Shown piece after piece: positions 1-64,000 of a DNA stretch of 64,000 nucleotides; position 1 is the first letter of the stretch, and every line of letters starts with the position of its first letter. Position numbers and translations under genes: made by a program. The notes beneath the pieces were generated by a model. It worked only from the letters and a program-made list of their open reading frames with translations, was not told the origin of the DNA and did not search any database. The stretch covers positions 1 to 64,000 of the forward strand of contig FAON01000010.1 of assembly GCA_001485605.1 (NCBI GenBank), read 5' to 3'. The stretch is from Candidatus Kryptobacter tengchongensis (GTDB taxonomy: Bacteria; Bacteroidota; Ignavibacteria; Kryptoniales; Kryptoniaceae).

Positions 1-105
1 CTCCACATTCCACACCTGTTAAACGACTTGACGACGCTTACGCCTCAAAAAATGTAAATGTATGCTTTAAAGAATAAAACTCTCTATCCCCTCACTAAGT
101 TTTTC

Positions 106-185
106 AACTCACCCCCTTTGATTCCCCTCCCGAAGGGATCGCTTCGCGACTCTCTAATTTTAGAGAGGGGGACAAGGGGGTGAGT
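106..185 (+). repeat. Palindromic repeat copy 1, with an internal insertion
   Basis: The left arm AACTCACCCCCTTTGATTCCCC and the right arm through TGAGT match the family, but about 22 extra bases (roughly 128-149) sit between the left arm and the inner CTCTCTAATTTTAGAGAG stem. The insert is itself partly self-complementary (CCCGAAGGG, TCGCTTCGCGA) and resembles pieces of the CATTGCGAGG-type element seen at 297-329. Confidence 0.7.
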
Positions 186-194
186 AAATCTTTT

Positions 195-232
195 CCCATC
201 TCTAAACTTTAGAGGGGGACAGGGGGTGAGTC
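195..232 (+). repeat. Palindromic repeat copy 2, left arm missing
   Basis: Only the inner stem (CATCTCTAAACTTTAGAGG) and the right arm ACAGGGGGTGAGTC are present. It is a 5'-truncated member of the same family, starting about ten bases after copy 1. Confidence 0.65.
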
Positions 233-296
233 GATCTTTCATCCCATCATTGCGAAGAAACAAAAGTCCCTAAAACAATTCTTGAACACTTATCTT

Positions 297-329
297 GTCA
301 TTGCGAGGGACATAGTCCCGAAGCAACCT
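297..329 (+). repeat. CATTGCGAGG-type short palindromic element
   Basis: The stretch starts GTCATTGCGAGGGAC and ends GTCCCGAAGCAACC, with a GGGAC-ATA-GTCCC hairpin at its centre. It resembles a short dispersed element with CATTGCGAGG...CGAAGCAA ends that is common in several bacterial phyla (recalled, not searched). A weaker fragment, ATCATTGCGAAGAAAC, lies near 246-262. Confidence 0.5.
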
Positions 330-379
330 CGGTGACTTTTCAACTCCCCCCCCTTTGGTTCTTTTTCTCTTTTACTTCT

Positions 380-438
380 AACTCTCCCCCCTTTCATTCC
401 CCTTCTCTAATTTTAGAGAGGGGGTCAGGGGGTGAGTC
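380..438 (+). repeat. Palindromic repeat copy 3
   Basis: Full-length copy with left arm AACTCTCCCCCCTTTCATT, inner stem TTCTCTAATTTTAGAGAG and right arm GGTCAGGGGGTGAGTC. The left arm has CTCTCC where other copies have CTCACC, so one pair of the outer stem is lost. Copy 7 (744-802) shares this variant. Confidence 0.75.
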
Positions 439-506
439 AATTTCTTTACTTCTCTTCTATAAAAAGAGTTATAAGGGCGAGAAGCAATTTCAAAAAGTCA
501 TTTTTT

Positions 507-566
507 AACTCACCCCCTTCAATTCCCCCTCTCTAAATTTTTAGAGAGGGGGACAGGGGGTGAGTC
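507..566 (+). repeat. Palindromic repeat copy 4
   Basis: Full-length copy with perfect outer arms CTCACCCCC and GGGGGTGAG, and an inner stem CCCCCTCTCTAAA / TTTAGAGAGGGGG. It lies eight bases before copy 5. Confidence 0.8.
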
Positions 567-574
567 AATCTTTC

Positions 575-631
575 AACTCGCCCCCTTTAATTCCCCCTCT
601 CTAATTTTAGAGAGGGGGCAGGGGGCGAGTC
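575..631 (+). repeat. Palindromic repeat copy 5, with a paired base change
   Basis: Full-length copy whose outer arms read CTCGCCCCC and GGGGGCGAG. Compared with copy 4, the A-T pair at the fourth stem position is replaced by G-C on both arms, so pairing is kept. Confidence 0.8.
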
Positions 632-743
632 GGTTTTTCCCCTCTCTATTTAGTAGAGAATGAGTCGGTAGGTGAGTCAACCTATTAACAAGCTTGTCAT
701 CGTTTCAACGGACACTTTAGTGCAAGAGGTAAATCTCAAATTC

Positions 744-802
744 AACTCTCCCCCCTTTCATTCCCCCTCTCTAATTTTAGAGAGGGGGTCAGGGGGTGAG
801 TC
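744..802 (+). repeat. Palindromic repeat copy 7, next to the first gene
   Basis: Full-length copy (AACTCTCCCCCCTTT ... TCAGGGGGTGAGTC), nearly identical to copy 3. It ends about 64 bases before the ATG at 866. As RNA it would form a strong hairpin in any transcript entering that gene from upstream. Confidence 0.75.
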
Positions 803-865
803 AATTAAAGAAACAAAATTGCTCTAACGAATGTTGAAAAATTTAAACAAAAAGTGCCGACGAAT

Positions 866-2923
866 ATGAAAAAATATAACCATTTAATAAATGAAAAAAG
901 CCCTTACCTGCTTCAACACGCCGAGAACCCGGTTGATTGGTATCCCTGGTGCGATGAAGCCTTTGAAAAAGCAAAAAACGAAAATAAACCGATTTTCCTT
1001 TCAATCGGCTACTCAACTTGTCATTGGTGCCATGTAATGGAAAAAGAATCATTTGAAGATGAAAATGTCGCTAAAATTTTAAACGAAAATTTCATCCCAA
1101 TAAAAGTTGATAGAGAGGAAAGACCAGATATTGATTCAATCTATATGAATGTATGCCAAGCGATGACTGGTCAAGGTGGTTGGCCATTAACAATAATAAT
1201 GACCCCAGATAAAAAACCATTTTTCGCAGGAACTTATATACCAAAATACTCAAGATTCGGAAGAGTTGGCTTAATTGATCTCCTCCAAAGAATTGTGCAA
1301 CTTTGGAATGAAAACAGAGAAAAGATTTTATCACTTGCTGATGAGATAACTAATGGAATCAAAAACGCTATAACTCTTACTCAAACACAACATAAAGAAT
1401 CTATAGATGAAACTATCCTAACAGAGGCATATGAACAACTTAAATCGCAATTTGACCCTGAATATGGTGGCTTTGGATACGCCCCGAAGTTTCCAACCCC
1501 ACACAATTTAATTTTCCTGCTGAGATACTGGAAAATGTCGGGAAATCCGAACGCAATCAAAATGGTAGAGGAAACTTTAAACTCAATGTCACTTGGCGGG
1601 ATATACGACCACATTGGCTTTGGCTTTCATAGATACTCAACAGATAGGCAATGGATTCTACCACATTTTGAAAAAATGCTATACGATCAAGCGCTGATTT
1701 CAATTGCATGTATTGAAGCATACCAAGCGACGGGAAATTTAAAATATAAAAAACTTTGTGAGGAAACTTTATCTTATGTTTTGAGAAATCTTACAAATCC
1801 CAATGGTGGTTTCTACTGCGCTGAAGACGCAGACAGCGAAGGAGAAGAAGGAAAGTTTTACCTTTGGGAATTTGATGAACTTGAAAAAATTTTAACTCGT
1901 GATGAACTTGATTTCGTAATTGAAAAGTTCAATATTCACAAAGACGGCAACTACCTTGATGAGCTCAAAGGTGGAAAAACAGGCAAGAACATATTTTACC
2001 TTGCAAGCGAACTTGACGAGGAAAATTCTAAAAAATGGGAAAACATAAGACAAAAACTTTTTGAACACCGAGAAAAAAGAATCCACCCATTAAAAGATGA
2101 CAAAATCCTAACTGATTGGAATGGATTGATGATATCCGCATTTGCACGAGCATACGCAGTCTTTCAGGTTGATGAATATCTAAATGTTGCAAAGAAAAGC
2201 GTTGACTTCATTTTAAAAAATCTGCTAATAAATGGGAGACTTCTTCACAGATTTAGAGATGGCGAATCAAAAATAAACGCCTACCTTGATGATTACGCTT
2301 TCCTCATCTGGGGATTGATTGAACTATATGAGGCAACATTTGAGACAAAATACCTTAAAATCGCACTTGAACTTACGGATAAAATGATTCAATTTTTCTG
2401 GGATGATGAAAATGGCGGATTTTACTTTACAGATTCAGAAAACAAAGATGTAATCTTCAGACAAAAAGAAATCTACGATGGAGCGATACCCTCTGGAAAC
2501 TCGGTGGCGATATTTAATTTAATCAGACTTGAAAAGATGACAGGAAGAAATGATCTAAACAAACTAATTTATAAAGCGATTGAGTCATTCGCCCCAATTG
2601 TCAGGAAATACCCATCGGCTTATACCTTTTTCTTATCTTGCCTCTTCTTTTTATTTGACAAATCATTTGAAATTTTTATCGTTGGAAAAAGGAAAGATCT
2701 TGAAGATGTTTTAAAAACTCTTAATTCAAAATTTTTACCCAACAAGGTTGTTTTATTCAAACCCTCCGATGAAGAAAGCGACATAATCACACTCTCACCT
2801 TTCGCATCAGGATACAAAGAAATAAATGGAAAAACAACAATTTACATCTGCACAAATTATGAGTGTAAAAAACCTGTAAACGATGTTGATGAACTGATGA
2901 ACTTAATTCAAGAGATAGCTTAA
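866..2923 (+). CDS. Thioredoxin-domain protein of the YyaL / SSP411 (DUF255) family
   Basis: About 685 residues, the usual length for this family. The N-terminus has the family signature [17 protein letters not shown], followed by a thioredoxin-like domain with CHWCHVM at about residues 55-61. The rest resembles the alpha/alpha-barrel of N-acylglucosamine 2-epimerase-type proteins, with [13 protein letters not shown] and [14 protein letters not shown] motifs. The family's biochemical role is unsettled; a thiol-redox function is inferred from the CxxC. I prefer the ATG at 866. A GTG at 854 would add four residues, and neither has a good Shine-Dalgarno. The gene stands alone: repeats lie upstream and a convergent gene begins 28 bases after its stop. 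Confidence 0.9.
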
Positions 2924-2951
2924 ATCCATGTGAGAAAGTTAGGCTACGCAA

Positions 2952-4082
2952 TCATATCTTGATAAAAATTTTCTTCTTGTAAAGAATCCACATCAAAAAA
3001 TACATCAAAAGGACATGGGCAATCGCATAGCCAAGTGAGCCATTCATCGGACCAAGCCACGATGCGAAGAAGTTTTCATAGATATAATTTTTCACAGTTG
3101 TCATACCACCATCAGGTAATCTAACCTTAAAATAAGTGCTTAATCTCCCAATTATCCCTGATAAAACAAAAACAGTTATAGCGTTCATCCCATATACGAC
3201 AAACGGGTAAGCCCATTTTTTATATCCTTTAACATCAACGAAATAATAGCAAAATCCAAAAACTATGAGTGCAAAGCCCGCAGTGAAAACAGCGTAAGAA
3301 CTTGTCCAAAGATTTTTATTTATCGGTAACCATGAATTCCACACAGCCCCAATGAATAATCCCAAATTCCCCATAATAAAAAGCCAGAGTGTTTTCTCTT
3401 TTTCATCTTTTTTACTTCTCAGCCAATGTCCCGTTAAAACACCAAAAAGCGTTGTTGAAATAGCTGGAATTGTGCTTATTATTCCCTCTGGGTCCCAAGT
3501 TTTGGTCACGCTCCACATATGCCCGCTTAAAATCAAACTGTCAACATACGCTGCAAAATTTTTACCTTTCTCATATAATCCCGCGCCAACCCCTGGGACA
3601 GGAACAAACTCCATCAATCCCCAGTAAACAAAAAGCAAAACCACAGACCATATCGCTTGCCATCTTATATTTGATGTCAAGAAAATAACCGAAGCAAAGA
3701 AATAACATATCGCAATCCTTTGCAAAACCCCCATTATCCTTATCACCGAAAAATCAAAATTCGGAAATCCATTTAAAAAGAGCCCAAGAGCAAATAAAAT
3801 CAAACTTCTTCGGATAACTTTCCAGAACAATTTAACCTTCGGATAACCAAACTCAATCCTCCTTGAAAAAGAAAAAACAATCGCAACACCAACAATGAAA
3901 AGAAAAAACGGAAAAATCAAATCTGTGAATGTCCATCCGTGCCAGTCAGCGTGCCTCAGTTGTGAATATACATAAGCCCAACTCCCAGGGTTATTTACAA
4001 GTATCATCCCAGCAATTGTTGCTCCCCTGAAAACATCAAGCGATGTTAACCGCCCGGAGATTTCACCTGTTTTTTCAGTCAT
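2952..4082 (-). CDS. HGSNAT/NagX-like multi-pass membrane acyltransferase (DUF5009 type)
   Basis: 376 residues with many hydrophobic segments. The N-terminal block RLTSLDVFRGATIAGMILVN, then RHADWHGWTFTDLIFPFF, is the hallmark of bacterial relatives of heparan-alpha-glucosaminide N-acetyltransferase. The His in the HADWHGW block is the likely counterpart of the animal enzyme's active-site His. The family moves an acetyl group across the membrane to an amino sugar; the substrate here is unknown. Its start lies 26 bases downstream of an exported-protein gene on the same strand, so it may be the last gene of the 7963-2952 unit. An AGGGA lies about seven bases before the ATG. Confidence 0.8.
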   Translation of the reverse strand: MTEKTGEISGRLTSLDVFRGATIAGMILVNNPGSWAYVYSQLRHADWHGWTFTDLIFPFFLFIVGVAIVFSFSRRIEFGYPKVKLFWKVIRRSLILFALGLFLNGFPNFDFSVIRIMGVLQRIAICYFFASVIFLTSNIRWQAIWSVVLLFVYWGLMEFVPVPGVGAGLYEKGKNFAAYVDSLILSGHMWSVTKTWDPEGIISTIPAISTTLFGVLTGHWLRSKKDEKEKTLWLFIMGNLGLFIGAVWNSWLPINKNLWTSSYAVFTAGFALIVFGFCYYFVDVKGYKKWAYPFVVYGMNAITVFVLSGIIGRLSTYFKVRLPDGGMTTVKNYIYENFFASWLGPMNGSLGYAIAHVLLMYFLMWILYKKKIFIKI

Positions 4083-4108
4083 TTTAAATTCCCTTTTGTT
4101 TTAAGAAT

Positions 4109-5044
4109 TCACTTTATAATCCTTGTTTTAACCTTGTCTCCCTTCTTCAATTCTTTTGTTGAACTAATAATTCTGCATGACGAGAAATGCTCATCTACCA
4201 CATCAACAACTTCCAACTCGCCAACCTTTTCATCGCCATCAAAAACATAAAGCACCATCCCCGAAACAATTCCATCTTTGCGCCCGAGATTAACATATAC
4301 AAGTTCCTGTTTCCCAACAAGCAATATCATACCTTCAATCACAACCGCTTTTAATTCAGTTGCCCCGGAAACTTTATCCGCAATTTCTCCCTTTGCATCT
4401 TCAATTATCTCTGGAAAGTATTTTTTCAATCGCAACGCAAACTCCATACCCGATTTTTTCATCGCTTCACCAACGATTGTCTCATTAAATTCACTGCTTC
4501 CAAATTTCAAAAGATCAAGCGAATAAAACTCTGAATATTTTTCCGTCGGTTTTCCAAGAAGAGTTAGACCAAGCCCTCTTTCTTTAACCTCTCCAGATAT
4601 CCCAAATACGATTCCCCGCTCACCCGTCAACGGGTCAAAAACCTCAATCTCAATCTCAATTTCTGCGTTGTAAGATTCATAACCCGCCATAAGAGGAAAA
4701 CCAGTCATAAATCTACTGACCTTAAAAGTTAACACCTTCCCACCAAAGACATACTCAACCCCAAATCTTCTCTTCAATTCTGAAAACAAAAACGCATCCC
4801 TCACACCAACACCCATTTCACTTGCAACCCCGACCACAGAATCAACCGAAAAAACCTCAACACCATAAAATTTCAACACAAAATCACCAAGATATCTTGG
4901 GATTTCAACTTTTAAATTCCACCTTCCCTTAAAGCCAGAAATATCCTCAAACGGGATAAACGCAATTTTACTCTGGGCAAGTGAAAAATTTAAAATCAAA
5001 ACAGACACAAAAAAATTAAACACGACTTTAAATTTCCTTTCCAT
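4109..5044 (-). CDS. Exported protein with FlgT-C-like C-terminal domain
   Basis: About 311 residues from the ATG at 5044, which follows GGAGG by ten bases and opens onto a signal peptide (basic n-region, hydrophobic core, LAQS). ATG 5050 is an alternative. Residues from KIAFIPFEDISG onward resemble the beta/alpha fold of CsgG/TolB-N-type periplasmic proteins. The last 80 or so (VYVNLGRKDGIVSGMVLYVF ... KKGDKVKTRI) resemble the C-terminal domain of FlgT. No flagellar genes are visible in this window, so FlgT function is not implied. It overlaps the end of the upstream 148-residue gene by 17 bases, which suggests translational coupling. Confidence 0.7.
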   Translation of the reverse strand: MERKFKVVFNFFVSVLILNFSLAQSKIAFIPFEDISGFKGRWNLKVEIPRYLGDFVLKFYGVEVFSVDSVVGVASEMGVGVRDAFLFSELKRRFGVEYVFGGKVLTFKVSRFMTGFPLMAGYESYNAEIEIEIEVFDPLTGERGIVFGISGEVKERGLGLTLLGKPTEKYSEFYSLDLLKFGSSEFNETIVGEAMKKSGMEFALRLKKYFPEIIEDAKGEIADKVSGATELKAVVIEGMILLVGKQELVYVNLGRKDGIVSGMVLYVFDGDEKVGELEVVDVVDEHFSSCRIISSTKELKKGDKVKTRIIK

Positions 5045-5474
5045 GTTCATCAATCCTCCAGTTTTTAAACCAATAAAAATCATGAACAAGGTTCATAAAG
5101 TTCTCAAAACTTTCTGCGTCAATTTTCAAAAATTTATCAAAAAATCTCTGCTTCTCAACCTCGGGAAACCTTTCAAGTATTTTTAGAATCAAACTTCTTA
5201 TTCTCTCAACGCTTTCACTTATTTGTGATGTAAGCCTCGCCTTATAGCGTTCTTCATCAGCCTTTTGATCTGCAGTTTCACCGAAAATTTTTCTTCCACT
5301 TTTTAAAAAGTTAAAAACACGCCATAAGAACTTCGAATGAAAAGCGATATCATCCACCAAATTCATCAAATTATTTTCAACTGCAATAGTCAACAAGACC
5401 TCAAGAGAATTTTTTTCTCTCAATCTCCCACCTGAAAACTCATCAACCGCCTGAATTATTTCAGATGCCTTCAT
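5028..5474 (-). CDS. Unknown small helical protein
   Basis: 148 residues with no signal peptide or membrane segment, rich in charged residues and predicted to be mostly helical (EIIQAVDEFSGGRLREKNSLEV; RIRSLILKILERFPEVEKQ). I do not recognise a family. The start codon overlaps the upstream stop as ATGA (5471-5474), and the 3' end overlaps the next gene. It is therefore translated as part of a unit with a T9SS-exported glycosidase upstream and an exported FlgT-C-like protein downstream. A cytosolic helper role is a guess from context only. Confidence 0.75.
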   Translation of the reverse strand: MKASEIIQAVDEFSGGRLREKNSLEVLLTIAVENNLMNLVDDIAFHSKFLWRVFNFLKSGRKIFGETADQKADEERYKARLTSQISESVERIRSLILKILERFPEVEKQRFFDKFLKIDAESFENFMNLVHDFYWFKNWRIDEHGKEI

Positions 5475-7963
5475 TTCAGAATGACCATTTTAATTGAATT
5501 TAAAAACCTTCCTGCGGACAAAACGCAAAAATAAACACCACCTGCAAGCCCCGTTGAATCAAAATCAACTTCATAAACCCCAGACTTAATTTTTCCCGAA
5601 AAAACCGTCGCAACTTCTCTGCCAAGAACATCGTAAACTTTTATCTCAACAGGATTACTCAAAGCAATCGCTTCAGGTATTGAAAACTTTATCTTCGTCC
5701 TCGGGTTAAATGGATTTGGATAATTTTGATAAAGCTTGAATTCCAATTTTTCAACCGTTGAATTATTCTCAACCGAGGTAATTTTAACAGGGTAAGTTAT
5801 GCTTAAATCATCAAGAAAAACTTTACCCGAATACTCAACCCCATTTAAATAAGCACCTGTAAAATAAAATGCGATTTTGACAATTTTTATGGGATAGCAG
5901 AAATAGGTTCCACTTGCGGTTTGAATTGGATACTTTGTTGAAGCCCCAACCCTTCTCCATTCGTTAGCCCAATTAACAACCCCACCTGTGAAAACAAAAA
6001 TTTCACCATTGTCATCGGAAACGAAATAATAAACTCTGTAAGAACCACCATCACCATAAACATAAAGATAAATTGAATCTGGCACACCATAAATTGGAAT
6101 TTCAGAATTTAAATAAATCCAATGCTGTTTTCCCGTTTCGTGAACAAACTTATACCTCAAACCAAGAGACTTCGGGGAGGATGTGAAATTTGAATCGCTT
6201 AAAAAAATTTCACCTTCATTTATGTTTTCAACCGTGAGAGTAAAATTCATCTCATCAAATTTATCAAGTAATTTCTCACCTGTTCCAATTATTACCTCAA
6301 CATCTGCCGTATCTGATAAATCATCAAGCGTTGCAACAACCTTTCCTTTCCCCTCATAAGTTGCGTGAAATAACCCAAGGATATTAATTGTTCCGATATT
6401 ACCGATAACTTTCCAGCTTACATCGCTTGATGAAATTTGGCGCAAATTCCCCTCAACATCATAACCTTTGACAGAAAATTGAATTTCCCTGCTCGTGTCT
6501 GTCACTGCATTCTTCGGAGATATCGTGATATTTCTCATCCCAACGACCACAACAAAACATGAATCAATTAACCCATTTACATGTCTGACATAAACATAAC
6601 CGCTATCACTTCTTCTCCCTGCGGTAAAAAGTCCCGATAAGGTTATCATCCCAATTGATGAATCGCACGACCAGAAAATTTGGTTTGAAGAAATTTGAAC
6701 AGGGTTAAAGTATTTATCATATCCGAAGACTTTAAATTGAAATTGCTCCCCACGAAAAATTTTCAATCTTTTCGGCTCAATTTCAATTTTATTCAATGTA
6801 TCCTGCGGAGCGGAACTTACAACTAAAATTGCGTTTGAAACCGCTCTTTCCCCCGTTGCGTCCGAAGGTGAGTTGACAATTTTACCACGGACAACCATTG
6901 TCGTTGAACCTCCACCATCAAGATTAACTGCATGCCATACCCCAAGCGTAAGCATGAAATTTGCAAGTTCATCAAGCGTCATCCCAACGCTTGAAGATTG
7001 TCTTCCGTCAACCGTGACGAAATAAATTTTCATGCTATCTTTTGAAAATCCGATCGCTGTTCTTGGATGCCTGCTATATGTAAAACTTGAACTCGCACCC
7101 TCTTGCTGATATGTTTGTGCCACAACATTTTGACCATCCCTTATTATTCTTGGAAGTCCACCAATCGCCTGAAAAACTCTACCAACATTAGGATTAAGAT
7201 TTAAAACAACCTTAACCGTATCACCAATCTTCAAATTGTTTCTTAAAAATTCTCCTGCAGTCCCATGCCCAGATAAAACTGCCCTCCCCAACGGTATCCT
7301 CATATTTCCAACCCAATTAACAATTGTGTCAACGACACAATAAACCGTATCATTTACAATCCATTGGTTTAATGACCTTATTAAAACTTCACTTCCCCAC
7401 TGATTTGTCGCTGTTGAATCGCCAAAATAACTGTTATAAAAAACCAGCATATTACTTCCTCTTGGCTCGTTGACCCCATCTATATTCCTTATAGAATCAC
7501 CAACGATCAATTTCCCTGAAAAATTAAAAATTTCAATAAACGGTTTTTTATCAAATGTCAACCCGAAAACCGACCTTGAAATTGGTCTTTTCAAAACTTC
7601 TCCGTTTTCCACCTGGATATTTATAGGTTCACCAGTTTGAGTATTGTAAAAATCACCGTTAATTGCACCCACAACGGTATGACCTGCATAGTTCTTCCTG
7701 CCTGCCATTGAACTTGTTTTTTCAAAAGCTTTCAACTGTTCTCTTCCACTTTTTGACGCCTTGACCGTTTCAAGCGTTATAAATGGATTTGTGATATCAA
7801 TTTCAAGCACATTTACAGTCCAGGGAACGCTTGGGAAAGTGATTGAAATATGTTTTACACCAGGACCAACAAATCTTGATACAATTGTGTCTGTTTGGGG
7901 ATAAAGCAGGGATAAGGGGATGAAAAACAAAACCGATAGAAAGAGAATTTTTGATAAACGCAT
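5471..7963 (-). CDS. Secreted phosphodiester glycosidase (NAGPA domain) with T9SS sorting domain
   Basis: 830 residues. A signal peptide (MRLSKILFLSVLFFIPLSLL, then YPQ) precedes a NAGPA / DUF2233 domain over about residues 40-370, with AINGDFYN, GGLPRIIRDG, RHPRTAIGF, VTVDGRQ and NLDGGGSTTM. Two Ig-like (Big-type) domains follow at about 380-530, then a beta-rich region. The C-terminal 90 residues are a type A T9SS sorting domain (LYQNYPNPFNP ... VYDVLGREVATVF ... GVYFC). NAGPA enzymes cleave GlcNAc-1-phosphodiesters, so a cell-surface or extracellular phosphodiester sugar is the likely substrate. SprA, at 21456, would be part of its exporter. First gene of a coupled minus-strand group. Confidence 0.88.
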   Translation of the reverse strand: MRLSKILFLSVLFFIPLSLLYPQTDTIVSRFVGPGVKHISITFPSVPWTVNVLEIDITNPFITLETVKASKSGREQLKAFEKTSSMAGRKNYAGHTVVGAINGDFYNTQTGEPINIQVENGEVLKRPISRSVFGLTFDKKPFIEIFNFSGKLIVGDSIRNIDGVNEPRGSNMLVFYNSYFGDSTATNQWGSEVLIRSLNQWIVNDTVYCVVDTIVNWVGNMRIPLGRAVLSGHGTAGEFLRNNLKIGDTVKVVLNLNPNVGRVFQAIGGLPRIIRDGQNVVAQTYQQEGASSSFTYSRHPRTAIGFSKDSMKIYFVTVDGRQSSSVGMTLDELANFMLTLGVWHAVNLDGGGSTTMVVRGKIVNSPSDATGERAVSNAILVVSSAPQDTLNKIEIEPKRLKIFRGEQFQFKVFGYDKYFNPVQISSNQIFWSCDSSIGMITLSGLFTAGRRSDSGYVYVRHVNGLIDSCFVVVVGMRNITISPKNAVTDTSREIQFSVKGYDVEGNLRQISSSDVSWKVIGNIGTINILGLFHATYEGKGKVVATLDDLSDTADVEVIIGTGEKLLDKFDEMNFTLTVENINEGEIFLSDSNFTSSPKSLGLRYKFVHETGKQHWIYLNSEIPIYGVPDSIYLYVYGDGGSYRVYYFVSDDNGEIFVFTGGVVNWANEWRRVGASTKYPIQTASGTYFCYPIKIVKIAFYFTGAYLNGVEYSGKVFLDDLSITYPVKITSVENNSTVEKLEFKLYQNYPNPFNPRTKIKFSIPEAIALSNPVEIKVYDVLGREVATVFSGKIKSGVYEVDFDSTGLAGGVYFCVLSAGRFLNSIKMVILK

Positions 7964-8052
7964 TTTGCGAAAGATTTTATTTAAAAGACCGTAGGTAAAT
8001 TAAATTACCGTCTTCAAAAACACAAGAGATAATCCAGTAAAATCCGAAATTT

Positions 8053-9120
8053 TCAAAAATCTGGATATTCTTTAGCTTTTTCCTCTCCTCTTAAAACCCT
8101 TAAAGCACCCATTGCAAGTGCTCTCATCTCATCTTCACCTGGGAAAACGATAACTGGAGCGATAAAAGAAACTCGCTCCGTGATCCAATCAACGAGCATT
8201 TTTGAATTTGCAAGTCCTCCTGTTAAGACAACAGCGTCAACATCACCTTTTAAAACAGTTGCCATCGCCCCAATTTCTTTTGCAATTTGATAAGCCATCG
8301 CTTCATAAACTTCCCTTGCATATGTGTCCCCTTCTTTTATTCTTCTCTCAATTTCACTTGCATCATTTGTTCCAAGATATGCAACCAAACCACCTTTACC
8401 CATGACCAATTTTCTCATCTCTTGCTCGGTATACTTCCCAGAAAAGCAAAGCGTTATAAACGGTTGAAGCGGAAGCCCTCCCGTTCTTTCAGGGGAAAAA
8501 GGTCCATCACTACTTGCATCATTTGCGTCAATTATTTTCCCACCTTTAACTGGGCAAACGGATATCCCACCACCGAGATGTGCGACAACAAAATTCGCTT
8601 CCTCATATCTCTTCCCGATTTTCTCGCTTGCAAGTCGTGCAGTTGCATGAATGTTAAGGGCATGAGATAAACTTCTCCTTTGAATTAGCGGATGCCCTGA
8701 ATACCTCGCAAGTGGTTCAAATTCATCAACTGAAACAGGATCAACTGTAAACGCTTCAACATTACCAATTTTGGCAATTTCATAAGCAAGTGCGCAACCA
8801 AGATTTGAGGGATGCTCACCCTGGAAATTGTTCCTTGCGTCCTCAAGCATTTTTTCATTTACCAAATAAGTTCCTCCCTTCACAGGTCTCAAAAGCCCAC
8901 CGATCCCAACGACAGCGGAAAAATCCGTCGGTCTCAAACCATTCTCATTTAAAAATTCAAGTATAATTTTTAATCTAAAGTCAAACTGCTCCCATAGAGT
9001 TTTAAACTTTGAAAGTTCCTCGGGTGAATGTCTCAATACTTTTAAATCAACTTGATTTTCATCCTCAAAGATTGCAACCTTCGTTGATGTTGAACCCGGA
9101 TTGATGACGAGAATTTTCAT
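8053..9120 (-). CDS. buk: Butyrate kinase family protein
   Basis: About 355 residues from the ATG at 9120; a TTG at 9132 is less likely. Acetate/butyrate kinase fold: ATP-binding INPGSTSTKVAIF at the N-terminus, VVGIGGLLRPVKGGTYLV, GHPLIQRRSLSHALNIHATAR and AHLGGGISVC, the butyrate-kinase version of the family. It interconverts butyryl- (or branched acyl-) phosphate and the free acid, making ATP. No phosphotransbutyrylase gene lies next to it. Divergent from the kinase gene at 9231, with about 110 bases between them. Confidence 0.92.
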   Translation of the reverse strand: MKILVINPGSTSTKVAIFEDENQVDLKVLRHSPEELSKFKTLWEQFDFRLKIILEFLNENGLRPTDFSAVVGIGGLLRPVKGGTYLVNEKMLEDARNNFQGEHPSNLGCALAYEIAKIGNVEAFTVDPVSVDEFEPLARYSGHPLIQRRSLSHALNIHATARLASEKIGKRYEEANFVVAHLGGGISVCPVKGGKIIDANDASSDGPFSPERTGGLPLQPFITLCFSGKYTEQEMRKLVMGKGGLVAYLGTNDASEIERRIKEGDTYAREVYEAMAYQIAKEIGAMATVLKGDVDAVVLTGGLANSKMLVDWITERVSFIAPVIVFPGEDEMRALAMGALRVLRGEEKAKEYPDF

Positions 9121-9230
9121 TCCACATGTCAAAATTTATTTTTAAAGGATATGGCTCGGCAAACAATGCTATTGATTAATTCAAAAGCCATTGTTAATTT
9201 AACAAAAGTAAAAAATTAATTCACACAACT

Positions 9231-12200
9231 TTGCTCATCAACAAAAGATATAAAGTAATTTCAAAAATAGGTCAAGGAGCTATCGCTGAAGTTTTTAAAG
9301 CAGTTGATACCCTTACAGAAAAAATTGTTGCACTAAAAATTGCCAAACCCGACCCTATCTCAGAAGAAAAAATTATGAACGAATTTAAAATCACATCACA
9401 ATTTGAACACCCTAACATCATACTTGCCTACGATTTCGGAACTATAAGGATCTGCGACGATTCAAATTTTTTATCAAGAAAATTTATCACGCTTGAATAC
9501 TGTGATATACAAGATATAGTGAAATTTCTTTCAAATAAGGATTTTAAAGACAAGCTCCAAGCCATTCTTCAGATATCTCACGCTCTGCATGTAATCCATA
9601 AAGCTGGTTTCATTCATCGTGACCTCAAGCCTGAAAATATATTAATTAATTCATCAACCGGCATAGTTAAAATCACAGACCTCGGGCTTGCAATTGGATA
9701 TGAAAAAACAAACCTTGAAAATTTACCAGTTGGAACGCTTTACTACATAGCACCTGAAATTTTACGAGGTGAAAAATTTGATCATCGTGCTGATATATAT
9801 TCACTTGGTGTTTTATCAGTTTATATCCTCACCGAGAAATTAAGTTTTAACGCTGATGAACCCATTGAAATTTTAAAATGGCATCTTTCAAAAAAACAAC
9901 TCCAATTCCCAAACCTTCCGGATGAAGTTCAAAATCTCTTAAATTCAATGCTTGCTCCCAACCCCGAGGAAAGACCCTCTGATCTTCGTGAGGTTATTAA
10001 CACACTTAAAAAATTAACACCAGACATAAAAGAACCAAAAAGTTTTAAAGTTAGGAAACCGCTTGGAAAAGATGAAGCGCTCAAAAAAGCAATTGAAATC
10101 CTCAACTCAACAATCCAATCATCTGGAAAAATAACTTTAATCGTTGGAGCTGATGGGCTCGGAAAAACATCACTTCTGCGCTATATAAACATTGAAGCAA
10201 AACTTCTTGGCTTTGAAACTTTATGGATCGCTGAAACCAACATTGAAAAAACTTTAAACTCCATCTTAAAATCACCATTCACCTTAAATTTGTCCCCAGA
10301 ACTACGGCTGAAACTTGAAAAACTCAAAGATGAAAAAAACATCAACTCATACATCATCATAGAATTTTCACAATTTTTAAGAACACTTTTACTTGAAGCG
10401 TCATCAAACTTCCCCATCGCTGTTTTAATTGACAACATAAATCCTGCTGAACCATTTAGCGAAATTTTCATCAAGTCCTTTTTATTGCCCGAAAAACTCC
10501 AAAAGAAAAATATCGCGATTTTCATCGCTTGTGATGATATTAACTTTTTTAAATCTCTTGTCCCTGAATCAGAGAAAATTTATCTGCGCCCGCTTAACCT
10601 TATGGAATTGAAAGACTACCTCTTCATACATTTTGACTTTGACAATCAAACCATAGAAAAACTTGCTGAAACGCTTATTGAATATACAGATGGTATATCC
10701 GCAGTGGTTGAGATCTTCTCCCGCTACCTCCAAGATAAAACTGAAACCGAAACATTTGAAATCCCCAAAATTGCAAAAACTAAATTTGACGAGATACTAA
10801 ACAGATTGGAGCAGATCTCATTTGTTCAGAGGAAAATTCTTAACATTTTAAGTCTGGCAGATGAGCCAGTTGATATAGGGATTTTAAATGAATTTTTCAA
10901 ATCTAATATGCTTTCTCATTTACTTCAACTTCAAAGTTTTGGCGTTGTGAAAATTGAAAACGAAAAAGTTTCAATCACATACAAAGCCTTAAAAAAGCAT
11001 ATTGAGAATAAACTTGACGATGAGACGAAAAAGATGATTCACCTGACTTATGCTTCAGCTTATATGAACTATTCAGGTGACAAAGACGCTGATAAAATCC
11101 TCTATCATTTCACAAAAGCGAAGTATAAAAAAGGCATTGAAAAATTTGCGGAAAAAGGAATTGAAAACTTTATATCAAAAGGGGAGTTTAAAAAAGCGAT
11201 AAATATCTGCAAGGAAATTTTTGATTTCTTGCCAGATTATTTGAAACCATCTTTTAGAATAAAACTTGCTGATTTAAATTTTCAAACTGGAAACTACAAA
11301 GAAGTGATCTCAACGCTTGAAGGTTTTGATGAATTATGGGCGTTTGAGTTGATGTCGGAAGCATACTTCCACCTTGGCGATACAGATAAAGCCATAGAAA
11401 TTTTGAAACATGAATTCAAAAAATGCGACACGGTTTACGAAAAAGCAAGGGTTGCGACAAAAATTTCACAAATTCTCGCATCAAGTGGAGAAATTGACAT
11501 AGCACTTTCATTATTGAAATCCTTTGAGTTTGAAAGGATACTTTCATTTATTGCGAAAACTGAAGTCATCGGGGATTTTTTCGCAGGGCTTGGTATAATT
11601 TCACAGTTGAAGGGAAAAGAAGAAAAAGCGAAGATTTACTTTGAATTGAGTTTAAAACACCGACTTGAAAAGAAGGATTCATTTAAAATCATCGCCGGAT
11701 ACAACAACATTGCAAATTTTCACAGCATAAACGGAAGATATGATGAAGCGATATCTTACTGGAAAAAAGCACTTGAAATTTCCGAATCAATTGGAAACAT
11801 AACGCAAAGCGCCCATATTTACAACAACATCGGAATAAGCTACTTTAAAAGAAAAGACCACGACAAAGCGATTGAAAATTATCAAAAGGCGTTAACAATT
11901 TATAAAACGATAAATGATATTCCAGGCGTTGCAAATGTGCTTGGAAACATTGGAGAATTGATGATTGAAGATTTTAAACTTGAAGAAGCCTACAATAACA
12001 TAAAAGAAGCAAGAGAAATTTATATAAAAACGAACAATTTTGATGGATTATGTGAGACAAACTTGCTATTTCTTGTCCTTTACCTTAACGCTGGAGATGC
12101 TAAAAATGCCAAATTAATTTTCAACGAGATAAGCCAGAAATGTCGGGAAATTCCGCCATATTTGATTGATTACTACAACGCATTGATAGAAATGAAAAGT

Positions 12201-12710
12201 AAAAATTTCCCTAAATCAGAATCAATTCTTATCAGGCTTTTAAACAGCGAGGATATCAAGCGAAGTAATGAACTTTACTTGAAAATTTTAATTTCTCTTC
12301 TCAAATTAAATTATGTAGCAGGTGAGATAAAAAACTTTAATTCAATAATTTCAATTGCCGAAAGCTATGCCGAGAAGGTCACGGATTTGAATTTAAGTTC
12401 CCTATTATTCTTTCTCATTTCGCTTGGATATGAAGGTAAAAATAATTCGCTTGCTCTTAAATATCTTAACAGATCAGCCGAGCTTCTCGGATATGAATTT
12501 TTTGAACCGAAATGGAAAATTTACCTTATGCTTGCACAAAGTTACAGGGGAAGAGGACTTGATGCAAAGTTTTTGCAGAATTTTGAAGTCGCTTTATTAA
12601 ATTTTCAAGAGACACTTAAACGAATTAAAAAGCCCGAATTTATAAGAACCTATCTTGAAGATGTTGAGAACGAAAAGTTTGTAAAAATGATACAAAATTT
12701 AAAAGTTTAA
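9231..12710 (+). CDS. Ser/Thr protein kinase fused to P-loop ATPase and TPR domains
   Basis: 1159 residues. A complete Hanks-type kinase occupies about 1-262: glycine loop GQGAIAEV (14-21), Lys36, HRDLKPEN (129-136), DLG (150-152) and APE (174-176), so it should be active. A P-loop ATPase follows (GADGLGKTS 306-314, likely Walker B AVLIDN), and then TPR-like helices to the end, clearest at about 820-930 (NNIANFHSINGRYDEA; NNIGISYFKRKDHDKA). The layout recalls PknK-type STAND kinases but lacks a DNA-binding domain. The start is TTG with no visible Shine-Dalgarno. The stop is six bases before the GTG of the sigma-54 activator, so the two are probably co-translated and act in one pathway. Confidence 0.9.
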   Translation: MLINKRYKVISKIGQGAIAEVFKAVDTLTEKIVALKIAKPDPISEEKIMNEFKITSQFEHPNIILAYDFGTIRICDDSNFLSRKFITLEYCDIQDIVKFLSNKDFKDKLQAILQISHALHVIHKAGFIHRDLKPENILINSSTGIVKITDLGLAIGYEKTNLENLPVGTLYYIAPEILRGEKFDHRADIYSLGVLSVYILTEKLSFNADEPIEILKWHLSKKQLQFPNLPDEVQNLLNSMLAPNPEERPSDLREVINTLKKLTPDIKEPKSFKVRKPLGKDEALKKAIEILNSTIQSSGKITLIVGADGLGKTSLLRYINIEAKLLGFETLWIAETNIEKTLNSILKSPFTLNLSPELRLKLEKLKDEKNINSYIIIEFSQFLRTLLLEASSNFPIAVLIDNINPAEPFSEIFIKSFLLPEKLQKKNIAIFIACDDINFFKSLVPESEKIYLRPLNLMELKDYLFIHFDFDNQTIEKLAETLIEYTDGISAVVEIFSRYLQDKTETETFEIPKIAKTKFDEILNRLEQISFVQRKILNILSLADEPVDIGILNEFFKSNMLSHLLQLQSFGVVKIENEKVSITYKALKKHIENKLDDETKKMIHLTYASAYMNYSGDKDADKILYHFTKAKYKKGIEKFAEKGIENFISKGEFKKAINICKEIFDFLPDYLKPSFRIKLADLNFQTGNYKEVISTLEGFDELWAFELMSEAYFHLGDTDKAIEILKHEFKKCDTVYEKARVATKISQILASSGEIDIALSLLKSFEFERILSFIAKTEVIGDFFAGLGIISQLKGKEEKAKIYFELSLKHRLEKKDSFKIIAGYNNIANFHSINGRYDEAISYWKKALEISESIGNITQSAHIYNNIGISYFKRKDHDKAIENYQKALTIYKTINDIPGVANVLGNIGELMIEDFKLEEAYNNIKEAREIYIKTNNFDGLCETNLLFLVLYLNAGDAKNAKLIFNEISQKCREIPPYLIDYYNALIEMKSKNFPKSESILIRLLNSEDIKRSNELYLKILISLLKLNYVAGEIKNFNSIISIAESYAEKVTDLNLSSLLFFLISLGYEGKNNSLALKYLNRSAELLGYEFFEPKWKIYLMLAQSYRGRGLDAKFLQNFEVALLNFQETLKRIKKPEFIRTYLEDVENEKFVKMIQNLKV

Positions 12711-12716
12711 ACAAAG

Positions 12717-14120
12717 GTGAACGGAAAGTTTAAAATTTTCCTTATAAGCACAAGTAGGGCGATCCTTGAAGATGTGAAAAAATTTATCCCTGTTGAAGAG
12801 GGTTATTTTGATGTTAGTTTGATATCTTCATATAACGCTTTAAGAAGATCTTCGCTTCAGAAGCCTGACCTTGTAATAATTGCAATTTCCAGCAAAAGTG
12901 ATGAAACACTTCTTGAAACAGCGGTTGAACAATTTGGATCTCAAAATACAGCCTGCGTTGATTTCGTCAAGTCATACGCTTTGACAGTCAAACTTATAAA
13001 ACTTAGCGTTTTATCATACTTTTCAATGCCCGAAGAAAGCACATCTTTTTCCGATTTTATAAAGAACAAAGCTTATGAGTGGAAGAAAAAAAGCGATATA
13101 GAAAAACTTTTAAACATAAGAAAAGAGCAGTTTGACTTTTCTAATTTCATTGGAAACTCCGACAAAATGAAGGAAGTCCTAAAGCTTGTCAAAAAAGCAA
13201 TTGAACACAGCGAATTGACCGTTTTAATAATTGGTGAAACTGGAACTGGAAAAAATCTCCTTGCCAGGATAATTCACCAAAATACTTATTCCGACATAAA
13301 ACCATTTGTTGAGATAAACTGCGCTTCAATACCGCCAACGCTCCTTGAATCGGAATTATTCGGTCACGAAAAAGGCGCTTTCACAGATGCAAAGGACAGA
13401 AAAATGGGCTTATTTGAAGTTGCAAGCGGTGGAACGATCTTCCTTGATGAAATAGGAGATCTTGATTTGAATTTACAGGGGAAAATTTTAAAAGTGCTTG
13501 AAGATAAAACATTTAGAAGGGTTGGGGGCATTGAGCTGTTAAAGTTTGAAGGGAGAATTATAGCTGCAACAAATAAAAATCTTGAAACCCTTGTTGAAGA
13601 AAACAAATTCAGACGGGATTTATACTACAGATTGATGCTCTTACCAATTTATTTACCACCATTGCGCGAAAGAGGCGACGACATATTTCTCCTTGCCGAA
13701 TATTATATAAACAAATTCAATGAACTTCACCGCAAAAACCTGCCAAAAGTCAAAGGGCTATCACTTGAAGCAAAAGCTATGCTAAAAAAATATCCGTGGC
13801 CAGGAAATATAAGGGAACTCAGACATGTAATAGAAAGAGCGGTTATTTTAACAAACAACGAATATCTAACGCCAGATGATTTCAAATTTTTATTTGAAAT
13901 GAAACCGCAGACTCCAATTCAACTTGCTAACGAAACATCTACAAACATACATATAACATTCCCCATTGAATCTGCAAGCTTAAAAAATCTTGAGAAAGAA
14001 CTTGTAAAATCTGTCCTCGTCCGCGTTTCCTGGAACAAAACTCGCGCTTCTCGAATTTTAGGGATCTCGCGCCCACGCCTTGACCGCCTAATCCAAAAAT
14101 ACCGGATAACCCCTCATTGA
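12717..14120 (+). CDS. Sigma-54-dependent activator (bEBP) with degenerate receiver domain
   Basis: 467 residues. The AAA+ core is complete: Walker A GETGTGKN (173-180), sigma-54 contact loop GAFTDA (220-225), Walker B TIFLDEIGD (240-248), arginine finger FRRDLYYRL (298-306) and WPGNIRELRH. A Fis-type helix-turn-helix ends the protein (NKTRASRILGISRPRLDRLI). Residues 1-110 look like a receiver domain (KIFLISTS; PDLVIIAIS), but Ala56 replaces the phosphoacceptor Asp and the acidic pocket is absent, so aspartyl phosphorylation is ruled out. The GTG start lies six bases after the kinase stop. Activator sites and a sigma-54 promoter follow directly downstream. Regulation by the kinase, or by protein contact, is inferred. 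Confidence 0.93.
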   Translation: MNGKFKIFLISTSRAILEDVKKFIPVEEGYFDVSLISSYNALRRSSLQKPDLVIIAISSKSDETLLETAVEQFGSQNTACVDFVKSYALTVKLIKLSVLSYFSMPEESTSFSDFIKNKAYEWKKKSDIEKLLNIRKEQFDFSNFIGNSDKMKEVLKLVKKAIEHSELTVLIIGETGTGKNLLARIIHQNTYSDIKPFVEINCASIPPTLLESELFGHEKGAFTDAKDRKMGLFEVASGGTIFLDEIGDLDLNLQGKILKVLEDKTFRRVGGIELLKFEGRIIAATNKNLETLVEENKFRRDLYYRLMLLPIYLPPLRERGDDIFLLAEYYINKFNELHRKNLPKVKGLSLEAKAMLKKYPWPGNIRELRHVIERAVILTNNEYLTPDDFKFLFEMKPQTPIQLANETSTNIHITFPIESASLKNLEKELVKSVLVRVSWNKTRASRILGISRPRLDRLIQKYRITPH

Positions 14121-14122
14121 TA

Positions 14123-14144
14123 CAATCTATTACATACTGTAACA
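14123..14144 (+). promoter_or_regulatory. Putative activator-binding site 1 (UAS)
   Basis: Contains the dyad TTACA-TAC-TGTAA centred at 14136, preceded by CAATCTA. It matches site 2 at 18 of 22 positions. Their centres are 33 bp apart, close to three helical turns. It starts three bases after the activator's stop codon and about 120 bp before the -24/-12 promoter. Confidence 0.7.
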
Positions 14145-14155
14145 TTTCGTTGCAG

Positions 14156-14177
14156 CAATCTATTACACGATGTTACA
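14156..14177 (+). promoter_or_regulatory. Putative activator-binding site 2 (UAS)
   Basis: Second copy of the site: CAATCTA followed by TTACA-CGA-TGTTA, centred at 14169, with one mismatch in the dyad. The centre is 96 bp upstream of the GG of the sigma-54 promoter, a typical distance for activation by DNA looping. Confidence 0.7.
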
Positions 14178-14263
14178 AATTTAGAAAAAGAAACCAAACA
14201 AAAAGTTAAATCCCTTCACAAAACTAACTGATATACAACGATTTTATTGCCGAGCAAAAAATC

Positions 14264-14279
14264 TGGCATAATCTTTGCA
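14264..14279 (+). promoter_or_regulatory. Sigma-54 (-24/-12) promoter
   Basis: TGGCATAATCTTTGCA has the invariant GG (14265-14266) and GC (14277-14278) separated by exactly ten bases, and it matches the TGGCAC-N5-TTGCA consensus at nearly all positions. Transcription would start near 14290, heading toward the secreted-protein genes at 14728 and 15271. The leader before the first intact gene would be about 440 bases and includes the decayed gene copy. Confidence 0.85.
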
Positions 14280-14475
14280 GAAATTTATAATGAAATCTCG
14301 TTCTTTACATAACTCTCACAAAAGTTAATAATTTGCCTTCAGGACTTTACCTTATCTTTGATGTTTTGTTAAAACCGCTGCTTGAAGTTTTAGCCAAATT
14401 TTTGCTAATGGATTAAAGTTCAGGTATTGAAATCCTTAAGCAAACTTCTACGATCAAGTTATCTGGCTTATAATC

Positions 14476-14683
14476 CAAGTTGATCATAAAGCTCTGAAAA
14501 AACTTAAAATGGATTTGGCATTAAATTGCAGTTGGTGATTTTGCTTTGGCTTATTTTGATCGTTCTTTGCAAATAATGAATGTATGAAAGTGGTGTATTA
14601 TTTACAGTTTATGTGTTGATATATGCTGTGCTTTTGAGTTTTATATTTCGTTTTCACTGATTGTGAGTGTGAACTTTACAAAT
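14476..14683 (+). pseudogene. Decayed copy of the cysteine-rich protein gene
   Basis: The end of this stretch (14659-14683) reads DCECELYK-stop and matches the last codons of the intact gene (DCGCEPYK-stop). The match continues into the following 30 or so non-coding bases. About 150 bases earlier, 14479-14526 reads QVDHKALKKLKMDLAL in one frame, resembling SKLSEAEKKVLMDFIL of the intact protein, where the same two landmarks are 159 bases apart. Stops and frame breaks lie between. The 5' end cannot be placed; a weak resemblance starts near 14290. The stretch 14121-14727 otherwise holds only the activator sites and the promoter. Confidence 0.6.
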
Positions 14684-14775
14684 AATAACTCAAAACTAAA
14701 TGTTAAGCTAAAATTAATGAATCTACAATGAAGCTTTTTATCTCAACTCTCGGCGTCATCATCTTCGTTATCAGC
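14659..14775 (+). repeat. Duplicated 3'-end/spacer/leader cassette, copy A
   Basis: Copy A spans the decayed gene's last codons, the spacer (ACTCAAAACTAAATGTTAA) and the first 48 coding bases of the cysteine-rich gene. It matches copy B at 15202-15318. The 48 bases encoding the signal-peptide start differ at only two positions. The part just before the ATG differs: copy B has AAGGAGG and copy A has lost it. Confidence 0.85.
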
Positions 14776-15228
14776 ATGCTTATCTTCTTTATAAACTTTG
14801 CGAACGCTCAGGCAGAAGCAGAGGTTAAAATAATAGTTTTGTCCCAACATGAGACAAATTTCAATAAACTTATTCCTTGGCTTGAGGAAAATCATTTATT
14901 CAAAGATAAAATTGATTTTATAAACTCTATCAAGGAAACCTTTAAGTTTGCAAAGAAAGGAGATATTGGGGAATATAGATACTGGTTTGGTATTTATAAA
15001 TCTGAGCTATCAAAGTTAAGCGAGGCTGAAAAGAAAGTACTTATGGATTTTATTTTAAGTTCACTTAAACCAGTTAAGGGCGAAGAAGGGATTTCACCTA
15101 TGGAGCTTCCTGGGTGTGAGGTTAATTGCTTGCTTACATCTTGCAAAACTCAGTGCCCAGATGGCACCAAGCCAAAGTGTAGATGCGAGTGGTTTTTTGC
15201 CGATTGCGGGTGTGAACCTTACAAATAA
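14728..15228 (+). CDS. Secreted protein with eight-cysteine C-terminal domain
   Basis: 166 residues. Signal peptide 1-27 (hydrophobic VIIFVISMLIFFINF, then ANA before QAE). The middle (28-120) is charged and probably helical. The last 38 residues carry eight Cys at 130, 134, 139, 143, 151, 153, 160 and 162, ending CRCEWFFADCGCEPYK. Four disulfides, or a metal site, would fit. I recognise no family. It is the first intact gene after the sigma-54 promoter and is followed by a lipoprotein gene with the same 5' end. The ATG has no good Shine-Dalgarno, so translation may be weak or coupled. Function is unknown; a secreted effector, peptide signal or structural protein are all possible. Confidence 0.8.
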   Translation: MKLFISTLGVIIFVISMLIFFINFANAQAEAEVKIIVLSQHETNFNKLIPWLEENHLFKDKIDFINSIKETFKFAKKGDIGEYRYWFGIYKSELSKLSEAEKKVLMDFILSSLKPVKGEEGISPMELPGCEVNCLLTSCKTQCPDGTKPKCRCEWFFADCGCEPYK

Positions 15229-15318
15229 TAAACTCAAAACTAAATGTTAAACTAAAATAAGGAGGTTACCATGAAGCGTCTTATCTCAACTCTCGGCGTC
15301 ATCATCTTCGTTATCAGC
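15202..15318 (+). repeat. Duplicated 3'-end/spacer/leader cassette, copy B
   Basis: Second copy of the 14659-14775 cassette: the last codons of the cysteine-rich gene, the spacer, and the first 48 bases of the lipoprotein gene. The coding sequences beyond the signal peptide are unrelated. Confidence 0.85.
15259..15265 (+). promoter_or_regulatory. Strong ribosome binding site of the ZU5 lipoprotein gene
   Basis: AAGGAGG lies five bases before the ATG at 15271. The paralogous upstream region at 14711-14727 lacks it, so the second gene of the operon should be translated better than the first. Confidence 0.8.
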
Positions 15319-15828
15319 CTGTCATTCTTTTTAACAAGTTGCGCTGATAACCCGGTTGGATTTTCAACTGGGAAACCGGGAATAGTCAACAAAGGTACAC
15401 AGGTTAAGCTTTTGAAGTGGAATGACGCATTCAAGCAGGAACTACTTGCTAAGAAAGGGTTTGCGGGCAAATGGGTGTTCCCGGACAAAGATGCAACAGT
15501 TGGAGGTAAAAAAACTTATAATAACTCCGTGTTTATTCCTGCGGGCGCGGTTAGCGAACCAACTTATGTGACAGTTGAAGTTCTTGGCGGTGAATACGCT
15601 GCTGTTGAATTTAATCCAAGCATGACGTTTAATAAGAATGTCACAATTACGCTTTCGTATGCTGGGGTTGACCTTGAAGACGGCTCACCATATGATCTTA
15701 AACCAGTATGGTATAACCCAGATACCGGAAACTGGGAATATGTTAACAGCCCCGTGACAGTTAATACGGAAAAACAAACAATAAGCTTCCAGACAAACCA
15801 TTTCTCAAGATATGGATGGTCATGGTAA
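15271..15828 (+). CDS. Lipoprotein with ZU5-like beta domain
   Basis: 185 residues. The signal peptide ends in a lipobox (FFLTSC, Cys25), so the protein should be lipid-anchored. The mature part contains SVFIPAGAVSEPTYVTVEV, the core of ZU5-type domains, followed by strands ending PVWYNPDTGNWEYV and FQTNHFSRYGWSW. The first 16 codons are nearly identical in DNA to those of the cysteine-rich protein, but here the peptide leads to a lipobox rather than a signal peptidase I site. Second intact gene of the sigma-54 operon. ZU5 domains mostly act in protein contacts, so a surface adaptor role is possible but inferred. Confidence 0.82.
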   Translation: MKRLISTLGVIIFVISLSFFLTSCADNPVGFSTGKPGIVNKGTQVKLLKWNDAFKQELLAKKGFAGKWVFPDKDATVGGKKTYNNSVFIPAGAVSEPTYVTVEVLGGEYAAVEFNPSMTFNKNVTITLSYAGVDLEDGSPYDLKPVWYNPDTGNWEYVNSPVTVNTEKQTISFQTNHFSRYGWSW

Positions 15829-15873
15829 TTTTTGCTTAATTTTAACCCTTCACAACAAGGAGGTATGGACGCC

Positions 15874-17121
15874 ATGAAAAGGCTTAAATCAAGTTTTCTT
15901 GATAAAGTTATAGCCGTCGCCCGCAGGTACTGCGGGGACGACTTCATTAAAAAATTTAATCAAATAGTTAAAGAACGAGAGGAAAATTTCATTCTGGATC
16001 TAAAAGAAGCAAAGAATAAAATTGAGGTTGAGCCAGAAGTTCAAGAAGAAATAGTAAACGAGCTCAAGTTTGATACATTGTTAAGTTTATCCGCTGAATA
16101 TCTTGAGCAGTATAAATTTATTCAGATGTGTTTTGACATTGGAGATGTGTGTTTAACATATGGAGAGTTTGATAAGGCAGAGAACTGTTTCTTACTTGTG
16201 ATAAAGAAAGCTGGAAAAACCCGCGAATTTGATGAGGCAAGGGCAAAAGCATATGTCAAGCTTGGCGAGGTAAAAACAAAACAAAATGAATTAAACGATG
16301 CAGTTTCAGCTCTGAAACAAGGGCTGAAAATATATCAAAAGCTTCGCAATACTGATGGGATTGCACTATGTGAAAATGGTCTTGGTATAGCGTTTTATGA
16401 AAGCGGTCGTTATGATTTTGGGACAACATACTTCAACCATGCACTTAAAAAAGCTGAAAAAACGAAAAATGAGGAATTGATAGCAAGGTTGCATATAAAT
16501 CTCGGGATAATTGAAAGTATGCGCGGGAACTGGGATAAAGCCATTTCACATTTTCAGCAAGCATTGCCAAGGCTTGAGAAAAGAGGTGATGCTTTACGAC
16601 TTGCCCAGACATATCACAACATCGGGATAACCTTGATTCATAAAGGCGAATATGATGCTGCTGTTAAAGAATTTGATAAAAGCATTGAACTTGCGCAGAA
16701 GCTTGAGGACAGCTATATGCTTGCCCTTGCTTACCTTGGCAAGGCTGATGCTTATGTTCGGATCAAAGATCTCCCACTTGCAACTGCATATGTGACGCGC
16801 TCGCTTGATATATTCTATAAAATTGGAGATAGGCAAAGCATTGCGGATGCTTATAGAATACTTGGTGTCATCCAGCTTGAACATGGGAATCTTCAACTCG
16901 CGGAGAGTTACTTCAAGACATCAATTGATCTAAATCTTGAATTTAAAAACTGGCTCAACCTCGGTGAAACTTATTATGAATTGAGCCAGCTTTACAAAAA
17001 GCAAGAACAGATTGACAAAGCCAGGGAATCATTGAGTTCATCGCTCAAATACTTTAAGAAAATTAAAGTTAAATCATACATCGCCCGAATCCAGATTGAA
17101 TTGAGTGAGTTAAAAGCTTAA
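15874..17121 (+). CDS. TPR-repeat protein
   Basis: About 415 residues from the ATG at 15874, which is ten bases after AAGGAGG; ATG 15865 is too close to that site. No signal peptide, so it is cytosolic. After a helical N-terminal 60 residues come about eight tetratricopeptide repeats of roughly 40 residues (GDVCLTYGEFDKAENCF; LGIIESMRGNWDKAISHFQQAL; HNIGITLIHKGEYDAAVKEF; LGVIQLEHGNLQLAESYF). It resembles Rap-type or MalT-type sensor TPR domains without an output domain. It closes the sigma-54 operon before a strong terminator and could bind the activator or kinase as feedback; that is inference. Confidence 0.88.
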   Translation: MKRLKSSFLDKVIAVARRYCGDDFIKKFNQIVKEREENFILDLKEAKNKIEVEPEVQEEIVNELKFDTLLSLSAEYLEQYKFIQMCFDIGDVCLTYGEFDKAENCFLLVIKKAGKTREFDEARAKAYVKLGEVKTKQNELNDAVSALKQGLKIYQKLRNTDGIALCENGLGIAFYESGRYDFGTTYFNHALKKAEKTKNEELIARLHINLGIIESMRGNWDKAISHFQQALPRLEKRGDALRLAQTYHNIGITLIHKGEYDAAVKEFDKSIELAQKLEDSYMLALAYLGKADAYVRIKDLPLATAYVTRSLDIFYKIGDRQSIADAYRILGVIQLEHGNLQLAESYFKTSIDLNLEFKNWLNLGETYYELSQLYKKQEQIDKARESLSSSLKYFKKIKVKSYIARIQIELSELKA

Positions 17122-17133
17122 AAAACAATTAGA

Positions 17134-17166
17134 CCGGCGGTTTTAGCTCAGCCGCCGGCTTTTTTA
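17134..17166 (+). terminator. Rho-independent terminator of the sigma-54 operon
   Basis: Perfect 7-bp stem CCGGCGG / CCGCCGG with an 11-base loop, followed by GCTTTTTT. It starts 13 bases after the TPR gene's stop. Confidence 0.92.
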
Positions 17167-17192
17167 AAAATTAAATTAAGGTTTAATCACCA

Positions 17193-18491
17193 ATGATTGA
17201 AAACCTTGACATATTTGAAGAGGTAAGAAAGAAAATAACAGATGTCAAAAAACGAATTGAGGAACTTGAGGGGGAAAAACATAGAAACCTTGAAATTATT
17301 CTCAATGTCGTCAAAGCGATAAATTCATCGCTAATTCTTAAAGAGGTTTTAAAAATAGTTCTTGATAATTTAATTTCGCTTGCAAAAGCCGATAAGGGTT
17401 GTTTATTTTTATCCAATGGGGGTGATAATTTAAAATGTGCTCTTGCAAGAAATTCAAAGGGAGAAACAATTGATGAAGAAGAAATTGCATATAGTAAAAG
17501 CATAGTTCAGGATGTGTATTCAAGTGGTGAGCCAATAGTTATTGAAGACATTGTCAATTATGGCGATTTCATGAAAAAGGAAAGCATCATTGCACTTAAT
17601 CTTAAAACAATAATCAGCGTCCCATTAAAGGTTGATGACCAGGTAATAGGCGTCGTTTATGTTGACAGCAATCGTGTTACAGGGATTCACAAGAATGAGA
17701 TACTTCAACTTTTTGAAATACTTGCGGGTCATGCTGCCATTGCAATACGAAATGCAAAACTCTATGAAAAACTTTCAAAGGCATATGCCGATCTTCAATC
17801 GGCGAACGAGGCTATGATAAAAGCCGAAAGGATGGCAACGCGTGGAGCACTTGCCTCCGAAATCGGGCACGAACTTTCAAACTATCTGACCATCATTTCA
17901 ATCAATGCCAAGCTTATCTCAAGAGAAATAGCAAGAATTTCTCAAGATGAAAAACTTAACAACTCGGTTTCCTCCCTACTTTTTGGAATTAACAAAATGA
18001 AATACTTCATTCGTGGCTTACTTGACAGTGCAGAAATGAAACCAAACAAGCAACCGTCTAACATAAATAATATCGTCAAAGAGACAATACAATTTGTTCA
18101 ACCGCTGTCAAGATATTCAACGGTGAAATTTATTGAAGAACTTGATCCCGAGATTCCGATAATTAACATTGATCCATTCCAGTTTCAGCAACTTTTGATT
18201 AATCTTTACAAAAATGCCACCGATGCAAGAAAAGATGCAACTATAATAACCAGAACATATTTTGACAGGGAATTTAACAGAATTGAGGTAAGGGTCGCTG
18301 ATAACGGTCCTGGAATCCCCCCAGAGGTTCGTGAGAAACTTTTTAATATAAATTTAACCACAAAACCAGATGGACATGGTTATGGTCTGATGATATGCAA
18401 AAAAATAGTTGAAAATCACAATGGGAAAATTGAAGTTATAAGCGAACTGGGCAATGGAACCGAATTTATAATTTCAATTCCAGCCGAATAG
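17193..18491 (+). CDS. GAF-domain sensor histidine kinase
   Basis: 432 residues, no transmembrane segment. A short coiled coil (KKITDVKKRIEELEGEKHRN) precedes a GAF domain at about 40-185. A helical dimerisation region follows with H-box ASEIGHELSNYL (His226), and an HATPase domain with N-box INLYKNATDA (about 340), DNGPGIP (about 370) and GHGYGL. It should sense a cytosolic ligand and autophosphorylate. No response regulator with a phosphoacceptor Asp is nearby; the activator at 12717 has lost its own. It lies between two terminators, so it is probably its own transcription unit. Confidence 0.92.
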   Translation: MIENLDIFEEVRKKITDVKKRIEELEGEKHRNLEIILNVVKAINSSLILKEVLKIVLDNLISLAKADKGCLFLSNGGDNLKCALARNSKGETIDEEEIAYSKSIVQDVYSSGEPIVIEDIVNYGDFMKKESIIALNLKTIISVPLKVDDQVIGVVYVDSNRVTGIHKNEILQLFEILAGHAAIAIRNAKLYEKLSKAYADLQSANEAMIKAERMATRGALASEIGHELSNYLTIISINAKLISREIARISQDEKLNNSVSSLLFGINKMKYFIRGLLDSAEMKPNKQPSNINNIVKETIQFVQPLSRYSTVKFIEELDPEIPIINIDPFQFQQLLINLYKNATDARKDATIITRTYFDREFNRIEVRVADNGPGIPPEVREKLFNINLTTKPDGHGYGLMICKKIVENHNGKIEVISELGNGTEFIISIPAE

Positions 18492-18524
18492 ATTTTTAAC
18501 AAAACTTTGGCGCTCGGGGACATT

Positions 18525-18553
18525 GGGGAGCCAAGTGCTCCCCTTTTTATTTT
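18525..18553 (+). terminator. Rho-independent terminator after the histidine kinase
   Basis: Stem GGGGAGC / GCTCCCC with loop CAAGT, followed by TTTTTATTTT. There is no T-run on the other strand, so it serves the + strand gene; its tail overlaps the last bases of the converging ftsE gene. Confidence 0.88.
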
Positions 18554-19206
18554 ATTTGAGCGAGATTATAATTTGATATTTGAAAAACTTTTGAATTGTC
18601 CACCATCCCAATGATTGAATAGTTATGGGTCGCCATAATAATTGATGTCCCACGAAGGTTAATTTTCTTCAACAGTTCAATTATCTCCGTAGATGTATCA
18701 GGATCAAGATTTCCCGTTGGCTCATCAGCAAGCAATAAGAATGGTTCGTTTACAATTGCTCTTGCTATCGCAACTCTCTGTTGCTCCCCTCCTGAAAGTT
18801 CATCGGGCATACTGTTCTTTTTGTGGCTTAATCCAACCTCTGCAAGTGCTGTTAAAACTTTTCTGTTAATTTCTTTCCTTCTTGCGCCCGTAACATAAAG
18901 AGCAAAAGCAACATTTTCAAAAACATTCCTATCATCAAGAAGTTTAAAATCCTGAAAGATTATTCCAAGTCGTCTTCTAAGATAGGGTATCTGCCTTTTT
19001 TTTATCCTCCTTGAATCAAAACTTCCAACTATAACCCTACCCCGATTTGGGAAAACATCCATATAAATTAACCGTAAAAGAGTGCTTTTACCTGAACCAG
19101 TTGGACCAGTGATGAAAACAAATTCACCATCGTTAACCTTAAAATTTAAATCCTTAAAAACAAGATTGTCGCCAAACCAAACAGATACATTTTGAAATTC
19201 AACCAT
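18547..19206 (-). CDS. ftsE: FtsE-type ABC transporter ATP-binding protein
   Basis: 219 residues, the usual length for FtsE. Walker A GPTGSGKST, Q-loop FQDF, signature LSGGEQQRVAIARA, Walker B LLLADEPTGNLD and the switch His in ATHN are all present. FtsE pairs with the membrane protein FtsX to control peptidoglycan hydrolases at division. No ftsX gene lies next to it here. It starts one base after the upstream methyltransferase's stop, so the three minus-strand genes form an operon. LolD/MacB-type ATPases are similar; FtsE fits best by size and the PYLRRRLGIIFQDFKLL region. Confidence 0.82.
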   Translation of the reverse strand: MVEFQNVSVWFGDNLVFKDLNFKVNDGEFVFITGPTGSGKSTLLRLIYMDVFPNRGRVIVGSFDSRRIKKRQIPYLRRRLGIIFQDFKLLDDRNVFENVAFALYVTGARRKEINRKVLTALAEVGLSHKKNSMPDELSGGEQQRVAIARAIVNEPFLLLADEPTGNLDPDTSTEIIELLKKINLRGTSIIMATHNYSIIGMVDNSKVFQISNYNLAQIK

Positions 19207-19207
19207 T

Positions 19208-19951
19208 TTAACTTTCCTTTTTCTTTAAAACAAAATGAACCCTTTCGGACCATTCGCTTCCTTTTATAAACGAAAATCCATCAAAACAACCAACAATTTC
19301 AAAAAAATCACTTCCTTTGACAACATCTTCAATCTCTGAAATTTTATAAATTCTCTGGACATGCTTTTCAAAATATACCACCCCATTTAACTCAATCTCA
19401 AACTCATTGATATGAACTCTTTCGCTTTTCAAATAATAACTTCGTCTTTTATACTTTACCTCCGAACACCACCCGTTAACATTCATCAGCGATGCATTTT
19501 GAACTGAATTATACTCCGTTGAGACATCAAATATAAAAATACCCCAATCATAAAGTAAATCCCAAGCGCTTTTAAAAAGCCCATGAAACTTTACAATATC
19601 GCTTAAATAATTCACACTATCATATAAACACAAAACGACATCATATTTCTCACCAATTTTAAAATCTGACATATCTCCAACAAACAACTTAACATCTTCC
19701 CCTCTAAGTTTCTCCCTCGCTTTATTTATCATCGCTTTGGAATAGTCCATCCCATCGGCGACAAATCCATGCTTTCTCAATAGAGCCAACATTGTTCCAG
19801 TTCCACATGCAAATTCAAAAATTTGTTCAGCGTTCGGACAAAACTTCTGGATCAATTTAATTACATATTTTGCCCACTTCTTATAAGGAACATCTCTCAT
19901 AACACAATCATAAATTTCGGCAAGCGCTGTGTATGGCTCGGTTTGAATCAT
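19208..19951 (-). CDS. Class I SAM-dependent methyltransferase
   Basis: 247 residues. Motif I is FEFACGTGTMLALL, followed by GMDYSKAMINKAREKL and YDVVLCLYDSVNYL. The substrate cannot be told from the sequence; a small molecule is likelier than DNA or RNA. Its start overlaps the stop of the upstream peptidase as ATGA (19948-19951), and its stop is one base before the ftsE start, indicating tight translational coupling. Confidence 0.87.
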   Translation of the reverse strand: MIQTEPYTALAEIYDCVMRDVPYKKWAKYVIKLIQKFCPNAEQIFEFACGTGTMLALLRKHGFVADGMDYSKAMINKAREKLRGEDVKLFVGDMSDFKIGEKYDVVLCLYDSVNYLSDIVKFHGLFKSAWDLLYDWGIFIFDVSTEYNSVQNASLMNVNGWCSEVKYKRRSYYLKSERVHINEFEIELNGVVYFEKHVQRIYKISEIEDVVKGSDFFEIVGCFDGFSFIKGSEWSERVHFVLKKKES

Positions 19952-21273
19952 TTTATCAATATAAGTTCTTTCTGGGGTGTGCTTAAAAATTCAGCACCTG
20001 ACTCAGTTATCAAAACATCTTCCTCAAGTCCAATTCTCATGTATCCATTTCTTTCTTTATTGTAAAGGTAAACAGATGGTTCAAGTGCAAAAACCTGTCC
20101 TGCCAACAATTTATAAAAAGGTTTCCTGCCATATCTATCCTTCCAGTTCGGACCAAGTATTGGACCAACTTCATGAGTTGAATATCCAATGACATGTCCA
20201 GTTGCGTGAGGATACTCTTCATAACCCGCTTGGATAATAACAGCCCTCGCAGAGCTATCAACTTCAAAACCAGTTGCTCCAGGTTTCATCTTTTTAAATC
20301 CCTCTTCAGTCGCCTTAACATTCGTTTCCCACATTTTCAAAATATAATCAGGTGGTTGCGTTTCACCTTCTCTTAAAACATAGGCTGTTCGTTGAATATC
20401 GGTGCAGTAACCGCTTAAATTAATTCCAAAGTCAACTGTTATCAAATCACCTCGCTGGATCACATAATCAGAAGGTTCAGAGTGACCGCGTGTTATTCCG
20501 GCATTTACACTTGGACAGCTTTCTGGCTCCCAAGATGGTTCAACTCCATAATCACGCATCAATCTTTTTATGTAATTTGCAACATCTCTCTCAGTAGTTT
20601 TGCCTGGTTTTATAACTTCATTGCTTAATGCTTTTGAAATTATCTCCTCGGTTATTTTAACAGCTTCTCTCATAATCTCAATTTCCTCTGGCAAAAGCTG
20701 GCTTCTGTAGGCTATTACAATATTTTCAGAAGAGACGAACCTTTTTGAAAATTTTTCACCAAGCGTGTTTTTAAGATATTCAAGCATGCTTGCCGAAAGA
20801 CCATCGGCTATTGGGGAATCTTCGGAGATATTAAGTGCGATTTTCCTTGGGTTTTTCTCTTCAACAATTTTTCTCAAATGTGGTGCAAGACCTTCTTTTT
20901 TATAAGAAATTATAGTGTCATAAATTCCCGATTTCTGGAGAGGATCAACATCGTAACTTGCACATATAGCAATTTTTCTAAGTGCATCACCTTCATTCAT
21001 AAATACAAGCGCTGTTTTTGCAACCGCTCTATCTGCTGATAAGTCCTTTGCAAGCGGATCAACCACATATTCACGGGTCAAAACAATCCACATATCAATA
21101 CCTTCATTCTTCATAGCTGGTAAAACAAACTTATCAAGTTTTGCCTTTTTGATTTCAAAAAATTTTTCCGCAGACATTCTTTTAATTTTTCTTGGCGCTT
21201 GATATGGTGTTTCCCTTACACAAGAGCTTATATTAAGAAGAGATACCAACAAAAGAATTAGGATTAGTTGCAT
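19948..21273 (-). CDS. M24 family metallopeptidase (Xaa-Pro aminopeptidase-like) lipoprotein
   Basis: About 441 residues from the ATG at 21273, which follows a GAGGA box; a longer reading to 21339 lacks support. The signal peptide ends in ISSC, a lipobox, so it is probably lipid-anchored. After a creatinase-like N-domain, the C-terminal pita-bread domain has all metal ligands: DFGINLSGYCTDIQRTAY (two Asp), HATGHVIGY (His), LEPSVYL (Glu) and GLEEDVLITESG (Glu). It should remove N-terminal residues next to proline from peptides outside the cytosol. First gene of a three-gene operon. Confidence 0.88.
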   Translation of the reverse strand: MQLILILLLVSLLNISSCVRETPYQAPRKIKRMSAEKFFEIKKAKLDKFVLPAMKNEGIDMWIVLTREYVVDPLAKDLSADRAVAKTALVFMNEGDALRKIAICASYDVDPLQKSGIYDTIISYKKEGLAPHLRKIVEEKNPRKIALNISEDSPIADGLSASMLEYLKNTLGEKFSKRFVSSENIVIAYRSQLLPEEIEIMREAVKITEEIISKALSNEVIKPGKTTERDVANYIKRLMRDYGVEPSWEPESCPSVNAGITRGHSEPSDYVIQRGDLITVDFGINLSGYCTDIQRTAYVLREGETQPPDYILKMWETNVKATEEGFKKMKPGATGFEVDSSARAVIIQAGYEEYPHATGHVIGYSTHEVGPILGPNWKDRYGRKPFYKLLAGQVFALEPSVYLYNKERNGYMRIGLEEDVLITESGAEFLSTPQKELILIK

Positions 21274-21455
21274 CGTTTTTCCTCTTTTACTTTTTGATAA
21301 AATTAGCAAATGTGGGTTAATTAAGCAATCTAAAAACATTCGCTCAATTTGAAATTAAATCTTAAAAATCTTATTTTTAAATAGTCAAAAACAAAACTAA
21401 AGTTGAGCATAGCCGATTGCTACGCTGTTAAACACAATCGCAGGTGAGTTATCAG

Positions 21456-24400
21456 ATGATTTCAAGAGTTTATGTTATTTTACTTACTGTATTTTTTCCT
21501 TATTTTTCCTACGCTGGCATTTCAAACCTTGCCTTTAATTTCTTCGCGAGGACAGATACAATTCCGTCAGATACAATTATTACGAAAACTGATTCCACAG
21601 AGATTGATTCAACAGCACGCGTAAAAATTTTCAATAAAAAATTTACACTCAAACCTTACATTCAATTAAATCGCCCTAAACCACACCCATTGCTTTTCAC
21701 CCCTCCAAATCTGGTAACGCGTGACATAAAAATTGATTCAACAGGTAAATTCGTTAAAATAACAGAAAAGATAGCGGGCTTTGAACATACTTTCCCGCTT
21801 ATTATACCTATTGAAAAATACATTCAACTCCGACTTGAAGAAAACAGAAGAAAATCGTGGATTGAACTTGCTCAAAGATACGAAAGGAAAGAAGAAAAGG
21901 ATGATATTGAAAAGCTTTTTGGAAGCATAACAAACATTCAGATACCTGTTCCGGCAAATCCGATTTTGAGCATATTTGGTCCACCTGTTATAAATCTTCA
22001 CATTTCCGGCGCTGTTGATATAACGGGGGCATGGCGAAATGAAAAAACCGAACAGCTTATAGTATCGCGACTTGGAAGCGTTAGAAACGAACCTGACTTC
22101 AATCAGCAGGTTCAAATAAATGTCGGTGGAACCATTGGTGATAAACTTAACATAACAGCTGATTGGAACACACAGAGACAATTTGAGTTTGAAAACCAGC
22201 TTAAAATAAAATACAAAGGTTATGATGACGAGGTAATTCAAAGCATTGAGGCAGGTAATGTTTCCCTTCAAACCCCGTCCTCTTTAATTGGAAGCAGTCA
22301 GGCGCTGTTTGGCATAAAGGCAAACTTACAACTTGGTCCATTAAAACTCACAACAATAGCAAGTCAGAAAAAAGGCGAGGCACAAGAAAGGGTTTTAACA
22401 GGTGGTGCTCAAACTCAGGAAACCAGGGTGTTTCTCTACCAATACTCTCAGAGACATTATTTCATTGATGAAAAATACATACAAACTTATGAACCCTATT
22501 ACCAGAACAGCCCCCCACTGAGAGTTGCCCCGGAACTTCAAGTTAAAGATATTGAGGTATGGATTTCACAACTTGAACGCCCCGAGCCAGGCTTGACAAG
22601 ATTCATTGTGGCGGATATAAACTTACCACCGATAACAAATAAAGCTTATTATGACAGTTTAAGAACACAGGTCCTTCAAAGCGATCCCGGGAGAATTGAA
22701 GTTGGGCTTTTTAGAAAACTTGAACCAGGCAAAGATTATACCATCAACCCAGATATTGGCGTCATCTCACTTAATATAGAGATCCAAGACAATCAAGCAC
22801 TTGCAGTTGCCTATAGAGTTGAAGGACCGACTCAAATTGCTGCTGACGATACGGTTTATGGAGATTTTATTAATTCTTTAACTGATACATCTGCAACGCT
22901 TGTTTTAAAACTTGTAAGACCCAGATCACCACAGCCATCTTTTAAAAAGGCATGGATATTACAGTTAAGAAACATCTACCCACTTGGTGGGGCAAGGAAT
23001 ATAAAAAAGGAAGGATTTGAACTAAAACTTCTCTACAAACCAAGCCCAGACCAAGAAGAAAGAGAAGATATTGATGGGATAAATCTTCTAAAAGCATTTG
23101 GATTTGATAAATTTACAGAAGATGGTTCCCCGGGCTCAGATAATAAATTTGATTTCTCTGACCAAACGATAAACCCAAGCCGAGGCGAAATTATTTTTCC
23201 GTTCCTAAAACCATTCAGCAAAGAAACATTGAAAAAAATCTTCGCAGATAAAAATGATGAATTCATAAACTCCATTTCCTATGATGATATTTACGATACG
23301 AATCAAGTTGCTGCGAGAAATAACACCGCAAAAGCTTCAAAATTTGTGATCTCAGCTAAATTAACAAGTGATGTGCAAGCAACATATAATCTTGGATTCA
23401 ATGTCGCAGAAGGAAGTGTGCAAGTTTATTTAAATGATAGACGCTTGGTTGAGGGCGTTGATTACAGGGTTGACTATATACTTGGTCAGTTGACAGTCAT
23501 AAATCGTGATGCTTTGCTTCCAGGAGCTAATCTGAAAATAAGATATGAAACAAATGATCTCTTCTCCTTTGCATCAAAGACTATACTTGGAGCTCGTGGA
23601 GATCTTGATATAAGCGAAAACACAAAACTTGGCTTCACACTTATGAATTACGCCCAGCAAAGTTTAAGTGATAAAGTAAGATTAGGTGAAGAGCCGATAA
23701 GCAACACCATGCTTGGGGTTGATTTTTCAACAAAACTTAATTCAAGAAGAATATCGGAAGCTTTCAACATATTCCCGGGCTATCAAGCAAAACAGGATGC
23801 TTCATTTTCACTGCGCGGGGAATCAGCGTTCATAATTGCCGATCCTAATACAAGAAAAAGCACAATCTCAGGTGACAACCGCGAAAGCGTTGTTTACCTT
23901 GACGACTTTGAAGGCTCAAAACGAATTATCTCTTTCAGTTTAATTTCAAGCCACTGGCATTTCTCAAGCCCTCCCGCCTTTATGCCCTTGCTTGGCGAAA
24001 CAAGAAAAGAAGAAATATCTGATACAATAAAAGTTCAAAGAAAAGGATACCTTGCCTGGTTTAACATCCCCCAATCGGTTCAAATTACCGAAGTATGGCC
24101 CCAAAAAAGAGTAGCTCAAGAAGAACAATTTATAACACCGCTTGATATTCAGTTTTTCCCAAAAAGTCATGGTCAGTATAACTACACCAGCAAATGGGAT
24201 TCAATCAAAAATTTTCCCCGCCAAAATTGGGCAGGAATGATGAGAGTTCTTCCCTATTTTTCAACAGATCTTACAACAGAAAATATAACTTACATTGAAA
24301 TCTGGTTCAAAATCATTGGAAACCCTGGACCAAATGCAAAAATGTTAATAAACCTTGGACAAATTTCAGAAGATGTGATACCAAATAGAAAACTTGATAC

Positions 24401-27400
24401 CGAAGATAAAAATGGGAATTACCGCCTTGACCCAGATGAAGATGTTGGGCTTGATGGAATGAGCGATGAAGAAGAAAAGGCAAAATACCCATGGCTTGGT
24501 GATGACCCAAGCCAAGATAACTTTAATTACTCCGATCCCTTAAAAAGAAACGGAACCGAAGGAAATAGAAATTTTTATCCCGAACCAGACCAAGAAGACC
24601 TTAACAGAAATCATATACTTGATCTTGTAAATAATTACTTTGAATATGAAGTTCCACTTGATACCGTGAATAACCCATACATTGCTGGTGGTGGTTCAAA
24701 TGGCTGGTATCAACTTAAAATACCTCTTTCATCATACACGCGAACGATAGGAAATCCAAGCTTTACACTTATTGAATTTGTAAGGGTTTGGTTTACTGGC
24801 TTTGAAAATGAGGCTATCATTAGAATAGCCGAATTTAACCTTGTTGGAAACTACTGGGAAGAACTTGTAAAGAATGACGAGATCTTTAAAGTTACAGTTG
24901 TAAGCATTGAAGATAATCCAGATTATACCCCACCTCCTGGCGTCCAGAGACCAAGAGATAGAACTAGACCAGATCAACAAATTGAGGGGAATGAACAATC
25001 ACTTGCTTTCATAATTAGAAATCTCCCTGATGATACACTTCGCCTTGCGATGAGAAGATTTCCACAACGCCTTGACCTTTTTAACTACAAAATTATGCGA
25101 CTTTTTGTCCACGGAGATAGAAGTTTCTATTTCCGAGACACGACAGATTATTCGGCCGAAATTTTCGTTTGGGTTGGAACAGACACATCAAATTATTACG
25201 AATATCGCCAACCTATATGGCCAGATTGGGATGCGAGAAACAACATTCAAATCATTTTTGAACAACTTACAGCTCTGAAACAAACAAGGGATTCAATAAA
25301 TCAACCCATCAAAAGAATATCCGTGCCAGATGGTCCACCTGGGGCAACATACTGGATCAAGGGAAATCCATCCTTAACGAATGTAACATTTATTGCAATT
25401 GGAGTTACAAATCCAAAGGGTAAAGGTCCAGGATTACTTTCCGGTGATGTTTGGGTAAATGAATTACGACTTTTAAAGGCGAATGATGCTCTCGGTTGGG
25501 CGTATAATTTATCTGCGCAGTTTAATGTGCCTGAACTTTTAAGTGTTAACTTTGGAATTGCACGAAGAAGCCCCGAATTCAGAGGACTTACAGATAGATT
25601 TGTGAATTCATCAACTCGTGTTTTATCAACGAATTGGTCACTCTCAACGAATTTAAATCTTGAAAAAATTCTGCCCACATTTTTAAGCTCATCTTTAAAA
25701 ATTCCATTTACATACTCAAGGGCTGAAAACATTGGGATTCCCAAATATATCCCCGGAAAGGACATACTTGCAAAAGAAGCAGCAAATCGCCTAAGACAAA
25801 CCACAATTGAAAACGGAGGAACCGAGGAAGAAGCAAATAGAAAAGCTGATAGTTTATTAACAGTTATTCAACAAGTGATGATATCAGAAACATGGGCTAT
25901 TCCATCTTTCAACTTTACTATTAATTCGCAAAAATGGTATGTCAGAGATGTAATCAATAAAATAAACCTCGGTTTTAACTTCAATCGCTCAAAATTCAGA
26001 GATATAAACACCGAAACAAGCAGTAAGTGGGGCTTTAACTTTCAGACAAGTTATTCAACAAGTATAAAACCGATAACTCTGAAACCTTTCAAGTCACTCT
26101 TCGCTGGAGTCCCATTACTTGATACATATAAAGATTGGGAAATTCAATTTACCCCGTCTTCATTTTCTGGAATGATGAGATTTGACAGGGCTCATGAAAA
26201 TAGAAAGTTCAGAACAAAGGCAACTTACGAACCAACAACCAGAGTTTTTAACGCACAAAGAGGTTTCTCATTTGATTGGAGGCTTTCAAACAATGGGTTA
26301 ATCAATCCATCCTTGAGATATCAAGTTGACATCGGAAGCAATCTCGTTCATCTTGAGACAGATTCGCTTGGGCAACAGAGAAGCACGAAAGAAATTCTTG
26401 ATGACATCTTCTTCAAAGACGGATTAATCAATTTCGGGAAAACATCAACCCTATCACAGCAAATAAGTATAGGGACAAATCCAAGGATACCTCCAATTTT
26501 GGGCTTGAATAAATACCTTAACGCAAATTTCAGCTACTCTTCAGCTTATAGATGGCAAAATAATTTTCAACAAAAAGAGCTTGGTAGAAGCGCGGGATAT
26601 TCAGCAAACTTAAACTTTGGCTTCTCGTTAAGATTGAAATCACTTGCTGATTCATGGTTTGGAGAAAAAGCAGAAGGCGGAGTTAAAGCACAAACTCAAA
26701 AAGATACATCTAAAAAGTCCGGGCTCTCGCTAAAAGATATTTTGAGTATACTCATAAAAAAACCTTTACTTGATTATGAAAATGTTCAGGTTACCTTTAC
26801 CCAAACGAACACAGCAATTAACACAGGTCTTTATGGCGGAAGACCCGGAATGGGAAATCTTTGGGCTTGGCTTCCTTTTATTGATGATAAAATTGAATAC
26901 GGTCCATCATTTTTATATCAGTTAGGTCTTGTATCCGATCCAAACGGCAAAATTCGGCTTTCGCCCAAGGGAGGCTTTCCATTTTTCGGGTTTGAGCAAA
27001 GTCCGGGATTAAGAGCTCCAAATGGAAACCTTGACGATAACTATTCCCAGAATAATAGAATTTCAATAACAACTTCCCGCTCCCTTTGGCAAGGCGCTTA
27101 CCTTGACTTAAGCTGGAATCTTGGATGGAGCTATCAAAGAAATCAAAGAATTGTTACAGATTCACTTGGGATTCCAAAAGTTACCTCCTTTACGAGCTCC
27201 GCTTCAGTTAGTCGTTCTTTCCTAACCTTACCACCTGTTTTCGTGTTCAGCGTTTTCAAAAGCGGAATTAAATCCGTAGCCTCAAAATACGCTGAACTTA
27301 AACTTGATCCCACAGATAAACGAACTGATGACGAGAAACTTGCACAAGCATTTGAGGAGGGTTTTGAGACATTGCCATTTTTAAGCAAACTCCTTGGCGG

Positions 27401-28052
27401 ATTTTTCCCACGCCTTAATTGGAGATTGAGATGGGACGGGCTTGAGAAGTTTTCAATTTTTAAATCATTCGCAACTCGTGTAACACTTGAACATGCATAT
27501 TCCTCAAACTTTGAAAAAAGATGGAGAAGCTTCATCGGGCAAGGACAAACTTTTGAAGGTGAAAGAACAGGCTATGATTTCAACCCTCTAATCGGGCTTA
27601 ATCTTACTTTCAAACCACTATGGAATGGAAATCTTACAGGAGGTTTCAGATATATAACTTCAACTTATTATGATCTTAACTTTTCTGCAAAAGCAATTGT
27701 TGAAACATTTAGAAGAGAAATTTCATTTAACATAAGCTATTCAAAACGCGGATTTAACTTGCCGATCTTCGGGCTCTCTCTTAAAAATGATGTTGATATA
27801 ACATTTACCTATTCATCATCAAAAAACTCAAGACAAACATACCAGGCGAGAAACCTCTCTGAAGCATTGCCACTTGATGGAATTTTGAGGACAACCATGG
27901 AGTTGAGATTTCGTTATATGTTAAGTACTCGTGTAACAGGCTCGCTATTTTACCGCTTGACAAAATCAAAATCTGACTCAAGAAGCACTTTCATCCCAGG
28001 CTCAACCATAAACGAAGTTGGAATTGATTTGCATATCTCAATCGGAACATAA
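21456..28052 (+). CDS. sprA: SprA-family outer-membrane translocon protein of the type IX secretion system
   Basis: About 2198 residues. The ATG at 21456 follows AGGTGAG by seven bases and gives a clean signal peptide (VYVILLTVFFPYFSYA); a GTG at 21444 would add four residues. Typical SprA features: the early block IFGPPVINLHISGAVDITGAW, repeated beta-strand-rich segments, an Asp-rich calcium-like stretch around residues 980-1060 (DKNGNYRLDPDEDVGLDGM; DLNRNHILDLVN) and a long C-terminal beta-barrel region. SprA forms the giant outer-membrane channel through which T9SS cargo leaves. Other T9SS parts (PorV, GldKLMN) are not in the window. One cargo is encoded at 5471-7963. Confidence 0.92.
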   Translation: MISRVYVILLTVFFPYFSYAGISNLAFNFFARTDTIPSDTIITKTDSTEIDSTARVKIFNKKFTLKPYIQLNRPKPHPLLFTPPNLVTRDIKIDSTGKFVKITEKIAGFEHTFPLIIPIEKYIQLRLEENRRKSWIELAQRYERKEEKDDIEKLFGSITNIQIPVPANPILSIFGPPVINLHISGAVDITGAWRNEKTEQLIVSRLGSVRNEPDFNQQVQINVGGTIGDKLNITADWNTQRQFEFENQLKIKYKGYDDEVIQSIEAGNVSLQTPSSLIGSSQALFGIKANLQLGPLKLTTIASQKKGEAQERVLTGGAQTQETRVFLYQYSQRHYFIDEKYIQTYEPYYQNSPPLRVAPELQVKDIEVWISQLERPEPGLTRFIVADINLPPITNKAYYDSLRTQVLQSDPGRIEVGLFRKLEPGKDYTINPDIGVISLNIEIQDNQALAVAYRVEGPTQIAADDTVYGDFINSLTDTSATLVLKLVRPRSPQPSFKKAWILQLRNIYPLGGARNIKKEGFELKLLYKPSPDQEEREDIDGINLLKAFGFDKFTEDGSPGSDNKFDFSDQTINPSRGEIIFPFLKPFSKETLKKIFADKNDEFINSISYDDIYDTNQVAARNNTAKASKFVISAKLTSDVQATYNLGFNVAEGSVQVYLNDRRLVEGVDYRVDYILGQLTVINRDALLPGANLKIRYETNDLFSFASKTILGARGDLDISENTKLGFTLMNYAQQSLSDKVRLGEEPISNTMLGVDFSTKLNSRRISEAFNIFPGYQAKQDASFSLRGESAFIIADPNTRKSTISGDNRESVVYLDDFEGSKRIISFSLISSHWHFSSPPAFMPLLGETRKEEISDTIKVQRKGYLAWFNIPQSVQITEVWPQKRVAQEEQFITPLDIQFFPKSHGQYNYTSKWDSIKNFPRQNWAGMMRVLPYFSTDLTTENITYIEIWFKIIGNPGPNAKMLINLGQISEDVIPNRKLDTEDKNGNYRLDPDEDVGLDGMSDEEEKAKYPWLGDDPSQDNFNYSDPLKRNGTEGNRNFYPEPDQEDLNRNHILDLVNNYFEYEVPLDTVNNPYIAGGGSNGWYQLKIPLSSYTRTIGNPSFTLIEFVRVWFTGFENEAIIRIAEFNLVGNYWEELVKNDEIFKVTVVSIEDNPDYTPPPGVQRPRDRTRPDQQIEGNEQSLAFIIRNLPDDTLRLAMRRFPQRLDLFNYKIMRLFVHGDRSFYFRDTTDYSAEIFVWVGTDTSNYYEYRQPIWPDWDARNNIQIIFEQLTALKQTRDSINQPIKRISVPDGPPGATYWIKGNPSLTNVTFIAIGVTNPKGKGPGLLSGDVWVNELRLLKANDALGWAYNLSAQFNVPELLSVNFGIARRSPEFRGLTDRFVNSSTRVLSTNWSLSTNLNLEKILPTFLSSSLKIPFTYSRAENIGIPKYIPGKDILAKEAANRLRQTTIENGGTEEEANRKADSLLTVIQQVMISETWAIPSFNFTINSQKWYVRDVINKINLGFNFNRSKFRDINTETSSKWGFNFQTSYSTSIKPITLKPFKSLFAGVPLLDTYKDWEIQFTPSSFSGMMRFDRAHENRKFRTKATYEPTTRVFNAQRGFSFDWRLSNNGLINPSLRYQVDIGSNLVHLETDSLGQQRSTKEILDDIFFKDGLINFGKTSTLSQQISIGTNPRIPPILGLNKYLNANFSYSSAYRWQNNFQQKELGRSAGYSANLNFGFSLRLKSLADSWFGEKAEGGVKAQTQKDTSKKSGLSLKDILSILIKKPLLDYENVQVTFTQTNTAINTGLYGGRPGMGNLWAWLPFIDDKIEYGPSFLYQLGLVSDPNGKIRLSPKGGFPFFGFEQSPGLRAPNGNLDDNYSQNNRISITTSRSLWQGAYLDLSWNLGWSYQRNQRIVTDSLGIPKVTSFTSSASVSRSFLTLPPVFVFSVFKSGIKSVASKYAELKLDPTDKRTDDEKLAQAFEEGFETLPFLSKLLGGFFPRLNWRLRWDGLEKFSIFKSFATRVTLEHAYSSNFEKRWRSFIGQGQTFEGERTGYDFNPLIGLNLTFKPLWNGNLTGGFRYITSTYYDLNFSAKAIVETFRREISFNISYSKRGFNLPIFGLSLKNDVDITFTYSSSKNSRQTYQARNLSEALPLDGILRTTMELRFRYMLSTRVTGSLFYRLTKSKSDSRSTFIPGSTINEVGIDLHISIGT

Positions 28053-28079
28053 ACTTTAAAAACAAAATTCTCCAAATAG

Positions 28080-29516
28080 ATGGAAAAATTTTTAAATGAG
28101 GAAAAATTTAGAAGAACTAAAATAATTTGCACACTTGGACCCGCTGTAAGCACGGTTGAAAAACTTGTTGAACTTATAAAAGCAGGAATGGATGTTGCAA
28201 GGTTGAATTTTTCACATGGGGATTATGAAGAACATTCAAAATTTATAAAACTTGTCAGAGAAGCCTCCGAAATCACGGGGAAATCTATCCCTATAATCCA
28301 AGATTTACAAGGACCTAAAATAAGGGTTGGAAAATTAAAAACAGAACCCATTGAGCTTAAAACAGGAGGTTTGGTTTTCCTAACAGCAGAACAAATTGAG
28401 GGAGACACCGAAATTATTCCAATTCAATATGATTACCTCACGGATGATCTTAAACCTGGGAATATCATACTCCTTGACGATGGAATGATTGAGCTTAAAG
28501 TTCTTGAAATTAAGGGGAATAAAGTTAAATGTGAAGTTGTTGATGGTGGGGTTTTAAAATCGCATAAAGGTGTAAATCTGCCAGGCGTTAGCGTTAGAAT
28601 TCCATCGCTTACTGAAAAAGATATTGAAGATTTAAAATTTGGGCTCAAAAATGGGGTTGATTATGTTGCGCTGTCATTTGTTAGAAAAAAAGATGATATA
28701 ATTGACCTGCGAAGAAAAATGGAAAAATTTGGCAAAGTTGTGCCAATCATCGCAAAAATTGAAAAACTTGAAGCAGTTAAATCAATTGATGATATAATAG
28801 AACTTGCCGATGCAATCATGGTTGCAAGAGGTGATCTTGGTGTTGAACTTCCAACTGAAGATGTTCCCCCCTTACAAAAAATGTTAATAAAAAAAGCAAA
28901 TAAAGCTGGAAAACCTGTAATAACTGCAACTCAAATGCTTGAGTCAATGGTTTCAAATCCAAGACCAACCCGAGCTGAAGCAACCGATGTGGCAAATGCA
29001 GTCCTTGATGGAACAGATGCAGTGATGCTAAGCAGCGAAACATCAATTGGTGAATTCCCAATTGAAGCAGTTAAAGTGATGGATAGAATAATACGAACAA
29101 TTGAAACGCAATATAAATTTTACGAACCTGTCTTTGATTCAAGTTTAAAGTTAAAAAATGAAGTTGATGCAATAGGACGTGCTGCCTGTTTATTAGCTCA
29201 ACAGCTAAACGCAAAAGCAATTGTAACCATAACACATACAGGGGCAACTGCAAAAGCAATAGCAAAATACAGACCTTCAGTCCCTATAATTGCTCTAACG
29301 GATAGCAATGAGGTTGTAAAACATCTAAACCTTATATGGGGCGTAACGGGAATCAAACTAAGAGAAATTTCAGAAACTGACAAAACAATAGAAAACGCAA
29401 AAATTCAGTTGAAGGAAAGTGGAATTTTAAACAGCGGAGATTTAATAATAATGACAGCTGGAATTCCTTTATTCCAGCGAGGTTCAACGAACATGATAAA
29501 AGTAGAGAAAATTTAA
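28080..29516 (+). CDS. pyk: Pyruvate kinase
   Basis: 478 residues, full length. TKIICTLGPAV, AGMDVARLNFSHGDYEEH, IPIIQDLQGPKIRVG, IIAKIEKLEAV, the active-site region AIMVARGDLGVELPTEDVP and VITATQMLESM are all intact, and the C-terminal allosteric domain is present. It makes pyruvate and ATP from phosphoenolpyruvate in the last step of glycolysis. It starts 27 bases after SprA's stop on the same strand. Confidence 0.97.
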   Translation: MEKFLNEEKFRRTKIICTLGPAVSTVEKLVELIKAGMDVARLNFSHGDYEEHSKFIKLVREASEITGKSIPIIQDLQGPKIRVGKLKTEPIELKTGGLVFLTAEQIEGDTEIIPIQYDYLTDDLKPGNIILLDDGMIELKVLEIKGNKVKCEVVDGGVLKSHKGVNLPGVSVRIPSLTEKDIEDLKFGLKNGVDYVALSFVRKKDDIIDLRRKMEKFGKVVPIIAKIEKLEAVKSIDDIIELADAIMVARGDLGVELPTEDVPPLQKMLIKKANKAGKPVITATQMLESMVSNPRPTRAEATDVANAVLDGTDAVMLSSETSIGEFPIEAVKVMDRIIRTIETQYKFYEPVFDSSLKLKNEVDAIGRAACLLAQQLNAKAIVTITHTGATAKAIAKYRPSVPIIALTDSNEVVKHLNLIWGVTGIKLREISETDKTIENAKIQLKESGILNSGDLIIMTAGIPLFQRGSTNMIKVEKI

Positions 29517-29538
29517 AATAAAAATCCCTTGTTAAGTT

Positions 29539-30240
29539 ATGCTGGAAAAAGAAATTGCGGTGGTTTTAGTAAGTGGTGGACTTGATTCATGCGTAACAGC
29601 TGCTATCGCTCATTCTTTAGGATATGAACTTGCTTTTCTTCATTTAAATTATGGACAGAGAACCGAAGGAAGAGAATTGAAAGCGTTTAATGATATAGCC
29701 GATTTTTATGGTGTCAAAAAACGGCTGGTTGTAAATGTTGAACATTTGAAATTAATTGGTGGCTCAAGTTTAACTGATGAAAATATACCCCTTGAAAAAG
29801 CCGATTTGAAAAGAAAGGGGATTCCATCAAGTTATGTCCCTTTCAGGAATGCGAATATACTTTCAATTGCGGTTTCCTGGGCAGAGGTAATTAATGCAAA
29901 AAAAATTTTCATTGGCGCGGTTGAGGAAGATTCTTCGGGCTATCCTGATTGTAGAAAGGAGTTTTACAGAGCTTTTAACGAGGTTATAAGATTGGGAACA
30001 AAAGCAGGGGTTGAGGGGAAACCTATTGAGATTGTTACACCTGTAATTGATATGAAAAAAGTTGACATAGTTAAAAAGGGGATTGAACTTGGGGCTCCTT
30101 TACATTTGACCTGGAGTTGTTACCAGAGGGAAGATATAGCCTGTGGAGTTTGTGATAGTTGTGCCCTTAGACTCAGGGGATTTCAACTTGCTGGAATTGA
30201 TGACCCGATACCTTATGAAGTTAAACCAACTTACATATGA
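29539..30240 (+). CDS. queC: 7-cyano-7-deazaguanine synthase
   Basis: 233 residues. PP-loop [14 protein letters not shown] at the N-terminus and the zinc-binding cluster [22 protein letters not shown] near the C-terminus mark QueC. It makes preQ0 from 7-carboxy-7-deazaguanine with ATP and ammonia, for queuosine in tRNA. Other queuosine genes are not adjacent, and no preQ1 riboswitch is visible in the 22-base gap upstream. Confidence 0.95.
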
Positions 30241-30243
30241 AAA

Positions 30244-30327
30244 GGTCTGGGCTCAACCCCTTTTGCTCAGGGTCTCACCCAGACCCTCAGAGATGAAGCA
30301 GAACCTCCCCCCAGAGGTCCTCGCTTC
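30244..30327. repeat. Nested and alternative hairpins between queC and uvrA
   Basis: GGTCTGGG (30244-30251) can pair with CCCAGACC (30278-30285). Alternatively AGGGTCT (30269-30275) pairs with AGACCCT (30281-30287) over a CACCC loop; the two exclude each other. A second structure has GAAGC (30295-30299) with GCTTC (30323-30327) enclosing ACCTC / GAGGT. No long T-run follows on either strand, so it is not a standard terminator. It lies between two converging genes and may still slow polymerase. Confidence 0.6.
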
Positions 30328-30445
30328 AAAAAGAAATTTAAAATTCACCAGAAATATAATAAATGTTCAATATCCATTTCGTTGAGCAAAATCACAAATT
30401 GCAAAGTGTGTTGGCAAGATTTTTGATGTTTAATTTCCCCCACCC

Positions 30446-33214
30446 TTAAAGATACTTTCTCAAAAATTGTCCTGTGTAAGAGTTTGGATTTTGCGCAACT
30501 TCTTCAGGTGTTCCAACTGCAACCACATATCCGCCCTTATCACCTGCTTCAGGTCCAAGGTCAATTATCCAATCAGCACATTTTATCACATCCATATTAT
30601 GCTCAATTACGATAATTGAATGCCCAGCGTCAAGGAGCGAGTTAAATGCTTTCAAAAGTTTAGCTATATCATCAAAATGAAGCCCAGTTGTTGGTTCGTC
30701 AAAGATAAATAAGGTATGAGGACTTGTTTCAGAAGCAAGAAGATGTGCAGAAAGTTTAATCCTCTGTGCTTCCCCACCCGAGAGAGTATTCGCAGGCTGA
30801 CCAAGCTTTATATATCCAAGTCCAACTGCATCAAGAACCTTCAACCTCTCAACAACTTTTTTATGTCCCCGGAAAAATTCAATTGCCTCAGTAACGGTCA
30901 TATTTAAAACATCACTTATATTCTTCCCCTTATATTCAACCTCAAGTATTTCAGATTTGTATCTTTTTCCATTGCATGATTCGCACGGTAGATAAATATC
31001 TGCAAGGAATTGCATTTCAATTTTAACATACCCATCACCTTCGCATGTTTCACATCGTCCACCTGGAATGTTAAATGAAAAATGTCCCGGGGTATAACCT
31101 CTGGCTTTGGCAAGATAAGTTGACGCAAAGATTTCCCTTATTCCATCAAAAGCCTTGACATATGTAACTGGATTTGAACGAGGAGATTTACCGATCGGGG
31201 ATTGATCCACCATTTCAACGGCATCAATCAATTCATAACCTTCAATTTTATCAAACTTACCAATTTTCCCATCATAGCTTCCCTCTTTTAATTTTTTCAA
31301 GGCTGCATAAAGTATATCATGAACAAGCGTGCTCTTACCCGAGCCACTTACACCTGTAACACAGACAAAGAGGTTTAAAGGAAACTCAACATCTATGTTT
31401 TTCAAATTATGTTCTTTTGCCCCACGAATTATAATTGAGTTTCCTTTTTTCGGTTTTCTTCTTTCCTTTGGCACGGAAATTTTCAAGCGTCCGCTAAGAT
31501 ATTTACCTGTTAATGAATTTTCATCCTTCAGCAAATCTTCATATTTGCCCTGAAAAACAATCCTTCCGCCATTTTCCCCTGCCCCCGGCCCAAGGTCAAC
31601 TATATGATCCGCCGATTCAATGACCTCTTTATCATGCTCAACAACGATAACTGTATTGCCATTTTCCTTAAGCGATTTTAAAATTTTTATAAGACGATGG
31701 GTATCCCGTGGGTGCAAGCCAATGCTTGGCTCGTCAAGAATATAAAGCGTTCCAACAAGTGAAGAACCAAGCGCTGTTGCAAGGTTTATCCTCTGCGCTT
31801 CTCCACCTGAAAGGGTGCTTGATAATCTATCCAGAGTCAAATATCCAAGCCCAACTTCATAAAGATATTTCAACCGTCTATTTATTTCCGAAAGTATGCT
31901 CGCTGAAATTGTTTTCTCATATTCACTTAGTTCAATGTTTTGAAAGAAAAGAAAGGCTTCTTCAATTGACATTCGCACAACATCATAGATTGTTTTTCCA
32001 GCAATTTTAACATTTAATGCCTCTTTCCTCAACCTTGAACCACCGCACATATCACATGTTGTATATCCCCTGTATCTTGAAAGCATTACCCTGTAATGAA
32101 CTTTATATGAATTTTCCTCAAGCAGTCTGAAAAATCCATTTATACCTTCAAACCCATCATAACCATTTTTTATGATCTCAAGATGTTCAGGGCTTAAATC
32201 TTTGAAAGGAACATCTATCGGGATCCCAACTTTTCTTGCTATGCGCATTAAATCTTTTTGAAACCATGAAAATTTTTCGCTTCTCCACGGATAAATTGCC
32301 CCCTCTTTTATGCTTTTCGTTTTGTCTGGAACAAGCGCATCCCAATCAATGCCATAGGCTCTGCCAAAGCCCTGACATTTAGGACATGCACCATATGGAT
32401 TGTTAAATGAAAACAACCTTGGCTCAGGCTCTTCGTATTCTATTTTACAATATGCACATTCAAAGTGTTCGCTAAACTTTAAAATTTCCCCAGTGTCAAT
32501 AACTTTAATAACAAGATAACCATGTCCCTCATTGAATCCCATCTCAACTGAATCAAACAATCTCGCTTCGTCAACATCGGAACGAACCACAAGGCGATCA
32601 ACAATGACATAAATCTCTTTGTTCTTTATCCTTTTTAAGTCAAACTCCTCATTTAAATCAAAAAATTCATCATTAACCAAAATTCTATAGAACCCCTTTT
32701 CCTTAAGTGCCTCAAACTCTTCCTCAATTGTGCATCCTTTGTGAAGATGTAACGGAAAAAGAATGTAAATTCTACTTCCCTCTGGAAGTTGTTTTATCTT
32801 CTCAACTACAAAAGCAGGCGAATCTTTCTGCACAAGATTTCCACATCTTGAGCAATATGTTTTTCCCACCCTTGCAAACAAAAGGCGAAGATAATCGTAT
32901 ATTTCGGTCATCGTTCCAACTGTTGAGCGTGGATTTCTACCGGTTGATTTTTGATCAATTGCAATTGCTGGAGCAATTCCCTCAATTAAATCAACATCTG
33001 GTTTTTCCATCCTTTCAAGAAACTGCCTTGCATATGAAGACAGGCTTTCAACATATCTTCTCTGACCCTCCGCATAAATTGTATCAAAAGCAAGCGATGA
33101 CTTCCCGGAGCCACTTACGCCCGTGAAAACGATAAACTGATTTTTTGGAAGTTCAAGATCTATATTTTTCAAATTATGAACACGAGCACCCTTGATAATG
33201 ATTTTATCCGTCAC
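30446..33214 (-). CDS. uvrA: UvrA, excinuclease ABC subunit A
   Basis: 922 residues. Two ABC modules are complete: first Walker A GVSGSGKSSLAFDT and signature STLSGGEAQRINLA, second GVSGSGKSTLVHDIL and NTLSGGEAQRIKL. Zinc-finger cysteines are intact (CAYC ... CPKC; CETCEGDGY ... CESCNGKRY). It scans DNA for bulky lesions and loads UvrB in nucleotide excision repair. The start is GTG with AGGAG directly against it, so the exact start is a little uncertain. Divergent from the RND operon. Confidence 0.97.
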   Translation of the reverse strand: MTDKIIIKGARVHNLKNIDLELPKNQFIVFTGVSGSGKSSLAFDTIYAEGQRRYVESLSSYARQFLERMEKPDVDLIEGIAPAIAIDQKSTGRNPRSTVGTMTEIYDYLRLLFARVGKTYCSRCGNLVQKDSPAFVVEKIKQLPEGSRIYILFPLHLHKGCTIEEEFEALKEKGFYRILVNDEFFDLNEEFDLKRIKNKEIYVIVDRLVVRSDVDEARLFDSVEMGFNEGHGYLVIKVIDTGEILKFSEHFECAYCKIEYEEPEPRLFSFNNPYGACPKCQGFGRAYGIDWDALVPDKTKSIKEGAIYPWRSEKFSWFQKDLMRIARKVGIPIDVPFKDLSPEHLEIIKNGYDGFEGINGFFRLLEENSYKVHYRVMLSRYRGYTTCDMCGGSRLRKEALNVKIAGKTIYDVVRMSIEEAFLFFQNIELSEYEKTISASILSEINRRLKYLYEVGLGYLTLDRLSSTLSGGEAQRINLATALGSSLVGTLYILDEPSIGLHPRDTHRLIKILKSLKENGNTVIVVEHDKEVIESADHIVDLGPGAGENGGRIVFQGKYEDLLKDENSLTGKYLSGRLKISVPKERRKPKKGNSIIIRGAKEHNLKNIDVEFPLNLFVCVTGVSGSGKSTLVHDILYAALKKLKEGSYDGKIGKFDKIEGYELIDAVEMVDQSPIGKSPRSNPVTYVKAFDGIREIFASTYLAKARGYTPGHFSFNIPGGRCETCEGDGYVKIEMQFLADIYLPCESCNGKRYKSEILEVEYKGKNISDVLNMTVTEAIEFFRGHKKVVERLKVLDAVGLGYIKLGQPANTLSGGEAQRIKLSAHLLASETSPHTLFIFDEPTTGLHFDDIAKLLKAFNSLLDAGHSIIVIEHNMDVIKCADWIIDLGPEAGDKGGYVVAVGTPEEVAQNPNSYTGQFLRKYL

Positions 33215-33348
33215 TCCTAAAGTTGAAGAAAACTTTATTTTTAAATTTCGCAGTTTAATTTAAACTAAACGAAAAAATGAAGCAAATTTTCAAAGGAACA
33301 TAAAAAACTACCGCCCGTCTAATTTTAAAAACAAAAGCGAAAACGACT

Positions 33349-34413
33349 GTGAAAATTCAAAATAAAGGTCTAATTGTTATAACAATTTTCGCAATCCTTG
33401 CCCTTGCCATTCCAAAGATAAGATCAATCTTTGCCGATAAAAAAAGCGAAAACAAATCTTCCGGCATAGTTCCAGAATTTACGGTTAAAGCATATATAGC
33501 GAAACCACAAAAACTTGAAAACAAAATTATAGTCACAGGAACGGTTCTCGCAAATGAAGAAGTTGAGATAAGAAGTGAGATATCCGGAAAGGTTGAAAAG
33601 ATATTTTTCAGCGAAGGAAGCAGAGTTAAAAAAGGCGATATCCTTATCAAAGTTGATGACTCAGAACTTCAGGCACAACTGTTAAAAACACAGTATCAGA
33701 AAAAACTTGCAGAGGAAAAAGAATATAGACAAAGAATGTTGCTTGAAAAAGAAGCAATAAGCAAACAAGAATATGATATCGCACTTACCGAGCTAAACAC
33801 ACTATCAGCAGAAATTCAACTTATCAAAGCGAGGATAGATAAAACTGAGATAAAAGCTCCGTTTGACGGGGTTATAGGTTTAAGATACATAAGCGAAGGA
33901 AGTTATATTTCTCCAGCAACAAAGATATCAACTCTTCAAGATATTGACACATTGAAAATTGAATTTGCAATTCCCGAGAAGTATTTGAAACTTATAGATG
34001 TTGGAGATAGAATAAACTTCAAAGTTCAAGGCTTGGACAAAACTTATAAAGCTGTTATTTATGCAATTGATCCGAAAATAGATCCAACCACAAGGACTTT
34101 ACAGGTTCGTGCGATCTTTCCAAATAAAAATTACGAAATACTCCCCGGTGCGTTCGCTGAAATTGAAGTTATACTTGAGGAAATACCCAATGCAATCTTA
34201 ATACCAGCCGAAGCCGTAATCCCAAGTACTGAAGGAAACAGCGTATTTGTTTTTAATTCTGGAAGAGCACTTGAAAGAAAAATTGAAACTGGAATCAGAA
34301 CCGAAAGGTTTATACAGGTAAAATCAGGACTTCAACCCGGAGATACTGTTTTAACGACAGGGCTTTTACAATTAAAATCTGGATTCAAAGTAAGAATTTC
34401 CGAAATTGAATAA
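33349..34413 (+). CDS. RND efflux periplasmic adaptor (membrane fusion protein)
   Basis: 354 residues. N-terminal anchor (LIVITIFAILALAIP), then the lipoyl/barrel pattern TGTVLANEEVEIRSEISGKV, a short helical hairpin, and IKAPFDGVIGLRYISEGSYI. It bridges the inner-membrane pump to the outer-membrane channel. The start is GTG, with a weak ribosome site. First gene of a pump-adaptor-channel operon; the pump starts 21 bases downstream. The exported compound cannot be told. Confidence 0.93.
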   Translation: MKIQNKGLIVITIFAILALAIPKIRSIFADKKSENKSSGIVPEFTVKAYIAKPQKLENKIIVTGTVLANEEVEIRSEISGKVEKIFFSEGSRVKKGDILIKVDDSELQAQLLKTQYQKKLAEEKEYRQRMLLEKEAISKQEYDIALTELNTLSAEIQLIKARIDKTEIKAPFDGVIGLRYISEGSYISPATKISTLQDIDTLKIEFAIPEKYLKLIDVGDRINFKVQGLDKTYKAVIYAIDPKIDPTTRTLQVRAIFPNKNYEILPGAFAEIEVILEEIPNAILIPAEAVIPSTEGNSVFVFNSGRALERKIETGIRTERFIQVKSGLQPGDTVLTTGLLQLKSGFKVRISEIE

Positions 34414-34434
34414 AATCTAAATGGAGATAAAGTC

Positions 34435-37400
34435 ATGGGGATTTCATCACTTAGCATAAGGCGTCCCGTTTTATCAATTGTTATATCTCTTGTCATCTTA
34501 ATTTTTGGGATCATTTCATATTTCTATCTTGGTGTAAGAGAATATCCAGCGGTTGATCCACCTGTCATAACCGTGACAACAAGCTATCCAGGTGCAAATC
34601 CAGAAATTGTTGAATCCCAAATAACGGAGCCGCTTGAGGAGTCAATAAGTGGAATTGCCGGGATAAGAACACTTACATCCGTTAGCAGTTATGGGAGAAG
34701 CACAATAAGAGTTGAATTCACAGTTGATCAAGACCTTGAATCCGCAGCAAATGATGTCAGAGATAGAGTTTCACGAGCGATGCGTTTGCTTCCACCCGAT
34801 GTTGACCCCCCTGTTGTGCAAAAAGCAGATGCTGATGCCTTCCCAATAATCGTTTTAACCATCCAAAGCGACAAAAGAAACTTGCTTGAGTTAACAGATA
34901 TCGCAAACAACATTTTCAAAGAAAGATTGCAAACTATCCCTGGGGTAAGCGAGGTGAGAGTCTGGGGCGAGAAAAAATACTCAATGCGGATATGGATGGA
35001 TCCAATTAAACTTGCTGCATATCATTTAACCCCGCTTGATGTAAGAAATGCCTTAACAAGAGAAAACATTGAACTTCCAGCTGGGAGAATTGAAGGAAAA
35101 ACGACTGAATTAACAATAAGAACAATCGGAAGACTTCAAACACCTGAGGACTTCAACAATTTGATAATAAAAGAATCTGAAGGCAGAATTATAAGATTAA
35201 AAGATGTCGGATATGCCGAGCTTGCCCCCGAAAATATAAGAACGATTATGAAAGGTAAAGGCGGAATCCCGCAAGTTGGGGTCGCTATCATCCCACAGCC
35301 AGGGGCAAATCATATAAACATAGCAAATGAATTTTACAAGAGAATTGAACAACTCAAAAGAGAAATTCCTGAGGACATACAACTTGGAATTGGCTTTGAC
35401 ACAACAAAATATATAAGACGTTCAATTGCTGAGGTAAGGGAAACGATTTTAATAGCCTTTGGTCTCGTTGTTGTGATAATTTTCTTTTTCCTTCGGGAAT
35501 GGAGAGCAACCTTAATTCCAATAATCGCAATCCCTGTTTCATTAATCGGTGCGTTTTTTATAATGTATCTTGCAAACTTTTCAATAAATGTTTTGACATT
35601 GCTTGGGCTTGTCCTTGCTATAGGCATGGTTGTTGATGACGCCATCGTTGTGCTTGAAAACATCTATTCAAAAATTGAAAAAGGATTTAATCCATATGAA
35701 GCTGGCGTGCGTGGGATAAAAGAGATATTTTTTGCAGTAATTGCAACTACAATAGCTCTTGTTGCTGTATTTATGCCTGTGATCTTTATTCAAGGATTTA
35801 CGGGAAAGTTATTTAGAGAGTTTGGGGTCGTGATAGCAGGTTCAGTTGTAATCTCTTCGCTTGTTGCCCTAACTCTTTCACCTATGTTAAGCGTGAGATT
35901 TCTAAGAAAAGAGCATTCAAAGTTTTACTGGAAGACTGAACCATTTTTCAGTAAATTAATGAATCTTTACAGGGGTTCGCTTGACAAATTTATGAAAAAA
36001 AGATGGCTTGCCTTTGTGATAATGGGGATATCAGCGATTGCGATTATAATTTTTGGCACAAGCTTATCATCCGAGCTGGCTCCACTTGAAGATAGAGGTA
36101 TGCTCAACATAAACGCAACAGCACCTGAAGGGACATCATACCAACAGATGGGAAAATACATGGATGAACTTTTAAAACTTGTTGAAGAAACAGTCCCGGA
36201 AGCCGAGGCAATTTTTGCCATAACATCACCAGCTTGGAGAGGAACAGGTTCAAATACCGGTTTTATGCGAATAAGATTGAGTGAAAAAGATAAAAGGGAA
36301 AAAAGCCAACAAGAAATAGCTAATGAATTAACAAAAAAACTTAGACAATTGACAGGAATAAGAGCTTATGTATCCCAGGAACAAACGATAGGGGTAGCTC
36401 GTGGTGGATTGCCAGTCCAATTCGTAATCCAAGCTCCAAACTTTGAAAAGCTAAAACAATTTCTACCAAGATTTCTGGATGAAGCAAGCAAACGCCCAGA
36501 ATTTACCATCATTGATGTTGATCTTAAATTCAATAAACCAGAATTAAAAGTCAAAGTAAATCGCGAAAGAGCAAAATCACTTGGTGTCTCAACTTCAGAT
36601 GTCGCTCAAACGCTTCAGCTTGCCTATAGCGAACAGAGATTAGGTTTCTTCACAATTGGTGGAAAACAGTATCAAGTTATCGGTTCAATCGTAAAAGAAA
36701 GTGCTGAAAAACCAGCGGATCTAAAGTCAATATATGTGCGAAATAACGAGGGGAAATTAATTCAACTTGACAATTTGGTAATTATTGAAGAAGAAGCAAA
36801 TCCACCCCAACTTTACAGATTTAATCGTTATATTTCAGCCACTGTCTCCGCAGGGCTTGCCCCAGGGAAAACAATCGGCGACGGAATTAAAGCAATGCAA
36901 GAAATAGCAGATAAAACCCTTGATGAAACATTTCTAACAGACCTCGCAGGTCCCTCAAGGGATTATGCCGAAAGCTCATCAAGCTTAGCCTTTGTCATGA
37001 TCCTTGCACTTATACTTACATATTTAGTTCTCTCTGCTCAATTTGAAAGCTTCCTTGACCCATTGATCATCATGTTCACTGTTCCGCTTGCTCTTGCAGG
37101 AGCTTTATTTTCATTGTGGTATTTCAATCAAACACTTAACATTTTCAGCCAAATTGGACAGATAATGCTCGTTGGACTCGTAACAAAAAACGGAATTTTA
37201 ATAGTTGAATTTGCAAACCAGAGAAAAGCAATGGGACTTGCTAAAGTTGAAGCCGTTAAAGATGCAGCTGTTCAAAGGTTCAGACCAATTCTCATGACAA
37301 GCTTGACCACAATACTTGCCTTTGTTCCAGTAGCACTTGCACTTGGAGCTGGCGCAGAAAGCAGAAGATCAATGGGTATAGCAGTGATTGGTGGATTAAT

Positions 37401-37542
37401 CTTTTCAACAGTGCTAACACTCTATGTGATACCTGCGATTTATTCATATCTCTCAAAAGAAAGAAAAACTGAGGAACTTAAAATTGAAGAACAGCCATCT
37501 GAAATTGAACTTGCACAGGTTAATAACAGTGGGATAAAATGA
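34435..37542 (+). CDS. RND multidrug efflux permease (HAE1/AcrB family)
   Basis: 1035 residues, normal for AcrB-like pumps. It starts SSLSIRRPVLSIVISLVILIFG and contains the proton-relay pair in GMVVDDAIVVLENI (TM4) and the Lys-bearing TM10 region MLVGLVTKNGILIVEFAN. It is driven by the proton gradient and moves drugs or lipophilic compounds to the outer-membrane channel. GGAG sits nine bases before the ATG. It lies between its adaptor and its TolC-like channel. Confidence 0.95.
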   Translation: MGISSLSIRRPVLSIVISLVILIFGIISYFYLGVREYPAVDPPVITVTTSYPGANPEIVESQITEPLEESISGIAGIRTLTSVSSYGRSTIRVEFTVDQDLESAANDVRDRVSRAMRLLPPDVDPPVVQKADADAFPIIVLTIQSDKRNLLELTDIANNIFKERLQTIPGVSEVRVWGEKKYSMRIWMDPIKLAAYHLTPLDVRNALTRENIELPAGRIEGKTTELTIRTIGRLQTPEDFNNLIIKESEGRIIRLKDVGYAELAPENIRTIMKGKGGIPQVGVAIIPQPGANHINIANEFYKRIEQLKREIPEDIQLGIGFDTTKYIRRSIAEVRETILIAFGLVVVIIFFFLREWRATLIPIIAIPVSLIGAFFIMYLANFSINVLTLLGLVLAIGMVVDDAIVVLENIYSKIEKGFNPYEAGVRGIKEIFFAVIATTIALVAVFMPVIFIQGFTGKLFREFGVVIAGSVVISSLVALTLSPMLSVRFLRKEHSKFYWKTEPFFSKLMNLYRGSLDKFMKKRWLAFVIMGISAIAIIIFGTSLSSELAPLEDRGMLNINATAPEGTSYQQMGKYMDELLKLVEETVPEAEAIFAITSPAWRGTGSNTGFMRIRLSEKDKREKSQQEIANELTKKLRQLTGIRAYVSQEQTIGVARGGLPVQFVIQAPNFEKLKQFLPRFLDEASKRPEFTIIDVDLKFNKPELKVKVNRERAKSLGVSTSDVAQTLQLAYSEQRLGFFTIGGKQYQVIGSIVKESAEKPADLKSIYVRNNEGKLIQLDNLVIIEEEANPPQLYRFNRYISATVSAGLAPGKTIGDGIKAMQEIADKTLDETFLTDLAGPSRDYAESSSSLAFVMILALILTYLVLSAQFESFLDPLIIMFTVPLALAGALFSLWYFNQTLNIFSQIGQIMLVGLVTKNGILIVEFANQRKAMGLAKVEAVKDAAVQRFRPILMTSLTTILAFVPVALALGAGAESRRSMGIAVIGGLIFSTVLTLYVIPAIYSYLSKERKTEELKIEEQPSEIELAQVNNSGIK

Positions 37543-37553
37543 GAACTTTTTGA

Positions 37554-38891
37554 ATGCCAAAGACAAAAAACAAAAAATTCGTTTTTAAAGCTATGAGAAA
37601 AATTTTCATCTTGCTCTTGAGCTTTGCTTCACTTCTAAATCTACATGCCCAGGAACTGCTAACACTTGAAGAAGCAATAAATCTCGCCTTAAAAAACAAT
37701 CATGATATAAAAATCTCAAATAACGCCTTTGAAATTGCACTTAACAATTTCTCGCTCGGAAACGCTGGATTTCTCCCAACAGTTGATTTAAATTCTGGCT
37801 ATAGCAAAAGCTCAAACAACACAAGACAGGAATACTTTGACGGAAGATCAATAAACAGAACAGGTGCAATTTCAAGTTCGCTTAATCTTGGCGTCACGCT
37901 TAATTGGACAATTTTTGATGGTTTCTCCAGCATTATCAATTACAATAAACTGAAAGAGACAAAAAACCTTGTTGAAATAACTTCAATTGTAACATCAGAG
38001 GAGATCATCACAAGCGTCATGTTTGCTTACTATGATATTTTAAGACAAAAGGAAATTCTTAAAGCCCTAAAAGAAGGTATAGCAATTTCCGAACAAAGGG
38101 TAAAAATAGCGGAAGAAAAATATAAAGTTGGAACTGCTTCAAAAACGGAACTTCTTCAGGCAAAAGCAGATTTAAATGCGGATCGGAACACACTTTTAAG
38201 ACAAGAAATTGAACTTAAAAATGCAAAGGTTAATTTAAATTTATTACTCGGTAGAGATCCAAACATTGATTTTGATGTGGTTGATACAATTAAAATAAAA
38301 AAACTTTCGGTTGATGATTTACTATCAAAAGCGAATCAAAACAACCGTTTAATCTCCATTTCTCAAAGAAACATGGAAATTGCAAAATTAAATCTATTAA
38401 ACACAAGGGCGAAATTATTTCCGAGGGTTAATTTCTTCATTGGATATAACTTTACACGCTCTAAATCGCAAGCTGGATTTATCGCCTCAAATCAAAACCT
38501 TGGATTAAATTACGGTTTAAGCTTTTCTTTCAATCTCTTCAACGGCTTCAATTCTTTAAGAGAATATGAAAATTCCAGGATTGAGGTGCTCAACAGTGAA
38601 ATAAAACTTGAGCAGATCAAAAACGCTGTAAAAGCGCAAATTTTGAAATTTTACGAAAGTTATAGCACGAGTTTAAAGTTAATTGAATTTGAAAAGGAAA
38701 ACCTTGAAATAGCAAGAGAAAATGTTGACATAGCAATAGAAAGATATCGCCTTGGCGCTCTGACGCCCCTTGAACTAAGAGAGGCACAGAAAACATACAT
38801 TGATGCAGAAAGTAGGCTAATTTCAGCTCTTTATCAAGCTAAAATCGCTGAGATAAATCTTTTGAAATTAAGCGGGGAATTATTTGAATAA
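37554..38891 (+). CDS. TolC-family outer-membrane efflux channel
   Basis: 445 residues as given; the ATG at 37593 gives a better signal peptide (MRKIFILLLSFASLLNLHAQ), so the first 13 residues may not be translated. Two OEP repeats of coiled-coil helices are visible (LTLEEAINLALKNNHDI; AEEKYKVGTASKTELLQAKADL; AIERYRLGALTPLELREAQ). It forms the trimeric channel through the outer membrane for the adaptor and pump encoded just upstream, 11 bases away. Confidence 0.93.
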   Translation: MPKTKNKKFVFKAMRKIFILLLSFASLLNLHAQELLTLEEAINLALKNNHDIKISNNAFEIALNNFSLGNAGFLPTVDLNSGYSKSSNNTRQEYFDGRSINRTGAISSSLNLGVTLNWTIFDGFSSIINYNKLKETKNLVEITSIVTSEEIITSVMFAYYDILRQKEILKALKEGIAISEQRVKIAEEKYKVGTASKTELLQAKADLNADRNTLLRQEIELKNAKVNLNLLLGRDPNIDFDVVDTIKIKKLSVDDLLSKANQNNRLISISQRNMEIAKLNLLNTRAKLFPRVNFFIGYNFTRSKSQAGFIASNQNLGLNYGLSFSFNLFNGFNSLREYENSRIEVLNSEIKLEQIKNAVKAQILKFYESYSTSLKLIEFEKENLEIARENVDIAIERYRLGALTPLELREAQKTYIDAESRLISALYQAKIAEINLLKLSGELFE

Positions 38892-38940
38892 TCAGATTGT
38901 ATCTTTTGTCCTGTTTTTTTAAATTTTAAACGCATTTTCT

Positions 38941-39030
38941 GGAGGGGTGCCGGAGTGGATGATCGGGGCGGTCTCGAAAACCGCTATCCCGCTAAAAGCG
39001 GGATCGTGGGTTCGAATCCCACCCCCTCCG
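38941..39030 (+). tRNA. tRNA-Ser (anticodon CGA)
   Basis: 90-base cloverleaf: acceptor GGAGGGG / CCCCTCC with discriminator G, anticodon stem GCGGT / ACCGC with loop CTCGAAA (anticodon CGA, reading UCG), a long variable arm with stem TCCCGC / GCGGGA typical of serine tRNAs, and T-arm GTGGG-TTCGAAT-CCCAC. The 3' CCA is not encoded. Confidence 0.97.
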
Positions 39031-39134
39031 CTTTTAATTACACCTGCTCATACAAAATAGTTAAAGAAACCCACACACCGAGTTTATCGCGATTCATCAC
39101 TACACTGGCTGACTTAAAAATTCAAAATACCGCT

Positions 39135-39605
39135 TTATAAATGCTCACTTAAATCACAAAAAATTGGATTAACAAGCCGAACATAATCACTCATCTTCAT
39201 CTTCACAACATCGTTATGTGTTCCAGCGTTGAAACTTATCTCATCATTTGCCCTAAGTTTTTCATCAGCATAAACAGGAACATCATACAAATTTCCAAAT
39301 GGTGGCATAGCTCCAGTTTCGCAATCAGGAAACAACTGTCTAAATTCTTCTTCAGTCGCAAGGCTTAAATTTTCAACATTTAAAGCACCTTTAGCTTTTT
39401 CAAAATTCACTTTGTGATCTGCAGGGATAACAAGCATAAAAAATCTACCGTTTGACTTAACAATTACACATTTTGCAAATTCTTTTCCTTTGATGTGAAC
39501 GCTTGCAGCAATCTCCTGTGAAGTGAATGCAGTTGAATGAATAATGGTGACATATTTCACCCCGTTTGAATCAAGATAATTTTTTAACCTTTCACATATA
39601 GCCAT
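39135..39605 (-). CDS. YbaK/ProX-type aminoacyl-tRNA deacylase domain protein
   Basis: About 156 residues from the ATG at 39605, which is six bases after GGAGG; a 15-residue upstream extension is unlikely. The single domain has VTIIHSTAFTSQEIAASVHIKGKEFAKCVIVK, VIPADHKVNFEKAK, and GAMPPFGNLYDVPVYAD, typical of the YbaK / prolyl-tRNA editing family. These proteins hydrolyse mischarged tRNA (Cys- or Ala-tRNA-Pro) in trans. It lies just after the tRNA-Ser gene on the opposite strand; a functional link is not implied. Confidence 0.88.
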   Translation of the reverse strand: MAICERLKNYLDSNGVKYVTIIHSTAFTSQEIAASVHIKGKEFAKCVIVKSNGRFFMLVIPADHKVNFEKAKGALNVENLSLATEEEFRQLFPDCETGAMPPFGNLYDVPVYADEKLRANDEISFNAGTHNDVVKMKMSDYVRLVNPIFCDLSEHL

Positions 39606-39696
39606 GAGAGACCTCCATCTTAAGTTATAATCCACCAGCAGGTCAAGCAAAGGAAAACTTCAACCAAACTAAATTTACCCTTAAAGACTCAAAAAA

Positions 39697-41454
39697 TCAA
39701 TCACTCCCCCCAGATGCTGGAGAGCCAGTGTAAATTATTATCTTTTGTCCCTCTTTTATAAGGTTACCTTTCAAACGGTTCCACTTTTTAATTTCCCCAA
39801 CACTAACATTATATTTCTCTGCGATTGAATATAAAGTATCCCCCTTTCTGACACGATAGATAATCTTGTCCTCGTCTAATAGTCCTCTTGCATTACTTTT
39901 TCTGCTGACCGATGTTATTTTATTTTGTCTAAAACTTTCACTATAACCTGAACTAAGTCTGGAAATATCAGGTATTAGGATAACCTGACCAACTCTTAAA
40001 GCACGAGGATTAACTTTTGGATTAAAACTGTAGAGAATGTTTAATGGGACATCATATCTTCTTGCAATTTTATTAAGAGTTTCGCCCCTTTTCACAGTAT
40101 GAACGATGAACTTTCTTTTCTCTTCGTCGGGCAAAGATTGATAATTTGCGATAAAAATTTCTTTCTTCCCTTTTGGAATTTTTAAGTTGTATTTATGCGG
40201 TGGTGTATATCCACGAATGAGCTCAGGGTTTAATTCAAGTAAAGTTTCAAGGTCGGTTTCAGCACATTCAGCAATTTTCTTCAAGTTAACGCTTGCATCA
40301 ACTATGACCTCATCGTATTCAATCTGTTCATCAATTGGAGTTGGTGGTTGGAAACCATATTTTTGAGGTTCAAGTGCAATCAAAGTTACAGCTATATACT
40401 GTGGGACATAATTTCTTGTTTCCCTTGGCAGATATTTCCTTATCTTCCAGAAATCGGCAATACCCGCTTTTCTTATAGCTCTTTGAACCTTACCAGCACC
40501 TGAATTATACGCTGCTATTGCAAGATGCCAATCACCGAACAATTCGTATAAATCTTTCAAATGTTGTGCTGCTGCTCGTGTTGATTTTTCGGGATTTCTT
40601 CTTTCGTCATACCACCAATTTGCCTCAAGCCCATATAATTTCCCCGTCCCCTTAATAAATTGCCATATTCCAACAGCTCTTGCTCTTGAAATAGCAAACG
40701 GGCTCACTCCGCTTTCAATCATGCAAAGGTAAATCAATTCCTCTGGTAGTTCATATTCTGCAAAAATTCTTTTGAACATCGGAAGATATTTCCCCAATCT
40801 ACTTAACCACAACTCCATAAAATAGCGACCCTCGTTTTGAAAATAATCAAGATATCCTTGAACATAATCATTTATGACAAGTGGAATCGTGGTCTTAAGT
40901 TCTGGTATCTCTTCAAGTTTTAACTCAACCTTTGAAGTGTCAACTGCCTCAGCTATTTGATTAAGTTTATCTTGAATGTTTGAAATGTATTCCTGAAGGG
41001 AAGTTTCTTGAAAAAGCGAATCAAATTTTGAAATATATTTTTGATAAAGCGAAAGCAATTTTGAGCTTATGACTTCAAAGTCCTTGTTAAATTCAATCTC
41101 ACTTGTTTTTGAAACCTCTTCAAGTTTTTCAATTGCCGAATGAACGACGCTAACTGCGGATATCGTATCACCTTGATGAATATACTCAAGGGCGAGTTCG
41201 TAATCTCTTTTTATCTCGCTTAAAAGTTTTGATGTCGTCAAAGAATCGTAAATTAAGATGTCATTCTTTAAAAGTTCCCTCCGCATAAGTGATGTATTAG
41301 TGGAGGTGTCAGGCTCAACAATAGATACAGAATCGGACACTACACAAACATTGGATGTATCTGCGGAATTTTCAAACTGTGTCTCTCTTACAGTCACATC
41401 CTTAACAGCGCAACTATAAAGAAAGAGAGAAAGCAGTAAAAATTTTCTGTGCAT
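39697..41454 (-). CDS. MltD-like lytic transglycosylase lipoprotein with LysM domains
   Basis: About 585 residues from the ATG at 41454, preceded by GGAGGTGAG. The signal peptide ends LYSC, a lipobox. A helical spacer of about 200 residues precedes an SLT domain: [22 protein letters not shown] holds the catalytic Glu, followed by [16 protein letters not shown]. Two LysM domains close the protein ([37 protein letters not shown]). It should be held in the outer membrane and cut peptidoglycan to 1,6-anhydro ends. Confidence 0.93.
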
Positions 41455-41646
41455 CTCACCTCCACGATTTTTATAAATTTTCATCTGCAGTTAAGATATT
41501 AATTTAAAAAGACAAAATCAAGATTTTTGATTTACCGTTCCCTTCAAATAAGTTCTTTTGACGAAATTTTCACCGCCAGATTTCAAATTGTTTTTTAACG
41601 ACTCTTAACTTATATTTTATCAAGCAAAAAACGAGAAAAATTTTAA

Positions 41647-42675
41647 ATGGATAAATTTCAAAAGTTTAACGCAAGCAACATACTTGTTTGTCGGACAGAT
41701 AAAATTGGAGATGTTATATTGACTTTGCCAGTTGTAAATGCCCTCAAAGAGTTTTACGGTGCCAAAATAACTTTTCTTGCAAGCGAATATACAGCTGAAA
41801 TTCTTGAAGGACACAGGGCAATTGATGAAGTGATGCTTTATAAACCTGATGAGAATGTTTTTCAACTTGCCAAAAGGATAAAACAGAAAAATTTTGACCT
41901 TGCGGTTGTTGTCTTCCCAATTTTCAAAGTTGCACTGGCACTTTGGCTTGCCCGTGTCCCGGTAAGGGTTGGAACTGGATATAGATTTTTTTCACTTTTT
42001 TTCAACAAAAAAGTTTTTGAACATAGAAAATACGCCGAAAAACATGAGGTTGAATATAACTTAAATTTGATAAGAGCACTTGGGGTTGAGGTAAAAGAAA
42101 TTAAATTTGACATTTTCATTCCAAACTATGCTTTTGAAAATGTGCAAAAACTCTTGATTGAGAATGGATTAAACAACGAAAGTTATATCGTGGTTCACCC
42201 CGGGAGCAAGGGCTCAGCTCGGGATCTAAAACCCGAAAAATTTCGTGAACTTGTGAAAAAACTTTCGGAAGAAGGATTCAAAATCATCCTCACGGGTAGC
42301 AAATCAGAAAAGCAACTTGTTCACTTCGTTGGCAACGGTTTAAAAAATGTTTATGATTTAGCCGGGCTTTTAAACTTGAAAGAACTTTCAGCGTTGATAA
42401 AAAATGCTTCCTTATTCATCTCAAATTCCACAGGACCAATTCACGTAGCAAGTGCGCTTGGAACTCCCGTTATTGGGTTTTATCCCCCGATAAAGGTTAT
42501 GAGCCCAAGGAGATGGGGTCCATACACGGCTAACAGGATTATATTCATCCCAAATGTACCATTTGAATGCAAAAAATGTATCGGCGAAAAATGTAAATTC
42601 TTTGATTGTATGGATCTTATAAACATAGATGATGTCGAAAAAGCAATAAAAGAAAAAATTAAGGTTGATGCTTAA
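41647..42675 (+). CDS. Glycosyltransferase family 9 (LPS heptosyltransferase-like)
   Basis: 342 residues. ILVCRTDKIGDVILTLPVVNAL at the N-terminus, VVHPGSKGSARDLKP and FISNSTGPIHVASALGTPVIGFY are the GT9 motifs. A Cys-rich tail (CKKCIGEKCKFFDCM) is common in the family. It transfers heptose or a similar sugar to the lipid A core or another surface glycan. The following gene starts inside its last codons, so it opens a tightly coupled run of seven genes up to 48032. Confidence 0.92.
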   Translation: MDKFQKFNASNILVCRTDKIGDVILTLPVVNALKEFYGAKITFLASEYTAEILEGHRAIDEVMLYKPDENVFQLAKRIKQKNFDLAVVVFPIFKVALALWLARVPVRVGTGYRFFSLFFNKKVFEHRKYAEKHEVEYNLNLIRALGVEVKEIKFDIFIPNYAFENVQKLLIENGLNNESYIVVHPGSKGSARDLKPEKFRELVKKLSEEGFKIILTGSKSEKQLVHFVGNGLKNVYDLAGLLNLKELSALIKNASLFISNSTGPIHVASALGTPVIGFYPPIKVMSPRRWGPYTANRIIFIPNVPFECKKCIGEKCKFFDCMDLINIDDVEKAIKEKIKVDA

Positions 42676-43462
42676 AAAATTGCTCTTACCCTTCATCTTA
42701 GCGTTGTTTGCCTGTTTCAAACAAGATTCGCCTGAAAAAGTAATTCAATTCAACAACAGAAAAATTGAACACAACGCTTTTAAGGTCGGCGAACGACTTT
42801 TCTACGATGTTAAATATAAGTTTATCAAAGTTGGAGAAGCGGAAATTTCAATCCCTGAGATAATTGATTACAACGGACGTAAATGTTATCGTGCAGTTTT
42901 CAGAGTCTGGTCATTGCCCTTTTTTTCCATATTTTATAAAGTTGATGATAGATATGAAAGTTTAATTGATGTTGAAGGAATTTTCCCCTGGAGATTTGAA
43001 CAACATATTAGAGAAGGCGGATATGTGCGTGATTTCTATGCAGAGTTTGATCATGTCAATTTAATTGCAAAAACATCAGAAGGTATCTATCCAATTCCCC
43101 AATATGCACAGGATGTCTTTTCTGCCTTTTACTATGCAAGAACACAAGATTACTCAAATAAAAAACCAGGCGATAGAATAAAACTTGAAAATTTCTACAG
43201 AAACAAAACATATCCGCTTGAAATTAAATATCTTGGTGAGCAGACGGTAAAAGTTAAAGCAGGAAAATTTAACTGTGTAATCGTTGAGCCTTTGATAGTT
43301 GAAGGTGGGCTTTTCAAAGCTAAGGGCAGATTTTTACTCTGGATAACAAATGACGATAAAAAAATTCCAATTAAAATGACAGCAGAAATTCCGATAGGAA
43401 ATGTAGATGGAGAATTAAGAGACTTTGAAGGAATTGAAAAGATAAATGCAAAATTGGATTGA
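42668..43462 (+). CDS. DUF3108-type exported protein
   Basis: About 264 residues from the ATG at 42668, overlapping the upstream gene by eight bases. The N-terminus is hydrophobic and ends FACF, which could be a signal peptide or lipobox. The body (FKVGERLFYDVKYKFIKVGEAEI; DRYESLIDVEGIFPWRFEQHIREGGY) matches the DUF3108 pattern, a beta-rich periplasmic domain of unknown role found next to envelope genes. The next gene's ATG overlaps its TGA. Confidence 0.85.
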   Translation: MLKKLLLPFILALFACFKQDSPEKVIQFNNRKIEHNAFKVGERLFYDVKYKFIKVGEAEISIPEIIDYNGRKCYRAVFRVWSLPFFSIFYKVDDRYESLIDVEGIFPWRFEQHIREGGYVRDFYAEFDHVNLIAKTSEGIYPIPQYAQDVFSAFYYARTQDYSNKKPGDRIKLENFYRNKTYPLEIKYLGEQTVKVKAGKFNCVIVEPLIVEGGLFKAKGRFLLWITNDDKKIPIKMTAEIPIGNVDGELRDFEGIEKINAKLD

Positions 43463-44415
43463 TGAAATCAAAATATGAAAAAATTGACCTTTCAAAGGTT
43501 AAAACCATCTCAATAAAGAACAGAAAAAGTAAAGTCAACACAAATGAATTTGCAAAGATATTTGACCCGAAAACTCAAAGCTTTTCAGAATTCGTTGATT
43601 CCCTCCCAGAGATACTCGTTGCTAAAGACTTAAAATTTCTGGTTGATAAAATTGTGAATGCATATAGAAAAGATAAACTTGTTATCTTTCTTATCGGGGC
43701 TCATGTTATAAAGGTTGGGCTTGCTCCACTCTTGATTGAGCTTGGAAGAATGGGAGTTTTAAAAGCTCTTGCTATGAACAGCGCAGCAGCGATTCACGAT
43801 GTTGAAACCGCACTCTTCGGACAAACATCTGAAGATGTTGCCGAAAACATAATGGACGGAAGTTTCGGAATGGCAAAAGAAACTGGCGATTTTATAAATC
43901 TTACACTTGAGCACTACTGCAAAAACTCAGACCTCGGTTATGGTGAGGCGCTCGGCAAGCAATTAAATGATTCAAACGCTCCCAACAAAGATTACAGCAT
44001 CCTTGCATCGCTTTACAATCTAAATATACCTGTGACAGTCCACGCTGCAATTGGAACTGACATAATTCACCAACAACCCACTATGGATGGTGCGATTACA
44101 GGTGAGATGAGCTTTCGTGATTTTAAAATCTTATGCAATGTTTTAACAAAGCTTGACTCAGAAAGCGTCATTATAAATATCGGTTCAGCAGTTATAATGC
44201 CAGAGGTGTTTTTAAAGGCTCTGACTGTCGTTCGCAATCTCGGATACAATGCTTTCGGCTTCACAACTGCAAACTTTGATATGTTGCGCCATTACAGACC
44301 AACTGTCAATGTTGTACAGCGCCCAACCCAAGGTGGTGGTCAGGGCTTTATGATAACAGGTCATCATGAAATAATGATACCACTTCTTGTGGCAATGATA
44401 AAAAGCAAAATTTAA
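43462..44415 (+). CDS. Deoxyhypusine synthase-like protein of unknown function
   Basis: About 317 residues, cytosolic. The order of blocks resembles deoxyhypusine synthase: a Rossmann-type start VIFLIGAHVIKVGLAPLLIELGRMG, then SAAAIHDVETALFG, SILASLYNLNIPVTVHAAIGTD, VIINIGSAVIMPEVFLKAL, and an end FMITGHHEIMIPLLVAMI resembling the DHS C-terminus. The segment that carries the catalytic Lys in true DHS is replaced by RPTQGGGQGF, so the usual chemistry is unlikely. It may use NAD and a related imine or amine reaction. The assignment is from remembered motif order, not alignment. ATG 43462 overlaps the upstream TGA. Confidence 0.6.
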   Translation: MKSKYEKIDLSKVKTISIKNRKSKVNTNEFAKIFDPKTQSFSEFVDSLPEILVAKDLKFLVDKIVNAYRKDKLVIFLIGAHVIKVGLAPLLIELGRMGVLKALAMNSAAAIHDVETALFGQTSEDVAENIMDGSFGMAKETGDFINLTLEHYCKNSDLGYGEALGKQLNDSNAPNKDYSILASLYNLNIPVTVHAAIGTDIIHQQPTMDGAITGEMSFRDFKILCNVLTKLDSESVIINIGSAVIMPEVFLKALTVVRNLGYNAFGFTTANFDMLRHYRPTVNVVQRPTQGGGQGFMITGHHEIMIPLLVAMIKSKI

Positions 44416-44421
44416 TTTGAA

Positions 44422-45309
44422 ATGACAAACGAAAAACCTGAACAGGGAAAGAATCAAATCAAAGGTTCTCTCAAATCCTCTCCGATTACTATGACATTGA
44501 TTGCGCTTGGAACCGTATTTGTCCTTTATCAATTCTTTGGTGCGGGTCTTACATTTCTTCTATTTGGTGGGCTTGACAAAGAAAATGTTCAAGGCTTTAG
44601 ATTCATGACGATGTTTTCCCAATTCTTTTTCATCTTTGTTCCAACTTTACTTTTTGCAAGATGGCAGGAAGTGGGATATAGAGAAATTTTTAAGTTAAAA
44701 ACCCCAACTTTATTTGAAATAATCATAACGATAATTGGAACTTTATCTCTTCAAAACATAGCCCAGATTTATCTTTATGTTCAGGATATATTACTTCCAT
44801 TTGAGAAACTTTCTCCAATTTTTGAAACGATACGAAAAATGATGGAACGAACTTATTTAATTTTGATTTCGGCAAAATCACCATTTGAATTTGCTTTCGT
44901 TGTCCTTGTCGTAGCGCTTACCCCAGCCATATGTGAAGAGCTTCTGTTCAGAGGTCTCGTCCAGTATAACCTTTCAAAAGCAAGCAATTACAAATTCGGC
45001 TTTATTCTAACTGGGATAATTTTCGCGATGTATCACGCAAATCCATTTAGTTTTATCCCATTAATAGCCCTTGGAGTTTATTTCGGATATCTTGTTTATA
45101 AATCTGGAAGTATATATCTTTCAATGATTGCTCACTTTGTGAATAACTTTGGTGCTGCTTATCTTTACTATAAATTTGGAAAAGAAGAAATTGTTTCAGG
45201 TCAAGCCTCATTTCTATTTATGACAGCGTTTTTTTCAATTGCGATTTTCATTGCTTCAATTTACGCTTTTGAAATTCTACATGTAAATAAAAATCAAACT
45301 GATCTATAA
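44422..45309 (+). CDS. CPBP (CAAX/Abi) family intramembrane metalloprotease
   Basis: 295 residues with about eight membrane segments. The active-site motifs are present: EELLFRG, then FAMYHANPFSFIP and MIAHFVNNFGAA. Relatives cleave membrane-bound peptides or prenylated proteins; bacterial substrates are mostly unknown. It starts seven bases after the preceding gene and two bases before the zinc-ribbon gene. Confidence 0.9.
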   Translation: MTNEKPEQGKNQIKGSLKSSPITMTLIALGTVFVLYQFFGAGLTFLLFGGLDKENVQGFRFMTMFSQFFFIFVPTLLFARWQEVGYREIFKLKTPTLFEIIITIIGTLSLQNIAQIYLYVQDILLPFEKLSPIFETIRKMMERTYLILISAKSPFEFAFVVLVVALTPAICEELLFRGLVQYNLSKASNYKFGFILTGIIFAMYHANPFSFIPLIALGVYFGYLVYKSGSIYLSMIAHFVNNFGAAYLYYKFGKEEIVSGQASFLFMTAFFSIAIFIASIYAFEILHVNKNQTDL

Positions 45310-45311
45310 AA

Positions 45312-45869
45312 ATGCCAAGATGTCCACTCTGCGGTTTTGTATATCCAGATGGCGTAACTACTTGCCCGGATTGCAACATAGAGTTAATTGAAGAGAAACC
45401 CGAAATTTGTATCTACTGTGGCGCTGAAATTGAACCCGGGCTTCCATATTGCCCCGAATGCGGGAAAATTTTTTTAACACGAATTTTTGAACCAGAAGAC
45501 GAAATTGAATGCGATGAACATTTTAATAAACCTGCCGTCGGAATTTGTGTCGTTTGTGGAAAACCAATATGTGATGAATGTTCAGTTGAGGTTGATGGGA
45601 AAATTTACTGTAAAGAAGGAAATCACAGACAGTATGATGAGGATTGGACAGTTATTTACACAACACAATACGAATATGAAGCCGAAATGTTAAAAGCAAA
45701 TATTGAAAGTGCTGGTGTCCCATGCGTTGTTTTCTCAACGAAAGATCACGCTTATTTCACAACAATTGGCATAGGCACAGTTAAAGTCCTCGTCCCAAAG
45801 AGCAAAAAAGAAATTGCATTGAGAATAATTGAAGACCTTAGGTATCGTGATGAAAATTTTTACGAATAA
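45312..45869 (+). CDS. Zinc-ribbon / B-box-like protein with C-terminal DUF2007 domain
   Basis: 185 residues. Two zinc ribbons (CPLCGFVYPDGVTTCPDCN; CIYCGAEIEPGLPYCPECG), then a B-box-like cysteine cluster (CVVCGKPICDECSVEV ... YCKEGNH), and a C-terminal domain WTVIYTTQYEYEAEMLKANIESAGVPCVVF of DUF2007 type, proposed elsewhere to be a signal-transducing domain. No membrane segment. The role is unknown; the layout suggests a protein-contact adaptor. Confidence 0.82.
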   Translation: MPRCPLCGFVYPDGVTTCPDCNIELIEEKPEICIYCGAEIEPGLPYCPECGKIFLTRIFEPEDEIECDEHFNKPAVGICVVCGKPICDECSVEVDGKIYCKEGNHRQYDEDWTVIYTTQYEYEAEMLKANIESAGVPCVVFSTKDHAYFTTIGIGTVKVLVPKSKKEIALRIIEDLRYRDENFYE

Positions 45870-45884
45870 AAGCAGGGCTAAAAA

Positions 45885-46706
45885 TTGAGTAATCTTGCAA
45901 TTCGTGTTCTGGTTGCAATTGTTGGAATTCCACTTATACTTCTTGTAACATATTACGGAAAGTTACCTTTTCTCATATTCGTTTCAATTATATCCGTTCT
46001 CGCAACATATGAATACTACGAGCTTGTAAAGCGTAAAAAATCATCCCCTCTTGTTTTAATCGGCGTAATTTCAATTCTTTTTATTGATTTAATTTTCTAC
46101 TTCGGCAAAATTCAGTACTTAACAATGTTTTTAATTTTGATAGTTCTTTTGACTGGTCTTATTGAATTATTCAGAAAACCTATGTCTTTTGAATGGTCGG
46201 CTATTTCAAATCTTGCAATTACCCTGTTCCCCATATTTTACATTGGATTATCGCTTGGGACTTTGATCGGGTTAAGAGAAATGAAAGGTTTCAATTATTT
46301 TAAAGCTGGTGTTTTTGTAATATCAATTTTTGCAATTATATGGATTTGTGATACAGCAGCATATTTCGTTGGTAGAAGCCTCGGCAAAAGAAAACTCTAT
46401 GAAAGAGTTAGCCCGAAGAAAACTGTGGAAGGATTCATTGGTGGATTGATTTTCGCTTTTCTTTCTTCTCTACTTGCAAGATATCTCGTTCTTGATTTTC
46501 TTACGGAGTTTGACTCAGCAGTGATAGCTGTAATTGTTGGCATCTTCGGACAGCTTGGAGATCTTGTGGAATCTTTAATGAAAAGAGATGCAGGGGTCAA
46601 AGATTCGTCAAGCATAATCCCAGGGCACGGCGGTGTATTTGATAGGTTTGACAGCTTAATTTATGTTGCACCACTTGTCTATCTTTACTTTGTCATTTTT
46701 AAATGA
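45885..46706 (+). CDS. cdsA: Phosphatidate cytidylyltransferase
   Basis: 273 residues with about eight membrane segments. The signature is near the C-terminus: SPKKTVEGFIGG, then GQLGDLVESLMKRDAGVKDSS and IPGHGGVFDRFDSL. It makes CDP-diacylglycerol from phosphatidic acid and CTP, the branch point of phospholipid synthesis. The start is TTG, about seven bases after GCAGGG. Confidence 0.95.
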   Translation: MSNLAIRVLVAIVGIPLILLVTYYGKLPFLIFVSIISVLATYEYYELVKRKKSSPLVLIGVISILFIDLIFYFGKIQYLTMFLILIVLLTGLIELFRKPMSFEWSAISNLAITLFPIFYIGLSLGTLIGLREMKGFNYFKAGVFVISIFAIIWICDTAAYFVGRSLGKRKLYERVSPKKTVEGFIGGLIFAFLSSLLARYLVLDFLTEFDSAVIAVIVGIFGQLGDLVESLMKRDAGVKDSSSIIPGHGGVFDRFDSLIYVAPLVYLYFVIFK

Positions 46707-46721
46707 AAATCTCAACAGAAA

Positions 46722-48032
46722 ATGAAAAACGAGAAAAAGAAAATACATCTTTTAACCCTTGGTTGCCCTAAAAATCTCGTGGACTCAGAGATTTTGATGA
46801 GTAGATTAAAAGATAAATTTCAAATCGTTGAAAAACCAGAAAAAGCTCAAATCCTGATCATAAACACATGTGGATTCATCAATTCAGCCAAGCAGGAATC
46901 AATAGATAAAATTTTTGAAGCGATTGAACTCAAAGAGAAAGGAAAACTTGATAAAATTTATGTTATGGGCTGTTTATCCGAGCGATACAAAGACGAACTT
47001 GAAAATGAGATACCCGAAGTTGATAAATTTTTCGGCGTTGAAAAGTTTAGCGAAGTTTTAAAGGAACTTGGCATAGATTACAAATATGAACTTCTGGGTG
47101 AAAGAGATGTTTTGACCACAGGACACTATGCGTATCTCAAAATCTCTGAAGGATGTGATAATCCCTGCTCCTTTTGCGCTATACCTCTAATCCGTGGAAA
47201 GCACACAAGCCGTCCAATGGAGGAAATAATAAAAGAAGCCAGAAAACTTGCATGGAAAGGTGTTAAAGAGCTAATCATTATCGCACAGGATACAACCTAT
47301 TACGGGCTTGATATCTACGGTGAAAGAAAACTTGCAGAGCTTTTATCCCGACTTTCAGAAATTGACGGAATTGAATGGATCAGACTTATGTATACATTTC
47401 CAGCAAAGTTTCCTGAAGAAGTTCTTGATGTTATCGCTCATAATCCCAAGATTTGCAAATATATTGATATACCAATTCAGCACATTTCCGATAAAGTTTT
47501 AAAATCAATGAGACGTGGGATTACAAAACGAAAAACGATTGAACTCCTTGAAAAAATTAGGGAAAAAATTTCAGATGTTTCAATAAGAACAAGCTTAATT
47601 GTCGGCTATCCTGAGGAAACCCAAAAAGAATTTGAGGAATTACTTGATTTTGTCTACCGGTTCAAATTTGATCGTCTTGGTGTTTTCACATATTCACAAG
47701 AGGAGGGAACCTTTGCCTACAAACTTGGCGATCCAATCCCAGATGAAGAGAAAGAGCGAAGAATGGCTTTAATCATGAACGCACAACATGACATCATAAT
47801 TGAGAAAAATGAAAATATGCTCGGCAAAAAGGTAAGGGTTTTAATAGATAGAAAAGAAAAGAATTATTATGTCGGCAGGACGCAATGGGATGCCCCAGAA
47901 ATTGACCTTGAAGTTCTAATACAAAATGAGAATTTAAAAGTAGGAGAGTTTTACGAAGTTGAAATTTACGATTTTTTTGAGTATGATTTAATTGGAAGGA
48001 TAATTCCAGATGTTGAATCAAGTTCAGTTTGA
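46722..48032 (+). CDS. rimO: Ribosomal protein S12 methylthiotransferase RimO
   Basis: 436 residues. N-terminal MTTase domain (TLGCPKNLVDSEILMSRL; INTCGFI; VMGCLSERY), radical SAM cluster motif CDNPCSFCAIPLIRGKH, and a C-terminal TRAM domain (VLIDRKEKNYYVGRTQWDAPEID). The TLGCPKN and GRTQWDAPEID forms point to RimO rather than MiaB. It adds a methylthio group to the conserved Asp of ribosomal protein S12. Last gene of the run that starts at 41647. Confidence 0.95.
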   Translation: MKNEKKKIHLLTLGCPKNLVDSEILMSRLKDKFQIVEKPEKAQILIINTCGFINSAKQESIDKIFEAIELKEKGKLDKIYVMGCLSERYKDELENEIPEVDKFFGVEKFSEVLKELGIDYKYELLGERDVLTTGHYAYLKISEGCDNPCSFCAIPLIRGKHTSRPMEEIIKEARKLAWKGVKELIIIAQDTTYYGLDIYGERKLAELLSRLSEIDGIEWIRLMYTFPAKFPEEVLDVIAHNPKICKYIDIPIQHISDKVLKSMRRGITKRKTIELLEKIREKISDVSIRTSLIVGYPEETQKEFEELLDFVYRFKFDRLGVFTYSQEEGTFAYKLGDPIPDEEKERRMALIMNAQHDIIIEKNENMLGKKVRVLIDRKEKNYYVGRTQWDAPEIDLEVLIQNENLKVGEFYEVEIYDFFEYDLIGRIIPDVESSSV

Positions 48033-48097
48033 CATTGCTCCCAGAAACAAACTGTGATGTATTTTTGTTAAAAGTTTTTGAAAATAAAAATTTAAAT

Positions 48098-48112
48098 CCG
48101 ATTTTAAATCGG
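48098..48112. promoter_or_regulatory. Small dyad next to the ribosome site of the GWxTD gene
   Basis: CCGAT-TTTAA-ATCGG forms a 5-bp dyad ending just before the ribosome site (GGAG 48115-48118) of the ATG at 48124. It overlaps a direct repeat (TTTAAATC twice). It could be an operator or a weak RNA hairpin; nothing else supports a role. Confidence 0.3.
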
Positions 48113-48123
48113 GTGGAGAAAAA

Positions 48124-49428
48124 ATGAAAAAATTAGTTTTAGTTCTGACACTTTTAATGATAACATCTGCTTTTGCGCAAGTTGAAACAAGCACTCCCAG
48201 AAGCTATGCCATACCCCAGTTTTATTTTAATGCGCTGAACTTCGCTGGGGATATGACCCAGGGCGAAAGCAGAGTTGATATCTATATTCAAGTCCCGTAT
48301 GAATATCTTCAATTCGTTAAAGAAGGTGATTATTATGTCGCAAATTATGAGATCACGGTCAATGTTTCAACACTCAAAGGTAAATATGTAACTGAAAAAG
48401 CATGGACACAGAAAGTCGTTGCTGATAATTTTGATCAAACGATCTCAAGGGCTTTCTGGGATATATCACAGGCATTTTTAAACCTTCCATTCGGAGATTA
48501 CAAAATCACCGTTCAAGTGATGGATCTTGACACGAAGCGTGGATTTAAAAAAGAGGGAATTGTAAGCGTTAGGAACTTTGCCAAAAATCCGATAACAATA
48601 AGCGATCTGATGATGGTTTCTTCCGTAAAATCTGAAAATGGAATTAGGACAATAATTCCAAATGTTTCAAACACCGTCACTTCAGCTGAGAACAAAAACT
48701 TTTATCTGTTTTTTGAAGTTTACAACAATACCGATGTCTCAGATTCAATCAATATAACTTACAAAATTACCAAGATAAAAAAACGCAAAAAAGAGCAATT
48801 AACAGTTCACAATGGGACGACGAGTGAGTTTATAAAGCCGGGCAAAAATTCCATTATACTTGAAATCAAAGAGCCACAACTTGGTTTTGGGGATTATACT
48901 ATTTTCGTTGAAGTTAGAATGTCCTCAAATCGTGACTATTACTCCGTTGCTCAATGTGGATTTATAGTGAGATGGCATGAAATTCCAGAATTAATAACCG
49001 ACCTTGATAAAGCAATTGAACAACTTGTCTATATTGCAAAGCCAGAGGAATTGAACTACATTAAATCAGCTCAAGATGAAATTGAAAAAGAGAAAAGGTT
49101 TCTTGAATTCTGGCGGAAGAAAGACCCAACCCCAAATACGCTAAAAAATGAGCTTATGGAGGAATATTACGGCAGGGTTAAATATGCAAACGAGCATTTT
49201 GGACATTACATTGAGGGTTGGAAAACAGACATGGGAATGGTTTATATAATCTTTGGACCCCCAAGTAGTGTTGATAGACATCCATTTGATATTGACAGCA
49301 AACCATATGAAATATGGTATTACTATGAGATTAATAGAAGATTTATCTTTCTTGACGAGACGGGTTTTGGTGACTACCGACTGATAACTCCGCTTTGGGA
49401 TGAATGGACAAGAAATATCTGGCGTTAA
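48124..49428 (+). CDS. Exported GWxTD-domain protein
   Basis: 434 residues. Signal peptide MKKLVLVLTLLMITSAFAQ. The central 270 residues are beta-rich. The C-terminal domain carries the defining motif GWKTDMGMVYIIFGPP at about 365-380, followed by PYEIWYYY and FIFLDETGFGDYRL. This domain is known mainly from Bacteroidota, Chlorobi-related and Acidobacteria lineages, and its function is not established. GGAG sits five bases before the ATG. The 3' end overlaps the converging receptor gene by four bases. Confidence 0.92.
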   Translation: MKKLVLVLTLLMITSAFAQVETSTPRSYAIPQFYFNALNFAGDMTQGESRVDIYIQVPYEYLQFVKEGDYYVANYEITVNVSTLKGKYVTEKAWTQKVVADNFDQTISRAFWDISQAFLNLPFGDYKITVQVMDLDTKRGFKKEGIVSVRNFAKNPITISDLMMVSSVKSENGIRTIIPNVSNTVTSAENKNFYLFFEVYNNTDVSDSINITYKITKIKKRKKEQLTVHNGTTSEFIKPGKNSIILEIKEPQLGFGDYTIFVEVRMSSNRDYYSVAQCGFIVRWHEIPELITDLDKAIEQLVYIAKPEELNYIKSAQDEIEKEKRFLEFWRKKDPTPNTLKNELMEEYYGRVKYANEHFGHYIEGWKTDMGMVYIIFGPPSSVDRHPFDIDSKPYEIWYYYEINRRFIFLDETGFGDYRLITPLWDEWTRNIWR

Positions 49429-51260
49429 TCAAAAAATGTCCATATAACTCCAAATCTTAAGCTTCTATCCTGCATTGGATAGAACGCCGTGGTCATATAT
49501 CTTGCGTTTGTGATGTTGGCAAATGTCAGGAATATAACTGCATTTTTAACCCTTCCGCTTATGAATAGATCAATCGTTGTAAATTTTCTCATTTCATATC
49601 TGCTTTCAACAAATAAAAGCGATGAATTTATAAATCTGAAAGAGTTAAATTTATCAGATGCCCTTGCCCTTGCTCCCAACTTCACAATTAAGGTTCGGGT
49701 CAATTTACCCTCAAAGTAAAACTCCGCCTTTAAAAGATATTTAGGATAAGGTTTAGGTATCTTGTTAAGAATCAAAGATGAATTCAAATCCAAATTAAGC
49801 TTCCATAGTTTAAAACTAAAATTTGCTTCGCCGAATGTTCGTTTGATGTAAGTTCTGTAAGATATTGAATCGCAAAAAACAAGAAAATCAAAAACTCTCC
49901 TGTTTTGAATTTTGATATCAAGTGAAAAATTTCCTCCCTTTACTTTTAAACCCGCCTCATAAACTTGATGTTTCTCAAAATCAGAAGAACCACTTATAAA
50001 CTGCTCAAACAAAGTTGGAATCCTGTGCGAATGTGAAAAGCCAGCGTAGGGCTTGAGATTTTTTAAATTCATTTCAACACCAAGTCCATAATTTAAACTC
50101 ATTTCGCCAGAAAGATTTTCAACTCTAACAAATGGATAAATGTTAAAATAGCCGATACTAAACCTTGAGTTTAAAAATGCAGAGAAAGATGAAATTGACT
50201 TTGAACCAGATGGGATATAACCAGTTGCAAGTGTGTCGTTCAATAGTGAGATTTTTAAATTATTCTTTTGAATTTCAAACCCCATATTCATTTCGGCAGA
50301 AGAGATAGATGTTTTAAAGTTTAATCTCAATCCGTAAAAGTTTGAGTTTCTTTCGTTTGGGTCTTTCCTAAGCGTAAGTTTATCGGTTTGGAATGTGTGA
50401 TAAAGTATAAAATCAATCACACTGATTGAATTAACTTGAAAAAGCGATGAGATCGTCAAATCGTTTCGCTTTGATAACAAAGATGAAGCTTCTTCAATGA
50501 CCGATGCAACCCTTTCGTTATAGATTATGTTTTCAGCACTTGGTGATACTCTCATCGTATCAATTCCGCCGTTCAATCCAGTTTTCGCCGTTGTATAAAT
50601 GTTAAGAAGTGATATCTTCAGGTTTTTCAAAGGAATCCAGAACGAGTTTATAAAAAAATTCCATGCGTCATGTTGGGAATTTGTAAATCTGCCTGCCGAG
50701 ACGCTTCTGCGAAATCCAAAAGTTAAATTCAAATTTTTATGAAAGTTATGCGTGAAACTTACATCCGTTGCAATGAAATCGTAGGCATCTTCAATATAGC
50801 GAACCCTTGTAATTGGTCTTTGAGTGAAGATATTTTTAAAAATGAAGTTTGAGGCGGAAGAATTTGAATTCTGGAAAATTGGCGATGAAAAATTATAAAG
50901 CATTTCAATTTTATAAATGTTATCAAGAGGAAGCATGTGAAAAAGTTGGTATGGGTAGATATAACCGTTAAGGCTTCTGCCGTTGAGGAAGAAATTTGAT
51001 GAACGCATGTCAATGAAGTTAAAATTTAAATTCACAGGTTTCCCATTTTCCCCAAGTTCGTTTGAAGGAGAATTTAAAATTAAATTGAAAATATCCCATG
51101 CAAATTTATAATCGTATGTTTCAAGTTGCTTAAAGTGAAGTTCAGTTTTCCCGAAGGAAAGATTAAATTCAGCAATTGGATAAAAATTGATCGTATCTTG
51201 TTTTGATTGAGCCAAAAGATGAAGATTTACAAGCAGAAATAGAAGCGTGAGGGTTTTCAT
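49425..51260 (-). CDS. TonB-dependent receptor-like outer-membrane protein
   Basis: 611 residues. Signal peptide MKTLTLLFLLVNLHLLAQ. A plug-like region at about 40-150 keeps the order of the usual blocks (FFLNGRSLNGYIYPYQLFHMLPLDNIYKIEML; SSASNFIFKN) but diverges from the normal IDG and GGVINI motifs. About 20 amphipathic strands follow, ending FANITNARYMTTAFYPMQDRSLRFGVIWTFFD, a typical barrel terminus. No TonB box or carboxypeptidase-like N-domain is visible. It is close to BtuB in length. The substrate cannot be inferred. Confidence 0.8.
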   Translation of the reverse strand: MKTLTLLFLLVNLHLLAQSKQDTINFYPIAEFNLSFGKTELHFKQLETYDYKFAWDIFNLILNSPSNELGENGKPVNLNFNFIDMRSSNFFLNGRSLNGYIYPYQLFHMLPLDNIYKIEMLYNFSSPIFQNSNSSASNFIFKNIFTQRPITRVRYIEDAYDFIATDVSFTHNFHKNLNLTFGFRRSVSAGRFTNSQHDAWNFFINSFWIPLKNLKISLLNIYTTAKTGLNGGIDTMRVSPSAENIIYNERVASVIEEASSLLSKRNDLTISSLFQVNSISVIDFILYHTFQTDKLTLRKDPNERNSNFYGLRLNFKTSISSAEMNMGFEIQKNNLKISLLNDTLATGYIPSGSKSISSFSAFLNSRFSIGYFNIYPFVRVENLSGEMSLNYGLGVEMNLKNLKPYAGFSHSHRIPTLFEQFISGSSDFEKHQVYEAGLKVKGGNFSLDIKIQNRRVFDFLVFCDSISYRTYIKRTFGEANFSFKLWKLNLDLNSSLILNKIPKPYPKYLLKAEFYFEGKLTRTLIVKLGARARASDKFNSFRFINSSLLFVESRYEMRKFTTIDLFISGRVKNAVIFLTFANITNARYMTTAFYPMQDRSLRFGVIWTFFD

Positions 51261-51418
51261 CTTGTGAGATTTATTGATTTTTGAGGGTAAATTTATAAAA
51301 CCGCGTTAAATTTTTCAATTTTGAAAATTCGGGCAATTGCAACCCCTTAAATTCGTTGTTTATTTCAGTTCAAATTTTTATATTTATCAACGAGTTTAAA
51401 AAATAAAATTTTTGCGAG

Positions 51419-51931
51419 ATGACTTTACAAGCACTTGTTTTTTTTGTTCTCGCTTTTGTTTCAATTGCTTCTGCAATTTTGATGATAACCCGAGCTAACC
51501 CCGTAAAAAGTGCAATTTTTTTAATCATCAATTTCTTATCCCTTTCAATTTTATATCTAACTTTAAATGCCCAATTCATAGCGATCATTCAAGTCCTCGT
51601 GTATGCCGGGGCGATAATGGTTTTGTTTGTGTTCGTAATAATGTTGCTGAATCTTCAAGATGAGAAAAGGTTAAGTGATAAGTTTGATATAAAAAGATTA
51701 ATTGCTTTTATTTTTGTTTTGCTTGTCTTTGTTAAAATTGCACTTGGGCTTGTGAGTTCCACAAGTGGAAGATTTCTTAAACAGGCTGAGAACTCTCTTG
51801 AACTTGGGAAAATTGAATTTATCGGTGAAAAACTTTTTACAAACTATATCCTGCCGTTTGAGATAACTTCGTTGATTTTAGTCGTTGCCATAGTTGGCGC
51901 AATAACCCTCGCTAAAAGAAAATTTGAATGA
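51419..51931 (+). CDS. nuoJ: NADH-quinone oxidoreductase subunit J
   Basis: 170 residues, five membrane segments. The conserved block IIQVLVYAGAIMVLFVFVIMLLNL (TM3) identifies NuoJ. It is the first gene of the cluster: the neighbour upstream is a divergent receptor gene, so nuoA-I must be elsewhere in the genome. A 158-base gap before it probably carries the promoter, which I could not place with confidence. Confidence 0.95.
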   Translation: MTLQALVFFVLAFVSIASAILMITRANPVKSAIFLIINFLSLSILYLTLNAQFIAIIQVLVYAGAIMVLFVFVIMLLNLQDEKRLSDKFDIKRLIAFIFVLLVFVKIALGLVSSTSGRFLKQAENSLELGKIEFIGEKLFTNYILPFEITSLILVVAIVGAITLAKRKFE

Positions 51932-51993
51932 GTTGATATGTTGATTGCGATATCGGATTTAACTGGAATCAAAACAAAATTTTATCCAAAGTT

Positions 51994-52296
51994 ATGATAC
52001 CTCTATCGTGGTATTTATTTTTGAGTTTAATTCTTTTTACAATTGGCGTTCTCGGCGTTCTGATAAGAAGGAATGCGATCGTCATATTTATGTGCATTGA
52101 ATTAATGTTAAACTCTGTCAATCTCGCACTTGTTGGGTTTTCAAGCTACATTGGAAATGAGATTGGTCAGATGCTTGTATTTTTTGTCATGGTTGTCGCA
52201 GCTGCTGAGGTCTCCGTTGGTCTTGCGATTGTAATTGCAATTTTCAGAAACAGGTTAACCGTAAACATTGACGAGATCAATTTATTAAAATGGTAA
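51994..52296 (+). CDS. nuoK: NADH-quinone oxidoreductase subunit K
   Basis: 100 residues, three membrane segments. The block [18 protein letters not shown] contains the conserved Glu of NuoK in TM2, and a second Glu lies in [17 protein letters not shown] (TM3). It is part of the proton-conducting arm of complex I. Confidence 0.96.
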
Positions 52297-52320
52297 ATTA
52301 AAAAAAGAGGCACCTTAAAA

Positions 52321-54240
52321 ATGCACAGCTATATTGGGCTTTCACTCTTGTTCCCGTTAATTGGTTTTATCATCAATGGGTTATTTGGCTGGAGGATAAA
52401 AAATGAGAAAATAATTGGCTGGTTTGGTAGTTTAACAGTTGGCGCATCATTTGTTGTCTCATTTCTTATTTATCTTGAGCTTATAGGTTTGCCATTTTAT
52501 GAGAGAAAATTTATAGTAGAGTATTTATCTTGGATAAAGACAGGCGGATTGGATGTTTCTTTTTCTTATCTTGTTGATCCGCTTTCAATTTTAATGGCTA
52601 TGGTTGTAACAGGAGTTGGATTTCTGATTCATGTTTATTCAATTGGGTATATGCACGGGGACAAGGGGTTTGCACGATTTTTCGCTTATCTAAATCTTTT
52701 CATCTTCATGATGCTTACGCTTGTTCTTGCGGATAACTATTTACTTATGTTTCTTGGATGGGAAGGTGTTGGTTTATGTTCTTATCTTTTGATCGGATTT
52801 TGGTATGATAAACCTTTTGAAAAAATGACAACAAGCGATGCGGGTAGAAAAGCATTCATTGTAAACAGAATTGGCGATTTCGGCTTTTTACTTGGATTGT
52901 TCTTAATGTATAAATATTTTGGCAGTTTGAATTTCAACACGGTCTTTTCAATAGCAGATAAACTTCAAGCTGGGGATACAACCGTTTTTTGGATAACATT
53001 GCTATTGTTTGTTGGTGCAACTGGTAAGTCAGCTCAAATTCCGCTTTATGTTTGGCTTCCAGATGCAATGGCTGGACCAACGCCAGTTAGTGCCTTAATT
53101 CACGCTGCTACTATGGTGACAGCGGGAGTTTATATGATAGCTCGCTCATCTATTTTATACGCGCTTGCTCCAACAACTATGGAAATCGTTGCAATAATTG
53201 GAGCTTTGACAGCTGTTTATGCAGCTTCTATGGGTCTTGTTCAAAATGGGATTAAAAAAATCCTTGCTTATTCAACGATAAGTCAGCTTGGTTATATGTT
53301 TCTCGCCATGGGAGTTGGGGCATTTTCAGCTGGCATATTTCATTTGATGACACATGCCTTCTTTAAAGCTTTGCTATTCCTTGGCGCTGGTGCAGTGATG
53401 CACGCGCTTGATAACGAAGAGGATATTCAAAAGATGGGCGGATTAAAGAAACATCTTCCTATAACTTATAAAACTTTCTTCATAGCTTCGCTTGCTATCT
53501 CTGGTATTCCCCCACTTTCTGGATTCTTCAGCAAAGATGAGATACTTTGGGGAGCTTATTCACAAGGTTCATTCTGGCTTTGGCTTCTCGGGGCTATTGG
53601 TGCGTTTATGACCGCTTTTTATATGTTCCGCCTTGTCACTCTTGTCTTTGAAACATCACCGAGATATGGAGCAAAGCATCCTCATGAGGCACCAAAAGTT
53701 ATGACAGTTCCCTTGCTCATACTTGGATTTTTCTCAATAGTTTCTGGATTCGTTGGAATCCCCGAATCTTTCGGTGTTAAAAATTTATTCCATCACTGGC
53801 TTGAGCCCGTATTTGAAAATGCGAATGCAAAACTTACATTTGAGTCCATACATTCTCATTCAACAGAATTCTTCCTTATGTTTATCTCTGTGTTAATAGG
53901 ACTTGGCGGTATATTACTTGCAAGATATCTTTACTTAAATCGCATTGAGACGGTTAGAAAATTAACTCAAAGCTTCTACGGAATTTATAAATTGCTTTAC
54001 AATAAGTATTATGTTGACGAAATTTATGATTTAGTTGTGGTAAAACCCGTTAAGTGGGGAAGCGAGAAATTGCTGTGGAAATTTTTTGATGTCAAAATTA
54101 TTGATGGCTTTGTTAATGGAAGTGCAAGACTTACATCAGCGATAAGTTCTGTGATTCGCTTTGTTCAAAATGGCATAGTTCAATTTTACGCTGTAGTTTT
54201 CGTGATAGGGATTTTAATTATCCTATGGCTTATCTTCTGA
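52321..54240 (+). CDS. nuoL: NADH-quinone oxidoreductase subunit L
   Basis: 639 residues, antiporter-type subunit with the long lateral helix region at its C-terminus. Typical blocks: MFLGWEGVGLCSYLLIGFW (key Glu), PLYVWLPDAMAGPTPVSALIHAATMVTAGVY, and YSTISQLGYMFLAMG. It is the distal proton pump of the membrane arm. Starts 24 bases after nuoK; a GAGG lies upstream of the ATG. Confidence 0.97.
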   Translation: MHSYIGLSLLFPLIGFIINGLFGWRIKNEKIIGWFGSLTVGASFVVSFLIYLELIGLPFYERKFIVEYLSWIKTGGLDVSFSYLVDPLSILMAMVVTGVGFLIHVYSIGYMHGDKGFARFFAYLNLFIFMMLTLVLADNYLLMFLGWEGVGLCSYLLIGFWYDKPFEKMTTSDAGRKAFIVNRIGDFGFLLGLFLMYKYFGSLNFNTVFSIADKLQAGDTTVFWITLLLFVGATGKSAQIPLYVWLPDAMAGPTPVSALIHAATMVTAGVYMIARSSILYALAPTTMEIVAIIGALTAVYAASMGLVQNGIKKILAYSTISQLGYMFLAMGVGAFSAGIFHLMTHAFFKALLFLGAGAVMHALDNEEDIQKMGGLKKHLPITYKTFFIASLAISGIPPLSGFFSKDEILWGAYSQGSFWLWLLGAIGAFMTAFYMFRLVTLVFETSPRYGAKHPHEAPKVMTVPLLILGFFSIVSGFVGIPESFGVKNLFHHWLEPVFENANAKLTFESIHSHSTEFFLMFISVLIGLGGILLARYLYLNRIETVRKLTQSFYGIYKLLYNKYYVDEIYDLVVVKPVKWGSEKLLWKFFDVKIIDGFVNGSARLTSAISSVIRFVQNGIVQFYAVVFVIGILIILWLIF

Positions 54241-54264
54241 ACAAAAAATTAAAGAGAGTGAAAA

Positions 54265-55803
54265 ATGGAGTGGCTTCAAAAACATATTTTAAGTTTGATA
54301 ATTTTTCTACCACTTCTCGGCGCACTTTTGATTTCGCTTATAAACAACGGAAGGAAAAATCTAATAAAATTTCTTGGCATACTTTTCTCAACCTTAACAT
54401 TTGTTCTTTCTGTTTATGTTTTTATAAAGTATGAGCCACAAAAGATTGGTTTTCAATTTGTTGAGTTTTATCCGTGGATTAAATCACTTGACATTGCATA
54501 CAGAGTTGGGATTGATGGAATTTCGCTTTTGCTTTTGGTTTTAACGACATTTTTAACACCTGTTGGACTGCTTTCAACATGGGGCTCGGTTGAGAAAAGA
54601 GTTAAAGGATATGTAATTATGTTCCTTTTGCTTGAAACTGGGATGAACGGAGTTTTTTGTGCGATTGATACATTTCTTTTTTATATCTTTTGGGAAGTTA
54701 TGTTGATACCGATGTATTTTATAATCGGGATATGGGGTGGAGAAAATAGAATTTATGCAGCTGTTAAGTTCGTGATTTATACCATGGTTGGAAGTTTGCT
54801 TATGCTTGTTGCAATCATAGCGCTTGGAAATTTTGCCTCACAAATCAATGGACAATTTACGGGCGATTTACAAAAGCTTTATGAAATTGCACCCAAAGTT
54901 TCCTTAAACGCCCAAATTTTGATGTTTCTTGCTTTCACATTAAGTTTTGCGATAAAAGTTCCACTTTTCCCCTTTCATACCTGGCTTCCCGATGCCCATG
55001 TTGAAGCGCCAACTGCTGGAAGCGTTATTCTTGCTGGTGTCCTTCTAAAGATGGGAACCTATGGAATTTTGAGGTTTTCTATCCCACTGTTTCCTGATGC
55101 GACATTTATCTTTTTACCTTACATTGCTACCTTGGCTGTAATTGGAATAATTTACGGTGCCCTTGTTTCATTCGTTCAACCAGATCTTAAAAAACTTGTT
55201 GCTTATTCATCTGTAAGCCATCTTGGCTTCGTTGTGCTTGGATTGATGGGATTAACAATTGAAAGCGTTCAAGGCGGTTTGATCCAGATGGTAAATCATG
55301 GATTATCAACAGGGGCTTTGTTTATGCTCGTGGGAATGATCTATGATAGGCGTCATACAAGGATGATTGAGGAATTTGGAGGGCTTGCTCGCATAATGCC
55401 AATTTATGCAACACTTTTTATGATAGTGGCTCTTTCATCGCTTGGCTTGCCTGGGTTAAATGGCTTCGTTGGCGAATTTCTAATTTTACTTGGTTCTTTT
55501 AAGTCAAAGTTCCTGGGCACATCAGCGTTTGCCATTTTTGCTTCAACAGGGGTGATTCTTGCTGCTGTTTATCTTCTCACCGCATATCAGAGAATTTTCT
55601 TTGGAAAAGTTACAAAACCTGAGAATGAAAAGATAAAAGATTTAAATCTCCGCGAAGCGATTTCGCTTGTTCTGGTGTTAATTTTTATAGTATGGATTGG
55701 TATTTACCCAAATACATTTTTGAAAAAGTCTGAACCAAGTGTGAAGAAAATTGTTGAACAAATGGAAAAATATCGCTCTGGTGTTTTCAGAGCTCAGAGA
55801 TGA
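54265..55803 (+). CDS. nuoM: NADH-quinone oxidoreductase subunit M
   Basis: 512 residues, 14 or so membrane segments. IFWEVMLIPMYFIIGIWGG carries the conserved Glu; PFHTWLPDAHVEAPTAGSVILAGVLLKMG and VAYSSVSHLGFVVLGLM complete the subunit M pattern. A 96-base gap follows before the antiporter gene. Confidence 0.97.
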   Translation: MEWLQKHILSLIIFLPLLGALLISLINNGRKNLIKFLGILFSTLTFVLSVYVFIKYEPQKIGFQFVEFYPWIKSLDIAYRVGIDGISLLLLVLTTFLTPVGLLSTWGSVEKRVKGYVIMFLLLETGMNGVFCAIDTFLFYIFWEVMLIPMYFIIGIWGGENRIYAAVKFVIYTMVGSLLMLVAIIALGNFASQINGQFTGDLQKLYEIAPKVSLNAQILMFLAFTLSFAIKVPLFPFHTWLPDAHVEAPTAGSVILAGVLLKMGTYGILRFSIPLFPDATFIFLPYIATLAVIGIIYGALVSFVQPDLKKLVAYSSVSHLGFVVLGLMGLTIESVQGGLIQMVNHGLSTGALFMLVGMIYDRRHTRMIEEFGGLARIMPIYATLFMIVALSSLGLPGLNGFVGEFLILLGSFKSKFLGTSAFAIFASTGVILAAVYLLTAYQRIFFGKVTKPENEKIKDLNLREAISLVLVLIFIVWIGIYPNTFLKKSEPSVKKIVEQMEKYRSGVFRAQR

Positions 55804-55899
55804 AAATTTTAAAATTAACGGAGCAAACAAAGCAGGCGGAGATATACTTGTTGGATTTTGATTTAGTAATTTTGCTTTAAAATAAAAAGAGAGAACAAG

Positions 55900-57312
55900 A
55901 TGAAAAATTTTTTCCTTTCATTTATAATCACAATTGCCCTTTTGCTTGTTAATGTCCCTGACGCATTTGCAATAGAATATGAGATACTCCCTGTTAATCC
56001 CGTTATGATTGCACCTTTTATATTGCTTTTGCTTTCAATTGCAGTGATGCCATTCATAAATCGTCATTGGTGGGAGCATAATTATCCTTTTGTTTCATTT
56101 GCTCTTGGCGCTGTAACTGTGGTTTATTACTTTTTTATCTTAAAAAATGCTCCACGAATGCTTCACACGGCAATTGAATATTTCAGCTTCATCTCATTGA
56201 TAGGTTCATTGTTTGTTGTCGCCGGTGGAATTCACATAAGAGTTAAAGGTCGTTCAACTCCAATTGCAAATGTTATACTTCTTGGGATAGGAGCCATCAT
56301 TTCAAATTTCCTCGGGACAACGGGCGCTTCAATGGTTTTAATAAGACCTTACATAAGGTTGAATAAATATAGAATTTCTGGTTATCATATCGTCTTTTTT
56401 ATCTTTATTGTTTCAAACATTGGTGGTATGCTGACCCCAATAGGGGATCCACCTCTTTTCCTGGGTTACCTTAAAGGAGTTCCATTTTTCTGGGTGATAA
56501 CGAGAGTCTGGTATATATGGTTAATAGCTGTTGGTTCTGTGTTATTTGTATTTTATCTTATTGACCGATACAATTATAAAAAGTTACCCGATGTAATGGA
56601 AAGAGAAATTGAAGCAAAGGGTGAGGAAGCAGTGGTTGAAGGTTTGCACAATGTTATATTTCTTGCGATAATTCTTGGTGCGGTTTTCCTTGAGGAACCA
56701 ATTCGTGAGATTATAATGATCGGTTCAGCAGTGGCAAGTTATCTTACAACAAAAAGAGAAATCCACGAAAGAAATGATTTCAACTTTATCCCGATAAAAG
56801 AGGTTGCGATATTATTTGCTGGAATCTTTGCGACTATGGTTCCCGCCCTTGATTGGCTTGAGCTAAACGCAGAAAAACTTGGGATCACTCATCCGGGTCA
56901 ATTTTTCTGGGGCACAGGTGTGTTATCGTCTTTCCTTGACAACGCTCCAACCTATCTTAACTTCTTGAGCGCAGCTTTTGGATTGCATGGTTTAAGCGTT
57001 GATAATCCAATTCATATGAAAGCAATGCTTGGGATGCTTTCCCCAAACGACTTAAGCCATCTTCAAATTTTACATAATTCTGGTGTTTTTCCAGTAACCA
57101 ATGATTCATGGAAATATGTTCAGGCAATTTCTGTCTCCGCAGTTATATTTGGAGCGATGACATATATTGGGAACGGACCTAATTTTATGGTTAAATCAAT
57201 AGCCGAACAAGCACATATTAAGATGCCAAGTTTCTTTGGTTATATGATCAAGTACTCAATGCCAATTTTATTGCCGATTTTCACATTTATATGGTTCATC
57301 TTCTTTAGATAA
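55900..57312 (+). CDS. NhaD/CitMHS-type sodium:proton antiporter within the nuo operon
   Basis: 470 residues with about 12 membrane segments and a signal-like first helix ending PDAFA. Ion-transporter superfamily motifs: NFLGTTGASMVLIRP, SNIGGMLTPIGDPPLFLGYL, LDNAPTYLNFLSA and IGNGPNFMVKS. These fit the NhaD / CitMHS_2 group annotated as Na+/H+ antiporters; arsenite or citrate transport cannot be excluded. It lies between nuoM and nuoN on the same strand with short gaps, so it should be co-expressed with complex I. An AGAGAG ribosome site precedes the ATG. Confidence 0.85.
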   Translation: MKNFFLSFIITIALLLVNVPDAFAIEYEILPVNPVMIAPFILLLLSIAVMPFINRHWWEHNYPFVSFALGAVTVVYYFFILKNAPRMLHTAIEYFSFISLIGSLFVVAGGIHIRVKGRSTPIANVILLGIGAIISNFLGTTGASMVLIRPYIRLNKYRISGYHIVFFIFIVSNIGGMLTPIGDPPLFLGYLKGVPFFWVITRVWYIWLIAVGSVLFVFYLIDRYNYKKLPDVMEREIEAKGEEAVVEGLHNVIFLAIILGAVFLEEPIREIIMIGSAVASYLTTKREIHERNDFNFIPIKEVAILFAGIFATMVPALDWLELNAEKLGITHPGQFFWGTGVLSSFLDNAPTYLNFLSAAFGLHGLSVDNPIHMKAMLGMLSPNDLSHLQILHNSGVFPVTNDSWKYVQAISVSAVIFGAMTYIGNGPNFMVKSIAEQAHIKMPSFFGYMIKYSMPILLPIFTFIWFIFFR

Positions 57313-57342
57313 TAAAAATTCAAAATTAAACACAAACAAGCG

Positions 57343-58779
57343 ATGAGCTTTTACACGGATTTGATAGGAACATCACCTATTTTAACTGTATCTTTAGCTG
57401 GGTTAATTGTCGTTATTTTAGAAGCACTTTTCAAAAAAAGCGAAACCATTAGTTATATTTTCAGTATAATTTCACTTATCGTTGCTGGATTTTTCTCAAT
57501 TTACACTTATCCGATGTATTCAACAGCGTTTAACAGTATGATTGCCGTTGGAGGATATGCAAGTTTTTTTGATTTCGTTTTTTGTCTTGGGGCTTTGCTT
57601 ACAATTTTACTTTCAAAGGATTATCTTATTAAGCGAAAAACAAACTATGGTGAGTTTTATATACTGATTTTATTTGCAACTGCTGGCATGATGTTTCTTG
57701 CCTCCGGTCTTGATTTAATTATTACATTTCTCGGGATAGAGTTAATGTCAATTTCTCTTTATGTTCTTTCTGGTTTTGTCCGCACAGACCCGAAATCAAA
57801 CGAAGCCGGTTTGAAATATCTACTTCTTGGGGCTTTTGCAACCGGGTTTTTGTTGTTTGGGATTACATTTATTTATGGAAGCACAACGACAACGAATTTA
57901 AAAATTATCTCTGCAAATCTCCAAAATTACCAAAGCGATTTTCTATTTTGGCTTGGCGTTGGATTTTTACTTATAGGATTTTCTTTTAAAGTTGCTGCTG
58001 TCCCATTTCATATGTGGGCACCCGATGCTTACGAAGGAGCTCCCACACCTGCAAGTGGTTTCATGTCCGCAGTTTCAAAATCAGCAGCGTTTGGTGCCTT
58101 CGTTCTCGTCTTTATTTTTGGCTTAAATGGCACAAATGAACAGGTAAGGCAGGCAATAGCTGTTATCTCAGTTTTATCCATGGCTCTTGGGAATATAATA
58201 GCAATTTCCCAAACGAACATTAAGCGAATGCTTGCTTATTCAAGTATAGCCCATGCTGGATATATTTTGGTTGGGCTCGCATCCGCAAATGAACTTGGTA
58301 AACAAGGAATTCTTTATTATTCGCTTGCTTATGTTCTTATGCAAGTTGGTGCTTTCGGGGTTGTTTCAATAGTTGAAAAAGAAGAAAATAAATCACTTGA
58401 TATAAAAGATTACGCTGGGCTTGGACATAGAAAACCCTTAATTGGTGTTCTGATGTCCATTTTTATGTTTGCATTGACAGGGTTCCCCCCATTTGCTGGA
58501 TTTGTTGGAAAGTACTATCTTTTCGCTTCAGCGGTTCAAGCTGGAATGACATGGCTTGCAGTTGCCGGGGTACTTGCAACGCTTGTTTCTGTTTATTACT
58601 ATCTGAATGTGGTTGTAAATATGTATCTTAAAGAACCGGCTCCTGAAACAATTCATAATCCAAATGAAATAAAAATCTCAATTTCAGGTGCATTTGCAGT
58701 GCTTGTTTCTGCAATAGGTGTATTTATAACAGGAATTCTGCCAACATTGGTGACAAAATATTTTGAGAGGTTGTTTTAA
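57343..58779 (+). CDS. nuoN: NADH-quinone oxidoreductase subunit N
   Basis: 478 residues, antiporter-type subunit. FLGIELMSISLYVLSGF (conserved Glu), PFHMWAPDAYEGAPTPASGFMSAVSK and LAYSSIAHAGYILVGL are the NuoN versions of the shared motifs. Last complex I subunit of the cluster. It starts 30 bases after the antiporter. Confidence 0.97.
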   Translation: MSFYTDLIGTSPILTVSLAGLIVVILEALFKKSETISYIFSIISLIVAGFFSIYTYPMYSTAFNSMIAVGGYASFFDFVFCLGALLTILLSKDYLIKRKTNYGEFYILILFATAGMMFLASGLDLIITFLGIELMSISLYVLSGFVRTDPKSNEAGLKYLLLGAFATGFLLFGITFIYGSTTTTNLKIISANLQNYQSDFLFWLGVGFLLIGFSFKVAAVPFHMWAPDAYEGAPTPASGFMSAVSKSAAFGAFVLVFIFGLNGTNEQVRQAIAVISVLSMALGNIIAISQTNIKRMLAYSSIAHAGYILVGLASANELGKQGILYYSLAYVLMQVGAFGVVSIVEKEENKSLDIKDYAGLGHRKPLIGVLMSIFMFALTGFPPFAGFVGKYYLFASAVQAGMTWLAVAGVLATLVSVYYYLNVVVNMYLKEPAPETIHNPNEIKISISGAFAVLVSAIGVFITGILPTLVTKYFERLF

Positions 58780-58806
58780 CTATAAAACAAAAATTTTTGA
58801 AAGTTT

Positions 58807-60384
58807 ATGCTTCTTGTCGCATCCCCGGAGGAAATTAGAAAATGTGATAGTTATGCAATAGAGAAACTCGGGATTCCAGGAATTTTATTGATGGAAAATG
58901 CATCACAAGGTGTGATACAATCAATCTTGATGAAATATGGAGGCGTTGCAGGGAAAAAAGTTTTTGTCTTTTGCGGTGGCGGAAACAATGGGGGTGATGG
59001 ACTTGCCGTCGCAAGAAAACTTTTTGGGATGAGAGCTGAGGTTTATATCTTTCTTCTTGTTGCGCCAGAGAAATTACACGGGGACACGAAAACTAACTAT
59101 GAAATCGCGTTAAAAATTCAAAAAGATAAACCTAAAACCGACACTTTTGAAATAATAACACTAAAAGATGTAAAAGAACTTGAGAAATATCCAAAGCCTG
59201 ACCTTGTAATTGATGCTATATTTGGGACAGGTTTCAAAGGAAAAGTGCAAGGTTTGTTTTATGATGTAATAAATTGGATCAATACCGTAAGGGCTTACAC
59301 TGTTTCGGTGGATATCCCATCTGGTTTAAACGGAGATACAGGCGAAGTTGAGGGAATTGCTGTTCGGGCTGACCTTACCGCAACGATGGGGTTAGCAAAG
59401 ACAGGACTTATGTTAAATATGGGAAAGATTTTGCCTGGGAAAATCTATATAATTGATATCGGGATACCAAGCTTTGTTTATCAACTTATGGGAATAAAAA
59501 CCTATTATCTTGAATCACTTGATGTTAAAAGAAGGTTACCCGTCAGACCGTTCAATGTACATAAGTATAGCTGTGGGAAAATTTTTGCCCTTGTCGGTTC
59601 CCCGGGACTTACTGGGGCTGCTACCATGTCAACGCTTTCCGCTATGAAAGTCGGCGCGGGAGCAGTAATAGCTGGCGTCCCAGAAAGTTTAAGTCCAATA
59701 CTTGAAATGAAATTAACAGAAGTGATGAAATTACCACTACCGGAAACAAACGAGCATACAATTGGTTGGAACGCGCTTGATCTAATTGAAGAATATATTG
59801 AATGGGCTGATGTTTTAATAATCGGTCCGGGGATTTCAAAAAATTATGAAACAAAACAGGTAATTTTAAATGTCATAAAAAAACTAAATAAGAAAGCGGT
59901 AATTGACGCAGACGGTTTAAACGCACTTGTTGGAAATTTGAACATATTAAAAAGTTTGCATAATGAAATTGTTTTAACTCCGCATTCTGGTGAATTTTCA
60001 CGCTTGACAGATTTACCCATTGAAAAAATTGAACGAGAAAAAATAGAGGTTGCAAGAAATTTCGCGGTTGAATACGGTGTCGTGCTTGTCCTTAAGGGGG
60101 ATACAACTGTGATTGCCAATCCAGAGGGTGAAGTTTTTATAAATCCAACTGGAAATCCTGGAATGGCAACAGCAGGAAGCGGAGATGTTTTAACCGGCAT
60201 GATAGCAGGATTTATGGGACAAGGTTTAAGCGCAGTTGATGCATCAATCTGTGGGGTTTATTTACACGGTCTTGCGGGCGATATCGCTCGTGATAAACTT
60301 GGCGAACTTCCAATGATGGCAATGGATATTTTAAACGCAATCCCAGATGCAATTCAAAAAGTTATAAAAGAAGAAAAGGGGTGA
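58807..60384 (+). CDS. nnr: Bifunctional NAD(P)H-hydrate epimerase / dehydratase
   Basis: 525 residues, the fused form. The N-terminal epimerase (about 1-220) has LMENASQGV and FCGGGNNGGDGLAVARKL. The C-terminal ADP-dependent dehydratase has IGPGIS, TPHSGEFSRL and NPTGNPGMATAGSGDVLTGM. It repairs damaged, hydrated NAD(P)H, which forms faster at high temperature. It follows nuoN by 27 bases and overlaps the next gene as GTGA. Confidence 0.96.
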   Translation: MLLVASPEEIRKCDSYAIEKLGIPGILLMENASQGVIQSILMKYGGVAGKKVFVFCGGGNNGGDGLAVARKLFGMRAEVYIFLLVAPEKLHGDTKTNYEIALKIQKDKPKTDTFEIITLKDVKELEKYPKPDLVIDAIFGTGFKGKVQGLFYDVINWINTVRAYTVSVDIPSGLNGDTGEVEGIAVRADLTATMGLAKTGLMLNMGKILPGKIYIIDIGIPSFVYQLMGIKTYYLESLDVKRRLPVRPFNVHKYSCGKIFALVGSPGLTGAATMSTLSAMKVGAGAVIAGVPESLSPILEMKLTEVMKLPLPETNEHTIGWNALDLIEEYIEWADVLIIGPGISKNYETKQVILNVIKKLNKKAVIDADGLNALVGNLNILKSLHNEIVLTPHSGEFSRLTDLPIEKIEREKIEVARNFAVEYGVVLVLKGDTTVIANPEGEVFINPTGNPGMATAGSGDVLTGMIAGFMGQGLSAVDASICGVYLHGLAGDIARDKLGELPMMAMDILNAIPDAIQKVIKEEKG

Positions 60385-60764
60385 AAAATTTTTTAAAATA
60401 TCAATTTCCCGCTTTTGCGTGGATGGGGATTATATTCATTCTCTCATCAATTCCGGGAAATTATTTCCCTGAACAGCCATTTGATCTATTTGATAAACTT
60501 GTCCATGCATGCCTGTTTGGGATATTAACTTATCTTATTTATCGGGGTTTTCAATACCAAGATAAAAGTGCCTTTTTTAAAAATTTCAGCATAGCGATCG
60601 CTTTCTTAATCTGCGTAATTTATGGAATAATAGATGAGCTTCATCAAGAGTATGTCCCTGGAAGAAGCCCGGATATAACCGATGCCCTTGCCGATATACT
60701 TGGTGGTGGGTTTGTTTCACTTTATCTTTTATTTTTTAATTACAGAAAAACAAAAAGGAGATAA
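60381..60764 (+). CDS. VanZ-like membrane protein
   Basis: 127 residues with four membrane segments. The family hallmark IDELHQEYVPGRSPDITDALADILGG is intact. VanZ-like proteins are linked to envelope and lipoglycopeptide resistance traits in some bacteria, but the biochemical role is unclear. The GTG start overlaps the upstream TGA. Confidence 0.88.
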   Translation: MKNFLKYQFPAFAWMGIIFILSSIPGNYFPEQPFDLFDKLVHACLFGILTYLIYRGFQYQDKSAFFKNFSIAIAFLICVIYGIIDELHQEYVPGRSPDITDALADILGGGFVSLYLLFFNYRKTKRR

Positions 60765-60767
60765 AAG

Positions 60768-61040
60768 ATGTCTTTAAAAGTAATTCTCACCACTTTTTGG
60801 GCAATTTTTCTGGCTGAACTTGGAGATAAAACTCAACTTGCAGTGTTAACTTTATCTGCCGAATCAAAGAAGCCAATTTCTGTCTTCCTTGGTGCGATTA
60901 TTGCTTTTGGAATCATTACACTTCTTGGAGCCTTTTTTGGAAATGTGATAACCAAATTTGTCCCCGAACATATAATAGAAAAAGTAGCTGCGATTGCTTT
61001 TATTGTGATCGGAATATTGATGTTTTTTGAAAAAATATAA
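60768..61040 (+). CDS. Single-domain GDT1/UPF0016 (TMEM165-like) cation exchanger
   Basis: 90 residues with three membrane segments and one FLAELGDKTQLAVLTL motif. Full-length family members have two such halves (about 190-230 residues) with a pseudo-twofold fold, so this is a half-size form that would need to dimerise. The reading frame is intact and ends cleanly, so it is not obviously truncated. The family transports Mn2+ or Ca2+ against H+. It starts three bases after vanZ. Confidence 0.87.
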   Translation: MSLKVILTTFWAIFLAELGDKTQLAVLTLSAESKKPISVFLGAIIAFGIITLLGAFFGNVITKFVPEHIIEKVAAIAFIVIGILMFFEKI

Positions 61041-61052
61041 ATATAAAAAGCC

Positions 61053-61952
61053 ATGTTTGAAAAGCTCGGTTTTAAAATCGGGCATTCAACAAATAAAGAA
61101 GCGTTGACAGGATGCACCGTGATATTGTGCCCGCCAAACACAGTTGGAAGTTGTTTCGTAAGTGGAAATGCTCCCGGGAGTCGTGAGCTTGAGCTTTTAT
61201 CACCAGATATGACTGTCTCTGAAGTTCATGCCATTGTTTTAACAGGCGGAAGCGCCTTTGGTCTTGCTTGTGCTGATGGGGTTATGCGTTTCCTTGAGGA
61301 AAACGGAATTGGCTATCAAACGCCATGGGCTAAGATTCCGATTGTCCCTGCTGCTGTAGTTTACGATCTAAATGTTGGAAACCCCAAAATAAGACCAACC
61401 GCCGAAGATGGTTACAATGCCTGTTTAAATGCCAGTGTTAATTTTGAAACAGGACTTGTTGGAGCAGGAACTGGGACAACCGTCGGGAAATGGGCAGGAT
61501 TTGAATACAGGATGAACGGCGGGGTTGGTTTCTCAATTGTTCAAATTGATGAGTTAATTGTTTCAGCCGTCGCTGTTGTGAATTCAGTTGGCGATATAAT
61601 TGATGAAGATGGCAAAATAATAGCGGGAGCAAAAGCAAATGGTAAATTTATCGCTGAGGATAAAAAGTTTCGTTTCGCGTTGCAGAGAAAAATTCAATTC
61701 GGAACAAATACAACCCTCGTCTGCGTGATGACCAACGCTATTTTATCAAAGCTTGAAACCTATAAAATTTCCAAACGAGCTGATGACGGCATATCAAGAG
61801 CAATTCGCCCAGCCCACACAAGCTATGACGGGGATATCATCTTCACACTTGCAACATGCAAAGTTAAAACAGAATTTGAAATTTTAGCAGAGCTTTCCTC
61901 CTATGTTGTGGCTGAAGCTATAAGAGATGCGGTGAGAAAGTCAAACCCTTAA
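61053..61952 (+). CDS. P1 family peptidase (DmpA/BapA-like aminopeptidase)
   Basis: 299 residues. VLTGGSAFGLACADGVMRFLEE, GLVGAGTGTTVGKWAG and FGTNTTLVCVMTNA are family motifs. The Thr in NTTLV is the likely nucleophile exposed by self-cleavage, as in other members with Thr in place of Ser. It starts 12 bases after the GDT1-like gene, so it is probably co-transcribed. The substrate (N-terminal or beta-amino acid peptides) cannot be told. Confidence 0.9.
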   Translation: MFEKLGFKIGHSTNKEALTGCTVILCPPNTVGSCFVSGNAPGSRELELLSPDMTVSEVHAIVLTGGSAFGLACADGVMRFLEENGIGYQTPWAKIPIVPAAVVYDLNVGNPKIRPTAEDGYNACLNASVNFETGLVGAGTGTTVGKWAGFEYRMNGGVGFSIVQIDELIVSAVAVVNSVGDIIDEDGKIIAGAKANGKFIAEDKKFRFALQRKIQFGTNTTLVCVMTNAILSKLETYKISKRADDGISRAIRPAHTSYDGDIIFTLATCKVKTEFEILAELSSYVVAEAIRDAVRKSNP

Positions 61953-62028
61953 TGCTGGATGCGGAATTTGCTTGCAAATTTTAGTGAAGTTTTTGAAATT
62001 ATAAAAAAACAAAATCAGGGATAAGAAA

Positions 62029-62826
62029 ATGAAAGTATTTATACTTTTCACGATCATTTCATTGGTCGTTGTGGGGCTAACAGCGGTTGCATCTGAAAAG
62101 AAAACAACAGCAAAGAGATTCAAAGGTGTGGAAGTGACATGGCTTGGGCATGCTGCATTTCTTTTGAAATCCCCAAATGGTAAGATTGTGTTAATTGATC
62201 CCTGGCTTGACAATCCAAAAGCCCCGGAATCAGCTAAGAACATCACAAAAGCAGACATAATTCTCTTAACGCATGGACATTTTGATCATGTTGGCTCCGC
62301 CCCAGAAATTGCAAAAAACAGCGGTGCAAAAGTCGTCTGCATTTTTGAAATTTCAAGATATCTTGCAAAGCAAGGTGTGCCCGAGGAACAACTTATTGGA
62401 ATGAACTACTCAGGAACCGTTGAAGTTGATGGAATTAAAATCACAATGGTTCCAGCTGTTCATAGCTCTGGGATTTCCGACGGTGATAAGATAATTGAAG
62501 GTGGAAATCCAGCTGGCTTTGTCGTTGAATTTGAAAACGGCTTCAAGGTTTATCACACCGGGGACACAGGTTTGTTTGGGGATATGGAATGGATTAAAAA
62601 ACTCTATAGCCCTGATCTAATGCTCGTTTGCATCGGAGGACATTTTACAATGAGCCCGAGGGAAGCTGCTGAAGCAATTAAACTTGTTGAACCGAAATAT
62701 GTAATCCCAATGCATTACGGGACATTCCCAATCCTTGCCGGAACACCAGCAGAGTTAAAAAAGTATCTTCCTGCAAAGTTTAAAAATGCTGTGATTGAAC
62801 TTAAGCCTGGCGAAACTGCAAATTGA
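62029..62826 (+). CDS. Metallo-beta-lactamase-fold hydrolase (UPF0173/UlaG-like) with export signal
   Basis: 265 residues. Residues 1-22 form a signal-like segment (MKVFILFTIISLVVVGLTAVA). The MBL fold follows: VTWLGHAAFLL, the metal motif LTHGHFDHVG, VPAVHSSG, HTGDTG and YVIPMHYGTF, so both metal sites look complete. UPF0173 members are normally cytosolic and about 225 residues, so the extra N-terminus suggests a periplasmic or anchored form. Followed by a strong terminator. Confidence 0.9.
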   Translation: MKVFILFTIISLVVVGLTAVASEKKTTAKRFKGVEVTWLGHAAFLLKSPNGKIVLIDPWLDNPKAPESAKNITKADIILLTHGHFDHVGSAPEIAKNSGAKVVCIFEISRYLAKQGVPEEQLIGMNYSGTVEVDGIKITMVPAVHSSGISDGDKIIEGGNPAGFVVEFENGFKVYHTGDTGLFGDMEWIKKLYSPDLMLVCIGGHFTMSPREAAEAIKLVEPKYVIPMHYGTFPILAGTPAELKKYLPAKFKNAVIELKPGETAN

Positions 62827-62847
62827 ATATCTTAAAATGAGCAAGTG

Positions 62848-62872
62848 CTCCCCCAACTCGGGGGAGTTTTTT
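62848..62872 (+). terminator. Rho-independent terminator
   Basis: Perfect stem CTCCCCC / GGGGGAG with loop AACTC, followed by six T. It lies 22 bases after the MBL hydrolase stop and ends at the converging NHL gene's stop codon. Confidence 0.93.
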
Positions 62873-63965
62873 ATCTTATATCTGTTGATAATTTATACCT
62901 AACGATTCTATTGTTTCCTGTATCAGCGATGTAAAGAATTCTATCAAACCAGGCAACACCTTTTGGATTTTTTAGCCTGTCATTCCCAAGCTTACCAGGA
63001 CCGAAAGATTCTTTTAAAAGTTTCCCTCTCACATCAAATTTCATCAAAGAATCAAGAGCTGAATCAATCACATAGATATTATTTCTCGTATCAAGCGTTA
63101 CATCTTCTGGGCTTACAAAAATATTCTGTGTCGTTAAGTCAGTCGCATTTGGTTTAAAATAAGCTTCCCAGTTTGGAGGGACCACTTCGCTTCCGGGGTT
63201 GAAGCGAAACCACTTAACCTTAAAATTTGCCCCTGGGTCGGTTTGTGCAATTATAAAATCGCTCGCTCTCCTCCTATCAGAAAAAGTCACAATTGCACTC
63301 ATCTGATTTATTGAACGGATTCCGCTACCAGTTGCATCAAGATTTGGAGTAAGGTCAATATATTCGCGCGGATATAGAGAATCATTTTTGCTAAAGTGCA
63401 AAATCATATTATCCGGATCAAATAAACTTGTATTATCAGGTCCAACACGACAAACATAATAACTATTGTCTATTAGCTCTGCAACGCCAGTAAATCTTCT
63501 CGCTGGCTTCTCGGGTTCCCAATAAATTGTATCAATCCTTGCTATATTGATGTTATGCCCAGATTCAAATAACCTCACTTTGTAAATTGCTCCGTATCTG
63601 TAATTTCCTTTTATAAGTTCCCCAGCAATTATAAGATTAAATCTTCGGTCCTGTGCGATTGCAACTGGATGTAAAATTCTTTTCTCGCCAATATAATTTC
63701 CAGCAAGGTCAAGCATCACGACCCTATCGTTTCCCGTGTCAGCTATATAAACGAATCCATCATGCCCTATGTATATATCTTCAGGCTGATTAAATTCCAA
63801 TGCCCCTGCTTTTTTCCAATCTTCACCTTCTTTTACATAAACTGTATCAGAGACTGAAATTCCTCTCGGAATATCGTTAAATTGCGAAATATCAAGCTCT
63901 TTCCCACATCCAATTAATATAAGTGCTTTGACAGCCAAAAACAGAAAGATTGATATTTTCCTCAT
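62871..63965 (-). CDS. NHL-repeat beta-propeller lipoprotein
   Basis: About 364 residues from the ATG at 63965; a start at 63989 adds eight residues and neither has a clear ribosome site. The signal peptide ends LILIGC, a lipobox. The body has NHL/six-bladed propeller repeats: FNQPEDIYIGHDGFVYIADTGNDRVVMLD near the start and LKNPKGVAWFDRILYIADTGNNRIVRY at the end. Such propellers bind proteins, glycans or ligands; no catalytic residues are evident. Nothing further is encoded up to 64000. Confidence 0.85.
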   Translation of the reverse strand: MRKISIFLFLAVKALILIGCGKELDISQFNDIPRGISVSDTVYVKEGEDWKKAGALEFNQPEDIYIGHDGFVYIADTGNDRVVMLDLAGNYIGEKRILHPVAIAQDRRFNLIIAGELIKGNYRYGAIYKVRLFESGHNINIARIDTIYWEPEKPARRFTGVAELIDNSYYVCRVGPDNTSLFDPDNMILHFSKNDSLYPREYIDLTPNLDATGSGIRSINQMSAIVTFSDRRRASDFIIAQTDPGANFKVKWFRFNPGSEVVPPNWEAYFKPNATDLTTQNIFVSPEDVTLDTRNNIYVIDSALDSLMKFDVRGKLLKESFGPGKLGNDRLKNPKGVAWFDRILYIADTGNNRIVRYKLSTDIR

Positions 63966-64000
63966 CAGAGATAAAAATTTTATTTTCAATCAAACTTAAA

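Follow-up and report, generated by a model that had tools for sequence, protein, structure and literature searches.

A predicted single-target sigma-54 switch in Candidatus Kryptonium: a conserved upstream palindrome, an activator with a degenerate receiver, and a boxA-like leader

Which DNA site would a sigma-54 activator use when its gene lies directly ahead of a -24/-12 promoter, and how many promoters would it serve? This question is raised by a locus of the heat-loving bacterium Candidatus Kryptonium (genome of 2.68 Mb), contained in the 64,000-nucleotide stretch of DNA analyzed here (the window). The gene of a bacterial enhancer-binding protein (bEBP) stops just before two similar 22-mers, CAATCTATTACATACTGTAACA (14123-14144) and CAATCTATTACACGATGTTACA (14156-14177), and a sigma-54 promoter follows. 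A preliminary description took these 22-mers for activator sites, and its measurements are accurate: the 22-mers are identical at 18 of 22 positions, they carry the dyads TTACA-tac-TGTAA (centred at 14136) and TTACA-cga-TGTTA (one mismatch; centred at 14169), the two centres are 33 bp apart, and the second centre lies 96 bp from the GG of the promoter (14265). We compared the locus among seven Ca. Kryptonium genomes (G000-G006) and searched 391 genomes of the class, using each pattern read backwards as the control.

An alignment of the DNA 3' of the activator gene from the seven congeners showed short conserved islands amid diverged DNA. The islands are the -24/-12 promoter, the sequence TGYAAC-N5-GTTRCA, and TTCTTTA just past the promoter. 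The second of these, a 17-bp palindrome, is invariant in seven of seven congeners, although such counts do not amount to seven independent events because the congeners are related. When the class was searched for the palindrome 92-122 bp ahead of TGGCA-N6-TTG, we obtained 22 hits, as against 0 in the reversed control. Seven hits are the congeners. The 15 others comprise nine (L216 and L229-L236) from five other families, each within a gene cassette of the kind found here, three (L217-L219) that adjoin a different, PAS-domain bEBP, and three (L215, L220, and L221) that fall inside genes. The centre of the main dyad is 107-127 bp from the GG in all 16 cassettes; family f12 has weaker candidate dyads, at a greater distance from the promoter. 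The palindrome thus has the placement (80-200 bp upstream) and the conservation with its activator that characterize the upstream activator site (UAS) of a bEBP, and binding to it is predicted.

The alternative is that the binding units are the two 22-bp sites, each built on TTACA-N3-TGTAA and set three helix turns apart. Both 22-mers are present, their core in the stricter form TATTACA-N3-TGTNACA is found in only these two places in the genome, and in the L079 region, where a distant cassette has a second sigma-54 promoter, one similar dyad precedes that promoter. Against this, three congeners have an N2 spacer in place of N3 at the first site, and the second site lacks conservation. The loose form of the dyad (one mismatch allowed) is not rare, with 6 occurrences in the window and 3.2 expected. 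With the dyad relaxed to TGYAA, the class-wide search gave eight hits and one control hit and recovered four of the seven congeners, missing three, whereas the 17-bp palindrome gave 22 hits and none in its control. The first dyad of the preliminary description is thus the junction of two palindromes, made up of the right half of an upstream weaker dyad and the left half of the main dyad (Table 1). We consider it very improbable that the 22-mers are the binding units. The link that was drawn between this upstream region, the promoter, and the adjoining activator gene stands, but the definition of the site and its phasing do not.

The phasing was reconsidered with a dyad weight matrix built from the 16 cassette palindromes, whose scores are descriptive because the source sites had been selected by pattern. 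Additional weaker dyads lie mostly 19-23 bp from the main dyad, in place of the proposed 33 bp. A dyad at -19 or -20 ranks first or second among the secondary sites of all seven congeners, and several distant cassettes have a weaker dyad at -19 to -23. In one distant cassette (L236), perfect dyads occur at -23, at the main position, and at +23, making three at intervals of 23 bp. This spacing points to multiple phased sites about two helix turns apart, not three. The dyad at +13 is probably an alternative register, because it shares 4 bp with the main dyad.

Table 1. Positions of genes and predicted regulatory elements at the locus (window coordinates)
Feature	Coordinates	Strand	Remarks
Ser/Thr protein kinase - AAA-like ATPase - TPR protein, 1159 aa	9231..12710	+	Pfam Pkinase, E 1.4e-50
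bEBP, 467 aa: receiver-like N-terminus, AAA+, Fis-type HTH	12717..14120	+	Sigma54_activat, E 1.2e-64; HTH_8
Upstream weaker dyad, TGATACAATCTATTACA	14118..14134	+	20 bp from main dyad
Main UAS palindrome (putative), TGTAACATTTCGTTGCA, consensus TGYAAC-N5-GTTRCA, 17 bp	14138..14154	+	Invariant in 7/7 congeners
Overlapping dyad (+13), TGCAGCAATCTATTACA	14151..14167	+	Found in G000, G002, G004, G005, G006
Weak dyad (+23), TATTACACGATGTTACA	14161..14177	+	Low score in G000, poorly conserved
Sigma-54 -24/-12 promoter, TGGCATAATCTTTGCA	14264..14279	+	Aligned, conserved in 7/7 congeners
Untranslated leader, long, mostly unalignable	14280..14727	+	From promoter-to-ATG distances
First boxA-like element, GTTCTTTACAT	14300..14310	+	About +10 to +20 of predicted transcript
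Second boxA-like element, GTTCTTTGCAA	14562..14572	+	Second GYTCTTTDNA in 6/7 leaders
Cys-rich secreted protein, 166 aa	14728..15228	+	Intact only here; remnants in G003 and G001 leaders
Lipoprotein, 185 aa, CADNPVG... to NHFSRYGWSW; target gene	15271..15828	+	Present in 7/7 congeners
TPR protein	15874..17121	+	TPR domains; syntenic in congeners
Hairpin terminator, CCGGCGG..CCGCCGG-CTTTTTT	17134..17158	+	Between TPR and kinase genes
GAF-domain histidine kinase, last cassette gene	17193..18491	+	GAF, HATPase_c; syntenic in congeners

The promoter had been called perfect. Its GG and GC elements are present with the gap of ten bases between them, but its sixth base is T where the consensus has C; TGGCAC, with the consensus base, occurs in four of the seven congeners. 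The C of the -12 element varies in four congeners, and the promoter is otherwise conserved in all seven. TGGCAY-N5-TTGCW, the pattern to which the promoter conforms, has 10 sites in the genome as against 0 in the reversed control, and five of the 10 precede genes: those for DnaK, a flgB-like flagellar protein, and an oxidoreductase, a locus beside another bEBP, and the present one. A single copy of rpoN (PF04552) is found in each of the seven genus genomes. Transcription would be expected to start near 14290.

The activator has the parts of a bEBP, namely an AAA+ sigma-54 interaction domain with Walker A (GETGTGKN) and Walker B motifs, a GAFTGA-type loop, and an HTH with the recognition segment ISRPRLDRL. 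The loop reads GAFTDA, which also occurs in two ordinary bEBPs encoded by this genome and is unremarkable here. Orthologues in six congeners are 73-83% identical, and the nearest named relatives by this protein are Candidatus Kryptonium thompsonii and a Kryptonia MAG (83% identity). The receiver-like domain does not conform to group I (NtrC-type) response regulators: across the genus, the position of the phospho-acceptor Asp is Ala or Val, and there is no acidic pair at the start of the domain. Among the five bEBPs examined in the genome, only the cassette protein lacks the receiver Asp; the other four have it, together with the acidic pair. Among the bEBPs of distant cassettes, the residue here varies, and because those of families f13 and f18 retain the Asp, the loss of phosphorelay is not universal.

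Could some other activator or regulator in the cell recognize the palindrome? The PAS-domain bEBP elsewhere in the class stands next to a very similar palindrome (L217-L219), and the activator can therefore not be identified from the palindrome alone. However, it travels with the bEBP cassette across families and is nearly unique in the genome, the exact 17-bp sequence occurring only twice. The ISRPRLDRL segment is common to nearly all cassette bEBPs and is found in none of the other four bEBPs of the genome, which have different recognition helices and intact receivers. Recognition by a regulator other than the adjoining bEBP therefore seems improbable. At L217, L218, and L219, the near-identical TGCAAC-N5-GTTGCA lies before a sigma-54-like element, which is followed by a small TPR-like gene and a gene for a secreted protein. 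No sigma-54 element is obvious beside the second exact copy of the palindrome, which precedes an AlaX-like gene (C12:251679), and this copy was set aside. As there are only these two copies, the activator looks dedicated to the present promoter, and the scarcity of the site speaks against the idea of a broad regulon.

The genes around the promoter form a cassette. Its order in the congeners is Ser/Thr kinase-ATPase-TPR protein, bEBP, UAS and promoter, lipoprotein, TPR protein, and GAF histidine kinase; the same parts occur in varied order in other families, in one case with a PP2C-like phosphatase. The gene for the kinase-ATPase-TPR protein, which also has weak AAA_35/AAA_16 and TPR matches in Pfam, precedes the activator gene in the congeners (in G005 it is cut by the contig end) and in other families. 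The Cys-rich gene shares its signal-peptide start and flanking DNA with the lipoprotein gene that follows. Homologues of the lipoprotein were found at L077, L079, L080, L052, L216, L229, L231, and L234-L236, and in the cassette lipoproteins of other families the C-terminal HFS-Y-(A/G)-(F/W), or HFSRY(A/G)(F/W), is conserved. This ending recalls the HFS cleavage motif of ZU5-type domains. Pfam gave no match for the lipoprotein family, and an AlphaFold model was discarded (mean pLDDT 39). The ORF of the TPR protein opens at 15832, and comparison with the congeners places its start at ATG 15874. The hairpin terminator is present in seven of seven congeners, with a predicted energy of -19 to -25 kcal/mol for an 80-nt stretch. 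The sequence TTTAATCA precedes the start of the histidine kinase in nearly all congeners.

The distance from the promoter to the lipoprotein ATG is 370-625 nt in the congeners and 1007 nt here, the longer distance being due to the extra, Cys-rich gene. All seven leaders have GYTCTTTANA at a distance of 35-41 nt from where TGGCA begins, and the motif is enriched in the leaders as a whole (10 occurrences versus 0.11 expected from Markov sequences). The elements closely match the gamma-proteobacterial boxA consensus GYTCTTTAANA (PMC5725501), of which perfect copies occur in two of the leaders (G005 and G006). They also resemble the boxA of a genus rrn operon, GTTCTTTGAAAATTG, which lies before the 23S gene of G004; this was the single rrn boxA available for comparison, because the 16S region of the host genome is masked and the 16S operon of G003 was left out as a control on account of its foreign-looking neighborhood. 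This operon (L097 on G003:C8), the only 16S-23S operon binned with G003, lies beside an endonuclease-III-like gene, and both its leader and its spacer are very short; it may be a contaminant. Outside the genus, the combination of sigma-54 promoter and boxA occurred at about the control level and was mostly intragenic, and so boxA in this position appears to be specific to Kryptonium.

The first of these elements could instead belong to the initial transcribed region of the sigma-54 promoter or bind a protein, and the leader could be the remnant of a decaying gene. The remnants of the Cys-rich gene in some congener leaders are in keeping with this explanation, as is the reliance of the boxA comparison on one rrn boxA. 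On the other side are the consensus match, including the perfect copies, and the second copy in most leaders, which stands at a variable distance; an RNA element fits these two properties better than a part of the promoter does. We regard the non-boxA explanation as doubtful, but it keeps appreciable weight. If the elements are boxA, antitermination of the long untranslated leader would be their natural reading.

Searches of other kinds returned little. An Rfam scan of the window and the congener loci found no match in the leader, its sole match being a tRNA at 38941; PADLOC gave only generic kinase and AAA matches, and no cassette protein reached the cut-off of any named NCBIfam family. A plasmid collection contained distant bEBPs only (at most 35% identity), and our literature search found no paper linking Kryptonia with sigma-54. 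Elsewhere in the window, 21444-28052 encodes a 2202-aa SprA-type protein (type IX secretion/gliding).

We propose that the locus is a dedicated, one-target sigma-54 switch composed of the adjoining bEBP, the palindrome, the promoter, a probable kinase gate, and a leader with boxA-like elements, a reading to which we assign a probability of roughly 0.8. Dimers of the bEBP would bind the main palindrome, assisted by the weaker dyad that lies upstream at a distance of about two helix turns. The bEBP would then form its AAA+ ring and open the sigma-54 polymerase at the promoter, with about 110-120 bp of DNA looped out in between. The resulting transcript is predicted to cover the lipoprotein and TPR genes and, in part, past the hairpin terminator, the GAF histidine kinase. 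Because the receiver-like domain has lost its phospho-acceptor Asp, the activator is probably not triggered by a classical His-Asp relay, and the co-encoded Ser/Thr kinase-ATPase-TPR protein is the obvious candidate; gene order and the dead receiver suggest that this kinase probably gates the activator. In Kryptonium, the boxA-like elements of the leader would probably recruit NusB/S10, so that polymerase is not stopped there. The sequences themselves show the conservation, the spacing, the synteny, the missing Asp, and the enrichment of boxA; that this bEBP binds and activates, that the kinase gates it, and that antitermination takes place are predictions from them.

A more far-reaching picture is that of an undescribed cassette, spread over several families of the class, in which a Ser/Thr kinase-ATPase-TPR hub, in place of a histidine kinase, triggers a dedicated dead-receiver bEBP to switch on one sigma-54 operon, with boxA antitermination in Kryptonium and a hairpin that sets the level of a feedback kinase. 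We offer this tentatively and think it unlikely to hold in full. What began as a visual guess has nonetheless become a testable site, with one palindrome, one promoter, and one activator conserved across families without genetics. The model predicts a sigma-54 activator driven by a Ser/Thr kinase instead of a phosphorelay, and boxA antitermination acting on an mRNA that is transcribed from a sigma-54 promoter and begins with a long untranslated leader.

The class of mechanism is known; the combination of parts is new, unusual, and conserved. The FHA-domain bEBPs of Myxococcus exemplify bEBPs linked to Ser/Thr kinases, and the likeness lies in a sigma-54 activator placed within Ser/Thr-kinase signaling. 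The present activator differs in having a degenerate receiver and no FHA domain, and its presumptive kinase is fused to an AAA-like ATPase and TPRs. The NtrC box is TGCACCAnnnTGGTGCA (PMC8743547). Like the NtrC sites of glnAp2, the Kryptonium palindrome is 17 bp long with a 6-5-6 layout and TG..CA ends, it lies about 110-130 bp before a -24/-12 promoter, and more than one site is in helical phase. The inner bases differ, being ACC/GGT in the NtrC box and AAC/GTT in the Kryptonium palindrome. Unlike NtrC, the activator here has no phospho-acceptor Asp in its receiver, and its gene immediately precedes the site, accompanied by one for a Ser/Thr kinase; whereas NtrC governs a global regulon, this activator apparently has a single target. 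In boxA/NusB antitermination of rRNA and of non-rRNA leaders such as suhB (PMC5725501), the same GYTCTTTA-type element occurs soon after the start of the transcript; here, the putative boxA lies behind a sigma-54 promoter, in the long leader of a lipoprotein operon.
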